A stretch of 64,000 nt of DNA from Sorghum bicolor (lineage: Eukaryota; Streptophyta; Magnoliopsida; Poales; Poaceae): the NCBI RefSeq assembly GCF_000003195.3, contig NC_012870.2:6998501-7062500 (forward strand). Direction: 5' to 3'. This document shows, piece after piece, positions 1 to 64,000 of this stretch. A model generated the notes under the pieces. It had not been told where the DNA came from. It searched no databases and worked only from the letters and a program-made list of their open reading frames with translations. Position numbers and translations under genes: made by a program. Numbering within the stretch: the stretch's first letter is position 1; each line of letters begins with the position of its first letter.

Positions 1-58
1 AAGATCCTGCATGTTGAGCAAAACGATTACCCCTTGTATATCATTCCAGGTTCCAATC
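1..58 (-). pseudogene. Relic of an ING-type PHD terminal exon
   Basis: Read on the minus strand, this stretch aligns with the last coding exon of the ING2 gene at 929-1030. About 80% of bases match over roughly 45 bp, around the codons for the Lys-Gly and Cys-Pro-Thr-Cys part of the PHD finger. The copy has an in-frame stop right after the Lys-Gly pair and has lost the conserved Trp codon, so it cannot encode a working finger. It probably comes from a partial tandem duplication of ING2. The rest of that copy would lie left of the window or has been lost. Confidence 0.5.
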
Positions 59-928
59 GCGCCCATGGCCTTGGTGCTGTTGAGCAAAGATGCACCAATC
101 CGGGAACGAAAAAACAAGTTTATCAGCTTGCCGTCTCAAACAAGATCATGGAACAATTGGTTTCTTCAAAGACTTCCAATAGTAATATGTTAGTTGGATT
201 GTAAAAGAGATCTTGTAGAACGTTCCCCTAATATTAAGCTGCCCAAACTTAGTTGGTCAAGGGTGTATATGCGAATTTGGGTGCGAGTCCTCGTAAATGT
301 AAATTTGGGTGCCTATTTTCTTCTTAATAAAATGCCACATCGTTCCTCCTAGGTTGGTCTGGTTTTTTAGAACATTCCCCTAATAGCTTTTGTTGGCAAT
401 CACAGTAAATATCATGCAAGGATCTAGTTGTGACTGCAAATATACAATATAATATGCAAGATGCATGCTAGTTTATAATTGCAATTTCTCGACGGGAAGA
501 ATCTTTAGTCATGTTTAATTCTGCCACCCCACCAAGATGTAGGTAGCTTCGTCAGTGCACCACTAATCCCCATGCATTTTGGAGTTTTTTCTCAAACAAC
601 GAAGAAGAGCTACATGACATTTCATTAAGAAAATTAGTATATATATGTGCAAATAGAAATGGAAAAATGTGAGCCACTGTGTTTTGGAGTTTTTTTTCGA
701 ACGACGCAGGAGAGCTCGCACCTATACAAAATTTAAGAGTTAATGTGAACAACTAATATTTAAATGACAATTTTCTTTTGTAATGAGGAAAGGCTGCACA
801 AAAGGAACGCCTTAACATGGTTTTAAAAAGTACTATGTCCTATATTGACAAAGGACTCGGTTTAATAAAGTTCAGATTTCTGGAAATCAACAGTGGTTAC
901 TAGCATCATCATACCTACTTGGAGAACC
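59..928. other. Downstream flank of ING2, AT-rich, no gene seen
   Basis: No open frame with coding character is visible. The stretch holds the 3' UTR and downstream flank of the minus-strand ING2 gene, plus two short repeat tails listed separately. Confidence 0.5.
573..745. repeat. Two copies of a poly-T/'acgcaggagagct' type grass repeat tail
   Basis: The word 'ttttggagttttttctcaaacaacgaag' at about 579 recurs at about 683 as a close variant ending in 'cgacgcaggagagct'. A similar poly-T plus 'ctcgaacac' string occurs near 30009. Tails of this kind are scattered through grass genomes. The parent element is not identified. Confidence 0.35.
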
Positions 929-3724
929 TTACTGAAGTGTCCTGCATGTTGGGCAAAACCATTTCCCCTTGAATCTCGTTTCTGGTGTCAGACCCACACA
1001 CGTGTAATGGAACCATTCGCCTCCTTCACACTGTAGCATCAAGGTGAAACAGTTAGCATCTATAAGAGATAGGTTGCTCTCACACAAAAAAGATATTTTG
1101 TATTGTAACCTAACAAGCTTTGGTATTTCTAATGTGATGCTTCGACACAACTGTGGATTCCAATCATTTGTTCGTCACAAACCTTTCTTTAGTAATGATG
1201 TTTGGAAATCATACTTATTATAGTGCAGGCTTTAGCATGATCACAAAGAGTCATACACCATGCATGCAAGCATATGACCATGAATTGTTGACAAAAAATA
1301 TTCAGATACACCATGTAGGTTCTTTAACTGGTTTATAGAGAATTATTTGTTTCTCTATTTTCTTTCCTCGAAGGTGTATACATTGATAATAACAGTTTAT
1401 CAAACATCAAATACTGGCAATGCTCAACGACACAAGATGACCTATGTATCAAGCAAACCAATTGAACAGGATTTTCTTTTTGCTGTGCATAATGGCAACA
1501 GAAGAAAACTACAAACTTGAAGATAAGATCATAGATTATCAGTCAAGCTGAAACAAAGCATAATAAATGTTACATTATGTTGTTTGAAATGGGAAAAAGA
1601 AAATCCTAAATTCACAGCAAATATCTAAAGCTTATCCAAGATCTGATTAGATTCAAACACAAAGGAAACTATAAGTTTACTCTGAAAGATAACTCGTGAG
1701 GCATGATTATTCGCACCAAGATGACTTACATTCTCATTGTCACAAGCAATCATGTCACCATATGAAACCTGAAATAGCAATAACAAAGAAATCTTATTCA
1801 GAAAGTGATTGTGACATAAAAAATGTTTAATGCAAATAAGTTTCAGGAAATATTAACACATATATTATCGTCAAAACTGACCTGGTGGCATATACAGTAT
1901 GTCGGTTCATTTGGATCGATTGTTTGATCCACATCCATAGATGTACCCGCTTTCTTGCTGCTACCTGGAGGGGGCATTAAGTCAAAGTCCATACCCCTTT
2001 CCCTGTCCCATTCCCTCTCTCTAAATTTCTTTGATGCTTGAGGCGTACTAAAACCAAACCTCCTTTTCTCATCTCTGCTAACCACCGGAACTAGAGGAAG
2101 GACTGTAGGTTCATCTGAAGGTATCTTCCCTTCTGCAATTAAAATGGAAAAAATAAAATAAAAAACTGTTTGACGAAGATTTAAGGATGGCAACCCACAA
2201 TAATGCCTAGCATCTGCCACAACTGCTAATACCATGCTTTAAATCTTCTGCAAACTGGCCCAAATCTTCATCAAGGCGCTTTATATGGCTCTCTATCTGT
2301 ACAATAATGCACAAGGTGCTTGCGATTAGATATCCATGCAAAGCCAGTGACACTGAATAAAATGGTAAGACTATAGAAGTTGGTATTTCATTTCTAGATT
2401 GATCCACATTCACCAAAATCTCTTTACCTCCAGTGGGCATAACATCTGTTAGGCTTCTAATATAAACATCTAATCTTAGATGTATGGAGGCATATCAAAC
2501 AATATAAATCGTATCAGGCTCTTCACATTCAAATTTAGTTTCTTCTTGCTGACCATTATCTAGTAGTTTTAGTTAGTACTCATATTTGAATTTGAGACAG
2601 CTTATAACTCAGAACATATCAGTGACTGCAAAGACTTGACCCTAGAATTAGTTTAAGTTTGTATAACATTACAAATGCATACTCTCATAATGCCTTTTGG
2701 ATTTCAGATAAAAAAAAAGTTGGACCCGACCGGAGAATAGAAACAAAACAGCAACTAAGATAGTTATCAAATATGAAATAATTTTTTTGTTGCACTAGGT
2801 GAGCATTTAAAATTGAAAGGAACTCATACCATAAGTTTCTTGAACCTAGGACCACAGGGAAACAACAGGAAGGAAGCAGTACCAGGTCATAAGCTTGGCG
2901 TGCCAGTAAGACTTTCTCGGTGCAAAGATTCAGAGCATTGTCCTGGCTAGCTTCAATGTCCTTCTTCATCCTCTCCGACTCGTCATCATCCATGTTTGAC
3001 CTGTCATACCCATGGGATGATACTCCCAGAATATACTTTATCTGTTCTTTGGTCTGACCCATAATGCCTGAAACACGAAATCATATAGGCAATAACAATC
3101 ATTCACTCATCATCACATCACAAAAATGTTAACTTAGCATCAACTGACTCTAAAAGAAATTGTCTACATACTCCGTCCCGGAAAGAGTGCAATTCTAGCT
3201 ACAGTTCTAAGTCAGACCATATTTAAATTGAGCAAAAATTGTACAATAAACTAGTATCCCTAAGATTTATGACATCAAATAGGTATCATTATTCATCATG
3301 TAACATATATTTTCATAGCTCAGCTGTTGATACTATTTTCTACAAACTTTGTCAAATTTAAATTAGTCTGACTTGGACAAGATTTGAAGTCGCACTTTTT
3401 TTTAAGACTGAGGGAGTACATAATAAGCAAACATAAGATACGCAAAATTTCGAACAGATATCCTTACATATACACTAAGAAAAAACAGAAATGGGGAAGA
3501 AATCATCACCATGTGCCCTGTCATCCAGCTCGCGCATGGTGGAGAGAATCCTCTGCAGGTCGCCAGCCAGGGTGCTCGAGTCTACACAATTTCAAATACA
3601 AAATGAACTGGTACGGACGAACAATCGGAGGGGGTAGCAAACTCAATAATCCGTGAAATAGGGGAGCGTAAGTCTCACACTCGAGGTAGTCGTCGACGTA
3701 CACGCCGGTCCGAGCGATCGCCAT
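929..3724 (-). CDS. ING2: PHD finger protein ING2-like (inhibitor of growth family)
   Basis: A chromatin reader: plant ING proteins bind H3K4me3 through a C-terminal PHD finger and act with histone acetyltransferase or deacetylase complexes in the nucleus. Seven coding exons fit by splice sites and phase: 3679-3724, 3510-3581, 2883-3067, 2233-2296, 1882-2132, 1730-1768 and 929-1030, giving 252 aa. The N-terminus [20 protein letters not shown] is the family's ING domain start and sets the ATG. The ING helices run to about residue 125. The PHD finger has all eight ligands: C202, C204, C215, C220, H227, C230, C245 and C248. Two small exons (72 and 39 nt) are easy for gene finders to miss. A Stowaway MITE sits in intron 2. 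Length and order match Arabidopsis ING2 rather than ING1. Family assignment is certain; orthology is inferred. Confidence 0.93.
3171..3416. mobile_element. Stowaway-type MITE in ING2 intron 2
   Basis: The ends CTCCGTCCCGGAAAGAGTGCA and its inverted counterpart (GTCGCACTTTTTTTTAAGACTGAGGGAG, read inward) are flanked by TA on both sides, at 3169-3170 and 3417-3418. The length of about 246 bp and the AT-rich core fit Stowaway (Tc1/mariner-derived) MITEs. Confidence 0.8.
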
Positions 3725-4416
3725 GCCTGTCTAGTGTCTATGATTGCTCCCGAAATTCCGCGTCTCCGGGCAGGGTTCGATGGATCGATGCCTCGATTTG
3801 GGGAACTAGGGTGGAGAGACGAACCGTAACGGGACGACAGGACGGTCCTCTTCTCGCTGGCGTTTGGATGAGGGGAGAAGTGGGATGGGCTCGTCCCACA
3901 GGAGTAGATGCGGGACGGGGCTGCCCGCACAAAACGAAGGGACGGGGTCGTCCCGCTTGCAGGGCGTGAAGCGCCGTCTCCCGAGAGGACGAGCTCGAGG
4001 ACAGCGTGGCGCGCGGTCTCCGGCGAAGGTGTGGTGCGCAGGGCCAAGGGGGCGTGGACGAGCTCCGGTGAGAGCGCTGAATCGACCTTCGACGCTCGGG
4101 AAAGCGCTGGGGAGCGGAAGCGCGGACCCGCACGGGGAAGCTCGAGCGGCCGGCGACGGCGCCGGGAGGCCCCAGCGACCTGGTGGGCTGTGGGCGGCGG
4201 CGAACCTACCCGCGCGAGGCCACGATACGCGAGAAGATAGGCCGTGGGGGGAAAAGGAGTCCACGAAGTGGGCTGAAGGTCATGGAACATGGCCCAATAG
4301 GCCAATAGTCACAGGGCTAACAAATCGTTTTCAGGGAATCAGCAGGCTATCAGTGAGTCATCGACCGTCAGATGTCAATCAACCTCACCTTAACAAATTT
4401 GTTGCCCGCAACGGAA
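3725..4416. other. GC-rich 5' region of ING2 (5' UTR and promoter)
   Basis: This is a CpG-rich block of about 500 bp just upstream of the ING2 ATG. Overlapping frames are open on both strands only because stop codons are rare in GC-rich DNA. None of them resembles a known protein. Confidence 0.5.
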
Positions 4417-4800
4417 ATTAGCATCTCTAGCAGTTTAGCAAATGACCTTTATATCTATAATTTTTTAGCAAAATAAAGAAAAATCCTCTTCAACAGTTTG
4501 TGATCTTAATTTTTCATCTTTTCTAAGGCATATCTCATTGTCTATCGCGCAAATATACACGCGGGCTCCATGCTTGATATTAATCTTTCTTCTCATACTC
4601 AGTGGGGTTCTTTCGTTCGCTTAGCGGGGCTCTTTATTTTGTTAGCGGGTTTTTAGGTTTTTGGAAACGAAATTTGCCAAACTGTTGGAGATGCGATCTT
4701 TTTTTCCTCCCTATATTATTTTAGGAGTTGACAAAGAACAAGATTTAGAAAATAAATTTTGCCAAACAGTTAGAGATATAAGCTAGCTATCTTTGTTCAT
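4417..4800. mobile_element. Inverted-repeat MITE-like element
   Basis: The sequence 'gcatctctagcagtttagcaaa' at about 4421 returns inverted as 'tttgccaaactgttggagatgc' at about 4673 and again as 'tttgccaaacagttagagat' at about 4768. This suggests a foldback MITE whose right end is duplicated, or two overlapping elements. I could not fix a target-site duplication. Confidence 0.5.
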
Positions 4801-6041
4801 TTAATTGAGTTTAGCTTCTGCTAAAAAAACAATAATAATTGAGTTTCGCTCAACATTACTTCAAATGAATCAAAAAAATTCCAAATTCCATAACAAATGC
4901 TAGTTGCAAACCCAGAGAACTGATCTAGGAAATGTAAGTGTAGTGTCCAATTAGGGACTTAATAAACCAACTGCGCATATTTTCCAAAGAAGAAAAATAT
5001 CTATAGAAGACGTCAACTCTGGTCTCTGGAAGGAGAATCGACAAGTTTTTCTCATCCTAAAAACCTAGGAAGAGAAGACCTTGCAAAAAAATGCCTCCAG
5101 ATATGGTGCTAACAAGGTTTGAAAAATGTCTTGAGATATGGTGCTAACAAGGTTGCACTTGTTACATTTATTTGTTCATGACCGTATTCTCTTTTCTAGA
5201 AAGATCCGGTAATACCAGTTTATATTAATATACTTTCTCTATTCTAAATTGTAGGTCATTCTAACATAATATATACTATCTAGGTGCATAATAAAATGAC
5301 TTATAATTAGAATGGAGAGAATATTAATGAGAAAAATTTACATGCGCCTGAGCCGCAAAGACCATAATCGTATTCATTCGCTACTTACCACATGACCTGC
5401 ATAAACACACAAACCCAATATATCTTCTCCTGTAACTTTAGCATCCGTGATTGAACGACGTATTTTAAGAGTTCAAAGCACGACGCAGATCTGACTTTAT
5501 ACTTGATTAAAGGTAGTTACGCGCAAATTTTAAGACATTATCCTCCAAGCACAGAAACCGAGAACGCTGAACGCTGTTTAGTGTACGTGAACACAAAATG
5601 GATGAAGAACAAGACATAATTATACAAAATATGGGGATAAAATGGATTAAACCTAGAGTCTTTTTTGTCTTTTATTACTCTCCACAGTACCGCAACACGC
5701 CAAAAAAAACTACCTTAATGTTGTTCGAAGTATAGGAAATCGGCTGCCTCGCTAACAATAATAGAGCTAAAACAAAAAGGGAAAAAAAAAAGCAAGGGTT
5801 ACAACAAACCAGGTGTCACAGGGTATGTAAGAAGCCTAACACGGGTACCAAGACACCAAAGACCAGTCACACAACTAATAATAAACAGACAAAATAAGTA
5901 AAATCTGGTTCATTCCCATGATGAGCTGAACTCCAGTACCAAACGAAGTCTATAATTCAGGCAGAAACAATAGGTTTTGATTTGCAGATACCACAAAACC
6001 TGCAGCATATGCACGGATAAGGCGACCAGTATACATGATGC
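4801..6041. other. Intergenic DNA between the ING2 promoter and the ECT 3' end
   Basis: This is AT-rich sequence with no credible ORF apart from the MITE at 5231-5323. The last few hundred bases are probably the 3' UTR of the ECT gene, which ends at 6042. Confidence 0.5.
5231..5323. mobile_element. Short Stowaway-like MITE
   Basis: The sequence 'ctttctctattctaaattgtaggtcatt' at 5233 is mirrored by 'aatgacttataattagaatggagaga' ending near 5320. This is the layout of the common 'CTCCGTTCTAAATTATAAGTC' Stowaway family. The exact TA duplication is blurred. Confidence 0.6.
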
Positions 6042-9000
6042 TCAGTTGCCATTTGATATGCCACTTTCAGCTACAGGTTTGGAGGCATTAGCCGCCGCCT
6101 CAGCAGGAATGCCTTCCTTGCTCAATGCATGTTTCTGTGCCCCTGGTTTGCCATTGGTTGCATCCTTGTCCTTTTCTTGAGAAACATCGCCCCCCTGGAC
6201 ATTGCGAAGAAACAAGGCATCAGAGACTATCATTTCAGCCATACAGAACCACAGAACACTGAAATAAGAACAGATACTTGCCTGGCCTTGAAGCAGTTGC
6301 TGCTTTGCCCTCTTTTCCTGCATCAACTTTTGGCGATTCTCGTAAAAACTAAAATCATCCAAAATTGATGTTTTAGTAACATGTTCTTTGAAAATCTTTA
6401 ACATCTCAAGACCTTGTTCCAGCTTAACCTGCAGCATTACAGACAGCAACGGGTCACTATCATAAGTAAGCTTCTCAGAAGACCAACAATATTTATTATC
6501 AACAATTCATAGTGATACATAATTTTTCAACAACCCTCTTCAACAGAAACCAACAAGTGAACGGCCAGACAACATTATGAGTTGTCATGCAGACTCGCTA
6601 AGGCCCCTCAGATCATGACATAGTCATACATGACTGTAAACAACGAAATAGACAGATCATATTTTGCAGTTCCTACTAGCTAAAAGTCCCCCCCTGATAA
6701 ACCAGTAATTTTTTAAAATATCCTGAAAAGAAAGTAATCAAAACATCATCTTTACAGTACCCCTAGCCCATTGCATCATGATGCAATTAATCACTTAATA
6801 AGCATCTAAACCAGGTAACTTTCAGGAAATATACCTCTTGTGTGTCACGGCTGTTTGTCACAGGCTTATTATCATTGTTATCCAGTGTAATATGCTTCAA
6901 GATGTTGTTGGGCACATCCTTGACTATGTGCCACTTGAGTGGAAAACAGCCATTCCACTTGTCTTGTTGCCAATACTCCACAGTCTTATCAAAGTCAACA
7001 GGACCAACCATTTCAGCAACACCAACAAACTGACCACTTGTGTTCACCTAAGGGACAAGCTCAAGGTCAAAAAGGGACTGCCAAAGAAGAACAGTTAATA
7101 ATAGGGAAAGATGCTACAGACTTACAGAGAAAAACAAGAACACTGGGCAGTCACTGGATTTCTCCTGAGCCTCTCGGTACCCAGCATCCAGCTTCTTATT
7201 TCCATTAGGTGTGCTAGCCCACACATTGTATTTTATACTCTTGTGCACGTCATCCTCACTATATGATTTGATTACAAAGAACTTTGCATCCTTGTAGGCT
7301 AAAGGAAATCCTTCCTGGTTAAATTGGCCTTTGTCTGGAAGAGCACTGTTCTGTTTCCCCGCTGAAGGGAGGGCCTGGCCCTTCACAGCAATAGTGACAG
7401 TAGGCCCGAATTGTTTTTGGTGCTTGAAACCACCAGACCTTGGTCCTCTGTTCAGCTCAGTAAAGCCATCTTGATTCTCACCACTAAAACCAAAAGGTGC
7501 ACGCCCTCTGGGCTTGTATTTGGTATCCACAACTCCCCACCTCCCATTGTTTCTCGAGTTATACATGTTTGATCCAAAACCAAGGCCACCTTTCAGTGTG
7601 TTCCCGTATTGACCATACTGTCCATATAATCTGTTGTCCGGGTACATCCTAGAAGAATAGCTAGGTGAGGTCAGACCCATTCCAGACGAAGGCATCTGTG
7701 CATGTATACCCTGGAAATAAATGAAACCAACAGCTAAGCTTTATTCAAGAACACTGCATACTTCTCATAATAATCCAAATATGTAAACACATAACATTTG
7801 TATGTGCACAGTCTTAAGAAAGGCGGTACAATTCATTATCGCTGGTATGTGAGAGCAAGCTTTAGATGTCATTGGATTGCCAGACATAATTAATTACTTA
7901 AAAAAAACTCTGCAACACAATATTATGAAAATGATTTGTTTGGAGAACACACCATGAGGTTTGTTGTTGGACGCTGGCTCTGACTTTTCGTAGAAGATGA
8001 ATTGGAACGGTAAGATGTGGAACTAGCAGTTGGTATCTGGTGCCCATTCGAGTAAACTGGACCATCATACCATTGAGCTGGAGAACGAACACCATTGTGA
8101 CCATAATTGCTTGCAGAAGGTCCACCGCCTTGCATAGGTCCTCTTCCATATGAACCATTGTTTGCTACTGATACATTCAGGTGGGTTTGCTTACGCGGCA
8201 GCGAACTGTTGTGAGCAGTTGTCATACCATTAGCACTCATGTTTGGAGTTGCTTTTGTTGCATCTACCAAAACTCGTGCCTGCTGACTAGCAACAGAGGG
8301 CGGTTCAGGTTGAGAACTGGCAACATTTACACCATGTTTTGCGTTTGTTGGGGTTGGTTGCTGGTAATATTGAGTTGGGTACTGATATTGCTGAGAGCCA
8401 TATGACTGGCCATCATGCCCAACAGTTGGTACAGGAGAACCCGAAGGATATGGCCCATATGGAGCATAGCCATATCCATGGTACATGTCTCCGTACACAC
8501 TCTGCTACATTAGTTCAACAGAAAAGAAAGTATCAGCTTCATCCCTTATGTTATCCACAAGAGTAAATAAGTGAATTCACCAAAGTTCATAGTTCACAAT
8601 CTGAATGTGTACACATGCCACTATATTTGTTCTCAGATTTCTAGAGGAAGTGGAAGCGCATATAATCCAAATGTATCTTAAACCCAAAAATACACCTAGC
8701 TGAGATAATTGCAGTCAACACGAATGTTAACTTACAGGGGGCATCTCCATTCCTTCATGACCAGAATACCTTGAGTCCCATTCATTGGCTGAGCCATCAT
8801 AACCTGAGAAGCAGCATACAAGAATTAAGTATTGCAATTGCTGAACTTAGCCACCTCTGCGGCAAGCTGGCAACAAGGAGCACAGGTTTATGTACCACTA
8901 GGAAAGTAATAGGCTGGAGAGGCATATGCATTGGGCTGGTAGAAGAAGTTAGGATCCATGGCCTCTTGTAGTAGAGGTGTTATCGACCTATCCACCTGCG

Positions 9001-9484
9001 AAGCAGCGCTCTGTGCATCTCCAGCATGGGCAGATCCATATGGCATCCCAGAAGGCTACAATTATACAATTTAGGAAATCATTGATTTTTATCCTCAGTG
9101 AATTTCTCCTTCCACTAAGAATAATTCTGCAAAACGAGACGGTGGCCCAAAACAGCCTACAAAGCGATACCTTCTTGGCAGCATCGGAGCCATCCTTGCT
9201 CTCCAGGGACAGCTTCTGCAGGAGATTGGTGGTCTCTGCAACTCACGAATCAAGGAAGAAGCACATGGAATTCAAGCAAGCACCTCACAGTTCAACCATA
9301 CAGTTTACCTAACAAATTATTTTTTTTCCATATATAAGCGTGACCAAAAAGAAAAGAAATATTTCTTAAAACCGCCTCCTAAAACACTGCTCCAAGGCCC
9401 TGAGCATGGATCAAACCCGCCAAAAAAACGAACAGGGGCAAGGATACGGTCAGCAGCGGTAGGGGCAGGAGCAACTGTCGCCAT
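6042..9484 (-). CDS. ECT2: YTH domain m6A reader, ECT2-clade (evolutionarily conserved C-terminal region protein)
   Basis: Binds N6-methyladenosine in mRNA in the cytoplasm. Nine coding exons give 658 aa: 9448-9484, 9171-9235, 8896-9055, 8736-8803, 7953-8501, 7126-7710, 6835-7047, 6282-6428 and 6042-6194. The N-terminus MATVAP...[13 protein letters not shown] is the ECT2/3/4 signature and sets the start. A long Tyr/Gln/Gly/Pro/Ser-rich disordered region follows. The YTH domain spans about 435-572, with cage tryptophans W457, W514 and W519 all present. Three things stand out: intron 8 (6195-6281) has a GC donor (CAG|GCAAGT) and is 87 nt with an open frame; exon 5 has a TAGCAG tandem acceptor that would add or drop one Gln; exon 1 carries only 37 coding nt. 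Family identity is clear; assignment within the ECT2/3/4 clade is less so. Confidence 0.93.
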
Positions 9485-11084
9485 GGCTTCTTCCCTCCGA
9501 GTCAATTCGATCTAGGACAGACGCCTGCCGCAGCTACCACCACCACGCAGCTGCTCCTGAATCGGATCCAAGGCCGATGTAATAATTCGATAAGATAATT
9601 CTTGTCTATGGCGGGGAGAGGCGGTGGGTAGGTGGTGGTAGAGGATAAACCCTAGGGAAGGGGAGGGGGGGACGAGGCGAGGAGAGTGAAGGGATAGCCG
9701 CCACAGACGCGAGGGGAGGGAGAAGGAGGCCGCCAGCCAAGAGGTAGAGGGGTTTTAGCGATTCGAAGGCGGTGATTCAAATACCGACCCGGCCCATCCC
9801 CGCCGCTCGTTTATCTTCCCAACTTCTGCTCCAGGTACACAAAACTTGTGAACATGTTGGAAAAAGGTGTAAGGGCACGTTTCGATGGCGGCCGCGCCGC
9901 GCCACGCCACGGCTCACCACAACTATCACACCCAAGCTTCAGCAGCTGTTTGGTTCTTTGAAGACTTACAGCATGCCGCAACACAACCAAAGCTCGTCAG
10001 TTCATTTGCACGCCACGGGCTGCCCAAAGTCTCACGCCCGAAAAAGTCGTCGTATTTTTTACGCAAACACAACTTAAGTGTGATCCAAAGACGTTCTAAG
10101 TCCTCAAGAGAATAGGGTGGCATAACTATATTAATAAAGCTCCTTAGCTCAGTTTATAGTGAAGACAGAAAAAAATACTAGAGAAGACTAACAAAATATA
10201 AAGGAGGAGAAGATGAGTGCAAAAAAAAGGTATGATGGGGGTCCTACCTATCCATATTGAGTCCTTTCACGCTAGTGGGGAGTAAAGAATAACCTTTATT
10301 AGCGCGCGCTTTTACTGAACCCGTCACTGTCTCCTACTGTCTATCTTCTCCGATAACCGAACCTCTTGTTCTCCTCGTGCAATGAAGCGCGCAAGCCTGT
10401 TGTCGCCTCTAGCCTCTACTACAGCCCCTAGCTCGCAACTCAATTGTCGACCACTCTGCCAGCCAGCCACCTCCGCTCCTCCACCCCTGCACTCCCGTAA
10501 ATCTAATCGGATAAAGCTTGCCACCTTGCCCCCACCCCCAACGGGTCTTCCACTGCTTGCTTAGCGGTGCGCTCTGCCACCCCTCCCTTTCTGAGCCAAA
10601 AATCTTAAACCCTAACCCCAATGCTCCTCTGAAAATCCAGAATCCAAAACCCTAACCCTATATCTCCTGACTCCAAATCCCATCGCTGCCACCTCCACCA
10701 CCTGACTGGCGACAACCTCGCCGTCAACCGCCCCGCCATGCATGTCCCGCGAAGCATTATGTATATAATTGTTTCATATTTGGAAGTATGTCCATGAATT
10801 GTTATGATTTTTAGGTCAACTCTTATACATGTCATTATTGTGTTCTCTTTCTTCCTTTTCTTGACGCAAATGAATAGGTCAAAGACTCAAAGCAATACCT
10901 TTTCACAGAGTTTAGCCAAAATAGCGAAACTAGCTCTATTAGTGATAGTGTTGTGTGGGATGGTTCAAAGAATTTCTACAAAGTTGGTGTCTCGGTGAAT
11001 ATTAATCTAGCTTGGCATGGGTTAAATCAATGGGTATGCATGTCCGAAGATGTTGTTCCACATGCATTCACATGCAGTGCCATA
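9485..11084. other. ECT upstream region and intergenic DNA
   Basis: Positions 9485-9760 are GC-rich and read as the 5' UTR and promoter of the ECT gene. Beyond that I see a GC-rich patch at 9880-10080 and CT-rich sequence at 10380-10740 with short telobox-like AAACCCTAACCC words. No ORF is convincing. Confidence 0.4.
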
Positions 11085-11390
11085 CTCCCTCTATTATTTT
11101 ATATTAGGCGCTTGGTGATTTCTGAGCTTTGACGTTATATTAGGCGTGAGGGTAGTACTGATGCATAAGTCCAAGCGAAAGTGTTTGCAATTTACTTCTA
11201 TGCAGCAAATATGATGCATTTTTTTGGCGATTTACGAATGTCATGTGAGCTTAATTAGTTTATTGGCCTATATTAGTTTATTGGCCTATAAACAGTAACT
11301 GCATGCGTCCATTAATGCTCCAAATCTCTTGGTGATTTCTTGGTATCTATAAAATCATTCTCCACACCTTAGAAAAGATAGCAGAGGGAG
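11085..11390. mobile_element. MITE with CTCCCTCT/AGAGGGAG ends
   Basis: The left end 'ctccctctattattttatattaggcg' and right end 'gatagcagagggag' are inverted, and the core is AT-rich. The left side has the TA expected of Stowaway; the right side does not match exactly. The internal words 'cttggtgatttc' and 'tattagtttattggcctat' are duplicated. Confidence 0.5.
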
Positions 11391-11396
11391 TGCATA

Positions 11397-11488
11397 GTAC
11401 TTCTTGTCATGCTTCATGTAATGCTTCTTTGGGGAACATACAAGGTACTTCTTCTTGACAAGCTTCATGCAAGGCTTCTTTTGTGGGG
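11397..11488. repeat. Imperfect tandem duplication, about 45 bp x 2
   Basis: 'gtacttcttgtcatgcttcatgtaatgcttctttgggg' at 11397 is followed at 11445 by a diverged copy, 'gtacttcttcttgacaagcttcatgcaaggcttctttt'. Confidence 0.5.
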
Positions 11489-12844
11489 GCCAAGGTTAAT
11501 CAAACTCTTGGTTGCGTGGCTTAGTTTATTGTCCGAAACATAATATAGAAATGACTAGACATTTCACTACGATTTGTATAGCTACATTAAATAGACAAAT
11601 ATTATTCGTTTATCTGTTTGTTTTATTACATGCCAACCGCCCCCCCCCTCAAATGTACCTCATATCCCTTTGCACATGTTATATCTACGTTGTGCAGTGA
11701 AGTATTCCATCTGTTACATATTTGCAAATGCGCTCTAGCATTGTATTATGCATGATGGTGACCTAGATATAGACAAATTCACATCATGCCATATGAATGT
11801 CAGTTGGCACATCACTCAAGTCTCTCAATTGATTAAGAGTATGTCTCTAGGACTACGTGAGTATGTTGATGACGAGGTTTGATGTCATACGTACACACTT
11901 AAAATTATTACATCTCTACAATGTCTGCACTCAAGGCAACTTATTAATTCAACATTACTGACATCTAGATGTTTTGCGAAAATATTTTGTTCGGCGGTAC
12001 TTCTTAATTTCCATACTAACATGATGTGTTCAAATGGTTATTATAGTCATATTTAACGATTAGGATTACTTGGAATTATAAATAAACTAAAAGTAAAATC
12101 ATGTTTATTTACATATCGAGAACTCCCGTTGTTAACTGTTATCCTACCTATCCATATCCATGGATGTTATTATAGAGGTACTATGTGAATATGATTAAAA
12201 AATATATGTTGCATGTCGTTTTCCCGTGTGGCTGCGTCTGTGTGGCTCTAGCATTAATCTGCATTTAAAATACTTTAGCAGGAAGACAGAAACCCTAGAC
12301 TGCGTTGGGCCAGCCCATGACCCGACCCAATCAGGCCCATGCTCGGTGGCTGTGGTCCTCGGTCGTTTGCAGAGCTTTCTCCACAAAGCTCCGGCCTCCG
12401 AGCTTGTTCTTATCTGCAAGCGGTTTCGTTGCTTGACGAAAAATCTCTCTCGGTGCTTTGCTTGTCCTCTCTCGTCCCGTCGTCCGGTCCGGCCGTCCCG
12501 TGGCATCTGGAGCACCAGCTAATCGGCTGTCTGGTGTTTCCATTTCCACCTGTAAAACCAGGAGCCAAGCGCACGGTTTGCAAACACGACCGTACACATC
12601 TCTTTCCCTGGCTGTAAAAAATAATAATAATCGTGTGTCCCGGAATCCTTTAAGAGTTGACACGAGTAGTCACGCGTCGACTGACTTTTAGTGCAAGCGA
12701 TAAAAGCAGGCGAAGCTACTGCTCTGAGTCCTCGGCCCCAAAATAAATACTTGTTTGTTCAACTTATTTGTGAATGTGAGAGTTTTTTTTCTAAACCAAT
12801 AAACCATTATTGAAACTAAACCATTCTATTTTAGACTCTTATTA
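11489..12844. other. Intergenic DNA, no gene seen
   Basis: AT-rich to 12220, then a GC-richer patch at 12230-12700 whose overlapping short frames on both strands match nothing I recognise. Confidence 0.4.
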
Positions 12845-13248
12845 GAGCAAGGTCAATAATAGAGCCAAGTACTTAGCTATAAGCCAAGTGATTAGAGCCA
12901 AGTTATACAATAAGTTGTCTTATATTTGTCTCTAAAACACCTTCTCTTTCTTATTTTTTCTCATAACACTTGTTATTTGGACCCACCACTACCTATGCAT
13001 TCGTGCTCAGCTTCATTGGCGGATCTACATACAGGATACAGGGTGATTATGATTAATTTTTCACCATATTTGCACATATACAGTAAAAATTTATACACCC
13101 ATAAGGTAAGCACAATCCCTTATATTTGTTCTAGCTCCGCCACTTCTCAGCTTAGTGCTTGCATAAGAGTCAAGCTATCATCTCTTTTCTCTCTTCTTTC
13201 ATTTACATCCATATTAGTTTGATTATAAATCTATTATTGTACTTGCTC
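12845..13248. mobile_element. Tourist-type (PIF/Harbinger) MITE with a nested insertion
   Basis: The left end GAGCAAGGTCAATAATAGAG and the inverse of the right end (GAGCAAGTACAATAATAG) form terminal inverted repeats. TTA flanks both sides (12842-12844 and 13249-13251), the 3-bp duplication of PIF/Harbinger elements. A second element lies inside at 13014-13145. Confidence 0.8.
13014..13145. mobile_element. 132-bp hAT-like MITE nested in the Tourist element
   Basis: A perfect 8-bp duplication, CTCAGCTT, flanks it (13006-13013 and 13146-13153). The ends are imperfect inverted repeats: left CATTGGCGGATCTAC, right inverse AAGTGGCGGAGCTAG. An 8-bp duplication fits the hAT superfamily. Confidence 0.8.
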
Positions 13249-14032
13249 TTAAAGGAAGTACAGGCTGTGGATAAGGTGAGTGGTCCGGGTCGCGCCGTTT
13301 TTTACACTAGCTTCAGGCACCTCCCTGTCCCCCCGTGTTCGTTCAACGCCGTTCTGGTGGCTTCGTCTCTCGATACCTCCGGCGCGCGGACGCGACTGCA
13401 AATATCTCGTCTCTCGATACTGACGTGCGCTTGTTTTCTTGGCCGAGATGACGCGGTTTGTAGAGGCACGGACCAAGGGCGGCGGCGCAGCTCAGCAGCA
13501 CATCTGCTGCACATGAGACATAACCAATCTGGCGGACATATCCGGCGACGAGTCGGGTCCCTTTTCGAGCTCGGGACCCAGAGCCCACCAGAATCGACGG
13601 AAATAAAAACACCCTTTATTCGGCTGAAAAATCATGTCAAAAAATACTTGTTGCTAAATGAACAGATTTTCTTTTCTTTTCCTCTCTCTTCTTTCCACAC
13701 GTCTTGTACATCAGAGATCATCATCAAGAAGCGGACGACGCTCCGTTCGTTTGTCGTAAAAAGTCATAACTAAAATTACTTTTTGTTCGTTCATTTATTA
13801 CAAAAATAAAATACTGCTAAATGACTGATAGATTTAGTAAATAAATCATACAACAGGTCGGCTAAATACGTTAGATCCATCATAATACACATAATGTTAT
13901 ATTGTGTAATCACATGTTGGAGATAATAGCACGGTTAGATATTTTGCATAGTTTAGCATACAAACCATCAGCTAATGTAATTATCATTGCTTCTATTGCA
14001 ATCTCTGTCTCCTTGTAAATAAAATAATACTA

Positions 14033-14270
14033 CCTCTATCTACAAAAGAATATAATTATCACTTTTTAGAAGTTAAACTATGTGAACTTTGATTAAATTT
14101 ATATAAAAACATACTAATATTCATAGTACAAAACAAGTATCATTAGATTAGTTATAAAAATATTTTTTTCATAATAAATTTATCTGAAGATATTATTTAC
14201 TATAAATTTGGTTAAATTTGAGCTTGATCGATACAGATCTCATAGTTGTATTTTTTCTGGAAAGAGGAAG
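14033..14270. mobile_element. Stowaway-like MITE
   Basis: The sequence 'cctctatctacaaaagaatataattat' at 14033 is mirrored by 'atagttgtattttttctggaaagaggaag' ending at 14270. TA dinucleotides flank both ends. Confidence 0.6.
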
Positions 14271-14815
14271 TACCAAATACTTTCCTATATAGGTTAAACA
14301 TGTTTTTATTTTACTAAACGCATTAAAACAAAACAAAATGCAATATGCGCGATGGCATTACCGTGTGATTCACATGTGTCCTGCCTGCTGCCCGACGAAT
14401 GCTGAAATTGCTTGGCTAGCGTGCTGCATTCCTTGCTGTAGGCAAATCCTTCTAGGCAAAAGTCTCCCAATAGTCCATGCTAATGCGATGGTACGTAAAA
14501 TAAAAAATAATAAATGCAGCGCATAGAGATGAAGTGACACATAAGTATGTTGTTCTTTGGATTTTTGTCTCTCTGTTTTGCATGTGGATCCATTCGAGAA
14601 GACCCATCCCCTGCTCGGAACGAGGGCAGCAGTGATGAACTGATGATCATGATGCATGCACCGCCGTTGCCCATAAAGCAGAGAGATCATTCCGGATAAG
14701 GATCTGAAGAAACGGACAGTCAGAAGAGGGTGCCCGGGGTCTGTCCCCGTGTGTATCACAATACACGGCTATTCGACTATTCCTCTCTGAACGGCGGCTG
14801 TTCTGTTTGCATCTC

Positions 14816-14841
14816 GAGAGAGAGAGAGAGAGAGAGAGAGG
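14816..14841. repeat. (GA)n microsatellite
   Basis: An uninterrupted GA dinucleotide run of about 13 units, followed by purine-rich sequence. Confidence 0.9.
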
Positions 14842-15764
14842 AAGGAGAAGAGAAGAGAACCACGCACGCTGTTGCTCCAAGTCCCGGACCCGAGTGACGC
14901 TCTGTTTTCCCTCGACGCGACGCAGATGCCCGGCGGCCAAGCACGCCGCATCCGAGCCCAGACAATCACCGGAGACGAAAGAGAAAAAGCAGGTGGAGAG
15001 GGAGGGGAGGGGATCCATTCCATGGTTGGTTGGGAGCACCGCCCGGGGCTTCAGTCGTCATCTGCCAGGTAATGCGACTCTCCCCTGATGACATGAAATG
15101 CGCATGGCTATTGTGATGGATGGGGACGAGTCCGGGGCCGTGCTGTCACAGTAGGAAATGGTCAAGAGACGGGACCTGAAATCTCGTTTGGGACTTTGGG
15201 CTAGTGATGATAACGCCATGTGTATTCTGCAGAGTTCGTTTCCGTGGGGAATTAACGATTCTGCGATATGGAGGTCTAATCGCTTCTATATTTTCGTATA
15301 ATCTGGATCCTGCTTAGATGAAGGATTGCAGGCACAGAATAAAGGGAGGGCTGAAGCCAATGCAGTTGGTTCATAGGTCGGATGGTTGAAGATGGTTAGT
15401 TCGTTAGGATAATATGTATTCAACCGCTGCACGAGTAGTGGGTGTATTGATGATTTTAGCTTAACCAGAAGATCAGGAATCTGTTTTGCGTTGAATGTGG
15501 TTGGGTGCAAATATATATACTATCATTATATACATCTTCAAATAATTACAATTTTCTCTGTTTCAATCAATCAATCAATCAAAAGAATGATATCAGGATA
15601 TATCCTATATTTCTCTTTCTTTGTAGGCATTTTCCCACCCAAAGTTATAAAAAAATGGAAGAAAAAACCACAACTCAATCTGTGCACTCCTATAAAAAAT
15701 CTTCAGTTCTCTGTAACTTCACAAGTAACTGTACCGTTTTACTCTTTATATCTGTAGATATCAG

Positions 15765-18700
15765 TCAGTCTGTGTGCTGCTGCAGAAGAAAATGAAACTG
15801 AGAATTCTGCCTTAGTAGTGGGGGCGGTTCCACATCGGACGGATCAATGTCACCCATCAGTCGAGCTATATCATCCAATGATATTGGTATGCTGCATTTT
15901 CATTCATTTGGGCATTAGATGAGTCATAACTGTTGCAGATTCAGTTATGTTATCTACTGCATGCTTATTCACTTCTTAGTACTGAACCACTGATTATTAC
16001 CTTGAGTCGTCATCTAGCAAGAAAGAACTATTTGGAGTAGTTATTGAGTCGTCTGTTGTCATCGTTCTCATCTTTCCAATCACCTGAAATAAAGTTGTCT
16101 CTTGTTAAGATGTTCTCTTTAGCAACACATAGATGCATTTCACGCATTCAGGCAGGTGAATGCACTTGGAATTGTGTGTATGTCTAATCATGTGAAGTTA
16201 GCAGACACGCACATACCTCTTGAGATATACCTTGTGCACCATACTTGTCGTCCCAGAACATCGTTGCTATGCGATATATTTGAGTTATGCTCAAAACCTG
16301 TGAAAATACACAACATTTCATACTTGCTAGCTTGAAGAAAAATCTTGGCACTTATAAGATATCTTCTTTAAAGCTTACAGGGCAAAGATCATTTGTGATT
16401 TCCTCCAGGGTTTTGTGTGACTTCTGATGCAAAACCTATAATACGAATTCATTTAATAAGTAGACAGATCAAACTAGTATAACCGTTGAAATAACTGCAT
16501 GTTTTCAGGCATACCAGGAACCCGACTGCCTGCCTAATGTGTTGCAGTTCATCCCATGATGTCCCTACATACTGCATTATGGATAATATTTCAATTTAAT
16601 TAGCACTCTCTTGCTGATTATAATTTCTGTCTTGTTAAAATTACGAAAAAAAGATGAAAAATATTCACCTCTTCAGTTATTGTAGAGCACCACTGCTCCA
16701 GGTCTTGTAAACCAGCCTTTAAGAACTCCCCATTGCTAAAAGAGCAGCATTCCCGACGAAGTAGCAAACTAAACAAAAAGGGCAGAAATTTGATACAGTA
16801 CAGAATCAACCATGTAAAGCATTTACCAAGGATATTTTGGTGTCCCATATGAACTTGTGCAGTCAAGATTTGTTAAGACTTGGAATGATATATAGCAATA
16901 CCTGTTGAGGAGTTGCACATTCAAATATGCAAATACTTGGCTAAATGTTTTCCTGATTATCACCGGAGGTACCTGCAAAATTGAAATTGAATTCAGCAAT
17001 GCATTTGTGCAGTTCCCTAATTGTAAACAGCTGAAAAATATTAAGAATAGACTCACATAATTATTTTTCATCGTTTCCAGTGTATGATCCAGGCACTTAA
17101 CAATGTTTTGCCAATGTAGACTTGATGCTTGCCTAGCTAGCCCATTAGAGTGAATGCTTTTTAGTGATCCCCGAGATGGTCTCACACGGTTAGCCCTTGG
17201 AGCCTATGAAAATCGACACTCGTTAGAAAATTCTATTTCCTCATATCCTGGTAATGGAAATGGCTTAGTTTCTGTACCTGTATGCACATAGTCAAGAATG
17301 GACTGATTTCCTTCTTCAGGTTATCTCTGATTATCCCATATATCTTCTCGACATATGCTGTCAACTGTTGCTTGAACCGAAGTGCTGGATATTTTGCCTC
17401 TACCATTGATGCAGTGTCAGGCCTTCTCACCATTCCACTGTATCCACTAGGTATGCCTAATCCTGATGATGCCCGAGCACTCTGAAATGAAAGTTATGGG
17501 GTGTAAGCTCATGTTTATGATGTGAACATCAGTCCTCGGTACTAAATGAAAGTTGACTAGTGAAATCTTGACGAGAAAAGGAATACAAAATACAAAACAC
17601 ATTCTATCTTTGAATTTCAATGGGAGGCTTGAACTATGGCCTCAACCACTACGACATTGTGCTCTACCAGTCTACCAGTGGCCTTGGCCTATATGGTGGA
17701 CCACAAGGTCAAACTTGACATTTCAACCTCAGATAAGAACCTTAACTCATTCTAAAAGAAAGTCTGGATGGAAAACTTACCTGCACCATTCTACTGAACA
17801 GACTGCCTGTTGTGGTCCGGCTGCGATTTGTTCCTTTACTTAATGAACTACTAGCTTTGAGAGTGTTTTGTAATAAGTAGAGGAGAGTTGATGTTGTCGA
17901 CAACCAATAGGCAAGCTCTCCAGAACTTTCTGCTCCCTGTAAATTAATGTACTCAGGTGATGAGTTTCTCAAGTACTTGCTTGCAAGCATTGTCTTACTT
18001 CAATGAAAAAGTTAAGTGGTATGCAATGTGAATAGCAACCTCAACTGATGACCTAATTGTTTGGATGATACGATCAAATATGTTAGTCTTCTCTGCTTCA
18101 AATGAATGCCAGTGTAGGAGTGATTTGTAGGCAATGCATGCTGCAGCAGATTTTTTGTCATCAAATCTCCTGTCTTCTACCAGACTTTTAATCAGGGCAT
18201 CGTGGTTTTCCTGTGGAAGGATGATGGAAGAACAAATGGTGAGAAATTGATCTTCAGTATGCTTCATTGTCTGTGTCTTTGATTCACAAAACTTGTTTTT
18301 TTTTCACATTAATACTAAAAAAATAAAGCAGGGAACATACTTGCTGTCGATCTGTCAGTGATTTTTGTTTGCTTAGATTCTTTACAGGAGGAATAACCAC
18401 CTGCTCCTGCATCGTAGCATATGCCCACATTAATGTGATATATGAATGAGATTTTACAGTATCTTATATAAATGTTTGCCAGGTAAAACTTATAGCACAT
18501 ACATTGACCGTTTTAACTTCTTCAAGCTGATGTCCCTTGTCAAGTTCCTGAATATGAGTGAGGTTTTAGACAGAATTAAATGCAAATGTTTTTACATCAA
18601 ATAGTTAATGCTCCCAAGTAGTGTTTCTGCAAAGTTCTCTTCAATGAAATTTACCTCGATTACTGTTGTCTGATTCATTTCAGGAGTGACCACTGCCTGA

Positions 18701-21700
18701 ACAGCTAGTGCAGAATTACAGCGGAGCAACTCGATCTCTGACTCCAAGGTGGAAATCTTGCTTTCGAATCTAAACATATCCTTTTTTTAGTTTGTGAGGC
18801 TTTCTCATAGGACATGAGTACAACCCAGAAAGGAAAAAAATGTGAATGTGAAGTATGCATATTGTAGTATGTACCTCTCTATCTGTTTGGATTTATCTTC
18901 ATCAGCTGATGTAACAACCAGTGATTGTTGTCGTAGAACCTGGTTTTCAGATTCCATATTGGATAAACTTGCTTCAAGCCTGCACCATATTGTGGAGGTA
19001 GTATGTGGGCAGCATTTGTAATATAAACGATTTAGTTTTACAAAGAATAAATTTATTAGTACCTTTCGATCAGCTCTTGAAGTTGAGTAACTTTGGACGC
19101 TTGTTCTTGTGTCTCCTGTGACAGTTCATCAGACTGTTTCTGCAACTCAAGAAGCTTATTTTCAAGATCCTCAGCCTTCTGTTTAAACGTAGTTAGTTCA
19201 TCCTGGATCCAAATGTGCACGTGAGAACTTTTCTAAAGAATTAAATTATGAATCTTATATCTGGATAAAAATGCAGAACTTAATGGGGATTACCTCAAGT
19301 TCTTTATTTTGAGTTGTCAACTCCTCAAGTTTTGCATTGTCGACAACTGGCACTTCTACTATCTTTGGTGGTGCCTGTTCAATCGCTAACTTCGCAGCTT
19401 CTTTCTCCTTTACTATTGCTGCATGGGCTTCCTCGAGATTTTCTTGCAATTTTTGCAGTGCAGATTGTAGCTTTTCAATTTCGTGGCCCTTGGCTTCTTC
19501 AAGGTCAGTCTGCCGGCAAGACATAGTAGATAAACTCATTTTACACCAAGTAACATACTAAATAATACAGAAACTACTATATTGATCCAAGTGAATTACC
19601 CTCAAACGCTTCTCGACATCTAACCGCCATGTGAGTTCTTCTACTCTCTTTTCTAGCTTGTCTTTTGCTTCTTTGAGTGCGCCAGTCTCTCTTGCTTCCT
19701 GTTTACATGGTTATGCTTACTTTATGAGCATTAACAATGAATGATGTGCTTGTGCTGAAGATGTGTAATTGTACAGACCATTTTCAGTTTCCGAAGCTCC
19801 TTTCTTGCAATGCGTGCCCTCCACAAGCACTGAAGAATCAAAGCAGCTCTCTTTTGCTGCTTGTAAGCAACATAAGCTCTGTGTTGGCGCCATCGAGTCT
19901 GTGATTTTAGGTACCGTTAATTATGGTTTTCCTATAAAAACTATTTGCAAATCATGATAGGCATAATAGTGCAAACCTGGATAATTATGGATGCCTTGGT
20001 CTCTCTTCGGAATCTGTGTTCATTGCGAGCTGCCATTGCTCGTAATCCTGTCTGTATTACTATAGCTGATTCATATACTTGTAGGTACGCTTTCCTGGCA
20101 GAATGGGTACGCACGTGCTTTTGTATCCTAATTGAAGCAGCGTCTCTCCTCATATACTCAAAAAGCTTTCTAGCTAGTCGTGCTGCAGGATTTTGATTAA
20201 ATTGTATGTCAGTTTCAGGTAATGCCAGTTTTGCTCACAACTGACATTGAGGGCACAAAGTGCTCAAAGTGGTGATGAAATACCTCTCCAGAACTTCTGA
20301 GATTGAACTGAGGCTTTTCGTAAGTTAATGAATTCCTTTCGCATAAGATGTGCCTTTATATGCCTCTGGATTAGTCGCGCAGCATTGGCCAAAATTTCTG
20401 CTCTTCGAGCATCCAGCTCTGCCATCTGGCCAGCTCTTAGGAATACCTTAGTTTTCCCTATCTGATAAAAAAAGTCTAATTTGAGGTCTTGGAAAAAAGT
20501 TAGGCCTTGAAAAAAGAAAGTTCTGTATACGATTGTTTTATTTCCCATTTCCACTCATCATAGGCTACCTGATATCCTTTCAAACCCATTCTATCACATA
20601 TCGCTGCACAAGCGGCCTTCTCATCACTGCAAATGCATTAAGCCACTTTAATCTTCTTTAAAAAAATTTCAGTGTAACTAGTATACATATCTCACTTAAG
20701 AGTTCCAAATCGATTTACATTGTCTACTTAAATTCAACAGCTAGAGTGTTATACCTGTCAACAAGCTCCGGTGCAAGCATTCCAAACCGATCAATGAACT
20801 CATCGAATGTCCTCTTCGTTGGATAACCAGCACAGCTAATCCGAATTGCTTCCAGGACACCCTGTACCATGGCCATGTGCAAATGTCAGACTGATTGAGA
20901 TAAACATTCAGTAAATTAGTGCAAATTGCAGTTGTTGGAGTAGCATAGTAAAACAAATTTCACATACATACCCCACATCTCAACTGATTCAAGACATTGT
21001 GGTTCTCGAAAATGCCAGGTTTCAGTACAGCATTAGGCTTGACACATCTGATGTAGTGAGGTTCTGTTGTATTCAGTGTTTCCATGAGGGATTGCAGTTG
21101 TTGCTGCATATATGGATTAGGGTTACTGACCATTCAAAAGTCAAACATAGAGATCTAGCTCAATATGACACACCTTAAAGCGAGTACCGATTGAAGAGAA
21201 TTTGGACTGTTTAGAAGTTTCCTCAGGTAATGGAGGAAAGAGGTTTGCAACAAAAGGGCACCTTGAAGAATTTAGTAGAGCTTGGTGTTCAGCTACCACA
21301 TAGTCTTTGTTCTTATCAAGGAAGTGATCCGCTTGATATGTCACCTATTTTGTTGAACTGCTTGTTAAAAATCGTTGCTGGTTGATTTAAATTTCATATA
21401 GTAACTGAATAGTTGCTTACATCTCCTGCGTAGTGGTTGATTGTAAAGGCTGTCCGAGCAAGTTTGGGCTTGCTGAAGCGCTTATGTGCCTTATATGTTT
21501 GGTACATCTTTTGAGCAAATGTTTCATGTGTAGACTTTGGAAACATGCTGCATGAAAGACATGTCATGCTTGTATTTTCCTTCAAATTGCATGCTATGGA
21601 ATGTTCTTTGCTAGGGATAACAACAGAATATACTGAAGTATGTTTTCAAATTTGCTACATGTTTCTCAATGCTCTTCTCCATTTTTTTTTATATAAATGA

Positions 21701-24700
21701 ATCTCTCAAAGTACCACAAGTCATACCATGCCTCATCCAGGAGTGCAATTATTCCTCCAGGTTTCTGCATGCAATGTTGAAGTGTTATTGATCAACAGAT
21801 ACTTGATTATTCTTTTGTATGTGTAGTCCATATGCCACTTCCAATATGGTCCCAGAAATTACCTTTTCAATCAGGTCCAGCACATCCTGATTGTCTACAA
21901 ATTCAACATAGCTCCAGTCTATTTCCTCCCTTGTGTATTCTTCTTGCTCCATCTTAAATACATGCTGCAAAAGGAACTCATGTGTTTGATGTTTTAGATG
22001 TTTCTGTGAGTATTAATTAATTGTTCTCTTAGTATCTACTAATCTTGTCCAACCTGATTGAAATGCTGCTGCAACTTCTCGTTTGTCAAGTTGATGCATA
22101 GTTGCTCGAAACTGTGAGATGAGCAGAATTTAAATCCTGAATCAGCTTTTTAGGTACTAAAAAAAGGTATAGTAAAACTAAAAAATGCATAGCCATATTT
22201 GCAGGACCAGACAGTACTAAACTACTAAGGGCAAACCTGTTAATCTTGAAGCTCTCAAATCCATAGATATCAAGCACACCTATTATATTGGTCGCATCTG
22301 GATCCTGGCCAATTGAGTTATTGATCTTGTCGACAATCCTGTCAAAAAAAAAAGAAAAGAAAATCCCCTCATTGTTTAGATGGATTCCATTACAAGCGTT
22401 GCTAAGTCCGAATTGGTAACTAAAACATCCAGCTTGTGATCTTTACATATACTGACAGGTAGGGGTGGAAGTGGGTATGAAATAGGTAGTTCTGGTTTAC
22501 TGCATTACTTCATTTCTCTTTCCTTTTCCTTGCTTTGAAAGAGGACTTATTCATTTTATTTATATGTTTTGGGTCGACTCAATGATCCGAAAAAAGTAAG
22601 CTTGCACCCCTGCTTACAGCCAACACTAGTAGCACTTGAATTTTTTCCTTGTTTTTTATGCATTCATGAACATGATATCATCATTCTTACCAGTCAAACA
22701 GTCGTGAATATACTGTCTTTGCTAAGGCATCACGACTTAATGCTGCAGAATCTGGATCAAGGGGTTTCGTGATATTCCCATCAGGTGTCACAATAACACG
22801 CTGGCAAAGGGAGTCTTCAAGGGCCTTCTCATCACACCTGAAGATAAGTTTATGCTTTAGTGTACCGAAAAGATTCAGATAACCAAAATAGCTTTTGAAA
22901 GACTTACATTAGCAGTTCTGCAACTGTTTTCAGGTGATAGACTGATTTATCATCTCTCAACTTGGATGAGTCAATTTCCTGCCCTTTGGAGAAGTTAATG
23001 TTTCCTAGGTGAAGGATTGCTGCTACTACTCTGAAGATTGCATCCTTGAGCAGTGAAAAAAAAAAGATGAATTAGTTCTTAGCTGAACAATCTATTTGCT
23101 ATTTCATTTCAAATCGTCTTCAAATATATATATGATGTACCTGTTCCTCTTGATCGATGCCAACAATATCCATAGCATTTCTTGTTTCTAAGTATTCTCT
23201 TGCATCATCCACATTAGCTACTTCATAGCAGTTTGTTTGGTTCAAGTAATGGAATTGTCTAGGGTCTCCCACCTTAAACCTCTTTACATCCTGAAATCAG
23301 TTGACCATTCTGAAGAAGTTGGTCTTCGGTTGTAACCACACACACAGTGACACAGAAACCAGAAATTGTACTTAGGCTCTGGCGCTCTGCTTGAGAATTT
23401 ACCTCAGGGGGTGCGGAACAAAGCATGTAAAAGCAATGGTAGTTCCTCTCAGGATCAGAGACCTGACATACTCGTGATCGCTCAAGGAGGTATGTGCGTA
23501 CAGCAGCCCCTGATATCTTCCCATACTTGTCGAACTGGATTTCAACAAACTTACCGAATCGACTGAAATGGTGGACATGTTTAAGTATACAGAAGAAAAA
23601 AAAACCAAACAATATTTTGTTAAAGTGCAATTGCAGTTACTGATTCAAGAGTCCACCTCGAGTTATTGTTCTTCACTGTCTTTGCGTTACCAAATGCTTC
23701 AAGTACTGGATTAGACTATATGCGCATAGTACAGAAATAAAGAAGTTAGTGTGGACACTGTATGTGATCAAAGATGAGAGAAAAAAAAAAGAGAGAGGAA
23801 ATGACAAGCTTTTCCTACCTCTAGAACCTGCTGCTCAACAGTCCGTCCCTCGGTACCGGACCTTCCTCCCATGAATGCAAGATACCTCATGAGCATCTTG
23901 GTCGTCTCCGTCTTGCCGGCACCACTCTCGCCACTCACCAAGATTGCCTGACTCCCCTGATCATTGATCAACGCCCTGGATTTTTTTTCCCCGTCGACAC
24001 CAACAAAGGAAGAATGCCAACGATCAGCTAGCCTGAAATTCAGCCGATGAACCGTATCGTATCTACAGAGATTATGGACCAGAACACGCAGACCTGTAGC
24101 AGGCGTCCGCGATCGCGAAGAGATGTGGGCTGAGCTCCCCAAAGCTGGCACCCTTGTACTGCTCCATCATGTGCACGTCGTAGAGGTGAGGCAGCCGCTG
24201 GAAAGGGTTCACCGCGATCAAGATGTTCCCGGTGTACGTCTGTCAGGTTGACACGTACCGTGTTAGAACCTGTTCGCTTGTCTTAGCCCTACTTTTTTCT
24301 ACAAGCCCACAATGTTTTTCTCAGCGAATAGTATTTTCAGCCATGACTTTTCATGAGCGAGTTATAACGGAATGAAGCCTGGAACAGTTCGGGACAGGGA
24401 GAAAACCGAGTCTATCTACGTGCGAAGGATCCCCATGATCCAGGAGGGCAAAATTAAAGTACTCACGTATATCTCGTTAAGGCCGTATCGGCAGGAGAGG
24501 TTGTGCAGGACGCCCGGCTCGTGGAGGTACGCCAGCTTGGTCATGTCGTCCACTCCTGACGGCGGCGCCTCCGTGTCCTTGGGGTATATGCTGCCAAGGC
24601 TCGCCACGACCTGAACGAACGGACGGCCAGTTAGCTGCGGCGGCTCCAATCATACAACAAGCAGAGCAGTAGTCGACGACTCGATCGAAAGTCCAAATAT

Positions 24701-25093
24701 ATACTACGTCGGCAGCAGGATAGACGAGTGAAGAAGAATTAATTAACCGATCGATGATCGATGAACCATAAGGTGGCGGCCGGATCAGAGTACAATACAA
24801 CGCACCGTTTTGCCATTGGTGGTGGCGATGGTGGCGTTGCCGCCTTTGATGTCGGTGACGACGCCGTCGACCCAGGCCTCGCCGGGGTCCTCAAGCCACA
24901 CGTGCGAGCCGACGATGATGTTCACCGGAGTCCCCTGCATGATCGATCATCAGGCGACGACCGAGGAACAACGTACGGATTACTACTCCATAAATTAAGC
25001 ACCAGGCAGATCAGCTCGATCGCGCTGTGTAGTCTAGCTAGCTAGCCAGCAAGCTGGGAGCGAGGAGAGAACGAAGAACAAACTACTGACCAT
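15765..25093 (-). CDS. Class XI myosin heavy chain
   Basis: Actin motor that moves organelles and vesicles and drives cytoplasmic streaming. I fitted 40 coding exons with GT-AG sites; they total 4,671 nt, a clean frame of 1,556 aa. Outer boundaries: ATG 25091-25093, then 24806-24934, 24467-24610, 24094-24239, 23819-23975, 23657-23715, 23403-23562, 23141-23290 and so on, ending with 16217-16297, 16001-16083 and 15765-15891. The motor domain has the P-loop GESGAGKT (156-163), switch I NNNSSRFGKF (about 209-218) and switch II DIYGFE (434-439). IQ repeats (exons 20-22) and a coiled coil (exons 23-28) follow, then a DIL cargo-binding domain containing [12 protein letters not shown]. The N-terminus [14 protein letters not shown] is typical of plant myosin XI. 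Exon 1 codes for the initiator Met alone. Class is certain; the XI subtype is not assigned. Confidence 0.95.
24266..24366. mobile_element. Short MITE-like insert in myosin intron 3
   Basis: The sequence 'cctgttcgcttgtcttagcc' and 'cagccatgacttttcatgagcgag' resemble the block at 25831-25945 upstream of the same gene ('ccttgtttgcttgag' and 'aaccatgacttttcagctaaatgaacaagc'). Grass MITEs with 'GTTCGCTTG' ends look like this. Boundaries are approximate. Confidence 0.45.
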
Positions 25094-25507
25094 CTGGTGG
25101 CTGATCCGGCGGCGGACTTGTATCGATCAGCTCGTGGCTCGTCGTCGTTGGCCACCGCCGGCAGGAGCTAACCGCGCATAGGAGCTCGATCAGTGGATCG
25201 GAACTGCGAGCGAGCGAGGGAGAGAGAGGAGGAGGAGGATATCGATGGATCAACGATGAGCCGGTGGCTGGCTGGCTGCGCGAATGCGCACGCGAACAGG
25301 TGGAAAGGGGCGGCGCGGGGGCGGTCTGCGGCCTGATGGAATGGAATGGAATGGAACCACGGAAAGCGTAGGGGAGAAGGAATATACAAGCTGGTGCACA
25401 GCACAGGAGCGAGCGGCGTAGTACGTGCGGAGTGGGGTGGCGGTCGCCGGCTCTGAGCTGGTTCGCCTCTCCCTTTTTGCTGGAGCCTAGATGGAGCAGG
25501 CAGGGGT
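25094..25507 (-). promoter_or_regulatory. Myosin XI 5' UTR and proximal promoter
   Basis: Exon 1 continues upstream of the ATG as 5' UTR. The minus strand carries a TATA-like 'ttgtatattcc' near 25380, about 290 bp from the ATG. The region is CT/GA-rich, with a GA-repeat block at about 25210-25240. The transcription start cannot be set from sequence. Confidence 0.4.
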
Positions 25508-25536
25508 GGGGGGGGGGGGGGGGGGGGGGGGGGGGG
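25508..25536 (+). repeat. 29-nt poly-G tract followed by GA repeat
   Basis: An unbroken run of 29 G on the plus strand (C on the myosin coding strand), directly followed by 'agaaagagagagag'. It lies about 415 bp upstream of the myosin ATG and can form G-quadruplexes. Confidence 0.9.
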
Positions 25537-25559
25537 AGAAAGAGAGAGAGACGACGACT

Positions 25560-27472
25560 TTTAATTCGGTGCGGACTATTTGAAGATTTAATAGCATCTG
25601 ATCTGAAATGCAGCGATTCTGTGCTTTGTAAATCCCCTATGCCTGTCTTTGTAAAAACGATATTTCTGATTTGGGCTACAACTACAAGCCATTGATAAAA
25701 AAAAAAGGAGCTCGGATCGGAATCGCTACGCGCCTACTGGATCGAGCCCTGAACGAACACCCAGCACGTGCAATCCGGCGCAAAATGACATTCTGCATGT
25801 TCTTTAGAATGCATTAGCCTGTTGCCTTGTTTGCTTGAGATTATTTGTCAAATCTACTAGTCATTCAGCAGTATTTTTCTTTCACAATAAATCAGTAAAC
25901 AATACATTTAACCATGACTTTTCAGCTAAATGAACAAGCTCATGTTTGTAGATTTTTTTTAAAAAAAAAGTTTTGGACGCTCACTTTCATTATATCCAAT
26001 TAGGTGAAAAGCCATGGTTAAAATCCAATTAAGACGCGCGGTTATAGTCACCCATCTTGCTTGTACTCGAAGAGACATGCTGACTTGGAGATGTCAGGAA
26101 ATATGTGATCTGTGAAGCGCCACAAATAGGATTGAGAAATGAAACTTGGACATTTTTAGCTTCAGAGACCCATTGCATATACAACTGCTTGCCTGTAACA
26201 CTAAAAACTACCTTTAATTTCTCAAGTACAATAGGATAAACCCTTTCCAGGAAACATAGGTCGCCTGTTTCCAACTGGCAGAATTATCAACTCCGTAGCA
26301 TATCTTTCGGTACCTTCATCATCATCAGGAAAGAAAAACAAAAAAAAAAAAAGAGCGTGGAAGCACAAGCGGTGGGTGGCTTGGCCAGGCCAGCTCGGCG
26401 TGCCTGTCGTGCGGCCCCGCTCTGAGCGAACTCGGCTTGTGGACAGCGGCAGCCTCGGTGGGCGCTGGGCGGTGGCTTCCCTCCATTCTTTCGGCCCGGT
26501 GGGGGAAACAAAAGCGACGTCCCACGAAAGCAGGGGGAGCAGAAACGTGCCTTTCGGCCGTCGCTTCGTTGGACTGGCTGGCCGACTCGGTGGCCTGTTG
26601 GCCAGTTCGCCTCCTTGATGATCCCATCGGTTCCCACTCCCACCTGCGCTTCCTGCCGAGGCTGACGGCAAAACTCCCCGCCGCCGCCGCGAGTCACTTG
26701 CGGCGTGCCGCCGGCGCCGCACGTTTGGGACTGGGACTACTGCCGTTTCGTCAGATGGACGACCTAGCTCCTCCCTGTCGGTCGTGTCTAGTGTCTAGTC
26801 TTATACTTACTCTTCTATGAAACTCTGATAAAATACCATTAAGACTGGTCTAATGATTGTTTTTCAGTTTTTGAGGGTTGTGTCTGGACCTCCTAAGTCC
26901 TAAAGCTTGGCCCCATGCGTTTAGTGAAAACGTCGTCAATCGGGGGGAAAAGAAAAAGAGAGGTTCTCGTCTAGTCGTCTTCCGATCTTTTTGTTCCTGG
27001 TGATGATGATGAGTTCTCGTCTGAATCAGTCAGCAAGCTCATCAGCTAACCCAGCTTGGATGCCGATGCTTCTCCTAGCTGAGCTTCGGGCCCGGGCATT
27101 GCTGGTGGCCGGTCGGCGGTGGCTAGCCGCGTCAGGGTTTGTTTTTGTACACACCACATCACATGAACTCAGCTGCCAGCCAAAGGCCTGTATTGCATGC
27201 TGCGGATCCGGCCACTGCTGGACCCAATGGGCCGTCCCGTGCTTTTGTTTCCCCTCCCGGTGCCAAGGCTTGTTCTTTCAATTTCAAGCATCCGTGGTAT
27301 TATCAAGCCAAGCCATGTGAGAGTGCTGCAGATAAGGTTCTGGATTGACAGCCAATCATAGGCTCCACTCCACTTGAACCAAGAACAAGCTATACGTACG
27401 TACGAGCAAGAGCAATCCAAGCATCCGTTGCGTCTGCACTGCAGAGGCCGTAGCTCGCTAGGAGGATCAGCG
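25560..27472. other. Intergenic region between the divergent myosin XI and PSB27-H2 genes
   Basis: It includes a MITE-like block at 25831-25945 and a GC-rich stretch at 26380-26760, whose long frames on both strands match nothing I know. The last few hundred bases are the likely PSB27-H2 promoter: a CCAAT box near 27352 and a GATAAG I-box-like word near 27331. Confidence 0.4.
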
Positions 27473-28256
27473 ATGCCTTCCCCTACGCCGCCTCCGATGT
27501 CCACGCCGCACAAGTCCTGCTCGTCGCCGTCGCCGCCACCGCCAAAGCTGCAGCGTGCTCCGGACATCCGGCACAGGCCTATCTGTAGGTGCCACATCGT
27601 CACCACTCTGCCCCTTCCCCTCCTCCTCGGTGCTCTCGCGTTTGTTTGATTAACTCTCGCGTGCCGGCCGTCGCGCAACAGAGCAGGCGGCGGAGCCTGC
27701 AGGCTGCCGATCACCAGGAGAGCTCACGCCGCATCCCTCCTCCTCCTCGGCCTCGCGCCGGCGCCGGCGCCGGTCAGGGCGGAGGAGGATGGGAGCGGCG
27801 GCGAGGAGGGCGTCCTCGGCGCCATCAAGTCCATCTTCGACCCCAACGAGAAGACCAAGGCCGGCAAGACGCTGCCCAAGGCGTACCTCAAGGCGGCCAG
27901 GGAGGTGGTGCGCACGCTCCGCGAGTCGCTGGAGGAGGACGACGGCGGGGACATGGCCAGGTTCCGGCGGAACGCCGACGCCGCCAAGGAGTCTATCAGG
28001 GAGTTCCTGGGCGGATGGAGAGGCCAGCAGACCGTCGCCGCCGAGGTTAGCTGTGAATCTGTGATCGCCCGCCCTCCATTGGGCCATTTCTTACGCCGCT
28101 TGTTTCGCCGCACTGCAGGAGTCGTACGTCGCGTTGGAGAAGGCGATCAGGTCACTGGCGGAGTTCTACTCCAAGGCAGGGCCATTCGCGCCGCTTCCAC
28201 AGGACGTCAAGAACAAGATCCTCGATGATCTCAGCGCCGCAGACGCCTGCCTGTAG
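27473..28256 (+). CDS. PSB27-H2: Photosystem II assembly protein PSB27-H2 (LPA19), thylakoid lumen
   Basis: Lumenal factor needed for C-terminal processing of the D1 precursor during photosystem II assembly (known for Arabidopsis LPA19). Three exons, 27473-27588, 27682-28045 and 28119-28256, give 205 aa. The N-terminus is Ser/Pro-rich, as expected of a chloroplast transit peptide. A twin-arginine signal follows: R51-R52, a Leu-rich core (58-63), Ala/Pro repeats and an A-x-A type site ending VRA at 72. That makes the mature protein about 133 aa. The Psb27 domain has the family motifs KTLPKAYLKAAREVV, FRRNADAAKESIREFL, ESYVALEKAIRSLAEFYSK and PLPQDVKNKILDDL. The exon 1 donor follows TGTAG (27588) and the acceptor is CAACAG (27681); this pair restores the twin-Arg frame. 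An ATG 99 bp further upstream in the same frame is possible but less likely. Confidence 0.92.
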
Positions 28257-29213
28257 ATTTTGCTTCTCCAGGGGCATTGTATTGCATGCACATCTCAACC
28301 ATGATGATTTCGTTCAGTTTTTTTTTTTTTTTGGACCTGCAAAAGCTTTCATTCACAGGAACAACATACACATTCCAGCACGATGCAAAAAGAAACCCAT
28401 GGTCACAAAGTAAAATCTTCCACAGGAACACAGCAGGGATTAGATAACCAATTCCGCACAACAGATGATCAGGGGACTATTTCTAGCTTGCGCATACACC
28501 AGTTTATCTTACAGAGATGAGAATTATCTTACAGAAGAAGAAATGAGATGATTCAGGAATGCGCTAGCGAAAACATAAACCTATTAACAATATAACAACT
28601 GGTGTAACATTTACGACTATTTGGTGGCTGCATTCGCCCTCGGAGTTTAAGTTAACGACTCAAAAACAAAAGAAGAAACTATCCTCTCACATTCTACATG
28701 CTGACGTTTCAGCTGCACATCAAGTTAGCTGGTTGGAGTTAACGCTTTTCAGTACTGCACAGGCTGATTCTTCCCAGGCCGACGAGTCAATTGAGCCATC
28801 AATTTGGGAGTAAAAAAACTACAGGGGTGCCCCAGCAACTAATCTGCAAAAAACCGCAAGCCTCTTTCTGCCAACGGATGGATGTCATGCTAACTGCTGA
28901 GTCAAAACTCGAGGTACAAAAACTAATGGAGGCTTCGTCCATGTAAAGCTTGGGGCCCAAAAAGCTGCAACCAAATCTTAGAATCTGCAACAGAGATTAA
29001 AGAGGTCATGAGACACATCTAACGGTGGTGGAATGATACTAACATTTACAGCTATTTTGTGGCACCCGATAAAGATATCTACCGCCATCACCCTATACAG
29101 CAGAATATTTTAACTAGACGACGAAATAAAACTAGGTGGTTTGTCTCAACATTGTAATATTTACACAATTATATCAATAATACCTCAACCAAACATGTAA
29201 GCTTTACTTGCAC
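28257..29213. other. Converging 3' regions of PSB27-H2 and the PHD-GNAT gene
   Basis: The two genes face each other here. A 15-nt poly-T run lies at 28318. A possible acceptor at 28985 ('gttgcag' on the minus strand) could start a last, non-coding exon of the PHD-GNAT gene. No other ORF is supported. Confidence 0.45.
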
Positions 29214-32200
29214 TTACCAAGAATGGGGAGATTGTTGTGAAACATCACTGCAAGTACCATCAGCATTTTTGCTGTTGTCCCCAGGCTCTTTGACCCCCAA
29301 ATCTAAGGGATCAACACTTGCATCAGAGCAAAGAGAATCTTCATTGGCTACATCAGGTGATTTCTCAGTTTTATCTATAGAGGAAACAGCACCGGCTGTA
29401 TAAATGTCTGATGACCATTATATATAAGGAAAAGAAAATAATTGGGATATCAACAAGGAATATGGTGTTTGCTCTGACCTCCTTGAGAACATTGACCACC
29501 TTTAGGTAAGGCCTTCAGCAATGGCTTTTGGAGAAGACCTGTACCAGGAAAAACTAACATGCTAATAGATTTCACTTCTTCCTTCTCAGAATCTTCAAGT
29601 GGACTAAATCCAAATCTAGATGTCCAGGTGTCCACAAGTTCTGTGATAGCAGGAATGATCAACTTCTCAACATTGAGAGAGCTGAGGATCTGACATAGAA
29701 AACAAGGGGCAATAATTAAACACCATCAGAAAATTGCAACTAAGCAAGATATCAGATCAGTTAATCTAACCTACTATGGCCATCATCAATGTAAGGTGTA
29801 TAGACAGGACAACTATGCTAGACTGGCTGCAGACACTTATGAAAATAAAAGTAATGCTCCACGGTTCAACCATGCAAGGTGTAGACTAGTTCAGCAGTAA
29901 GGAATACCTTTGTAACATGCAAAGGGTTAAGCAACCCTATATCTCGTGCTAGACTCAGACTCCTATATATAATGCCCATGGGGCTACTATTCAATACAAG
30001 TGCTACTAATTTTTTTTTTCTCGAACACTATAACTGAAGATTAAATGCATTTTCTGCAAATAAATTGCTGTCCTACACTAGCAATAGCACCATCAAGCAT
30101 GCATACCATTTCAATTCCATCTACAAGTCGGCGGCACATCCCTTGTCGCCTATACATATTCCGGGTACCAATGAACGGCATCTCAGCTAACTTGGTTCCA
30201 TGTATTCTGTTTCAGGATAAGATATGAAAACAACAAAATCATATAAGGGCCCAGCAATTCGAGAATAGTAGAGCGCCTGTCAGTTTATGTTAACTGTTCA
30301 TCCAATGATGTAACAAGACAGCCACAAAACAGCTACAGAAAGTTCATGTACGAAAAAAATACAAGGTACGTAACATGCCTTGATAGATGTGTAAGAAAGC
30401 TACAGAAAGTTCACACACAGGCATGATTAATTATGCAAACTATATTCGTGAAAACATGAAATGAACCTTCCTAGAAGAAGCATTCAAATCTTCTTAGTAA
30501 CTTAAGAAAGATAAAGGGAGGTTTGCCTCCATGAGACTGCAGATACCATAGATTATTATTCAGCGCCAACAAGCCATGACCTGTACAGCAAAATACTAGG
30601 CAAGTAGGCATTCCAGTAAGGATGTTCTTTTCCTTCAAACTGGAATATATGATGGTTACAACAATCATGTAAAGTATTTCAAGTTAGGCACTAAACAAGA
30701 TCGCCAGTACTAGAAATATGTAAAATCAAGTCATCATGTTTCAAAATTAGAAATGAATTGATTCAAAGAACACCGGCCCCTGCCATGGTTGCTTGTTTAG
30801 AATATCTTTTGCTGGCACATTGGGACAGACTTTGGTTTGTTCAAGGGGTGTTTTAGAGCCTATAGTATGGTTCTTTCTTATCCGTTTCACCAAACTGCAG
30901 CATTCAGTGCCATATAGATGCCTAGACAGTCACAAAACCTAGCAAGAAAAATAAAACAAGAGGAAACAACACACCGGACAGATGCTGCAGCTATTATTTC
31001 ATCTCCACGTTCTAAAATGAATATATAGAATCCACGGAAATCCAATCGGGCAAAATTTGATCTGCATGCAAGGAAAGACAAAAGGAGCAATTGGTTATCT
31101 CCGACAAAAGCAGCCACGACAGCATGGCATCAATACAGAAGACTGTAACTATTAAAAGAATACGCCAATTTACACATCAACAAAAAATCGTTCCAAGCAA
31201 TAATGAGGCCATTAAATCAACAAGCGACCCATCAACCGCTTTTTGATAGATTACATTAATAAATTGGAAATGTCAGAGTTGCATTTTGATGGTGCCACTG
31301 ATCGCATGGTGCATTGCTTCCTTTTGTTATTTGATGTACGTCCAGGTGAAATTTTGGTGCTTAGAGCCTTTGCTTCCTTTTTTTTAATCTATATATGATG
31401 TATATTTGGCATGTATCAGATATCATGGTTCCATGAATAATAACTTTCTAAGTTAGATCCCATATAAGGTCACATACCACTTCCACTTAATGGTACTAAC
31501 CATTCATACCATCCCTAGCTAAACTGCCATATTAGGAACTTTTCAAAGTTAGGATTGCATCAAGCTGACACCCTGGAACACCTAAGCATGAAAGAACTGC
31601 AAAAGCTGGAACAGAATGGCAGGTTGTGTATGAGCTAAAAGAAAAGCTGCAGGCCAACAGTGGTTAATAGCACAGATGGTGTTATGTGCACTCTATGCAT
31701 TGTCAGAGTTTATTTCAGTATATAGTTGAATTTCAGTACGTAATGGAGCAAATTAGTTTAAGTTATCTCATACATACTACAATATGCCAATGGCCCCTAT
31801 ACCATATAAGAATATGATCTAAGTTACTACAGATGAAAATAGAGAAAACAATGAAGATTGTCATATTATTAGAATAATAAAAAATGACTCAACATCCGAA
31901 ATTAATGGGGCTAAAATATTTACTATCTCCAGAATACTAAAAGGCAGTTAAATTTATGACAAGGAAACCCATTTAATACACGCACGTCAATCTATGAAGA
32001 GTTATGCACTTCTCCATTATGCACAGAGATGACAAGTTAACAATGAGCAATAATTTCAGTAATATTGTCTAATCAGCTCATCCCAATAGCACCGCCAATA
32101 CGCAGAAGGTGGGTGGGAGAGAGAATAGTGTGGAATGAATTAAAAGGCCATAGTATCAACAGCTTGCACGTTGTACAAAGGATAATTGAAACTGCATGGA

Positions 32201-35200
32201 TTATGGCGACCTTGTAGAAAGATAGATGCATACCCACAGCTATACACAACATTGCGTATCAGGTTGATGCCAGTTCTCTGGTCAACAATCGGAAGGAAGC
32301 ATTCATCCATTAATGAAAGTGCAACAGCAATCTTGGAGTTACACTCAACTCTTGTGTCCAAAGGAAGGACTTCTTCTGGTACATCTTCATGGATGCGTTG
32401 AACAACTCTGCATGAATATTCTGGTTCAAGATCCTTCTTGACTGCAAGAAGATTCTGCAATTCCTCAAACAGCTGCATCACACAAATAGTGATTTTAGAT
32501 TCTGCAATTATATCATTGGAGCTTCTTGGGTCAGTTGGTATACATACATTAATAAACGAGAAGATAAATAAAACAACAAATAGTAGAGAGCATCTAGACA
32601 GGAAGTGTGTTGGATGGTTTAAAAAAAAAAGTGGTTAATAGAGCATTTTCGAGAAGATACAACTTCCATGGAAGCTTTCGCATTTGACATTTCTTAAGAC
32701 TAAATACCAATTGTCTAGTTTCAAAAAAAAAATATAGGCACTAAATTCAGAAGAAGAGTAGAGGCTGTAGATATTTTAATAGTTGGACTGAAATGACAAG
32801 ATTCTTATGTCACTAAATAAGAGTTCAAGTACCGCATCCATAGAGTACCTTACTATATGTAATTACTTATATAGTAATGAAATTCATGTAAATAAAAACC
32901 AGTGACCTGAATATCTATAGTTCTATACATTGCACATGATATTGGTATTATATCAAGTACATATACTTGGACATAGAAGGAAATAGCATATATATATGCA
33001 TAATCAAGAAAGGAAGCTGACAGAGTAGAGAGATGAAAGATGGTGCAGATATTTAATGACTGGGTCTCAATTTCTCAAACATATAACAACAACAGCAAAG
33101 CCTTTTAGTCCCAAACCCAACATGTGCCACTAATAAAAAGGAAACGATGTCTGCCTCAAACATCAAAGTAAAATAGCAAGTGTCGCCATTTGAATTATGC
33201 TCATGAAAACCACAAGGTAGTATATCCAGAAACACTGTCAAGGTAAAAAGAACAATAGTCTGACAAGCGTTACCAGTCTGCAGCTTTGTTGGCAGAATAA
33301 ATTGCCTGTCTGACTGGAAAGGTTAGTTATGGAATCATTCTCAGGAGAACAGGCTTCATGATCTGCAGACAATGAAAATGCTCATGAAAACCACAAGGTG
33401 TATGGAATACTCAGACATATTGAGCATCAAAATAATATAGTAAGATAACAATGAAAATGTGGAATAAAAAGTATCAAAGACTTCCAAATTTGAAAGAACT
33501 ACAGAGAAAGTATAAACAGGGATCACATACACTGCTCTTCGCACTGGGAACAAGTATGCAATGAAGAATCAACATCAGCAGTGTCTTCAGCACCATCATT
33601 AGAATGTTCATGGCAAAATTTACATGAGCAGTTTGCACAACACCAATAATCAGAGGGAAGTTCCTACAAAATTGGAAATTCAATAGATTAGAGAATGCTT
33701 TGTGGAAAAATTTTATTGAGTCTTATCACTACAGAAAACTGGGAGCACTATTATTGGGCATTGCAAGTTTTCAATCATGTCCTAATGCAGTAACAGCTAA
33801 ATTTGAAAAAGGTACATAAGTTGAAATACTGCCATTTGTTGATTCAATCAAAAGAAACGTTACAGTTAATGAAAAATAATTAAGACAACAGCCAATCACA
33901 GTACTCGTGTGAAAGGCATAAATGCATACCTCCAGTCCTAGACAACTCATGTGAAATGTTGAGGGGCATCCATCACAGCAGATCAAATTGCCTCCATCGC
34001 CACAAATACCACAGGTGTCATCATTGGGGTCATCACCCTCAATGCTAACAGGAAAGAAATCTTGCTTTTCAGCATCAGACTGCATATTCCATGCATTAAT
34101 GAGACAATGCAAAAGGTCAATGTCTTGCCCATCCACAAGTATATTTCTGTATGGCGTATTTACTTCAGAACCAGCATGCGCCACAAATTCAAGCACTGAA
34201 AGGACCTTGCTACAGCAGCTGCAGTCAATCCCATCCCTAGTGACAATACCCTCTAGTAAAACCTTTGAGTTGCTTTCATCCATACATTTCAGCTTAGTGT
34301 TGACTGATAGAACATCCAGATCAATCAGCCAGGAGAAGATCGTACGTTTCCATTCATATGGAACAAAACCATCAGTGCCGCTGCCAGACTCCTTGTTCGA
34401 TCCACGAACAAGTAGAGCACAACCACCTCGTTTTTTTCTTTCATTGCCTAAATGCAGTCTTCTTGAATTTGCATTCTTCTTCTTTTCCTTTTTGAACCTT
34501 TTCTGTTTGAGCCTTTGAATCGCTACTTTGGTTGTTCGTTTGTTTACAACAACTCTTTTTAATTTGCTAAGGATATCCTCTGTTAAAGTACAGCCTGGAG
34601 AGCTAGAGACCTGCTTTTTGCCGGGGCTACCAACAGATTTTTTTGACAAAATCTGGTCTTTAGAACTTTCCTTCTGCTCAGATTCCATACTTGCACAAAA
34701 CGCATAATATGCTTTTGTGACTGACCAGTAAGACCCTTTGCCACTAGGAGGGATATACACGGAATCCATGTAGTCTCTACCATTCCTGGGTCTTAAATCA
34801 ATCGTCCAACCAGCATCTAGAAGCATGGCCTTTATCTGATCACTTATTTTTTGCTTTTCTTCGCGAAGAGTTCTTGTACCTTTAGGCACCTTCATTTTCC
34901 CTTTTCCTGGATGCAAAGATAAGGAGCTAGATTCAGATTTGATCAAAGGAGGTCTACCCAAACGACCTGCTTTGGAAGGACCAGAAGTATGCTTCAACTT
35001 AGATCCAGCCCTTTGTTTATGCACAGATTTCTTCCGTTTCCGCCGATTCTTTTTCACGACAACTTCTTCAGAATCACTGGAGTCCTCTTGTTTTGGCACA
35101 ACAAGACGGGCAGCACCACGACGACGTCCGCTACGACTTCTCCTGTAGGAAGTATCGCTGCTGATCTCATCATCATCAGATTGATCCTGTGTCTGCTTGA

Positions 35201-37025
35201 TAGCATTTTGATTAGAGTGGTTAGGAGATCTGCTTGACAAATTTGTTTGATTGCGATGCTGCCGTTCCCTCAGAACACGTTTATTGCCCAAATCAGTGTT
35301 ATTCCCAATAAGCTTCTCTCCAGAAGACTTATCTGGTTGGTCTATCTCAGGATCACAAGACGTATTTCTTGTCTTTTTCATGGATGGCAAAGCAATTGGT
35401 GACCTTCCAGTGATTTTATCAAGCCCTGCTTCCAATATCCTCTTCTTGCTGGCAACAATCTTCGCACCAACAGACAGTAGTGGTTTCTGCACAGGAGTCT
35501 TATTTTCAGATTTAACTCCATCAGAATCAGTATGCTCCATATCATTTCTCTCAGTGATGGCTGAACCAGAGATATTCTGATCCACCGCAGAAACAGCTGC
35601 TCCAGTTGTTTTCTTAACGACGCTGACACTTCCCACAGTTGGTTGTGTCTTCAAATTGATCCCTGTTTCATTTTCCGATTCCTTAATCTCAGTGCCATTC
35701 ACATGATTATCATTCTCAGTGACACCTGAGTCTCTATGATCCACCACCTTTTCTTTCACTGTTTGCTTCTCCATACTGGTATTACGCTCTCCCAACTCAG
35801 CATGGTGACCTTTAGGAGATAATGCACTGTTCACTTTCCTTGTATAATGAGCAACAATATCTCCCTTTTTTCCTCTGCTTCCTAGTGCAGCCTCGTTTGT
35901 GGTACTTTTACGTGAGCTTCCAGAAACTTCTCTCTGCCTAACTGTAGCTGACCTTGTAACTCGCTTCTCAAACCGCGACTCCTCTCCACATGTCCCCTGC
36001 TTTGCCTCACATGATTTTCTACCTCTCCTTGTAAAGACAATGTCATGTGATGAAACATCATTGGCTTCGTTCACGGGGATTCCCCTCTCCTCCTGCTTAG
36101 TGCACCCAGTTAGATCAGTGTGGTTATCTACTGTACATCTTCCATTCTCAGTCAAAGAAATCTCAGTTTCTGTACAAACATCATCAATGTGAGAATGCTT
36201 CTCAACTTCCGGATCACTACTGTGGAGTATCACTTCCTCGGTATGGTCCACATTATTCTCCTGCTTACTATCCTCCTGCTTAACAGATTCTGATCCACTG
36301 GTAGGGATGATTTTGGTTAAATCTGTACTTGTGTCGGCATCATTAGCAATTGCTGAGTCTATGACCTCACCTTGACAAGGCCCATGTCTCACTTTGTTAT
36401 CTTGGGCCTCATCAACACTACTGTTTATTCCAGCTCTGGAGTCATTCTGCTTTGAATGAGTTACAGCAGACACCTTCTCATCTGACTTGACTGTCTTATC
36501 ATCTGATTCTGCATTGCTACCTTGAGTGCCTAATCCATCACCTTGAGAAATATCTGCTGCAGGAACACCAGGCATTCCCATATTATTCTCAGAACACCTA
36601 GCTGACTCTTCCGAGACATCACTCGCGTCCAAGTTAACCAATCCGTTAGCTTCCTCACCATTGCAAGTAACTTCCATCGGCACCCTGCCTTTGCAAGACT
36701 CAGCCTCCACAATAGCCTCACAATGTTTCTTCTCCAAACAGTAAGTTTTGCTGACCTCCACACCCACTCCACAGGCTGCCTCAGCTTCAGCACGCAGCTT
36801 CATGGCATCGGACCTCAACACCCTTTTTGTCACACCACTCCTGTCCTCATCCGAGGAACCCCTCCGGTCCTTCCTTTTCTTCCCAGTCAAGACAGGCCCT
36901 CCTCCAAGATCCTCATCACCGGAAGACTTGTTTTCCTCCAAGGAGGCTGGAGCCTTCTTCAAATCCTTTGCCACAATTCCTTCCTTTCCTGGCATTGGAG
37001 CTCCCTTAGAGCCTTTAAGGCCCAT
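29214..37025 (-). CDS. PHD finger / MBD-like / GNAT-fold chromatin protein (IDM1-type acetyltransferase family)
   Basis: A nuclear protein related to Arabidopsis IDM1/ROS4, a histone H3 acetyltransferase that promotes active DNA demethylation. Coding exons are 33930-37025, 33531-33663, 33274-33362, 32234-32472, 30975-31061, 30107-30206, 29479-29689 and 29214-29395, for about 1,378 aa. A very long first exon (1,032 codons) encodes a charged, low-complexity N-terminal region. Then come: an MBD-like segment near 730-775 ([15 protein letters not shown]...[10 protein letters not shown]); a TPL-binding-type region near 885-990 ([17 protein letters not shown]); a PHD finger from about 1004 ([21 protein letters not shown]) that continues across the intron; and a GNAT-like fold at about 1107-1318 ([31 protein letters not shown]). 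The frame closes with TGG TAA across the donor of the last intron; splicing would give TGA instead. Family is clear; catalytic activity is not established. Confidence 0.9.
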
Positions 37026-38261
37026 TTCAAGCCCCTGCAGAAGATCAAAAACCTCATCAGATGATCAAACTCCACTATTTCCACTATTTCTCTCATCTAG
37101 GGTTCACGAGATCGTAAACCAACTAACAGCACAGTCTGCCCTAAACCCTAGTTTAAACCTGCTCCGACAAGATTAAGAAATTCCGCACAATGCAAAACAT
37201 AAAGGGCAACAAAATGGACCAAAAGTGACTCCTTTAATTAGTTTCCCAGAAAAAGAAAACAAAAAAGTAGTCTGAAAGCAAAGACTCCGCCAGCAGCAAC
37301 CCTACCGGAAAAGGAAGCAAGCAAGCAAAAACATAGCCCCAATAAAGAAGCGCAATTCCTGGGGAAATTTGGGAGAGGAAGCAACTCACAGTGGCGTTGG
37401 GCATTGGGGGTTCGGTTGAACCCCCAAAATATCTGGGGAATTCGGCAGCACGAAGCCCCTGTGGCGTCAACTGCTTCCGTCTGCCGATCTCCAGCGGCGA
37501 AGAGCAACCACCTAATCAAACCACCCGAATGGAGGAATAGGTCAGTACGGCACCGCTGGGCGCAGAAATCCGCACTAAACCGAGCAGGGACAGAGGGAGA
37601 TTTGGATTCCTTCCCAGAACAAAGAGATAGAGGCTTGAACAAGGGAATCCATCCATCCACCCCCTCCCCAGCAAGAGCCGGGACGAATCACTCACCAGCG
37701 GAAACGGGAGCAACCGGCCGACCTCCGCGCTCCCGGCGGCTGGATCTCCGGCCAGGTGCCGCGGCGGGTTGAGCAGGAGCGGCGGGTGGAGGATCCAGCG
37801 GCGAGTAGTGGGAACTGGGAGCCAAGGGACCGGCGGCCTTGTGCTGTGCTTCTCTCGCGTTTTTCCTGCGGGGTTTTATTTGTTTTGTTTTTGGGATCAT
37901 CCGGCGCTGCGGGCGGCCTGCTGCGTTGGGTGGGTGGGCAGCGGCGGTAACTGACGCGCGGGGCCTGCGCCGCAGCCGTGGAAACGCGGGCCGCGGCTGC
38001 GTGCCTGCGTGGGGTGTGGGCTGCGCTGGGTGCGGTTTGATCTGGTTTCGTGCCTGGGATGACCCCGGGGAGGGTTGTGGGGTAGGAGAGGTCAGTGTCA
38101 CGATTGGTTTTTGAATGTTTGGGGGGTGTGGTCGTGTGGACTGACATTTTCCCTCCATTTTTCCAGCTCTGCTCGTTGTCACACTGGACTCGCCGTTGCC
38201 CGCTGCGTATGCCGTATAGCTTGGGGGTGGACGGGGAGACGAACAAAGCTGGATTTGAGGC
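37026..38261. other. 5' UTR exons and promoter of the PHD-GNAT gene
   Basis: An acceptor (CTGCAG) lies 9-10 nt upstream of the ATG, and donor-like sites on the minus strand at about 37389 and 37694 suggest one or two 5' UTR introns. Positions 37690-38050 are strongly GC-rich. The many overlapping frames on both strands have no recognisable content. Confidence 0.5.
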
Positions 38262-39080
38262 ATAGGTAGGTAACAGATACTACCGTTATATGTTACTCAT
38301 TCATATCAGCCAGCTTAACTGTCGGAGACTCGGTCGTAACGACTTTTGTTAGTGGGGTCTGCATGGGCAAGTAAATCATAAACGATGGCATCATATGTTA
38401 CTTGTAGAAAGAAATCACAGAAGTAAATAATGCTCTTGGATGTACTACTATTACATGATGAATTGATGATGTTCCTCCAATTGATATATATATATATATA
38501 TACGTGGAATTGTGTTGAAATTATTAAGTTTATAAAAACAGGGGAGGCACGACGCTATTGAAATATGTGATTGGAGGAAAGAACAAGCAATAGAGAATGA
38601 AAGGTTAATTTGTAACCTCTATGTTTTTCCCCTTGAGCGGTGTGTTCAATCAATAATAACATTATATCTTGCTCGCTGGTAAAAGGTGACATATTGAGTG
38701 CATGTATCCTTGAGTAATCAACTGCATGCACCTAATAGGTCGATATTCGCCTTTGGATATTTTTTTATTCTCTTATACTCTCTACTGGTTATATAACTAG
38801 TAAGCTATCACAACTATCATATTTATGTAGCCTTCTTTATCATCACTAAGTATGGACATCACTTTTGTTGTGATTTCATGATTTAGTGATTGATAATCCA
38901 TTTGTTTGCTCGTGTTTTATAACTTGTAGATTGCATGGTTTAGGTTTTTAGTCTACTTGGTGTCTAGTGATTTATAGAGAGGGAACATGCATGTATGAGT
39001 GAAAAAATCACGATATTCATTATATGTCTCGTGATGGCTTAACAATTGTAACTAACGCACTCAAAATTTATTGATTTATA
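38262..39080. repeat. Tandem repeat array, copy A
   Basis: The start ('aggtaggtaacagatac... atgttactc... catatca') and later words ('caatcaataataac... ttata', 'gagtaatcaac', 'cattatatgtctcgtgatggcttaaca') recur in the same order in the block from 39081. This copy contains a (TA)n run at about 38487-38504. The period is about 830 bp; copies have diverged. Confidence 0.6.
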
Positions 39081-39796
39081 CGGCGAGCATGCATAGGTAG
39101 CAATATGTTACTCATATCAACTACAGCTCAATAGTAGGTGACTCACTTGTGTGTTTTTAATTAAGGAATTTATGTAGTTGGGGTAATGCATGAATGGGTA
39201 AATAAATAAGTAATGATGACGTTACATGTTAGCTATAAAAAATAATTCACACAAGTAAATAATGTTTTTAAATGTACGACTACATTAAATAATAATGTTC
39301 ATAGAATTGATGTATATACGAGTATCTATGTGAAACTATGTTGAACTTAGGTTGTGAAAAAAGATGCAATGGTAATTAGAGAAATGGAGTAGCAACAGAG
39401 AGGCGAAACTTTGGAATTTATGTTTCCTCGCTACTAGAGTGATGCATTCAATCAATAATAACCTTATACTTTTGCTCGAAAAATATGATATATTGACTGC
39501 ATGTATTACTGAGTAATCAACAACTACACCTATAGTTCAAATACGCACCTTTAGGTATTTCTTTATTCTTTAGAAGTCTATGTTGATTATACCATCTTAG
39601 TGTGTGTAGACACCGTAAATGTTATTTTGCATATAGAGTATCCTTCATCACCACTGAAAAGCATACATCACTTATATCATAATATCATACCATCTCACCA
39701 TGGATTAGCTAGTGTTCAACAATTCACTTATATCTAAAATAATTCACATATTCATTACATGTCTCATGATGTCTTAACAGTCAACAGCTAACTCAC
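39081..39796. repeat. Tandem repeat array, copy B, cut by the retrotransposon
   Basis: It follows copy A word for word with divergence ('tatacggcgagcatgcataggtag', 'ttcaatcaataataac', 'tcattacatgtctcatgatgtcttaaca'). It ends with the CTCAC target-site duplication (39792-39796) at the left LTR. Its natural continuation is at 52128. Confidence 0.65.
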
Positions 39797-40484
39797 TGTT
39801 GACACCGTTTTTGGGCACGTGTCTAGGATGGCAGGATAGGGTGGCAGTACGATGCGGGTTGCTGATGAGGATGGTTGCCGATGAGGGAGAGGTTGAATGT
39901 GACTAAGTCCACAGACAGTAATATGGTGCCGATGGCTGGATAAAAAGGTCTGCCGATGACTATGGCAAGAGGATTGCCGATGATGCAAAGGAGGAGTCCG
40001 GAAGCTGCCAGTTGTCATGTGGAGGAGTTTCGGTTTGTCACGAAGGATAGTTTTATTATTTCCTTAATTATTTGCATCGTTTTGTATACGGATTCCGTGT
40101 AATTTGGAATTCGAATTCTAATCGTGTCTGGTTGTAGCTCTTTGAGCAGGGTATAAATATAAACCCTAGGACCTTGTAATAATCAATCAAGAAATCAATC
40201 AAACACACGTTTTTACTCATATTCCAGCATCTACTTTTCGACGACTTCGTCATACTTTTTTCTTTTTATTACGAGTTCTTAGGAATTCGTCGACTTAAGC
40301 TCGGCGTGTTCTCGAGTTCCGCGTGAGTACCTCTTAGCCGTGACATCCGGGCGCATCGCTGTTGTCAGGACTAAAGTATTCGAGTTATCACCTTTGCCGA
40401 TAGCAAGGTCAAATCGGCTGGCACGCCTTAACGTTTGAATCGGGTATTAGCCCTTTGTGTTTGCAGATCAGTTTTACATCAACA
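39797..40484 (+). repeat. 5' LTR (688 bp)
   Basis: TG...CA ends within the inverted termini TGTTGA/TCAACA. A TATA box, TATAAATA, lies at 40152-40159. It contains six GCCGAT/ATCGGC words. Differences from the 3' LTR occur in 'ggatagggtgg', 'ccacagacag' and 'ttttacatc'. Confidence 0.95.
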
Positions 40485-40491
40485 CATCTTT

Positions 40492-40509
40492 TGGCACGCC
40501 CAGTGGGAC
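40492..40509 (+). other. Putative tRNA primer-binding site
   Basis: TGGCACGCCCAGTGGGAC starts 7 nt after the 5' LTR. The leading TGG would pair with a tRNA CCA end. The tRNA species is not assigned. Confidence 0.6.
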
Positions 40510-40530
40510 CGATTCAAGATCAAGATCAAC

Positions 40531-43500
40531 ATGTCGATCTCTGACCTCGATCAAGAGAACGTCATCCCCGTGACGGAGGCCAACCTCAAGGATGAGCAAA
40601 AGCAAGCTATTGCCCAAGCCATGGAAAAGTTCAAGCAGCAATGCCTGAGGTCTTTCAGCATAAACAGGAGCGGCGAAGTGGTCCAGAAAGATACACTGCC
40701 GGCACCACGGCAGGTCACCTTTGACGCCAATCCTGGCAAGCTTCAAGATATGGTTGACAATGCCATCAATCGAGCGTTGATTAACCAAGCTGGTGTACTG
40801 TCTAATACGGTTTTCAACGCCGTGGCAAGAACTTTCAAGGAAGGACAAATCCCGCCAGATTATGTGGGGCCCTCCCATCATCAGCCAACGGCACCAGAGG
40901 TCACGGCTCCATCGGCTGCCTTGACGAATGCAAGTGCACAGTCTGCCGTCCCTCCAAGTACATTGGGGACTACTGGTGCACTATCTATGCCGATGGCAAC
41001 CAACCCACAAATTTCAGTTGGGCAGCATAAACTGACAACAGATATGTTGGCATCGGCAATGTCAGGGTTGACTCTTCCTCCCAACTGGTGGGGTTATGGT
41101 ATGCCTCCAGAGTTGACGCCGGGAACATCACAAATAACTGACATGAGGGGCAAAACTCCTATGACATCGGCACCTCCCAATGCGCCGGTGAACCAGAGTC
41201 CTCGGTATACCACAACTACTACTGCAAGGCCTCACACTGGGAATCCTCAAGATTCAATGTTTCAGATGCCCAACGCATCGGCAGAGTCAATGCTGATGCA
41301 ACAGAGGCCTATGGCCCAGTCGGGGTATGTCAATTCAACGACGGTACCCAATTACCAATCATCGGCAGCACCTATGCCGATGAACGCTAATAATGGATGG
41401 CTTGGACAGCAAGCCTTTCCACAATCGCCCCAGCAGGGTTATCAGACTACAGGGTTCCAGCAAGGGCAGGTCTATCCCGGGTTCCAAGGTCAGGGGATTC
41501 CCAACCAGCCAATAAATTTTGGACAGCAACTCGGAGGACAGCCAATCGGTGGACAGCAGTTTGGTGGTCCGCAGATTGGAGGACAGGTGACCAATACAAT
41601 GTTCCATGCAGGTCACGTCCCGAACAGACACGTGGAGGTTCGCCACCAAGTGCCAGATCCGCAGCCGCCTCATCGGCAAGATGCCGATGCGTATTGGGCC
41701 GATAAGATTGCTGAAGTAATGAGGGAACAATTTGGGATAAAACCCAAAGTCAACACTTATTCTTATCGGACACCGTATCCTCCAGCGTATGATTTGATCC
41801 CGCTTCCACATCGGTACAAGGTACCGGATTTTACAAAGTTTTCCGGACAGGACGACACGTCAACCATGGAGCATGTCAACAGGTTCATTATTCAATGTGG
41901 AGAGGCTGGTAACAGGGACGAATTGAGGGTTCGTCTATTTTCATCATCATTGTCTGGATCGGCCTTTACTTGGTTCATATCATTACCTCCCGACTCAGTA
42001 ATTACTTGGGCCGATCTAGAGAAGCAATTCCACAAATACTTCTTCTCGGGGGTTCATGAGAAGAAGATCACCGACTTGGTCAAGTTGAGGCAACGTAATG
42101 ATGAGTCGGTTGAGGGATTTGTGCAGAGGATACGAGAGGTCAAGAATAAATGCTATAGCCTGGTTCTGGATGATCGGCAGCTAGCCGATTTGGCTTTCCA
42201 GGGTTTGTTGCCACATATCAGGGATAAGTATGCCTCTCAGGAGTTCGAAAGTTTAAGTCATTTGGTGCAGAGGATATCTGATCAAGACATCAAGCCTTTC
42301 GAGCCTAAGAGGGCATGGAATAAGAAAGTGTCATTTGTTGATGAAGCAACAAGCTCAGATTCCGATGAGGAACCAGTAATCGGTTTGGCAGAGTGGGTAA
42401 AAAACAAGAAGCCGATGTCTTGTCCTTTTGGGCAGAAGGAACCAGAGAAGTTTGCCTTTGACACCGCCAAGGCCGATAGGATATTTGACTTTCTACTTCA
42501 GGAAGGTCAAATCAAACTGTCACCTAACCACGTGATCCCATCGGCAGAAGAGTTGAAGAGGATGAGATATTGCAAGTGGCATAATGCAACTTCACATGAC
42601 ACCAACGAGTGCAAAGTATTCAGACAGCAGCTGCAATCGGCTATAGAGTCAGGGAGAATCAAGTTTGACAGTTCCAAAGCCCAGAAGCCGATGAAGATAG
42701 ACCAACATCCTTTCCCGACAAACATGTTGGATGCTAATGGGAAGGCTAAGGTCTTAACGTCGGAGACAGCTGAGAAGAGTGCATCGGTAGATCCTCAGCA
42801 TCAAGTTACTACTGCCGATGCAAGAAGTAAGGGCTTGGTCCGGGAAGGAACTAGCTCAGGAAGGCTTCCTCGATCTGGTATCGTCATAACTCATAGGAGG
42901 CCTCGAGAAAAATGGCAACAACGGGAAGATCGGTATCGGCACCAGCAGGAAGATTATCAACGGGAAGAAGAAAGACGCCGACAGGAGTGGAATCGGCACA
43001 GGGATCATTGGAATTGCCCATTCTTCATCCATTGTTGGGAGGAAAATATCAAGCTTCCTACTGTCAGAGACTGCCCTGAATGCAACGGTTATGATCGGTA
43101 CGATAGGAACGATCGGCGTTATCATGATGATGAACGGCGAGCTAATGGGCCGATCAGAGGAAGGGTGTCAGTTCATGACCGGCTGGGGGGCAGATTCAGT
43201 GGGCACAACAGACTTAGTGACCGTGTCCAGTATTTTCCCAGGAACCAAGAGGAGCTCGAAGGAATGGCTGATGCGCGGGTTCCCGATGAATTCATATTTT
43301 GCAGGGATGCTAACACGCATCGCATGGAGTCAAGGGAGAACCGACGCCCGACGGCAAGGCAAAGGCCACTTCCTCTATGGTGCCCTCGAGGATTAACCAA
43401 GACACAGAAAAGGAGATTGCAACGAGAAAGGCAAGAGGAGCTAAACAAGGGAGAGAACTCTGGAAGTCGGCAGCCGTCAGACACTAAGAGGGAAGGTCCA

Positions 43501-44178
43501 TCGGCAGGCGTCAACATGGTCTTCATGTTGCCGATGGAGTTTCTTGCACCAGCCAGTGACGATGAGTTGGAATTTTCTGATCAGATAGCTCAGTTGGCTC
43601 TGGATCCGATGACGGCTATCTTTGAGAAACCTGCCGATGACGAGAGGCAGCATCTTAAAGCTTTATTCCTCAAAGGGAGGGTTGATGGGCCGCCAATGAC
43701 CAAGATCCTAGTTGATGGTGGAGCTGCTATTAATATTATGCCGTATGCAGTATATCGGAAGCTTGGGAAAGGGGATCAAGATTTGACCAAGACCGATATG
43801 ATGCTCAAAGACTTTGAAGGAAACGTGCCTCCAGTCAAGGGGGCGATATGTGCAGAGTTGACCATCGGCAGCAAAACCTTGCCGACAACTTTTTTCGTGA
43901 TCAGCGGAAAAGGTGCCTACAATTTATTATTGGGGAGATATTGGATTCATGCCAATTGTTGTGTCCCATCTACAATGCATCAGTGCTTGGTTCAGTGGGT
44001 AGGTGACAAGATTGAGATCGTCCCAGGAGATTCTTCTTATGTTATCGCATCGGTAGAAGCGGATACTTACGAAAGGACCAGGTGCATTTCAGGAGAAGCT
44101 TGGGAGAAAGATTTTCTCAAAGTTGCCGATTATGAGATTCCACCGATCCAAGCAGTCGGTTCTGACGACGGTTTTTAA
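40531..44178 (+). CDS. gag-pro: Retrotransposon Gag-protease polyprotein
   Basis: 1,215 aa from the ATG at 40531. An in-frame ATG at 40435 lies inside the LTR and is unlikely. The N-terminal third is Pro/Gln/Gly/Met-rich and disordered. The retrotransposon Gag domain lies at about 430-535 (FTKFSGQDDT...RLFSSSLSGSAFTWF). A zinc-knuckle-like CKWHNATSHDTNEC lies at about 680, and a highly basic Arg-rich region at about 790-960. The aspartic protease is near 1058, with ILVDGGAAINIMP, so the active site reads DGG rather than D-S/T-G. Its TAA stop shares one base with the pol ATG. It forms the virus-like particle of the element. Confidence 0.95.
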   Translation: MSISDLDQENVIPVTEANLKDEQKQAIAQAMEKFKQQCLRSFSINRSGEVVQKDTLPAPRQVTFDANPGKLQDMVDNAINRALINQAGVLSNTVFNAVARTFKEGQIPPDYVGPSHHQPTAPEVTAPSAALTNASAQSAVPPSTLGTTGALSMPMATNPQISVGQHKLTTDMLASAMSGLTLPPNWWGYGMPPELTPGTSQITDMRGKTPMTSAPPNAPVNQSPRYTTTTTARPHTGNPQDSMFQMPNASAESMLMQQRPMAQSGYVNSTTVPNYQSSAAPMPMNANNGWLGQQAFPQSPQQGYQTTGFQQGQVYPGFQGQGIPNQPINFGQQLGGQPIGGQQFGGPQIGGQVTNTMFHAGHVPNRHVEVRHQVPDPQPPHRQDADAYWADKIAEVMREQFGIKPKVNTYSYRTPYPPAYDLIPLPHRYKVPDFTKFSGQDDTSTMEHVNRFIIQCGEAGNRDELRVRLFSSSLSGSAFTWFISLPPDSVITWADLEKQFHKYFFSGVHEKKITDLVKLRQRNDESVEGFVQRIREVKNKCYSLVLDDRQLADLAFQGLLPHIRDKYASQEFESLSHLVQRISDQDIKPFEPKRAWNKKVSFVDEATSSDSDEEPVIGLAEWVKNKKPMSCPFGQKEPEKFAFDTAKADRIFDFLLQEGQIKLSPNHVIPSAEELKRMRYCKWHNATSHDTNECKVFRQQLQSAIESGRIKFDSSKAQKPMKIDQHPFPTNMLDANGKAKVLTSETAEKSASVDPQHQVTTADARSKGLVREGTSSGRLPRSGIVITHRRPREKWQQREDRYRHQQEDYQREEERRRQEWNRHRDHWNCPFFIHCWEENIKLPTVRDCPECNGYDRYDRNDRRYHDDERRANGPIRGRVSVHDRLGGRFSGHNRLSDRVQYFPRNQEELEGMADARVPDEFIFCRDANTHRMESRENRRPTARQRPLPLWCPRGLTKTQKRRLQRERQEELNKGENSGSRQPSDTKREGPSAGVNMVFMLPMEFLAPASDDELEFSDQIAQLALDPMTAIFEKPADDERQHLKALFLKGRVDGPPMTKILVDGGAAINIMPYAVYRKLGKGDQDLTKTDMMLKDFEGNVPPVKGAICAELTIGSKTLPTTFFVISGKGAYNLLLGRYWIHANCCVPSTMHQCLVQWVGDKIEIVPGDSSYVIASVEADTYERTRCISGEAWEKDFLKVADYEIPPIQAVGSDDGF

Positions 44179-47100
44179 TGGATAGATTCGCCGATGATGG
44201 AAAATTAGGCCAGGGATTCACATCGGCCGATGATTTGGTAGAAGTAGATATTGGTAGTGGTGATAAGCCTAGGCCTACTTTTATTAGTGCTAAATTAGAT
44301 CCTGAGAGTAAGCGACAATTGATTAGTTTGTTAAAGGAATATAAAGATTGCTTTGCTTGGGATTATACAGAGATGCCTGGTTTAGACCGATCAATTGTCG
44401 AACATCGGTTACCCATCAAGTCTGGATTTCGGCCACATCAGCAACCAGCCCGCCGATGTAATCCTAACATTCTACCTGATATTAAGGCCGAAATCACTAA
44501 ACTTATTGAAGCTAAGTTTATTCGGCAGTGTCGGTATGCCGAATGGATTTCCAATGTTGTTCCGGTTTACAAGAAGAACGGGAAGCTTCGGGTGTGCATT
44601 GATTTCAGGAATCTCAATAAAGCTACACCGATGGATGGATACCCAATGCCTGTCGCCGATCTACTGGTTGATGCTGCGGCTGGCCATCGGGTCATCAGCT
44701 TCATGGATGGTAATGCAGGTTACAATCAAATATTCATGGCAGAGGAGGATATTCCAAAAACCGCATTCAGGTGTCCTGGTCATGTTGGACTATTTGAATG
44801 GATAGTCATGACTTTTGGGTTAAAGAATGCTGGTGCTACTTATCAAAGGGCTATGAATTTTATATTTCATGAGTTCATCGGCAAGCTCGTAGAGATTTAT
44901 ATTGATGATGTGGTGGTTAAGTCTGGAGATTTCTCAAAGCATCTTGCCGATTTACGAAAAGTGTTGGAGTGCACAAGGAAGCATGGATTGAAGATGATTC
45001 CCAACAAGTGTGCATTTGGCGTATCGGCAGGGCAGTTTCTTGGTTTCATGGTACATCAGAGGGGTATTGAAATTAGTCGAAGATCTATTGATGCCATCAA
45101 TAAAATAGTGGCCCCTACCAATAAAACCGAGCTCCAATCCTTGATCGGCAAGGTGAATTTTATCAGAAGATTTATATCGAATTTATCTGGGAGGATTCGT
45201 GCTTTCAGTCCTCTTCTTAAATTGAAAGCCGATCAAGAGTTTGTTTGGGGAGAAGAACAGCAGCTGGCTCTGGATGAAATCAAGAAGTATCTAGTAAATC
45301 CTCCAGTTTTAGTTCCACCTCAACAAGGGAAGCCCTTCAAATTGTATTTATCTACCGATGGATCGGTTATCGGTTCAGCTTTAGTTCAAGAATTTGAAGG
45401 GAAAGAGAGGGTAATTTATTATTTGAGTAGGAGGTTGATTGATGCTGAAACCAGGTATTCGGCCATTGAGAAACTGTGCTTATGCTTATATTTTTCATGT
45501 ATCAAGCTGAGACATTCCCTGTTATCGGCCGAATGTGCTGTTGTTTGCAAAGATGACGTGGTCCGATACATGCTATCTATGCCGATTATGAGTGGTAGGA
45601 TCGGTAAATGGATTTTAGCGCTGTCGGAGTTCGATTTGCGTTACGAATCGGTTAAGGCAGTCAAGGGGCAGATTATGGCCGATTTTGTGACTCAGCATTG
45701 CGGTCTAGTGGAAACCTTGGAAATTGCACCCTGGACGCTCTTCTTTGATGGATCTACCTGTGACCGGGGGGCAGGAATCGGCATTGTATTAGTTTCTCCT
45801 AAGGGGAGGAAGTATGAGTTTTCCTTGCCGATTGTTGCTACATCAACAAATAATCAGGCTGAGTATCAAGCTCTGATCAAGGGATTGGAGTTGTTAAGAG
45901 AAGTTCGTGCTGATGCTGTTGAAATATTCGGGGATTCTATGTTGGTTATAAATCAATTGGCCGGAAGCTATGAATGCCGAAGTGAAGTTCTCATAACCTA
46001 TTTCGAGAGAAGTATGCAACTGTTAAAGGAATTCAAGGACTTCCGATTGGAGCATGTTCCCCGATTGCATAATGAAGACGCTAATCGGTTAGCTCAGCAT
46101 GCCTCGGGATATCAGCCAATGATTAATGCGACATCGGCAGTCGGTGCCGGTGATTGGAGGAAAGAAATTATTGATTATCTAAAAGATCCATCCAAAAAAG
46201 TTGAAAGACGGGTTCGATTTCAGGCAACCAAGTATGTGCTCCTTGAAAATGAATTATATTATCGAACTATCGACGGAATTCTTCTCCGATGCTTGGGTGA
46301 TGATGAAGCCAGAAGTTTGATGGGGGAAATCCATGAAGGAGTGTGTGGAGCGCATCAGTCAGCTTTTAAGATGAAGTGGATGATTCGAAGGAATGGATAT
46401 TTTTGGCCAACCATACTTGAAGATTGTTTTAAATATTTCAAGGGATGTCAAGGTTGTCAAAAGTTCGGTAATATCCAGAGAGCACCCGCATCGGCTATGA
46501 ATCCTATAATAAAACCTTGGCCGTTCCGGGGATGGGCCATCGATCTGATCGGCCAGATTTATCCACCATCTAGCAAAGGGCATAAGTTCATTCTAGTTGC
46601 CACTGACTATTTCACTAAGTGGGTCGAAGCTATTCCTTTGAAGAAAGTCACATCGGCCAATATGGTTGATTTTGTGAAGGAGCATATTATTTACCGATTT
46701 GGGATTCCCCAGACGATTACTACCGATCAGGGCACCATGTTCACGTCGGGGGAGTTCGATGAATTCGCAATCGGTATGGGAATTAAAGTGTTGAATTCTT
46801 CTCCTTATTATGCTCAAGCCAATGGGCAGGCCGAAGCGTCTAACAAAGGAATTATCAAGCTTATTAAACGAAAGATTGAAGAAAATCCTAGGCGGTGGCA
46901 TACATCATTAAATGAAGCATTGTGGTCTTATCGGATGGCTTGTCATGGATCGACCAAGGTATCACCCTATCAATTGGTGTATGGACATGATGCCGTGTTG
47001 CCTTGGGAAATTAAGGCTGGATCTAGGCGATTATCTCTTCAAGATCAATTAACTTCCGACAATTATGCCACTTTGATGACCGATGAATTGGATGATCTAG

Positions 47101-47411
47101 CAGGGCATCGGTTAAAAGCTTTAATGAGTATAGAAGAAAATAAGAAAAGAGTTGCTAGATGGTATGATAAGAAAGTGAAGGCTAAAGAGTTTGCCGATGG
47201 GGATTTGGTATGGAAATTAATTTTACCAGTTGGGACCAAGAGCTCGAAGTTTGGAAAGTGGTCTCCTAATTGGGAGGGTCCTTATCGGATAAGTCGATCG
47301 GCTCCTGGTAATGCCTACATTCTAGAAACCCTCGAAGGAATTGAATTTCCCAGAGCATTAAACGGCAAATATTTAAAGAAGTACTACCCCAGTATATGGG
47401 TCGATGCATAA
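44178..47411 (+). CDS. pol: Retrotransposon Pol polyprotein (RT, gypsy RNase H, archaeal-type RNase H, integrase)
   Basis: 1,077 aa in the -1 frame relative to gag, starting at the ATG of a TAATG overlap. Reverse transcriptase spans about 90-300 with the catalytic YIDD near 240. The gypsy RNase H (about 385-490) includes YLSTDGSVIGSAL. A second, archaeal-type RNase H starts near 520 (LFFDGSTCDRGAGIGIVL; acidic residues in FDG, QAEY, FGDS and NEDAN all present). Integrase follows: an HHCC zinc finger near 712-750 (H...H...CQGC) and a DDE core, with Asp in AIDLIG, Asp in TTDQGT and Glu in QAEASNK. No internal stop or frameshift was found. Confidence 0.96.
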   Translation: MDRFADDGKLGQGFTSADDLVEVDIGSGDKPRPTFISAKLDPESKRQLISLLKEYKDCFAWDYTEMPGLDRSIVEHRLPIKSGFRPHQQPARRCNPNILPDIKAEITKLIEAKFIRQCRYAEWISNVVPVYKKNGKLRVCIDFRNLNKATPMDGYPMPVADLLVDAAAGHRVISFMDGNAGYNQIFMAEEDIPKTAFRCPGHVGLFEWIVMTFGLKNAGATYQRAMNFIFHEFIGKLVEIYIDDVVVKSGDFSKHLADLRKVLECTRKHGLKMIPNKCAFGVSAGQFLGFMVHQRGIEISRRSIDAINKIVAPTNKTELQSLIGKVNFIRRFISNLSGRIRAFSPLLKLKADQEFVWGEEQQLALDEIKKYLVNPPVLVPPQQGKPFKLYLSTDGSVIGSALVQEFEGKERVIYYLSRRLIDAETRYSAIEKLCLCLYFSCIKLRHSLLSAECAVVCKDDVVRYMLSMPIMSGRIGKWILALSEFDLRYESVKAVKGQIMADFVTQHCGLVETLEIAPWTLFFDGSTCDRGAGIGIVLVSPKGRKYEFSLPIVATSTNNQAEYQALIKGLELLREVRADAVEIFGDSMLVINQLAGSYECRSEVLITYFERSMQLLKEFKDFRLEHVPRLHNEDANRLAQHASGYQPMINATSAVGAGDWRKEIIDYLKDPSKKVERRVRFQATKYVLLENELYYRTIDGILLRCLGDDEARSLMGEIHEGVCGAHQSAFKMKWMIRRNGYFWPTILEDCFKYFKGCQGCQKFGNIQRAPASAMNPIIKPWPFRGWAIDLIGQIYPPSSKGHKFILVATDYFTKWVEAIPLKKVTSANMVDFVKEHIIYRFGIPQTITTDQGTMFTSGEFDEFAIGMGIKVLNSSPYYAQANGQAEASNKGIIKLIKRKIEENPRRWHTSLNEALWSYRMACHGSTKVSPYQLVYGHDAVLPWEIKAGSRRLSLQDQLTSDNYATLMTDELDDLAGHRLKALMSIEENKKRVARWYDKKVKAKEFADGDLVWKLILPVGTKSSKFGKWSPNWEGPYRISRSAPGNAYILETLEGIEFPRALNGKYLKKYYPSIWVDA

Positions 47412-47515
47412 AAGTTTAGGTGCCGATAACACTCCTATCGGCTGGAGCCAAATGCTTGGGGACAGAACTTGGTGTTTCAAAAGTTTAGGCGCCGATAACA
47501 GTCCTATCGGCTAGA

Positions 47516-50500
47516 CTAAAAGTTGAGGATAGCCGATATAGCACGTACCCGAATTTGGTTGGCTGCTTCTATCTCCTTGATGTCGTCATCGGCAGAACCT
47601 TCTATCGGCTTTAGCTTCTTCTTCAGTTGGAGTGCCTTGCGACCATGAACATTTCGCTCGTGCTCAAGAAGCCTGATGGTCTCTGGCAATTGGTTCTCTT
47701 CCTGTTGGGCTTGGGATAAGGCGTTCTCCACTTCCTTGAGTTCTGCCAACAGGGATTCTCTTCTTGCCGATAGATCGGATATCTTCTGCTTCAGCGCATC
47801 TCCTGAAGATTTCAGGATACCGATGTTCTTGTGCTTCTCATCGGTCAGGAGTTTCTCTTTCCTCATTTCATCGGAGAGTTGAGTTTGAGCGGCTCTATCG
47901 GCAAGACGCCGAGAAGCTCTCTGGTACTGCAGCTGGCGACTCTCCAGATGAGCGGCTTGGAACAGGATTTCTTCGACGTCGGCTGGGATTTGGCCTCTGA
48001 GAGTTCTGAACAGGGTCTTGGTAGGGTCGGAGTCATCGACCAAATGCGCTGTATCCTGGTGAAGGAGAACTGACAATTCTTCCAGCCTGGCCCTGGTCTC
48101 TGCCGATGTAATGCCAACTGTCTGGGAAGAACTTGCTTCTTCGCCTTCTTCTTCAGAGAGATCGATGGCGAAGGAAAACAGGCTATCAGGAGAATCTTGT
48201 TCCTGGGAGGGAAAGCAAGGTTAGCTCATATTCGGAGAATCGGCAAATGGTGCTGGCGGTAAACAGTGACTTACTTGCTTCAAGGCGATCTCTTGCCTTG
48301 GACTGGGAGGTGCTGACGGAGCTGCGGACTGACTGGCCAAAGATGCCGATGGAACTGCAGGTTGATCGGCTAAGGTTGCCGATGGGACGATATCGATTGA
48401 AAGAAGACAAGAAAGGTTATGAGACTAAATGAGAATGAGTTCATCGGCAACGGTATTGTTAAAGTGTGTTACCTGGAGGGGGAACAACGGTTGTCTGAAT
48501 CGGGAGAGCCGCCGGTGATATAATTGGACCCACCGGACCAGTTGCTTGTTCACCCACATCAACTGATGTACTTTCTGTTTGAGGCTCTTCCTGCTGGGAT
48601 TCTTCCATCTGTGGTGCATCCTGCATTGGTTGGGGAGATGGCACTTGCTGTGTCTGGACTTCTGGAGAAGAAGGAGAAGATTCTACTGGGATTGGAGATA
48701 CCGGAGGAGGAGGGGGAGCTGCCACTTTTTGGCGTTTCGTTTCGGCCCTGGTGCTCTTGACACCCTTCCTCTTTGGCTGGCTGGACTGGGTGGCATCGGC
48801 ACCTTGAAGTGTGACCTTTGCCGATGCACTGGTTTGCTGCAATAACGAACAAGGGTTTGTAAGTATAAATAAAGCCGATATAAAGATAGTCAGCGTAAAA
48901 AAAATAGAGATTTGACAAATTGCCTTGAAAGCCCGCGCCAGAGTGGGAGCAGCTACCGTTGGTGATGTCTGGGTTCTCCTGGTAGTAACTTTCCTGAGGC
49001 GCGCACCCCGATGCACGATGGAAGCCAGAGTGGGAGCATTGTGGCCGATTGAGGAAATCGGGCCTGATGGAAACAAGTCGATCGGTTTGCCACTCCTGCT
49101 AACAATGGAGGAATATTGTCAACCTGCAAAAGGAATACAAGGGTAAGCTGCCGATAGAAGTAATAGTGAGAAAATGAAACGTTAGTTTGAGTTACTTACA
49201 GTGTCATCGGGAACTTCGTATTCGGGGTCAATCATGCCGCGGTATGAAAGTGCCGATCTGCAGAATAGATGCTCTTTCCATTCTGCCCACCATAACTTGT
49301 ATGCCTGAGTGATAAAAGCAGCCGGAACCCATTCTGACAGATTTACATCTACATCGGCATTTGGTGGTAGTTGGGCTACTCGGGTCCACTCAAGAAGATT
49401 GTTGATGGTTTCTCTGGGTTTTATCACATCGGCATAAGGAAGTGCAATCGGCAACTGGCCGAAAGCTAACTGGCGAGCTAATGCCGATGGATTGTAAAAT
49501 TCGTAAGTCTGGGGAGAAGTTTTCGTGCTACCGAAGAAATTCACTGGAATGGCTCTGGGAGTCACAATTGCTATCATCGCCTCATTGTCCCTGTCGAGAG
49601 CTTCATCAAATGGATTGAAGGTCAGAGGGAGCATGCTATCTGGGTCATCATAAGCCAGCCATGGTCGTTCATCTCTGGCCAGACCCTCATACAGAGTCTC
49701 GAAGAATCGGCCGATCTGATCCGGATTGTTCCCTGAACCGGGTAAGACTATAACGGCTTCGCCAAAGTTCAAGGGGGCACGCGTTGCCGATTCCTCTTCA
49801 CCCAACACATGATTTTCGGCTATATCTCTTGGGAAGTGCTGTGAGAACAAGTTGAAATCAAGGCGCTTATGCAGGTGCAGATTGAGCCACATATTAATAA
49901 ACCACCAGGGGCCTCCCAAGTTGCCGATGGATTGGCCAAGCAGGAGTTTCTGGGCTACCTGATGAAGAAGGTGGTAAACAACGCTGAGCAAATATCGGCC
50001 GAGAGGAAATTGGCCACCGTTAGCCAGTCTTTCTGCTGCCGATAGATAGACAGAAGTCGGTCCTGCCGATCGACCACAGAATACGAACTTGTCCAGCCAC
50101 ATGTTCAGAAAGGTGGTTTGCTCCTTTATGGTGACAGGCCCTCTCCCGCGGTACTTCTGGATGTACCCTGACCAACCGCCGATAGCGCGAGTCTCCACTT
50201 TGGCACTGGGGGCAGTATCAAAAAAGTGGGTGCTATCGGCAGAAGATATATCTAGCCCAGTGAGCATGGCTACATCGGCAAGGGTAGGAGAAGCAGGGCC
50301 GTGGCCAAAAACAAAAGCATTGAGAGTGTCTGACCAAAAGTAGGATGCAACTATCAGCAGTGATTCGTTCCTGTGCATATCGGCAATGGATAGCCTAATG
50401 CATTAGGCTAGCTTCCTCTCACCCCACTGGACTTCATAAGAATTGCTGACCCTCAAGAACCAGTCTTTCCACCCTACGGTAGGACTGGGCCAAGAGCGAA

Positions 50501-50795
50501 AAGTGTCTTTCCATAGATCTACAGAAAAGTTTTCAGCCCTAAAGGGGATTCTATTGGTTTCTGCGTTGATGAGATTGGTTGGATCTGAATCCCCTAGAGG
50601 ACCGAGGCATTGAAGGTGTGGTTGATCGGTGGGGATGACAATTTTATTGGACAACTCCTAGTGATTTTGGGGGAATAAAAACACAAAGAAAAAGGAAAAG
50701 GAGAATATTCAGTAAGATGAATCGCGGATGAATAGGAATATACACAGAAGATGAGATGGGAGTCTGACCTCAGGGACGACGAAGCCAATGGCCAT
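47516..50795 (-). pseudogene. Antisense six-exon plant mobile domain (PMD) gene carried by the retrotransposon, broken in this copy
   Basis: Opposite to gag/pol, exons fit by splice sites and phase: 50769-50795, 49200-50657, 48924-49123, 48473-48836, 48275-48369 and 47516-48202, about 940 codons. Exon 2 holds a plant mobile domain (aminotransferase-like family), with motifs WPSPTVGWKDWF, ASYFWSDTLNAFVFGHG, TLADVAMLTGLDI and GPWWFINMWLNLHLHKR. Then come a basic stretch, a Pro/Gln-rich linker and a C-terminal coiled coil (last exon). A TATA box (TATAAATAG) at 50944-50952 sits about 150 bp upstream of the ATG. Intron 3 has a GC donor. Two lesions: an in-frame TAA at 50403-50405, and a 1-nt frame slip near 49097-49100 (exon 3 is 200 nt where 201 keeps phase). 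Additional antisense ORFs are known in Tat-lineage elements; host PMD proteins such as MAIL1 and MAIN act in transposon silencing. Function here is unknown. Confidence 0.8.
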
Positions 50796-50943
50796 CTTGT
50801 CGTGAAGAGGACGTTGGAGGGCACCGGAGTTGATGAAGAGGAGTGCTTGTCGGAGATCTTGAAGGTTGTAAATGGCGCCGCCGCTGGAAAAGCAAAGTTG
50901 GATAGTAGAATGGTGTGATGGGGGAGGAGTACCCAAGAAGGAA

Positions 50944-50952
50944 CTATTTATA
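50944..50952 (-). promoter_or_regulatory. TATA box of the antisense PMD gene
   Basis: TATAAATAG on the minus strand, followed by a CT/CA-rich leader and the ATG at 50795. This is a textbook plant core promoter, positioned to transcribe against gag/pol. Confidence 0.6.
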
Positions 50953-51420
50953 GGACAAGATGGGCAAGGGCAAATCCGACTTATCTCTTTGCCGCATCCG
51001 AGAAGCCCGAGGGTACTCAGGTGGATATGGTAACTGTTCGCACGGTAATCCAGGGATTGTGCAGGTGATTTGACGGGAAGCGGTCATTATCTGAAGATAT
51101 TTTACTGTGCGAGATCTCCTGGTCGGTCCATCGGCGATATTCTATAACGGTCATCTTGCCGATGGGCGGATAGAGGGGAGGTAACCGTTTTTACGAATAT
51201 CCTGGTCAGAGCATCGGCAGATCTTTGTAACGGTATTGTTGCCGATGTACGACCAAGAAAGATGCCCGTTTAGGAAGTTGGGGATTTCGAGGAATCTGCG
51301 GAGGATTAGGATCAGAGTTGTCCAGATTGAGGTTGTCGGTTACCAGATTAGGAGCATTAATTGCGGAGAAGGCATCATTACTGCAGAGAATTTCGGAGCA
51401 TTAATAGTTTTATACTCCGA

Positions 51421-51434
51421 AACTGGGGGGCATG
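51421..51434 (+). other. Polypurine-tract region of the retrotransposon
   Basis: AACTGGGGGGCATG lies directly before the 3' LTR. The G6 run would prime plus-strand synthesis, though the last bases are not purely purine. Confidence 0.6.
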
Positions 51435-52122
51435 TGTTGACACCGTTTTTGGGCACGTGTCTAGGATGGCAGGATATGGTGGCAGTACGATGCGGGTTGC
51501 TGATGAGGATGGTTGCCGATGAGGGAGAGGTTGAATGTGACTAAGTCCACAGGCAGTAATATGGTGCCGATGGCTGGATAAAAAGGTCTGCCGATGACTA
51601 TGGCAAGAGGATTGCCGATGATGCAAAGGAGGAGTCCGGAAGCTGCCAGTTGTCATGTGGAGGAGTTTCGGTTTGTCACGAAGGATAGTTTTATTATTTC
51701 CTTAATTATTTGCATCGTTTTGTATACGGATTCCGTGTAATTTGGAATTCGAATTCTAATCGTGTCTGGTTGTAGCTCTTTGAGCAGGGTATAAATATAA
51801 ACCCTAGGACCTTGTAATAATCAATCAAGAAATCAATCAAACACACGTTTTTACTCATATTCCAGCATCTACTTTTCGACGACTTCGTCATACTTTTTTC
51901 TTTTTATTACGAGTTCTTAGGAATTCGTCGACTTAAGCTCGGCGTGTTCTCGAGTTCCGCGTGAGTACCTCTTAGCCGTGACATCCGGGCGCATCGCTGT
52001 TGTCAGGACTAAAGTATTCGAGTTATCACCTTTGCCGATAGCAAGGTCAAATCGGCTGGCACGCCTTAACGTTTGAATCGGGTATTAGCCCTTTGTGTTT
52101 GCAGATCAGTTTTGCATCAACA
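51435..52122 (+). repeat. 3' LTR (688 bp)
   Basis: Identical to the 5' LTR except at three positions. TATAAATA is at 51790-51797. It is followed by CTCAC, the target-site duplication. Confidence 0.95.
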
Positions 52123-52127
52123 CTCAC

Positions 52128-52330
52128 TCAAAAATTAATGAGTTATGCGGCGAGCATGCATAGGTAGGCAACATATATTGTATGTCTCTCATATCAACTA
52201 GCTCAATAGTTGGTGACTCACTTGTGTATTTTAATTAATGAATTTTATGTAGTGGGGTGTGCATAAATGGGCTAGTAAATCAGTAATGATGGTGTCACAT
52301 GTTAGCTATAGAAAAAAATCACATAAATAG
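52128..52330. repeat. Tandem repeat array, copy C (truncated)
   Basis: It resumes the array after the retrotransposon: 'atgcggcgagcatgcataggtagg', 'catatcaactagctcaatagttggtgactcacttgtg' and 'agtaatgatggtgtcacatgttagctata' match copy B at 39081-39240. Similarity fades near 52330. Confidence 0.65.
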
Positions 52331-53408
52331 GGTTCAGTTTTAGGGTTGCAAAACATATCTGATTAGCTACTTTGTGCAATTAGTTAGGGGTTAATTATTG
52401 TTCCAACATCACATACAAAGGTACATTATCAAATTCAAACTTTACACTAAGAAGTGGTACCAAAGTTGCATAAAATTTATTTATAAAAAGTGATTAAATA
52501 AATTCTCAAACATTGAACTCACTAATTGTTATTCACAAAATTACGTAATAGTATGAGTACTGTGAAATATATACATGAAAGTATTTATAAAACATTGAAC
52601 TCACTCATGTTAGCTATAAAAAGTATTTATAAATCCATAACTATATAAGATCTAATGAGTATGAAATTTTTACTATAGTTTAAACATACAATAATTAGCC
52701 CACTACAAAAATTTCACCATAATTAGAACATAGAATCTGCAGCTATAAATTAATTATAGAAATACATAGATCTAAAGCTACAAAAAAATATACTAAAACA
52801 TACCATAATGTATTCATAGAGTCTAAAAAATAAAATTTCTATATTATGATTTTTAATGATTGTACTATATTTTTTTCAAATATTTCACCAAAATAAATAA
52901 AAAATAAAAAAAGACAAAATCGTCTTTGAAAACCACTTATGACGATAAAATGAACAGTTTTAAAAGTTTAGAAGGTGGATTATCTAGTTTTAGATTTTGG
53001 AAAAAATAGATTTTCATAAAAAATGAGAGAGATAACCTGAAAGACGTAGACGATGTCTATTCAGCCATGAGCCTCACCAAGCATTACCTTTATTCAGTTG
53101 ATCCAGTTTCACGTTTTCAATCGATTTTCCCGATTGATTTTTGAATTATTGTTACTCAGTTTTTGATAGCTGACACGCTACGTGGCTTCATCCTATTGGC
53201 AAAATTTTACTGACTTGCGAAGCCATTACCACAATAAAACTTTGAGACAGGACTACAGGAGTATAAAAGAAGAAGAAGAAAACGAAAAAAAGCTGCCTTA
53301 CCCATGGGCCGTGACCGTTTGTGTTGTGGGCCGCTTGGCTGGATTGCTGGCAAAATCTGCTTGGCCATCTGCGTACCAAGTACCGCGAGATATATTCATA
53401 GTTCTATA
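52331..53408. other. AT-rich intergenic DNA
   Basis: Very AT-rich, with short direct repeats such as 'acattgaactcact' (about 52513 and 52593). No coding sequence is supported. Confidence 0.45.
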
Positions 53409-53722
53409 CTCCCCTCGTACATCTAAAGAAAATTGTTTTAGACATAGTTTAAGTTTAATATTAAAAATCTAATAAATCATAAATTATTATTAAGTTTAAA
53501 AATATAAAAACCATATGAATAGATTTATTCTAAAAATATTTTTATATAAATTTACACATTCTACTTTTTAATAAATATTTTTATAAAAAATAAGAAGTCA
53601 ACGCATGCCGTTGTTTCTTTAGTATATCATTACAAATTTTTGTTTGTTCCCTATAATTCACTAAAAGTTTTAATTTTCCTTTATTGCCGTTGCTTTAAAA
53701 AAAATTATATTTTGTTACGGAG
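53409..53722. mobile_element. Stowaway-like MITE
   Basis: The left end CTCCCCTCGTACATCTAAAG and right end TTTTGTTACGGAG are partly inverted. TA flanks both sides (53407-53408 and 53723-53724). The core is AT-rich. Confidence 0.5.
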
Positions 53723-53761
53723 TAGATCGTACGTGATACTATTACACAGAGTACATTCTTA

Positions 53762-53924
53762 GGGCCTGTTTGGTTTCCCTTGCTAAATTTTAGCTAGCTA
53801 AAACTATTTTAGCTACTTTTAGGTGACTAATGAAACTAAACTATTTTAGTTCATTTTAGTGAATGTGTTTAAAACTTTAGCTACTAATCTAGCTAAAATT
53901 TTAGAAAAGGAACCAAACACGGCC
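53762..53924. mobile_element. 163-bp Tourist-like MITE
   Basis: The ends GGGCCTGTTTGGTTTCC and the inverse of the right end (GGCCGTGTTTGGTTCC) are inverted repeats flanked by TTA (53759-53761 and 53925-53927). The core has repeated 'tagctaaaa' words. Confidence 0.75.
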
Positions 53925-53990
53925 TTATTGTCTCGGTCGCCTTAAACTACTGTGACGCGTAATGTGGCATGTTGCACTTCTCCACATCTC

Positions 53991-54045
53991 CACGTGTCAT
54001 TCTTTCTCCACCGCTGAACTGCTACGTCCTATACGACGATATAAA
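53991..54045 (+). promoter_or_regulatory. ABRE and TATA box of the first SMP-LEA gene
   Basis: CACGTGTC, an abscisic-acid response element core, is at 53991-53998. TATAAA is at 54040-54045, about 75 bp before the ATG at 54118. This fits seed or ABA-driven expression known for LEA genes. Confidence 0.6.
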
Positions 54046-54117
54046 CGCGGTGGCACAGCTCACCGCCGACGACACACACAGCCAAAGCCAAATCATCCCG
54101 GGCCTTCAGCTTCAGCG

Positions 54118-54888
54118 ATGGAATCCCGACCCAGCAGGATAGAGTGTTCAGAACTCTCCAAGCAGACCGAGCCGAAGAACCCCGGCCGGGTGTTCCACAC
54201 CGAGCGCGTCGCCCCGAGGGACGCCGCGGAGTCGGTAACCGAGCAGCTCGCGCACGGCGGTAGCGGCGACGACGGCGTGATCGACGAGACGTACGACAGC
54301 AGGGTCAAGATCGGTGAGGCGCTGGAAGGGTCGGCCAGGGCCATCGGGGACAAGCCCGTGGAGCGGTCCGACGCCGCGGCGATACGCGTCGCGGAGGCGA
54401 GCGCCCTCGGGGGCGATGCGGAGCGCGGGGCGATCCCGGGCGGGGTGGCCGAGCGCGCGCAGGCCGCGGTGGCGACCAACGCCCGCGCCGTGCGCGACGA
54501 GGAGAAAGTCACCATGACCGACGTGCTGACGGTAGGCCGGTGACCATGCCTTTCGCACGGCTGATCCAGCCGCGTTGCGCGGTTGATTTTAAGTGTTTTT
54601 TTTATTGGCGTGCAAGTGCCGACCGCCTTGTTCGCAGCATTCAGCTGTGTTTTTTTCTCATAAAGTCAGTAGGCGTAGTACTTATCAGCCAAGACGGTCG
54701 TGCTGCCTTTTCAGTGGGAGGCAACGATGAAGCTGCCGACGGGCAAGGCAGTGACTAGCGAGGTCGCTGCGGCGGCGGCAGAGGCGGAGGCGGCGAACGA
54801 TCCACAAGCGAAGACGAACCCCCGTGGGGTGAGCGCGGCGCTGGACATGGCGGCGAAGCACAATTCTGAACACGAGCCCGCGGCTTGA
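54118..54888 (+). CDS. Seed maturation protein (SMP) family LEA protein, short form
   Basis: Group 5 late-embryogenesis-abundant protein; members accumulate in drying seeds and are thought to protect cell components. Exons 54118-54531 and 54715-54888 give 195 aa, small for the family because the middle SMP unit is missing. Exon 1 carries one SMP repeat: KIGEALEGSARAIGDKPVERSDAAAIRVAEAS...IPGGVAERAQAAVATNARAVRDEEK. Exon 2 carries a shorter repeat rich in Ala and Lys (LPTGKAVTSEVAAAAAEAEAANDPQ...GVSAALDMAAKHN). The protein is hydrophilic, without signal peptide or Cys-rich regions. The intron is at the same place as in the next gene, which points to tandem duplication. GC content is high, typical of grass LEA genes. 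Confidence 0.9.
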
Positions 54889-55721
54889 ATAGGACACGGC
54901 CTTTCCGGATTTAGCAGCTATAAGCAGGATTAATATTGATCATAGTCCAAACTCTGCCCATGGACTTCCTCAACGCTCGAGTCGGATTGTATACTACCGA
55001 ATGATGAAGTAATCTTTGCACTATATGCTCGTGGAAAAATGAGTGTTCTACTGTTCTTCGTTCTTGCTGCTATGCATGGAAGATGGAACTCGCACAATCG
55101 TGGCGACGAATTTTGTCGCACTAATTCGTACCACGCCTTTGCCTAATCACGACTTATCCACTCTGCTCGATAACTAAAATTACGATCACAGTTCACAACT
55201 GCGCTCACACAAACGCAACACGCTGCACTGTAGCGCGTACGCCGAGAGGTAAACATGATGAGGTCTATCCAATGGCCGGCCAAAACGGCGACGCCGCACC
55301 GCACCGCACTTATGCAGGGTACTGCCCGCGACACGACGAGGGTCCGGGCGCTCCTTTTCGAACGCATGCCTCCACTCCACCCGTCCACCGCGAGCGTTCC
55401 GTAAGGTTCCGCGTGGACGGCACCTGTCGGAGCAAGGGAACAACGGGCATGTCGTGGACGCGTCCCACGAACACCAAACGCCACAGCGCAGGTCCACGCC
55501 CCCACGTAGCCCCGCCGGGCTCCCTTGCGTGTCTCCGCTCCACGCCTCCCCTATCCGGCTATCCCTACCCGCCGCTCTAGCACGCACAGCCAAGTAGCCA
55601 ACGTATATATCTCGCGCCCCAATTCGACCAGAAGCATGCAGGCGGTTCTCAAACACGAGACACTTACTAGCTAGCAGCCCGTACGTGCGTGCTACGTGGT
55701 GTTCCGGAGAAATCGATCGAC
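54889..55721. promoter_or_regulatory. Intergenic region and promoter of the second SMP-LEA gene
   Basis: It holds the 3' UTR of the first LEA gene. Upstream of the second are a TATA-like TATATAT near 55604 and ACGT-core words (CCCACGTAG near 55500 and CTACGTGG near 55692). Overlapping frames at 55140-55660 on both strands look like GC-rich noise. Confidence 0.4.
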
Positions 55722-56617
55722 ATGAGCCAGGGCCAGCCGAGGAGGCCGCAGCAGGGCGAGGACCTGCAGCAGCACGCGCAGGAGCAGCCCGTCAAGTACA
55801 GCGACGTGCTGGACGTGTCAGGCGAGCTGGCCCAGCGGCGCGTGGCTCCCAGGGACGCCGCGCTGCTGCAGGCCGCGGAGCAGTCCGTGCTCGGCGGGAC
55901 GCAGAGGGGCGGTCCCGCCGCCGTCCTGCAGTCCGCGGCGACGGTCAACGCGCGCGCGGGCCACGTGGGCAGGGCCCAGATCACGGGCCCCGTCGCCGAC
56001 GCCGGCGCCACCGTCGTCGAGGCCGAGCTCGGAGGCCGCCGCGTCGTCACCGAGTCGGTCGGCGGGCAGGTGGTGTCGAAGATGGTGACCCCGCCGCACG
56101 TGGCGATGACGGACCCGCCGGGCGCGCTGGACAAGGACGCCGTCACGATCGGCCGCGCGCTGGAGGCCGTGGTCGCGATGGCTGGGGACAGGCCGGTCGA
56201 CCAGAGCGACGCGGCGGCCATCCAGGTCGCGGAGACGTGCGCCACCGGGTCCCACGCCACCATCCCCGGCGGCGTGGCCGCGGCGGCGCAGTCGGCGGCT
56301 GATCAGAACGCCCGCGCCGTGCGCGACGAGGACAAGGTCAAGCTCCGGAACGTCCTCTCGGTGCGTGCGATCGCTACTCTGCTCTTTGTCATCATTTTGA
56401 ACTGTCAGTGGTGGTGGTGACCCCGTGAGTTGCGTGGTCGTACGTGCAGAACGCGAGGGAGAGGCTGCCGGCGGACAAGGGGGCGACGCGGGAGGACGCC
56501 GAGAGGGTGGTGTCCGCGGAGATACGGAACAAGCTGGACATGACGACCACGCCGGGCGGCGTGGCGGACGCGGTGACTACGGCGGCCCGGCTGAACCAGG
56601 AGCGCCCAAGGCCATAG
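55722..56617 (+). CDS. Seed maturation protein (SMP) family LEA protein, RAB28-like
   Basis: Group 5 LEA protein resembling maize RAB28. Exons 55722-56360 and 56450-56617 give 268 aa. I chose the ATG at 55722 (MSQGQPRRPQ, the usual family start) over one 33 bp upstream. Three SMP units are visible: VKYSDVLDVSGELAQRRVAPRDAALLQAAEQ at about 27-90; TIGRALEAVVAMAGDRPVDQSDAAAIQVAE...IPGGVAAAAQSAADQNARAVRDED at about 145-207; and NARERLPADKGATREDAERV...TPGGVADAVTTAARLNQE in exon 2. The first gene keeps only the last two. Same orientation and intron position as the upstream paralog, 0.8 kb away. Confidence 0.92.
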
Positions 56618-57604
56618 GTCGTGTGGCCTTATCCCAAGTGGAGCACAGGGAACAGCGGAAGAAGCATGCCATGAGAAGACTCTTCTGCGTGCAGACGAGC
56701 GCGTGCAGTTGTAATGAGTTTATGACTACTACTACGTTAAGCAACACCACGTCCGCTTTCAAAACTTTCTTGTAAAAATACGCGAATGACACTCTGTCCG
56801 CAGTGTGTAGCAATAAAAACGTTGCGAATCAAGTTCTGTAAATTGCGTCTCCGTTTCAGCGCCTACGTGAAAGAAGGAACGAGAAAAAAAAATCGGCAGA
56901 AACGGGGTCGAAATTAAAACAGGTTGGATCCCGTATTTCATCGGGGAATTCCTACTCTCTCCTACCTCTCGACTGTCGTCCTCATCTGCTGCCGCTCCTC
57001 ACTTGCAGCCACATCTTGCAGCATGTAGCTCATCCCGCTTGCGCAGCTCATGCCGAGGGATGATGCACAGGCGGCAACTGCAGGTGCACAGCTCGCAGGC
57101 TCGTGCTGCTGCATCTCCGTACTGGAGTCTTGAGCTCGGCCCTCTGCCGCTCAAGTTTGCTGGACGAGGGCACGAGGCTATGGGTGGACGGAGATCCACC
57201 ACCGGAGATCACCAGTAAACCGTGCCCGAATGGGTTCATGACTTATGGCAGCAAGGAACGGAGGAAGAAGGCGGCCGTAATAACATAAGACAATGACGGC
57301 GGACTACTCGCCGTGCCGCTTCCAGCCACCGCCGTGCTTCGACGCGCGCTCCGCCGCGCCGTGTCGAGTCGAAGGTGATTTTGCGGAGGAGGTGTTCTCG
57401 ACCGGTGGTGACGAAGATGGTCGGCACATCGGGATGCACGGCGCAGGGGGCACCGTGCTCGCGCTTGAAGGGTGGCTCGGGGAGCTCTCGCCACGTCCCT
57501 CGTCGCCGTACTCAGGCCGGCGGCAGCGTCTGAGGGTAGAGCAGCGAGAGCAAATGGGGTCGGCAGGGTCGCTCAGACCGAGGGCCAGCCAGCTGCCCAT
57601 GCAG
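56618..57604. other. Downstream of the LEA pair, GC-rich unknown stretch
   Basis: Includes the 3' UTR of the second LEA gene. Positions 56980-57600 are GC-rich with open frames on both strands but no motif I can name. It could be captured gene fragments. Confidence 0.35.
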
Positions 57605-57825
57605 TCTTCGCCTTGTTTACTTCTACCTAAAATCCAAATTTTTTTTTCAAGATTCTCTATCATATTAAATCTTTAAATACATGTATGAAGTGTTAAATAT
57701 AAACAAAAATAAAAACTAATTGCACAGTTTGGTCGAAATTTACGAGATAAATTCTTTGAGTCTAGTTAGTCCATAATTAGACAATAATTACCATAAATAA
57801 ATAAAAGTGCTATATTGTCGGAGAA
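57605..57825 (-). mobile_element. Grass MITE family M, copy 1
   Basis: It carries 'cctaaaatccaaatttttttttcaagattctc', 'aaaactaattgcacagtttggtcg' and 'gtctagttagtccataattagacaataatt', the signature of a very abundant sorghum-type MITE. It is inverted relative to copy 2 at 57946-58175. Boundaries are approximate. Confidence 0.65.
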
Positions 57826-57945
57826 AAATCCAGCAAGGAACTGTTGGGGGTCGCACTCTGTTGCAAAGGCAAAATCAAACATGGCCTGGGCTGGGGTCGC
57901 ACTGTTGCAGCTCCTGCTAGGCAAAGGTTGCCTGGAGCCCTCGCC

Positions 57946-58175
57946 TCGTTTAGTTTCTGAAGAAAAAAAATTTCATTACACTATAACAATTTCGTTTATT
58001 TGTGGTAATTATTGTCTAACTATAGACTAACTAGATCAAAAGATTCGTCTCGTTAATTTCGACCAAACTGTACAATTAGTTTTTATTTTTGTCTATATTT
58101 AATATTATATATATGTATTTAAAGATTTGATGTAATGGAGAATTTTAAAATTTTTTGGATTTTTAGGTGGACTAG
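57946..58175 (+). mobile_element. Grass MITE family M, copy 2
   Basis: 'gcctcgtttagtttctg' opens it and 'ggatttttaggtggactagg' closes it, with 'gactaactagatcaaaagattcgtctcg' and 'accaaactgtacaattagttttta' inside. Opposite orientation to copy 1. Confidence 0.7.
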
Positions 58176-59075
58176 GTAGTATGCCCGTGCGTTGCTACGG
58201 GATAACTAACATTTTATACTTAACACATACAGATCGCACACGATAAAATAACAATATTGTGAATTAAATACCGACGCTAAAGTGACATTTAATCGAAAAA
58301 ACAAAGTTCGTGAAATTAACAAAGAGATAGACCTTTCCGTGAAATGTCAACAAGAAGAAATCTCTAATATTCATTTCTTTCGTGCACCAATAAATTCATG
58401 AATAAGTTACGCCAAAGGTATCATCCTGTACATAAGTTCGAGTATATTACCACGTCGTCCGTATGTTGCTGCTAGTAGATAACCCTTGCTATGGTTGGCA
58501 TTTTCGATGCATGTGAAAACAACGAAGGGGAATCCATATATAGGGCCCGCCCTTCCTCATCCTGCTCGTTGTTTAGGATAACAAAAATTAATTCATAGAT
58601 ATACATACTAATCTCTATGGTTTATGTAAAACAAACAAGTATTGCAGGGCTCTTATCATTTGGAGGAACTAATATCAAAAGAATCGAACGTGTTGATTGC
58701 TAAGAAGTATGTCTGTGCTAATGCTATGATAAAACTAAGGGGCTCTCATTTGGAGGGAACTAATATCCTCTCGTAACAGCTCTTTCTCTTACCTGTGGCT
58801 TGCCAGCGACCGGGAAGGAGAGGACGAGGCTGTGGTGGAGCTCGCGCCCACCTTCAAAAAAACATATAAACAAACTTCTCGGAAAACTGACACACCTCTT
58901 GTAGATGTTTGCAAGAAGTCGGAGATGCACGAAGTACATGTTTCTTTGTTACCATCCAAGCTATGACTTGCACTATGATTTTCATCTGGCGGATAGCTCT
59001 CTTTACTTACAAAGACAAATGGTTGTAAAATAATTATCTAATTGTTCTCGACAAACCACTAAGAAAGACAAATAC
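58176..59075. other. Repeat-derived intergenic DNA
   Basis: Contains 'agtatgcccgtgcgttgctacggg' at about 58178, a string common in grass transposable elements. Nothing else is identifiable. Confidence 0.4.
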
Positions 59076-61144
59076 CTTTTGGTATGTCTCTTGATCAGTG
59101 ATCTTTTTTGCCATTGACTCAGATATGATGACCAAAAAAAATCTTCATAATCTTCATCGGATTTAGATGACGTCTACAAACACAAAGGAAATGCACATCA
59201 AGTAAAAACAGTCATGAACACCAAGCCATAATGCCTCAAACAAGGAGCAGATGTGTACCTTCACTTTATCCATGAAAGAGAGTGATTCCTGTAAAGAATG
59301 GTGGTCATCCTGGTAGGGATCACCTGCTTCGACAAGGTGACGGAAGCCTTATAGGACATAAGTATGGCCAACAAATACTTGAGATAGGATTTCTTAGAAT
59401 TTTTGTAGTGTGATTCCACCTTCAGGATTTAAACTGCAATAGAAGAGAAGAACATATGTAACCAGGAACAAAAAAGATGGTTCGTAGAGTGCAGATAACA
59501 CTATTATACTGCATGTCTATACCTTTGGTCAGCAATGTCCCATGCTGCCTCGATGAGCTCCTTGCAAGCATTGTTGCTCAGTTTGGCCTTTGTAAACATG
59601 AGGACCCCCACAGCCTCATGAGTCCTGACCATGCATCTATAGCGCCCTCTTGAGCCAATCTTCATCACCAACTTCCTCCATTGTCAGCAGGCAATGTACC
59701 GCCACGGTTTAGCATGCGGCATCTGCAAGTTGAAAGTTCAAAACTCGAAACAGAAAACAACACAAATTCATCCATTTCTCCAAGTACATCTCACGATCTC
59801 TTTTGTTATCATGTGAGAAAATGTCTGCAAGTGCCTCTCAAGTTTCAACAGCTCTATAGCAAGTTGATATGCAAGAGCTTAAACAACATATCTGCATTTT
59901 CTTTCATTTAAATGGCAATAGCACATGATTGATCACTCATGAAGAAAAAGTTGAGAGCACATAGCTGCCACTCTAGTTCAAACCCAAACGAAAGAAAATA
60001 ATGGAATCCACCTCAAATTCACTAAAAAGTCATCAAGAAACTAAAACATATTACCTTGAGGGCATTTCAGAGAACACTTCCATCACCTCAGACGCAATAC
60101 TCTGAACCCCAGCAAAATGACCATCCTTGGCAACCTTGCTAAAATCACCATTCAACCACCTTCTTCCCACATACACATACCTGCAAGATGGAGAAAATAA
60201 TACAAGAAATTAGCAATACTCTAAACCCATTAACATAAAAGGAGATAGGTCTTACACGAGTTTTGTTAGTGTATTCTAAGACATATATTTAAACATATAA
60301 TTTTAGGATTAACAAAATCATGGATAAGAATCTGAACCAGAGAATAATAGTGCTTACAATCCAATTCCTTACTTTGGGAAGTCACCAGGCAAGCCCACAG
60401 ATGTAGTATCACTGCATCACTCTGATCCTACAAGTCACCAGGCAAGCCCACAGATGTAGTAGATCACTGCGCCACTCTGATCCTACAACAACATCAATTT
60501 AGACTCCCATATGTGGCCTGACAACAAAATACAAAAAATCCATATCATCTCCTATTATCAATTTTACAGAAAATACATTATTAAAGAGCAGCAGCCTACT
60601 ATTTTGAGTGTTTGAATATGCAATCCATTATTCTAAGTAAAAACATAACAGGAAGCCAGGATCTGAGAAGCCACACAAGCATCAATGATTCTAGAAATAC
60701 AATAGAAAGAATTTTGCACCTCAAAAATAATTGGGATTTAAAATAAAGGCAGAACAAACAAAATAAACTGTGCACAAAGTATATTATAGTTACACTTGGA
60801 AGTTCATCCATTGCCCCTATTATCATAAACATTAGTTCCCAAGTCCCAGTATCACACAAGTCATTGCATACAAAGAATTAGGAAGGCTGAGCTGAAATGC
60901 AAACCTGCAGTAGAAATCGGCAATCTAGGAAGTTTCTTTCAGGTGAGATCCCATCATTTTGAAAGCAAATGAAGATTGCATCATTGAAGAGGATTCAGAA
61001 AAGACGTTAGCTTATACCTCGACTAGACACATGGTCACTAAGGTGTTTGTCCTCGAACTAACCTGTTCAGATCTCCATAAAGCCCCACAAAGATTCCAGT
61101 CATCCTTGCCTCCCTTTCATCTCTTATAAAGAGATAAGGGCATC
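59076..61144 (-). pseudogene. Degenerate spliced gene of unrecognised family
   Basis: Five exon-like segments on the minus strand have good AG/GT borders: 61063-61144 (CPYLFIRDEREARMTGIFVG), 60055-60181 (YVYVGRRWLNGDFSKVAKDG and VQSIASEVMEVFSEM), 59523-59722 (RTHEAVGVLMFTKAKLSNNA, then CKELIEAAWDIADQ), 59259-59433 (VEAGDPYQDDHHSLQESLSF) and 59076-59173 (SSKSDEDYEDFFWSS). The third segment has an in-frame TGA and the fourth has two stops, so the gene appears dead. I do not recognise the family. Part of the intron between the first two segments is a 54-bp tandem duplication. Confidence 0.45.
60379..60486. repeat. Tandem duplication of about 54 bp
   Basis: 'aagtcaccaggcaagcccacagatgtagta...tctgatcctac' occurs at 60379-60431 and again at 60432-60486, with few changes and a 2-bp insertion. 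Confidence 0.9.
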
Positions 61145-62929
61145 CTGCATTTTAATAAAACTAAGATCTTTTAAATTTCTGTTCAGGCTGACGAAAATGA
61201 ATTTGCTTCGAATTTGAACAATTTAGATACGATAACTAATGAGAAATCACTGAAATTTCTTTTATTATAATTAAAGTTGGCCACAAACATACGCGGCCTC
61301 TCAATCTTTATTTCCATCAGTTTGCTAACAGATAAATAAATCATAAGTGTTAATATATTTTTTTACATAATTTTATATTCTGGTTGAGTGACTTAACATA
61401 TTATTTTTGTTTGGAGACCTTTGGTACTGAATGTTTTTTTTGCCTAAAAATTACTCCAGCATTGCATACCAAAAATCAAAGGAAAAAAACATGGATAAGA
61501 ATTGGCTCGCACCAAGATTTTCATGTGCTCATCTTGATACCGTTACCTAAATCAAACAACACACTCTTATTAATATTTTCAACAGACAACTTGAGGTTAG
61601 AGAAGAATAAAACATACGCACATACATAACTCATGGAGTTGAGAGGCCATGGCTCGGAGAACCTGCAATTGGGAGCCGGCCAGGTGCAGCAACGCAGACC
61701 ATCTGTCAGGCATGGGCATGGAGCATTAGAAGCCTGGAGGAGGAGGGCCGCTGCTGCCTTTGCCATGTGACTCCATGACTGGCAGACTGTGGCACCTGCT
61801 TGGTGCCTGACGGAGCCCGGAGGCTGGAGCTAGCCTATGCCTTGCACTGTGCCGCAAACCATGCCAGGATTGCACGAGGAGGAGGAGTTGCTCACCGGAT
61901 CTCCTGCCAATGGCAGCAGATTGGGGCACAGCTTCCTCTAGAAGAAGCAGATTGGGGGACCTATCAGCACCTACCAGGGGAGGGGGCGCAGATCCAGCCC
62001 ACCCCAACCTCCTGGCATGGCCACCGCAGGGACGGGCGAAGGTGTAGGCGCGTAGGCCTGCTCGGTCGCGGCTTGTGCACCCCAACCACAGAAACAGACA
62101 GGGGTCACGGGAGAAGATGTAGTCGCCACCACCCTTGATCTGGGCGGCCTCCACCGAATCAGGGCACCTTTCTGCTAGATCTAGGCACCAGGCCGTCAGA
62201 TCGAGGCACTGGGATACCAGATTGGGACGTCCGCGAGGGCAAGGAGTAGTTGCTGTCGACCACTGACACCCTACCGATGAAGAAGGACGCCAACATGCGA
62301 GTGAAAGGAGAGGTGGAGCGCCTTGAACACACGCGCTGGCGCCATGGGGGCTGGGGCTCCGGCGAACGAAGGTGGAGGGCTGTGGTAGGGCGACATCATG
62401 ATGGAACGCGAAAGGGTGGAGGGGAGAAGCAAAGTGCGGCTGGCGGTGGTGTAGGGTTACGAAAAAACCGAGTCAGGATAGGGGCGAGGCGTGGGGAAAG
62501 CGCGGCCATGGCATGGGCACGGTGTCGATCTGTGGAATGGTGGCGGTGTGGGGAGGGCGCGGCGGCGACATGGACGAGCACGTGGAGAGCCATGCGATCG
62601 CGGAGAGAGGAGAGGCGCGTGTGCCATGGGAAGGGAGGGCGAGGGCATCGCGGGGACGTGGTCCCACCTGCCGGCGCTTCAAAAGAAGAATAGTCGCGGC
62701 ATCGCAAGGGAGGAGGCAGACGGACGAATCAACAAATGTTACACCAAAAATTGTCCACACTTTAGTCTTTTTAGTTGTAGGAGAAGTAAACGAGACCCTG
62801 GAGGATGGCAGTGGCTGGTGCCGCTTTGCTGCACCACTGCAGCTGGTCATCGGGCCGCCGCTTCGGCATCCTTCTTTGCTGCCTGGAGGCCCCGCAATTC
62901 AGATCCGTTGTAAAGGCAAAATCAAACAG
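61145..62929. other. Mixed intergenic DNA with a GC-rich, possibly transposon-captured block
   Basis: Positions 61640-62930 are GC-rich with long overlapping frames on both strands but no recognisable domain. The stretch at 62800-62930 shares words with 57840-57960 ('ttg[c/t]aaaggcaaaatcaaaca', 'tgcctggag[g/c]cc'), so both may come from one repeat family. Confidence 0.35.
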
Positions 62930-63147
62930 GACCTCATTTAGATGTGAAAAAAATTTAGATTTCGCTAATGTAAATATTGTTTAATTATAGACTAACTAGA
63001 GTCAAAAGATTCATCTCGCGATTTACAGACAAACTGTGTGATTAGTTTTATTTTTATCTATATTTAATGTTTCATGTACCGCAAAATTTGATGTGACATA
63101 GAATCTTGAAAACTTTTTGGTTTTTGGGGTGAACTAAACAAGGCCCA
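62930..63147 (+). mobile_element. Grass MITE family M, copy 3
   Basis: The left end 'acctcatttagatgtgaaaaaaattt' and the inverse of the right end ('ggccttgtttagttcacc') are inverted. The core matches copies 1 and 2 ('tagactaactagagtcaaaagattcatctcg', 'acaaactgtgtgattagtttt'). Confidence 0.7.
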
Positions 63148-63758
63148 GATCCCCAATGGTATTCTTGTTGCAATTTAACTCGTCAGTCTGAATGGGGGCC
63201 AAAAACGAGAACGGAAGAAAACGAAATTACAGTTCCATCCCAGAGAGAGGGCCGCTGGATAGAGGGTAAACAGATTAGATTTTAACCTAATCACCTGACT
63301 ATAGGTGCTTCTTGCTTCGTCGAGAGCGAAAAGACAAGATCTTAACCTAAACTCAAGCAAGAGGAAAGCATGTCGCCTGCATTGGAGAATGGGAAATCTC
63401 GAGATGATACATCACATTCAACATGAATACATGACTGATGAAGAACACACAACTGTCTCCAACCAAATCACCGATTCAACTATTCAAAACGCAGAGCACC
63501 AGTTTAGAGGAGGATAAGTTACTGTATATTCACCATATGCTGTGCAACTTGATTTTGCTGTCTTACTCTTTACACGCTAACCAAGAAGAAACCCGCTCTC
63601 CCTCCAAACTGTTACAAAAAAAAATTGAAGAACTTTCGGCTAAGGTTTCTAACAACAGTTTGTGAAATTCCTTCTCTTACATCTACATTAACATTGGAGA
63701 GGTAGCTTTAACTCTTTGATAACTTGTCTAGGAATACATCAAAAGCTCGCTGAACCGC
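63148..63758. other. 3' flank of the right-edge gene, no ORF supported
   Basis: Probably the 3' UTR and downstream DNA of the minus-strand gene that ends at 63759. The short plus-strand frames here lack recognisable content. Confidence 0.4.
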
Positions 63759-64000
63759 CTAAACATCTGTCAGAATTATGGATGATACAATCATGACATA
63801 GGCCAGGAAGAAGAACATGACAATCTGGATGAAGAACTTCGGGTTGTCCCTCAAACTTGGGCCCGCCACTGATCTACTGCTTGATAATACAAGAATAAAC
63901 TTTCAGTCATGTACGCTCAGTGGCAAGTAAGAACAACACAACAGATACGTGGCTTTATCATACCTGGCGATCCGCTGTGAGAGTCGATGGAATGGCAGAC
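63759..64000 (-). CDS. 3' end of a small tail-anchored or single-pass membrane protein gene (partial)
   Basis: The two last exons are 63964-64000 (runs off the window) and 63759-63876. They give at least 50 aa with an uninterrupted frame across a GT-AG intron. The C-terminus has a basic/polar lead (SVAGPSLRDNPKF), one hydrophobic helix (FFIQIVMFFFLAYVMIVSSIIL) and a three-residue tail before the TAG. This fits a tail-anchored or single-pass membrane protein. I do not recognise the family; the 5' part is outside the window. Confidence 0.6.

What the first reader, a model, noticed from the sequence alone, without database searches (positions are those of the whole stretch)
39797..52122. Whole retrotransposon is saturated with the hexamer GCCGAT/ATCGGC
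By hand count, roughly 100 copies of GCCGAT or its reverse complement fall in 12.3 kb, where about 6 are expected for a random hexamer. The other 52 kb of the window has fewer than ten. Copies occur in both LTRs (six each), gag (about 29), pol (about 25), the antisense gene and its introns, and non-coding spacers. They appear in both orientations and in all three reading frames (Ala-Asp, Ile-Gly, Ser-Ala and Pro-Met contexts), so codon bias does not explain them. The common extended form is TGCCGATG/CATCGGCA. An evenly spread motif across a transposon recalls VANDAL elements, whose VANC proteins bind short motifs dense in their own DNA to undo silencing. I infer that an element-encoded protein (antisense PMD protein, Gag or integrase) or a host factor reads this motif.
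Basis: partly seen in the sequence, partly recalled or inferred. Interest (0 to 1): 0.88.

Follow-up and report, generated by a model that had tools for sequence, protein, structure and literature searches.

The report
Retrotransposon saturated with its own DNA word
A sorghum-like plant jumping gene carries the same six-letter DNA word about 100 times throughout its genes and spacers, and natural selection appears to keep it there, as if a protein reads it to recognise the element; a second family carries a different word.

Summary
Element 39797-52122 (a young Tat-clade Ty3/gypsy retrotransposon with an antisense PMD gene) has 102 GCCGAT/ATCGGC against 5.6 expected; the other 51.7 kb has 13. 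One-mismatch neighbours lie near background, except ACCGAT. Synonymous codon shuffles average 5.9/3.9/3.0 sites where gag/pol/PMD carry 29/21/16. In related copies 226 of 316 sites are kept, against 447 of 1267 other NNCGNN words. Synonymous positions inside the motif are kept in 379 of 405 cases, 317 expected. Differing sites arose mostly by point substitution. From proteins alone, GCCGAT ranks first of 2080 hexamers in pooled Oryza and pooled metagenomic relatives, not in Lolium or Rubroshorea. A second family, with an antisense Transposase_28 gene, has its own dispersed, conserved word, SSTCGA. I conclude that selection at DNA level maintains family-specific words. The likeliest reader is the element's antisense PMD protein, which is under purifying selection. 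Binding is not shown. It would work like VANC self-recognition, but lies mainly in coding DNA, in both orientations, in a retrotransposon.

The parts
39797..52122 (+). Whole Tat-clade Ty3/gypsy LTR retrotransposon holding 102 GCCGAT/ATCGGC sites
39792..39796 (.). Target-site duplication CTCAC, left copy (right copy 52123-52127)
   Evidence: sequence output; duplication read by eye
39797..40484 (+). 5' LTR, six motif sites, the first four at 39877, 39928, 39952, 39976
40531..44178 (+). gag-protease ORF, 29 motif sites in all three frames
   Evidence: Pfam PF03732, PF13975 (the protease match lies below Pfam's cut-off)
44166..47411 (+). pol ORF (RT, RNase H, second RNase H, integrase), 21 motif sites
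47412..47515 (.). Spacer between pol stop and antisense gene stop with four sites (47422+, 47437-, 47491+, 47506-)
47516..48220 (-). Antisense gene, 3'-most ORF (coiled-coil-like by eye), six sites; matched in copies of sample A (84%) and sample B (68%)
48459..49118 (-). Antisense ORF with a basic, NLS-like stretch (by eye) and a proline-rich part, four sites; probably interrupted by introns
49124..49199 (-). Likely intron of the antisense gene (GTAAGT...TTTTGCAG) holding the motif site at 49150
   Evidence: sequence, splice sites read by eye; site
49182..50402 (-). Antisense ORF encoding plant mobile domain (PF10536), 16 motif sites; candidate reader of the motif
   Evidence: E 1.3e-15; dN/dS 0.08-0.10
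51435..52122 (+). 3' LTR, six motif sites

Best explanation
RCCGAT (mostly TGCCGATG) is a double-stranded DNA recognition site that the element keeps at about eight copies per kb over its whole length, coding sequence included, because a sequence-specific DNA-binding protein must coat or mark the element's own DNA. The most likely reader is the protein made from the element's antisense gene (PMD domain, basic NLS-like stretch, coiled-coil-like end; apparently spliced). Bound all along the element, it would set its chromatin state, most plausibly by countering silencing of its own copies as VANC proteins do for VANDAL transposons. Each family uses its own word, so each protein acts only on its own kind. 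Shown: density, sharpness, DNA-level constraint, turnover, a second family with a second word, and purifying selection on the PMD protein. Inferred: that a protein binds the word, that it is the PMD protein, that it is nuclear, and that the effect is anti-silencing.
For: Enrichment of 102 against 5.6; of the 18 one-mismatch neighbours 17 occur 1-12 times (expected 3.2-8.5; the highest ratio among them is GCCGAA, 11 against 5.5) and only ACCGAT stands out, 28 against 5.1. Synonymous shuffles never reach the counts in 1000 tries for gag, pol and PMD. Conservation: 226 of 316 sites kept against 447 of 1267 NNCGNN words; in truly non-coding stretches 25 of 31 against 49 of 118; in copies not found through the motif 101 of 134 against 253 of 488. 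Synonymous third positions 379 of 405 kept against 316.8 expected. Even orientations and sites in introns and spacers point to DNA and not RNA. GCCGAT ranks first in pooled protein-only inference for Oryza and for metagenomic relatives while most positions differ in the distant ones. A second family with a TRP28 antisense gene has another conserved word. PMD dN/dS is 0.08-0.10, and 94 of the 102 scored genomic PMD copies (the window's own among them) have no stop inside the match.
Against: No binding, expression or methylation data. LTR sites are not clearly better kept than other CpG words (11 of 16 against 93 of 155). One relative, L012, kept only 13 of 34. By fraction kept GCCGAT is 17th of 1035 hexamers; it has 182 sites, while the 15 higher words that were printed have 10-29 each. 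One metagenomic Gag relative, P0022, gives no GCCGAT signal (rank 533). Word and accessory-gene type were paired in only two families. Whether Oryza relatives with the signal carry PMD, and whether the Lolium relatives without it do, is unknown. In the second family the single word CCTCGA does not exceed synonymous shuffles; only the degenerate SSTCGA does, and not in the TRP28 ORF. No preferred site spacing that would suggest a dimer. The PMD model was unusable (pLDDT 40).
Confidence: 0.5

Rival explanations
1. The word is a DNA site, but its reader is another element protein (Gag or integrase binding cDNA in the particle or pre-integration complex) or a host factor. The element keeps the sites for cDNA packaging, nuclear import, integration or transcription.
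For: All DNA-level evidence applies equally. The same core TGCCGATGG is the subterminal repeat of an unrelated CACTA-type transposon in this genome, which could mean a shared host factor, or coincidence.
Against: A second retrotransposon family in the same host uses a different word, which a single host factor does not explain. Gag and integrase domains are general to LTR elements, while three other pol-bearing stretches sampled here have no dominant word (best z 3.6-6.4).
Confidence: 0.33
2. The word acts in RNA: packaging signals, or pairing of GCCGAU with AUCGGC across the genomic RNA.
For: Both complementary words are abundant on the sense strand (55 and 47), so pairing is possible.
Against: Wobble-tolerated variants (GTCGAT, GCTGAT, GCCGGT) are near background (8, 11, 4; expected 5.3, 8.1, 3.2). 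Sites occur also in apparent antisense introns. A protein reading one RNA strand would not favour both orientations.
Confidence: 0.07
3. Host transcription factor sites of DRE/CRT kind (RCCGAC; recalled) giving stress-responsive transcription.
For: RCCGAT differs from RCCGAC at one base; four sites lie in the first 185 bp of the LTR.
Against: RCCGAC occurs 13 times in the element and GCCGAC 4 times against 3.4 expected. Promoter sites would not be needed throughout gag and pol.
Confidence: 0.04
4. Neutral leftover: mutation bias, short-insert expansion or codon/amino-acid preference.
For: A 69-bp spacing of site pairs at 47422-47511 shows that local duplication does occur; in the second family codon and GC bias explain part of the excess.
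Against: Synonymous shuffles, conservation above other words, and 54 differing sites of which 4 involve gaps and 33 differ by one base.
Confidence: 0.03

Closest known systems
VANDAL transposons and VANC anti-silencing proteins (Arabidopsis; PMC5735166 and PMC10398659, passages seen)
   Same: A short word concentrated in one TE family and rare elsewhere; related families with different words; an element-encoded accessory protein beside it.
   Different: VANC words sit mainly in non-coding tandem repeats, same orientation, spread by tandem duplication, in Mutator-like DNA transposons. Here the words sit mainly in codons, in both orientations, change mostly by substitution, in an LTR retrotransposon. 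Binding and demethylation are shown for VANC, not here.
Retand/Tat retrotransposons with antisense ORFs (PMC11963269 abstract and passages; PMC6317226 passages)
   Same: Tat pol with additional RNase H between RNase H and integrase; long pol-3'LTR region with antisense gene; antisense TRP28 predicted to bind DNA (PMC11963269); PMD and TRP28 known as extra domains of Ogre and Retand (PMC6317226).
   Different: The passages I saw mention tandem repeats but no dispersed family-specific word.
DNA uptake sequences of Neisseria and Haemophilus (recalled)
   Same: A short word dispersed over coding and non-coding DNA, both orientations, used for recognising own DNA.
   Different: Bacterial chromosomes, uptake receptor, roughly one per kb (recalled); here about eight per kb in a mobile element.
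CACTA subterminal repeats (L002, L006 here; TNPA binding recalled)
   Same: Same core TGCCGATGG, many copies, both orientations.
   Different: Within a few hundred bp of an end, non-coding by appearance, a DNA transposon.

Membership tests
Tat clade of Ty3/gypsy (Ogre/Retand) | Additional RNase H domain between RNase H and integrase | tested here: met
   RT_RNaseH 388-489, RVT_3 527-646, Integrase_H2C2 714-767, rve 786-882; criterion from PMC6317226
[quoted passage not shown]
   PMD ORF 49182-50402 minus strand; criterion for Retand from PMC11963269
Retand as against Ogre | TRP28 (Retand) or PMD (Ogre) as the prominent extra domain | tested here: inconclusive
   PMD found; no TRP28 match in the five ORFs scanned; PMC6317226 links PMD to 57% of Ogre and TRP28 to 23% of Retand elements; no phylogeny was built
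VANDAL/VANC anti-silencing system | Mutator-like DNA transposon encoding a VANC protein | tested here: not met
   LTR retrotransposon with PMD
VANDAL/VANC anti-silencing system | Short motif dense in the family, rare elsewhere | tested here: met
   1.8-13.1 per aligned kb in nine stretches of relatives, 6 or more in seven of them; 0.26 per kb outside the intact copy in sample A
VANDAL/VANC anti-silencing system | Motifs in non-coding tandem repeats, same orientation | tested here: not met
VANDAL/VANC anti-silencing system | Accessory protein binds the motif and removes methylation | not testable with these tools
   needs DAP-seq/EMSA and methylomes
DRE/CRT host promoter element (recalled) | RCCGAC core enriched | tested here: not met
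   GCCGAC 4 (3.4 expected); RCCGAC 13, no expectation computed for the degenerate form

The most novel reading that the evidence does not exclude
Grass Tat retrotransposons carry family-specific DNA barcodes written into their whole sequence, codons included, and each family's antisense-encoded PMD or TRP28 protein reads its own barcode to mark and de-silence its own copies. This would be a self/non-self code of retrotransposons that evolves by point substitution under selection.
Probability: 0.4. Interest if true: 0.95.

Novelty: new variant of a known kind. Interest (0 to 1): 0.86.

Why it matters
Antisense PMD and TRP28 genes of abundant plant retrotransposons have no established function (PMC11963269 and PMC6317226, passages). 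A sharp word under selection gives them a concrete, cheap test (bind or not bind). It would extend sequence-specific self-recognition by transposons from VANDAL DNA transposons of Arabidopsis to the large retrotransposons of grass genomes. It also shows a DNA-level signal strong enough to shape the amino-acid sequence of gag and pol.

Tried and rejected
Codon bias, amino-acid preference and base composition: rejected for the window family. RNA pairing: disfavoured, since wobble variants are near background. DRE/CRT: not supported. Tandem expansion as the main source: not supported. Regular spacing or dimer spacing: not found.

Led nowhere: viral-contig scans with pol and with a primer-site pattern (no relative). 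AlphaFold model of PMD, pLDDT 40, so no fold search was run. L036, a Transposase_28 locus without a pol, gag or PMD match in 4 kb, has only GCC-repeat and AT-rich words on top. Protein-only inference for the second family's Gag is too weak (CCTCGA rank 84). Local CACCGGACGC and CGACCA clusters in the samples lie within a few hundred bp and were set aside. The listing of PMD matches in the genome was not followed up. Literature: search listings (15 of 81 listed; 10 of 112 listed; 12 of 138 listed); none of the listed titles or abstract starts concerned this word. Passages of PMC11728184 and PMC12844716 raise encoded modulators of methylation for LTR elements, and report locally reduced CG methylation in sunflower Retand, but no such word.

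Rows dropped: the turnover comparison used 23 of 40 Gag relatives. The first pooled inference left out P0022, P0038 and P0040; one search repeats it with all 40. DNA conservation used 5 loci and 9 stretches. By their coordinates the 9 stretches come from about seven copies: L010 and L011 are adjacent halves of one, and B 76-81 kb and B 93-97.5 kb seem to be halves of another split by a nested insertion. L010-L014 were found by a pattern that contains the word twice, which favours copies that keep it; therefore gives the unselected copies apart. In one search the class 'other' mixed true non-coding DNA with the two smaller antisense ORFs; one search separates them. The 5-locus total is 123 of 182 and 125 of 182, which count alignment gaps differently. 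The CACTA loci L001-L003 and L005-L008 and L015 have no blastn alignment to the element. In one search six stretches were profiled; one (A 38939-47191) had no strong word (best z 5.0).
Full report
WHAT IS THERE. The window lies at C1:6998501-7062500 of a 709-Mb genome. The contig sizes fit Sorghum bicolor; that name is recalled, not given by a tool. The element at 39797-52122 has LTRs of 688 bp with 3 differences, a CTCAC duplication read by eye, a gag-protease ORF, a pol ORF with RT, RNase H, a second RNase H and integrase, and an antisense ORF with a plant mobile domain (PF10536, E 1.3e-15). The antisense gene has GT-AG introns that can be read by eye, a basic NLS-like stretch and a coiled-coil-like end (by eye). 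The order RNase H - second RNase H - integrase is that of Ogre and Retand in PMC6317226 (passages), which reports PMD in 57% of Ogre and Transposase_28 in 23% of Retand elements. I therefore call it a Tat-clade element and leave the subclade open.

THE WORD. There are 102 GCCGAT/ATCGGC in the element and 13 in the other 51.7 kb. A dinucleotide model expects 5.6. Of the 18 one-mismatch neighbours, ACCGAT stands out (28, expected 5.1); the other 17 occur 1 to 12 times with 3.2 to 8.5 expected, the highest ratio being GCCGAA (11 against 5.5). So the word is T-R-CCGAT-G with a hard core. Orientation is even (55/47), spacing is random-like, and all frames are used. Shuffling synonymous codons gives on average 5.9, 3.9 and 3.0 sites in gag-PR, pol and PMD against 29, 21 and 16 observed; the maxima of 1000 shuffles are 14, 9 and 8. 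The protein sequences permit the word at 54, 43 and 20 places, and 29, 21 and 16 of these carry it. Whole-codon shuffles give fewer sites (2.6, 2.2, 1.0) than synonymous ones, so the amino-acid sequence itself also leans towards the word.

SELECTION, NOT INHERITANCE ALONE. A pattern with two copies of the word led to five loci (four copies; L010 and L011 are halves of one) with mean identities of 0.76 to 0.85 to the window element. They keep 123 of 182 aligned sites, while hexamers with ten or more sites are kept at 0.31 on average (1035 words) and CpG words at 0.37. Sixteen words have a higher fraction; the 15 of them that were printed have 10-29 sites each. By locus: L010 30/36, L011 24/31, L013 30/44, L014 26/37, L012 13/34. 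Because that pattern favours copies with the word, one search also scores the four stretches from two pericentromere samples that were taken without regard to it: 101 of 134 sites kept, against 253 of 488 for other NNCGNN words. For all nine stretches: 226 of 316 against 447 of 1267; in gag, pol and PMD 179 of 244 against 295 of 877; in non-coding DNA 25 of 31 against 49 of 118; in the two smaller antisense ORFs 11 of 25 against 10 of 117; in LTRs 11 of 16 against 93 of 155, which is no clear difference. Third codon positions inside the motif are unchanged in 379 of 405 cases where the amino acid is the same; the same codons elsewhere predict 316.8. The copies are related to one another, so the sites are not independent events. 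Lost sites most often become ACCGAT (21), GCTGAT (16) or GCCAAT (9); 22 differ at several bases. Of 54 sites present in a relative but not in the window, 4 involve gaps and 33 differ by one base: the sites come and go mostly by substitution.

FAR RELATIVES, FROM PROTEIN ALONE. A Gag search returned 40 proteins. I scored all 2080 canonical hexamers for how well each protein's residue order permits them, against shuffled proteins. GCCGAT ranks first for the window Gag, 5th for Pol and 13th for PMD. With all 40 relatives: pooled rank 1 for eight metagenome-type proteins (7 of 8 have it in their top ten; P0022 ranks 533); pooled rank 1 for 17 Oryza proteins (16 of 17; ranks vary a little between runs, 14 of 17); pooled rank 65 for 12 Lolium proteins (1 of 12); pooled rank 676 for three Rubroshorea proteins (0 of 3). 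Positions are mostly not shared with the window in the more distant ones: P0010 has 35 signature peptides where 19.6 are expected, 8 of them shared; P0007 has 32 (15.5 expected), 6 shared (23 of the 40 proteins). The signature peptides also exceed expectation in some Lolium proteins, where arginine-containing peptides account for much of it, so the hexamer ranking is the better guide. Density is kept while places change, at roughly half identical aligned residues.

A SECOND FAMILY, A SECOND WORD. Two 100-kb samples hold further copies of this family (98 sites in the copy at C1:35062556-35074916) and a second one. Element C1:35078382-35091048 encodes gag, an RT and an antisense Transposase_28 protein (PF04195, E 5.5e-15). 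It lacks the GCCGAT excess but has CCTCGA 75 times (15.2 expected). Related stretches at C5 have 63 (12.2), 70 (13.8) and 41 (8.0). The pattern is [CG][CG]TCGA, with positions 3-6 strict. Synonymous shuffles for SSTCGA: gag 43 against 25.1 (maximum 39), second antisense ORF 30 against 14.9 (maximum 27), TRP28 ORF 13 against 9.1, not significant; for CCTCGA alone the three ORFs (11, 5, 12) stay within the shuffles. At 81% identity the four SSTCGA words are kept in 114 of 188 cases (41/71, 24/42, 31/46, 18/29), the seven listed NNTCGA words without two S in 27 of 97, and other CpG words in 875 of 2892. Three other pol-bearing stretches have no comparable word (best z 3.6 to 6.4). So dense words are a family trait, and the words differ.

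WHO READS IT. A strict core in both orientations, in codons, introns and spacers, with wobble variants near background, points to a protein reading double-stranded DNA (inference). The PMD protein is the best candidate. It is under purifying selection (dN/dS 0.08, 0.10 and 0.09 against three copies, the last two with saturated dS and two stops each; gag 0.13 and pol 0.09 against one copy). 94 of 102 scored copies in the genome have no stop within the match, though only the best 102 of 5329 candidates were scored. The second family pairs another antisense protein with another word. PMC11963269 (abstract and passages) predicts DNA binding for antisense TRP28. [quoted passage not shown] the motif's letters are not in the passages). 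None of this shows binding. PMD structure prediction failed.

WHAT IT WORKS LIKE. VANC21 binds a nine-base word dense in VANDAL21, and word density matters (PMC5735166, passages); VANC effects spread over the whole element including coding regions (PMC10398659, passages). The present case shares dense self-words and family-specific words, but fails the VANDAL definition (class of element, non-coding tandem repeats, one orientation). It may work like VANC; it is not a VANDAL.

LIMITS. One genome at DNA level; two families; related copies; no binding, expression or methylation data; an unknown accessory gene in the Oryza and Lolium relatives. The literature searches cover only the open library named, several with capped listings.

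Noticed in passing
L006:1438-1860, L002:1170-1620 (also L001, L003, L005, L007, L008 by word counts): An unrelated CACTA-type DNA transposon family (end CACTACCGG, read by eye in L006) has subterminal repeats TTTGCCGATGGC/GCCATCGGCAAA, the same core word as the retrotransposon. Shared reader or coincidence is unknown.
   Followed up: partly
C1:35058289-35058784, C1:35093653-35094083, C5:30047002-30047317 and 30054618-30054933 (tiles L021, L025, L030, L031): Short arrays of CACCGGACGC in both orientations, dense within about 300-500 bp and otherwise sparse; at C5 within a 2.4-kb direct repeat at 99.7% identity.
   Followed up: partly
L024:226-4144 (C1:35080226-35084144): The second family's antisense gene has the same plan as the PMD gene: N-terminal domain (TRP28), basic charged stretch, long coiled-coil-like end (by eye).
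   Followed up: partly
window 47422-47511: Two copies of a GCCGATAGGA(C/G)TGTTATCGGC unit 69 bp apart in the spacer between the pol stop and the antisense stop: a small local duplication of paired sites.
   Followed up: no
window 39055-39251 and 52122-52323: Sequences flanking the element on both sides share a direct repeat of about 200 bp (82% identity), so it seems to sit between two older repeat copies.
   Followed up: no
L036 (C10:4602600-4606599): A Transposase_28 ORF with no pol, gag or PMD match in 4 kb; possibly a host-kept gene.
   Followed up: no
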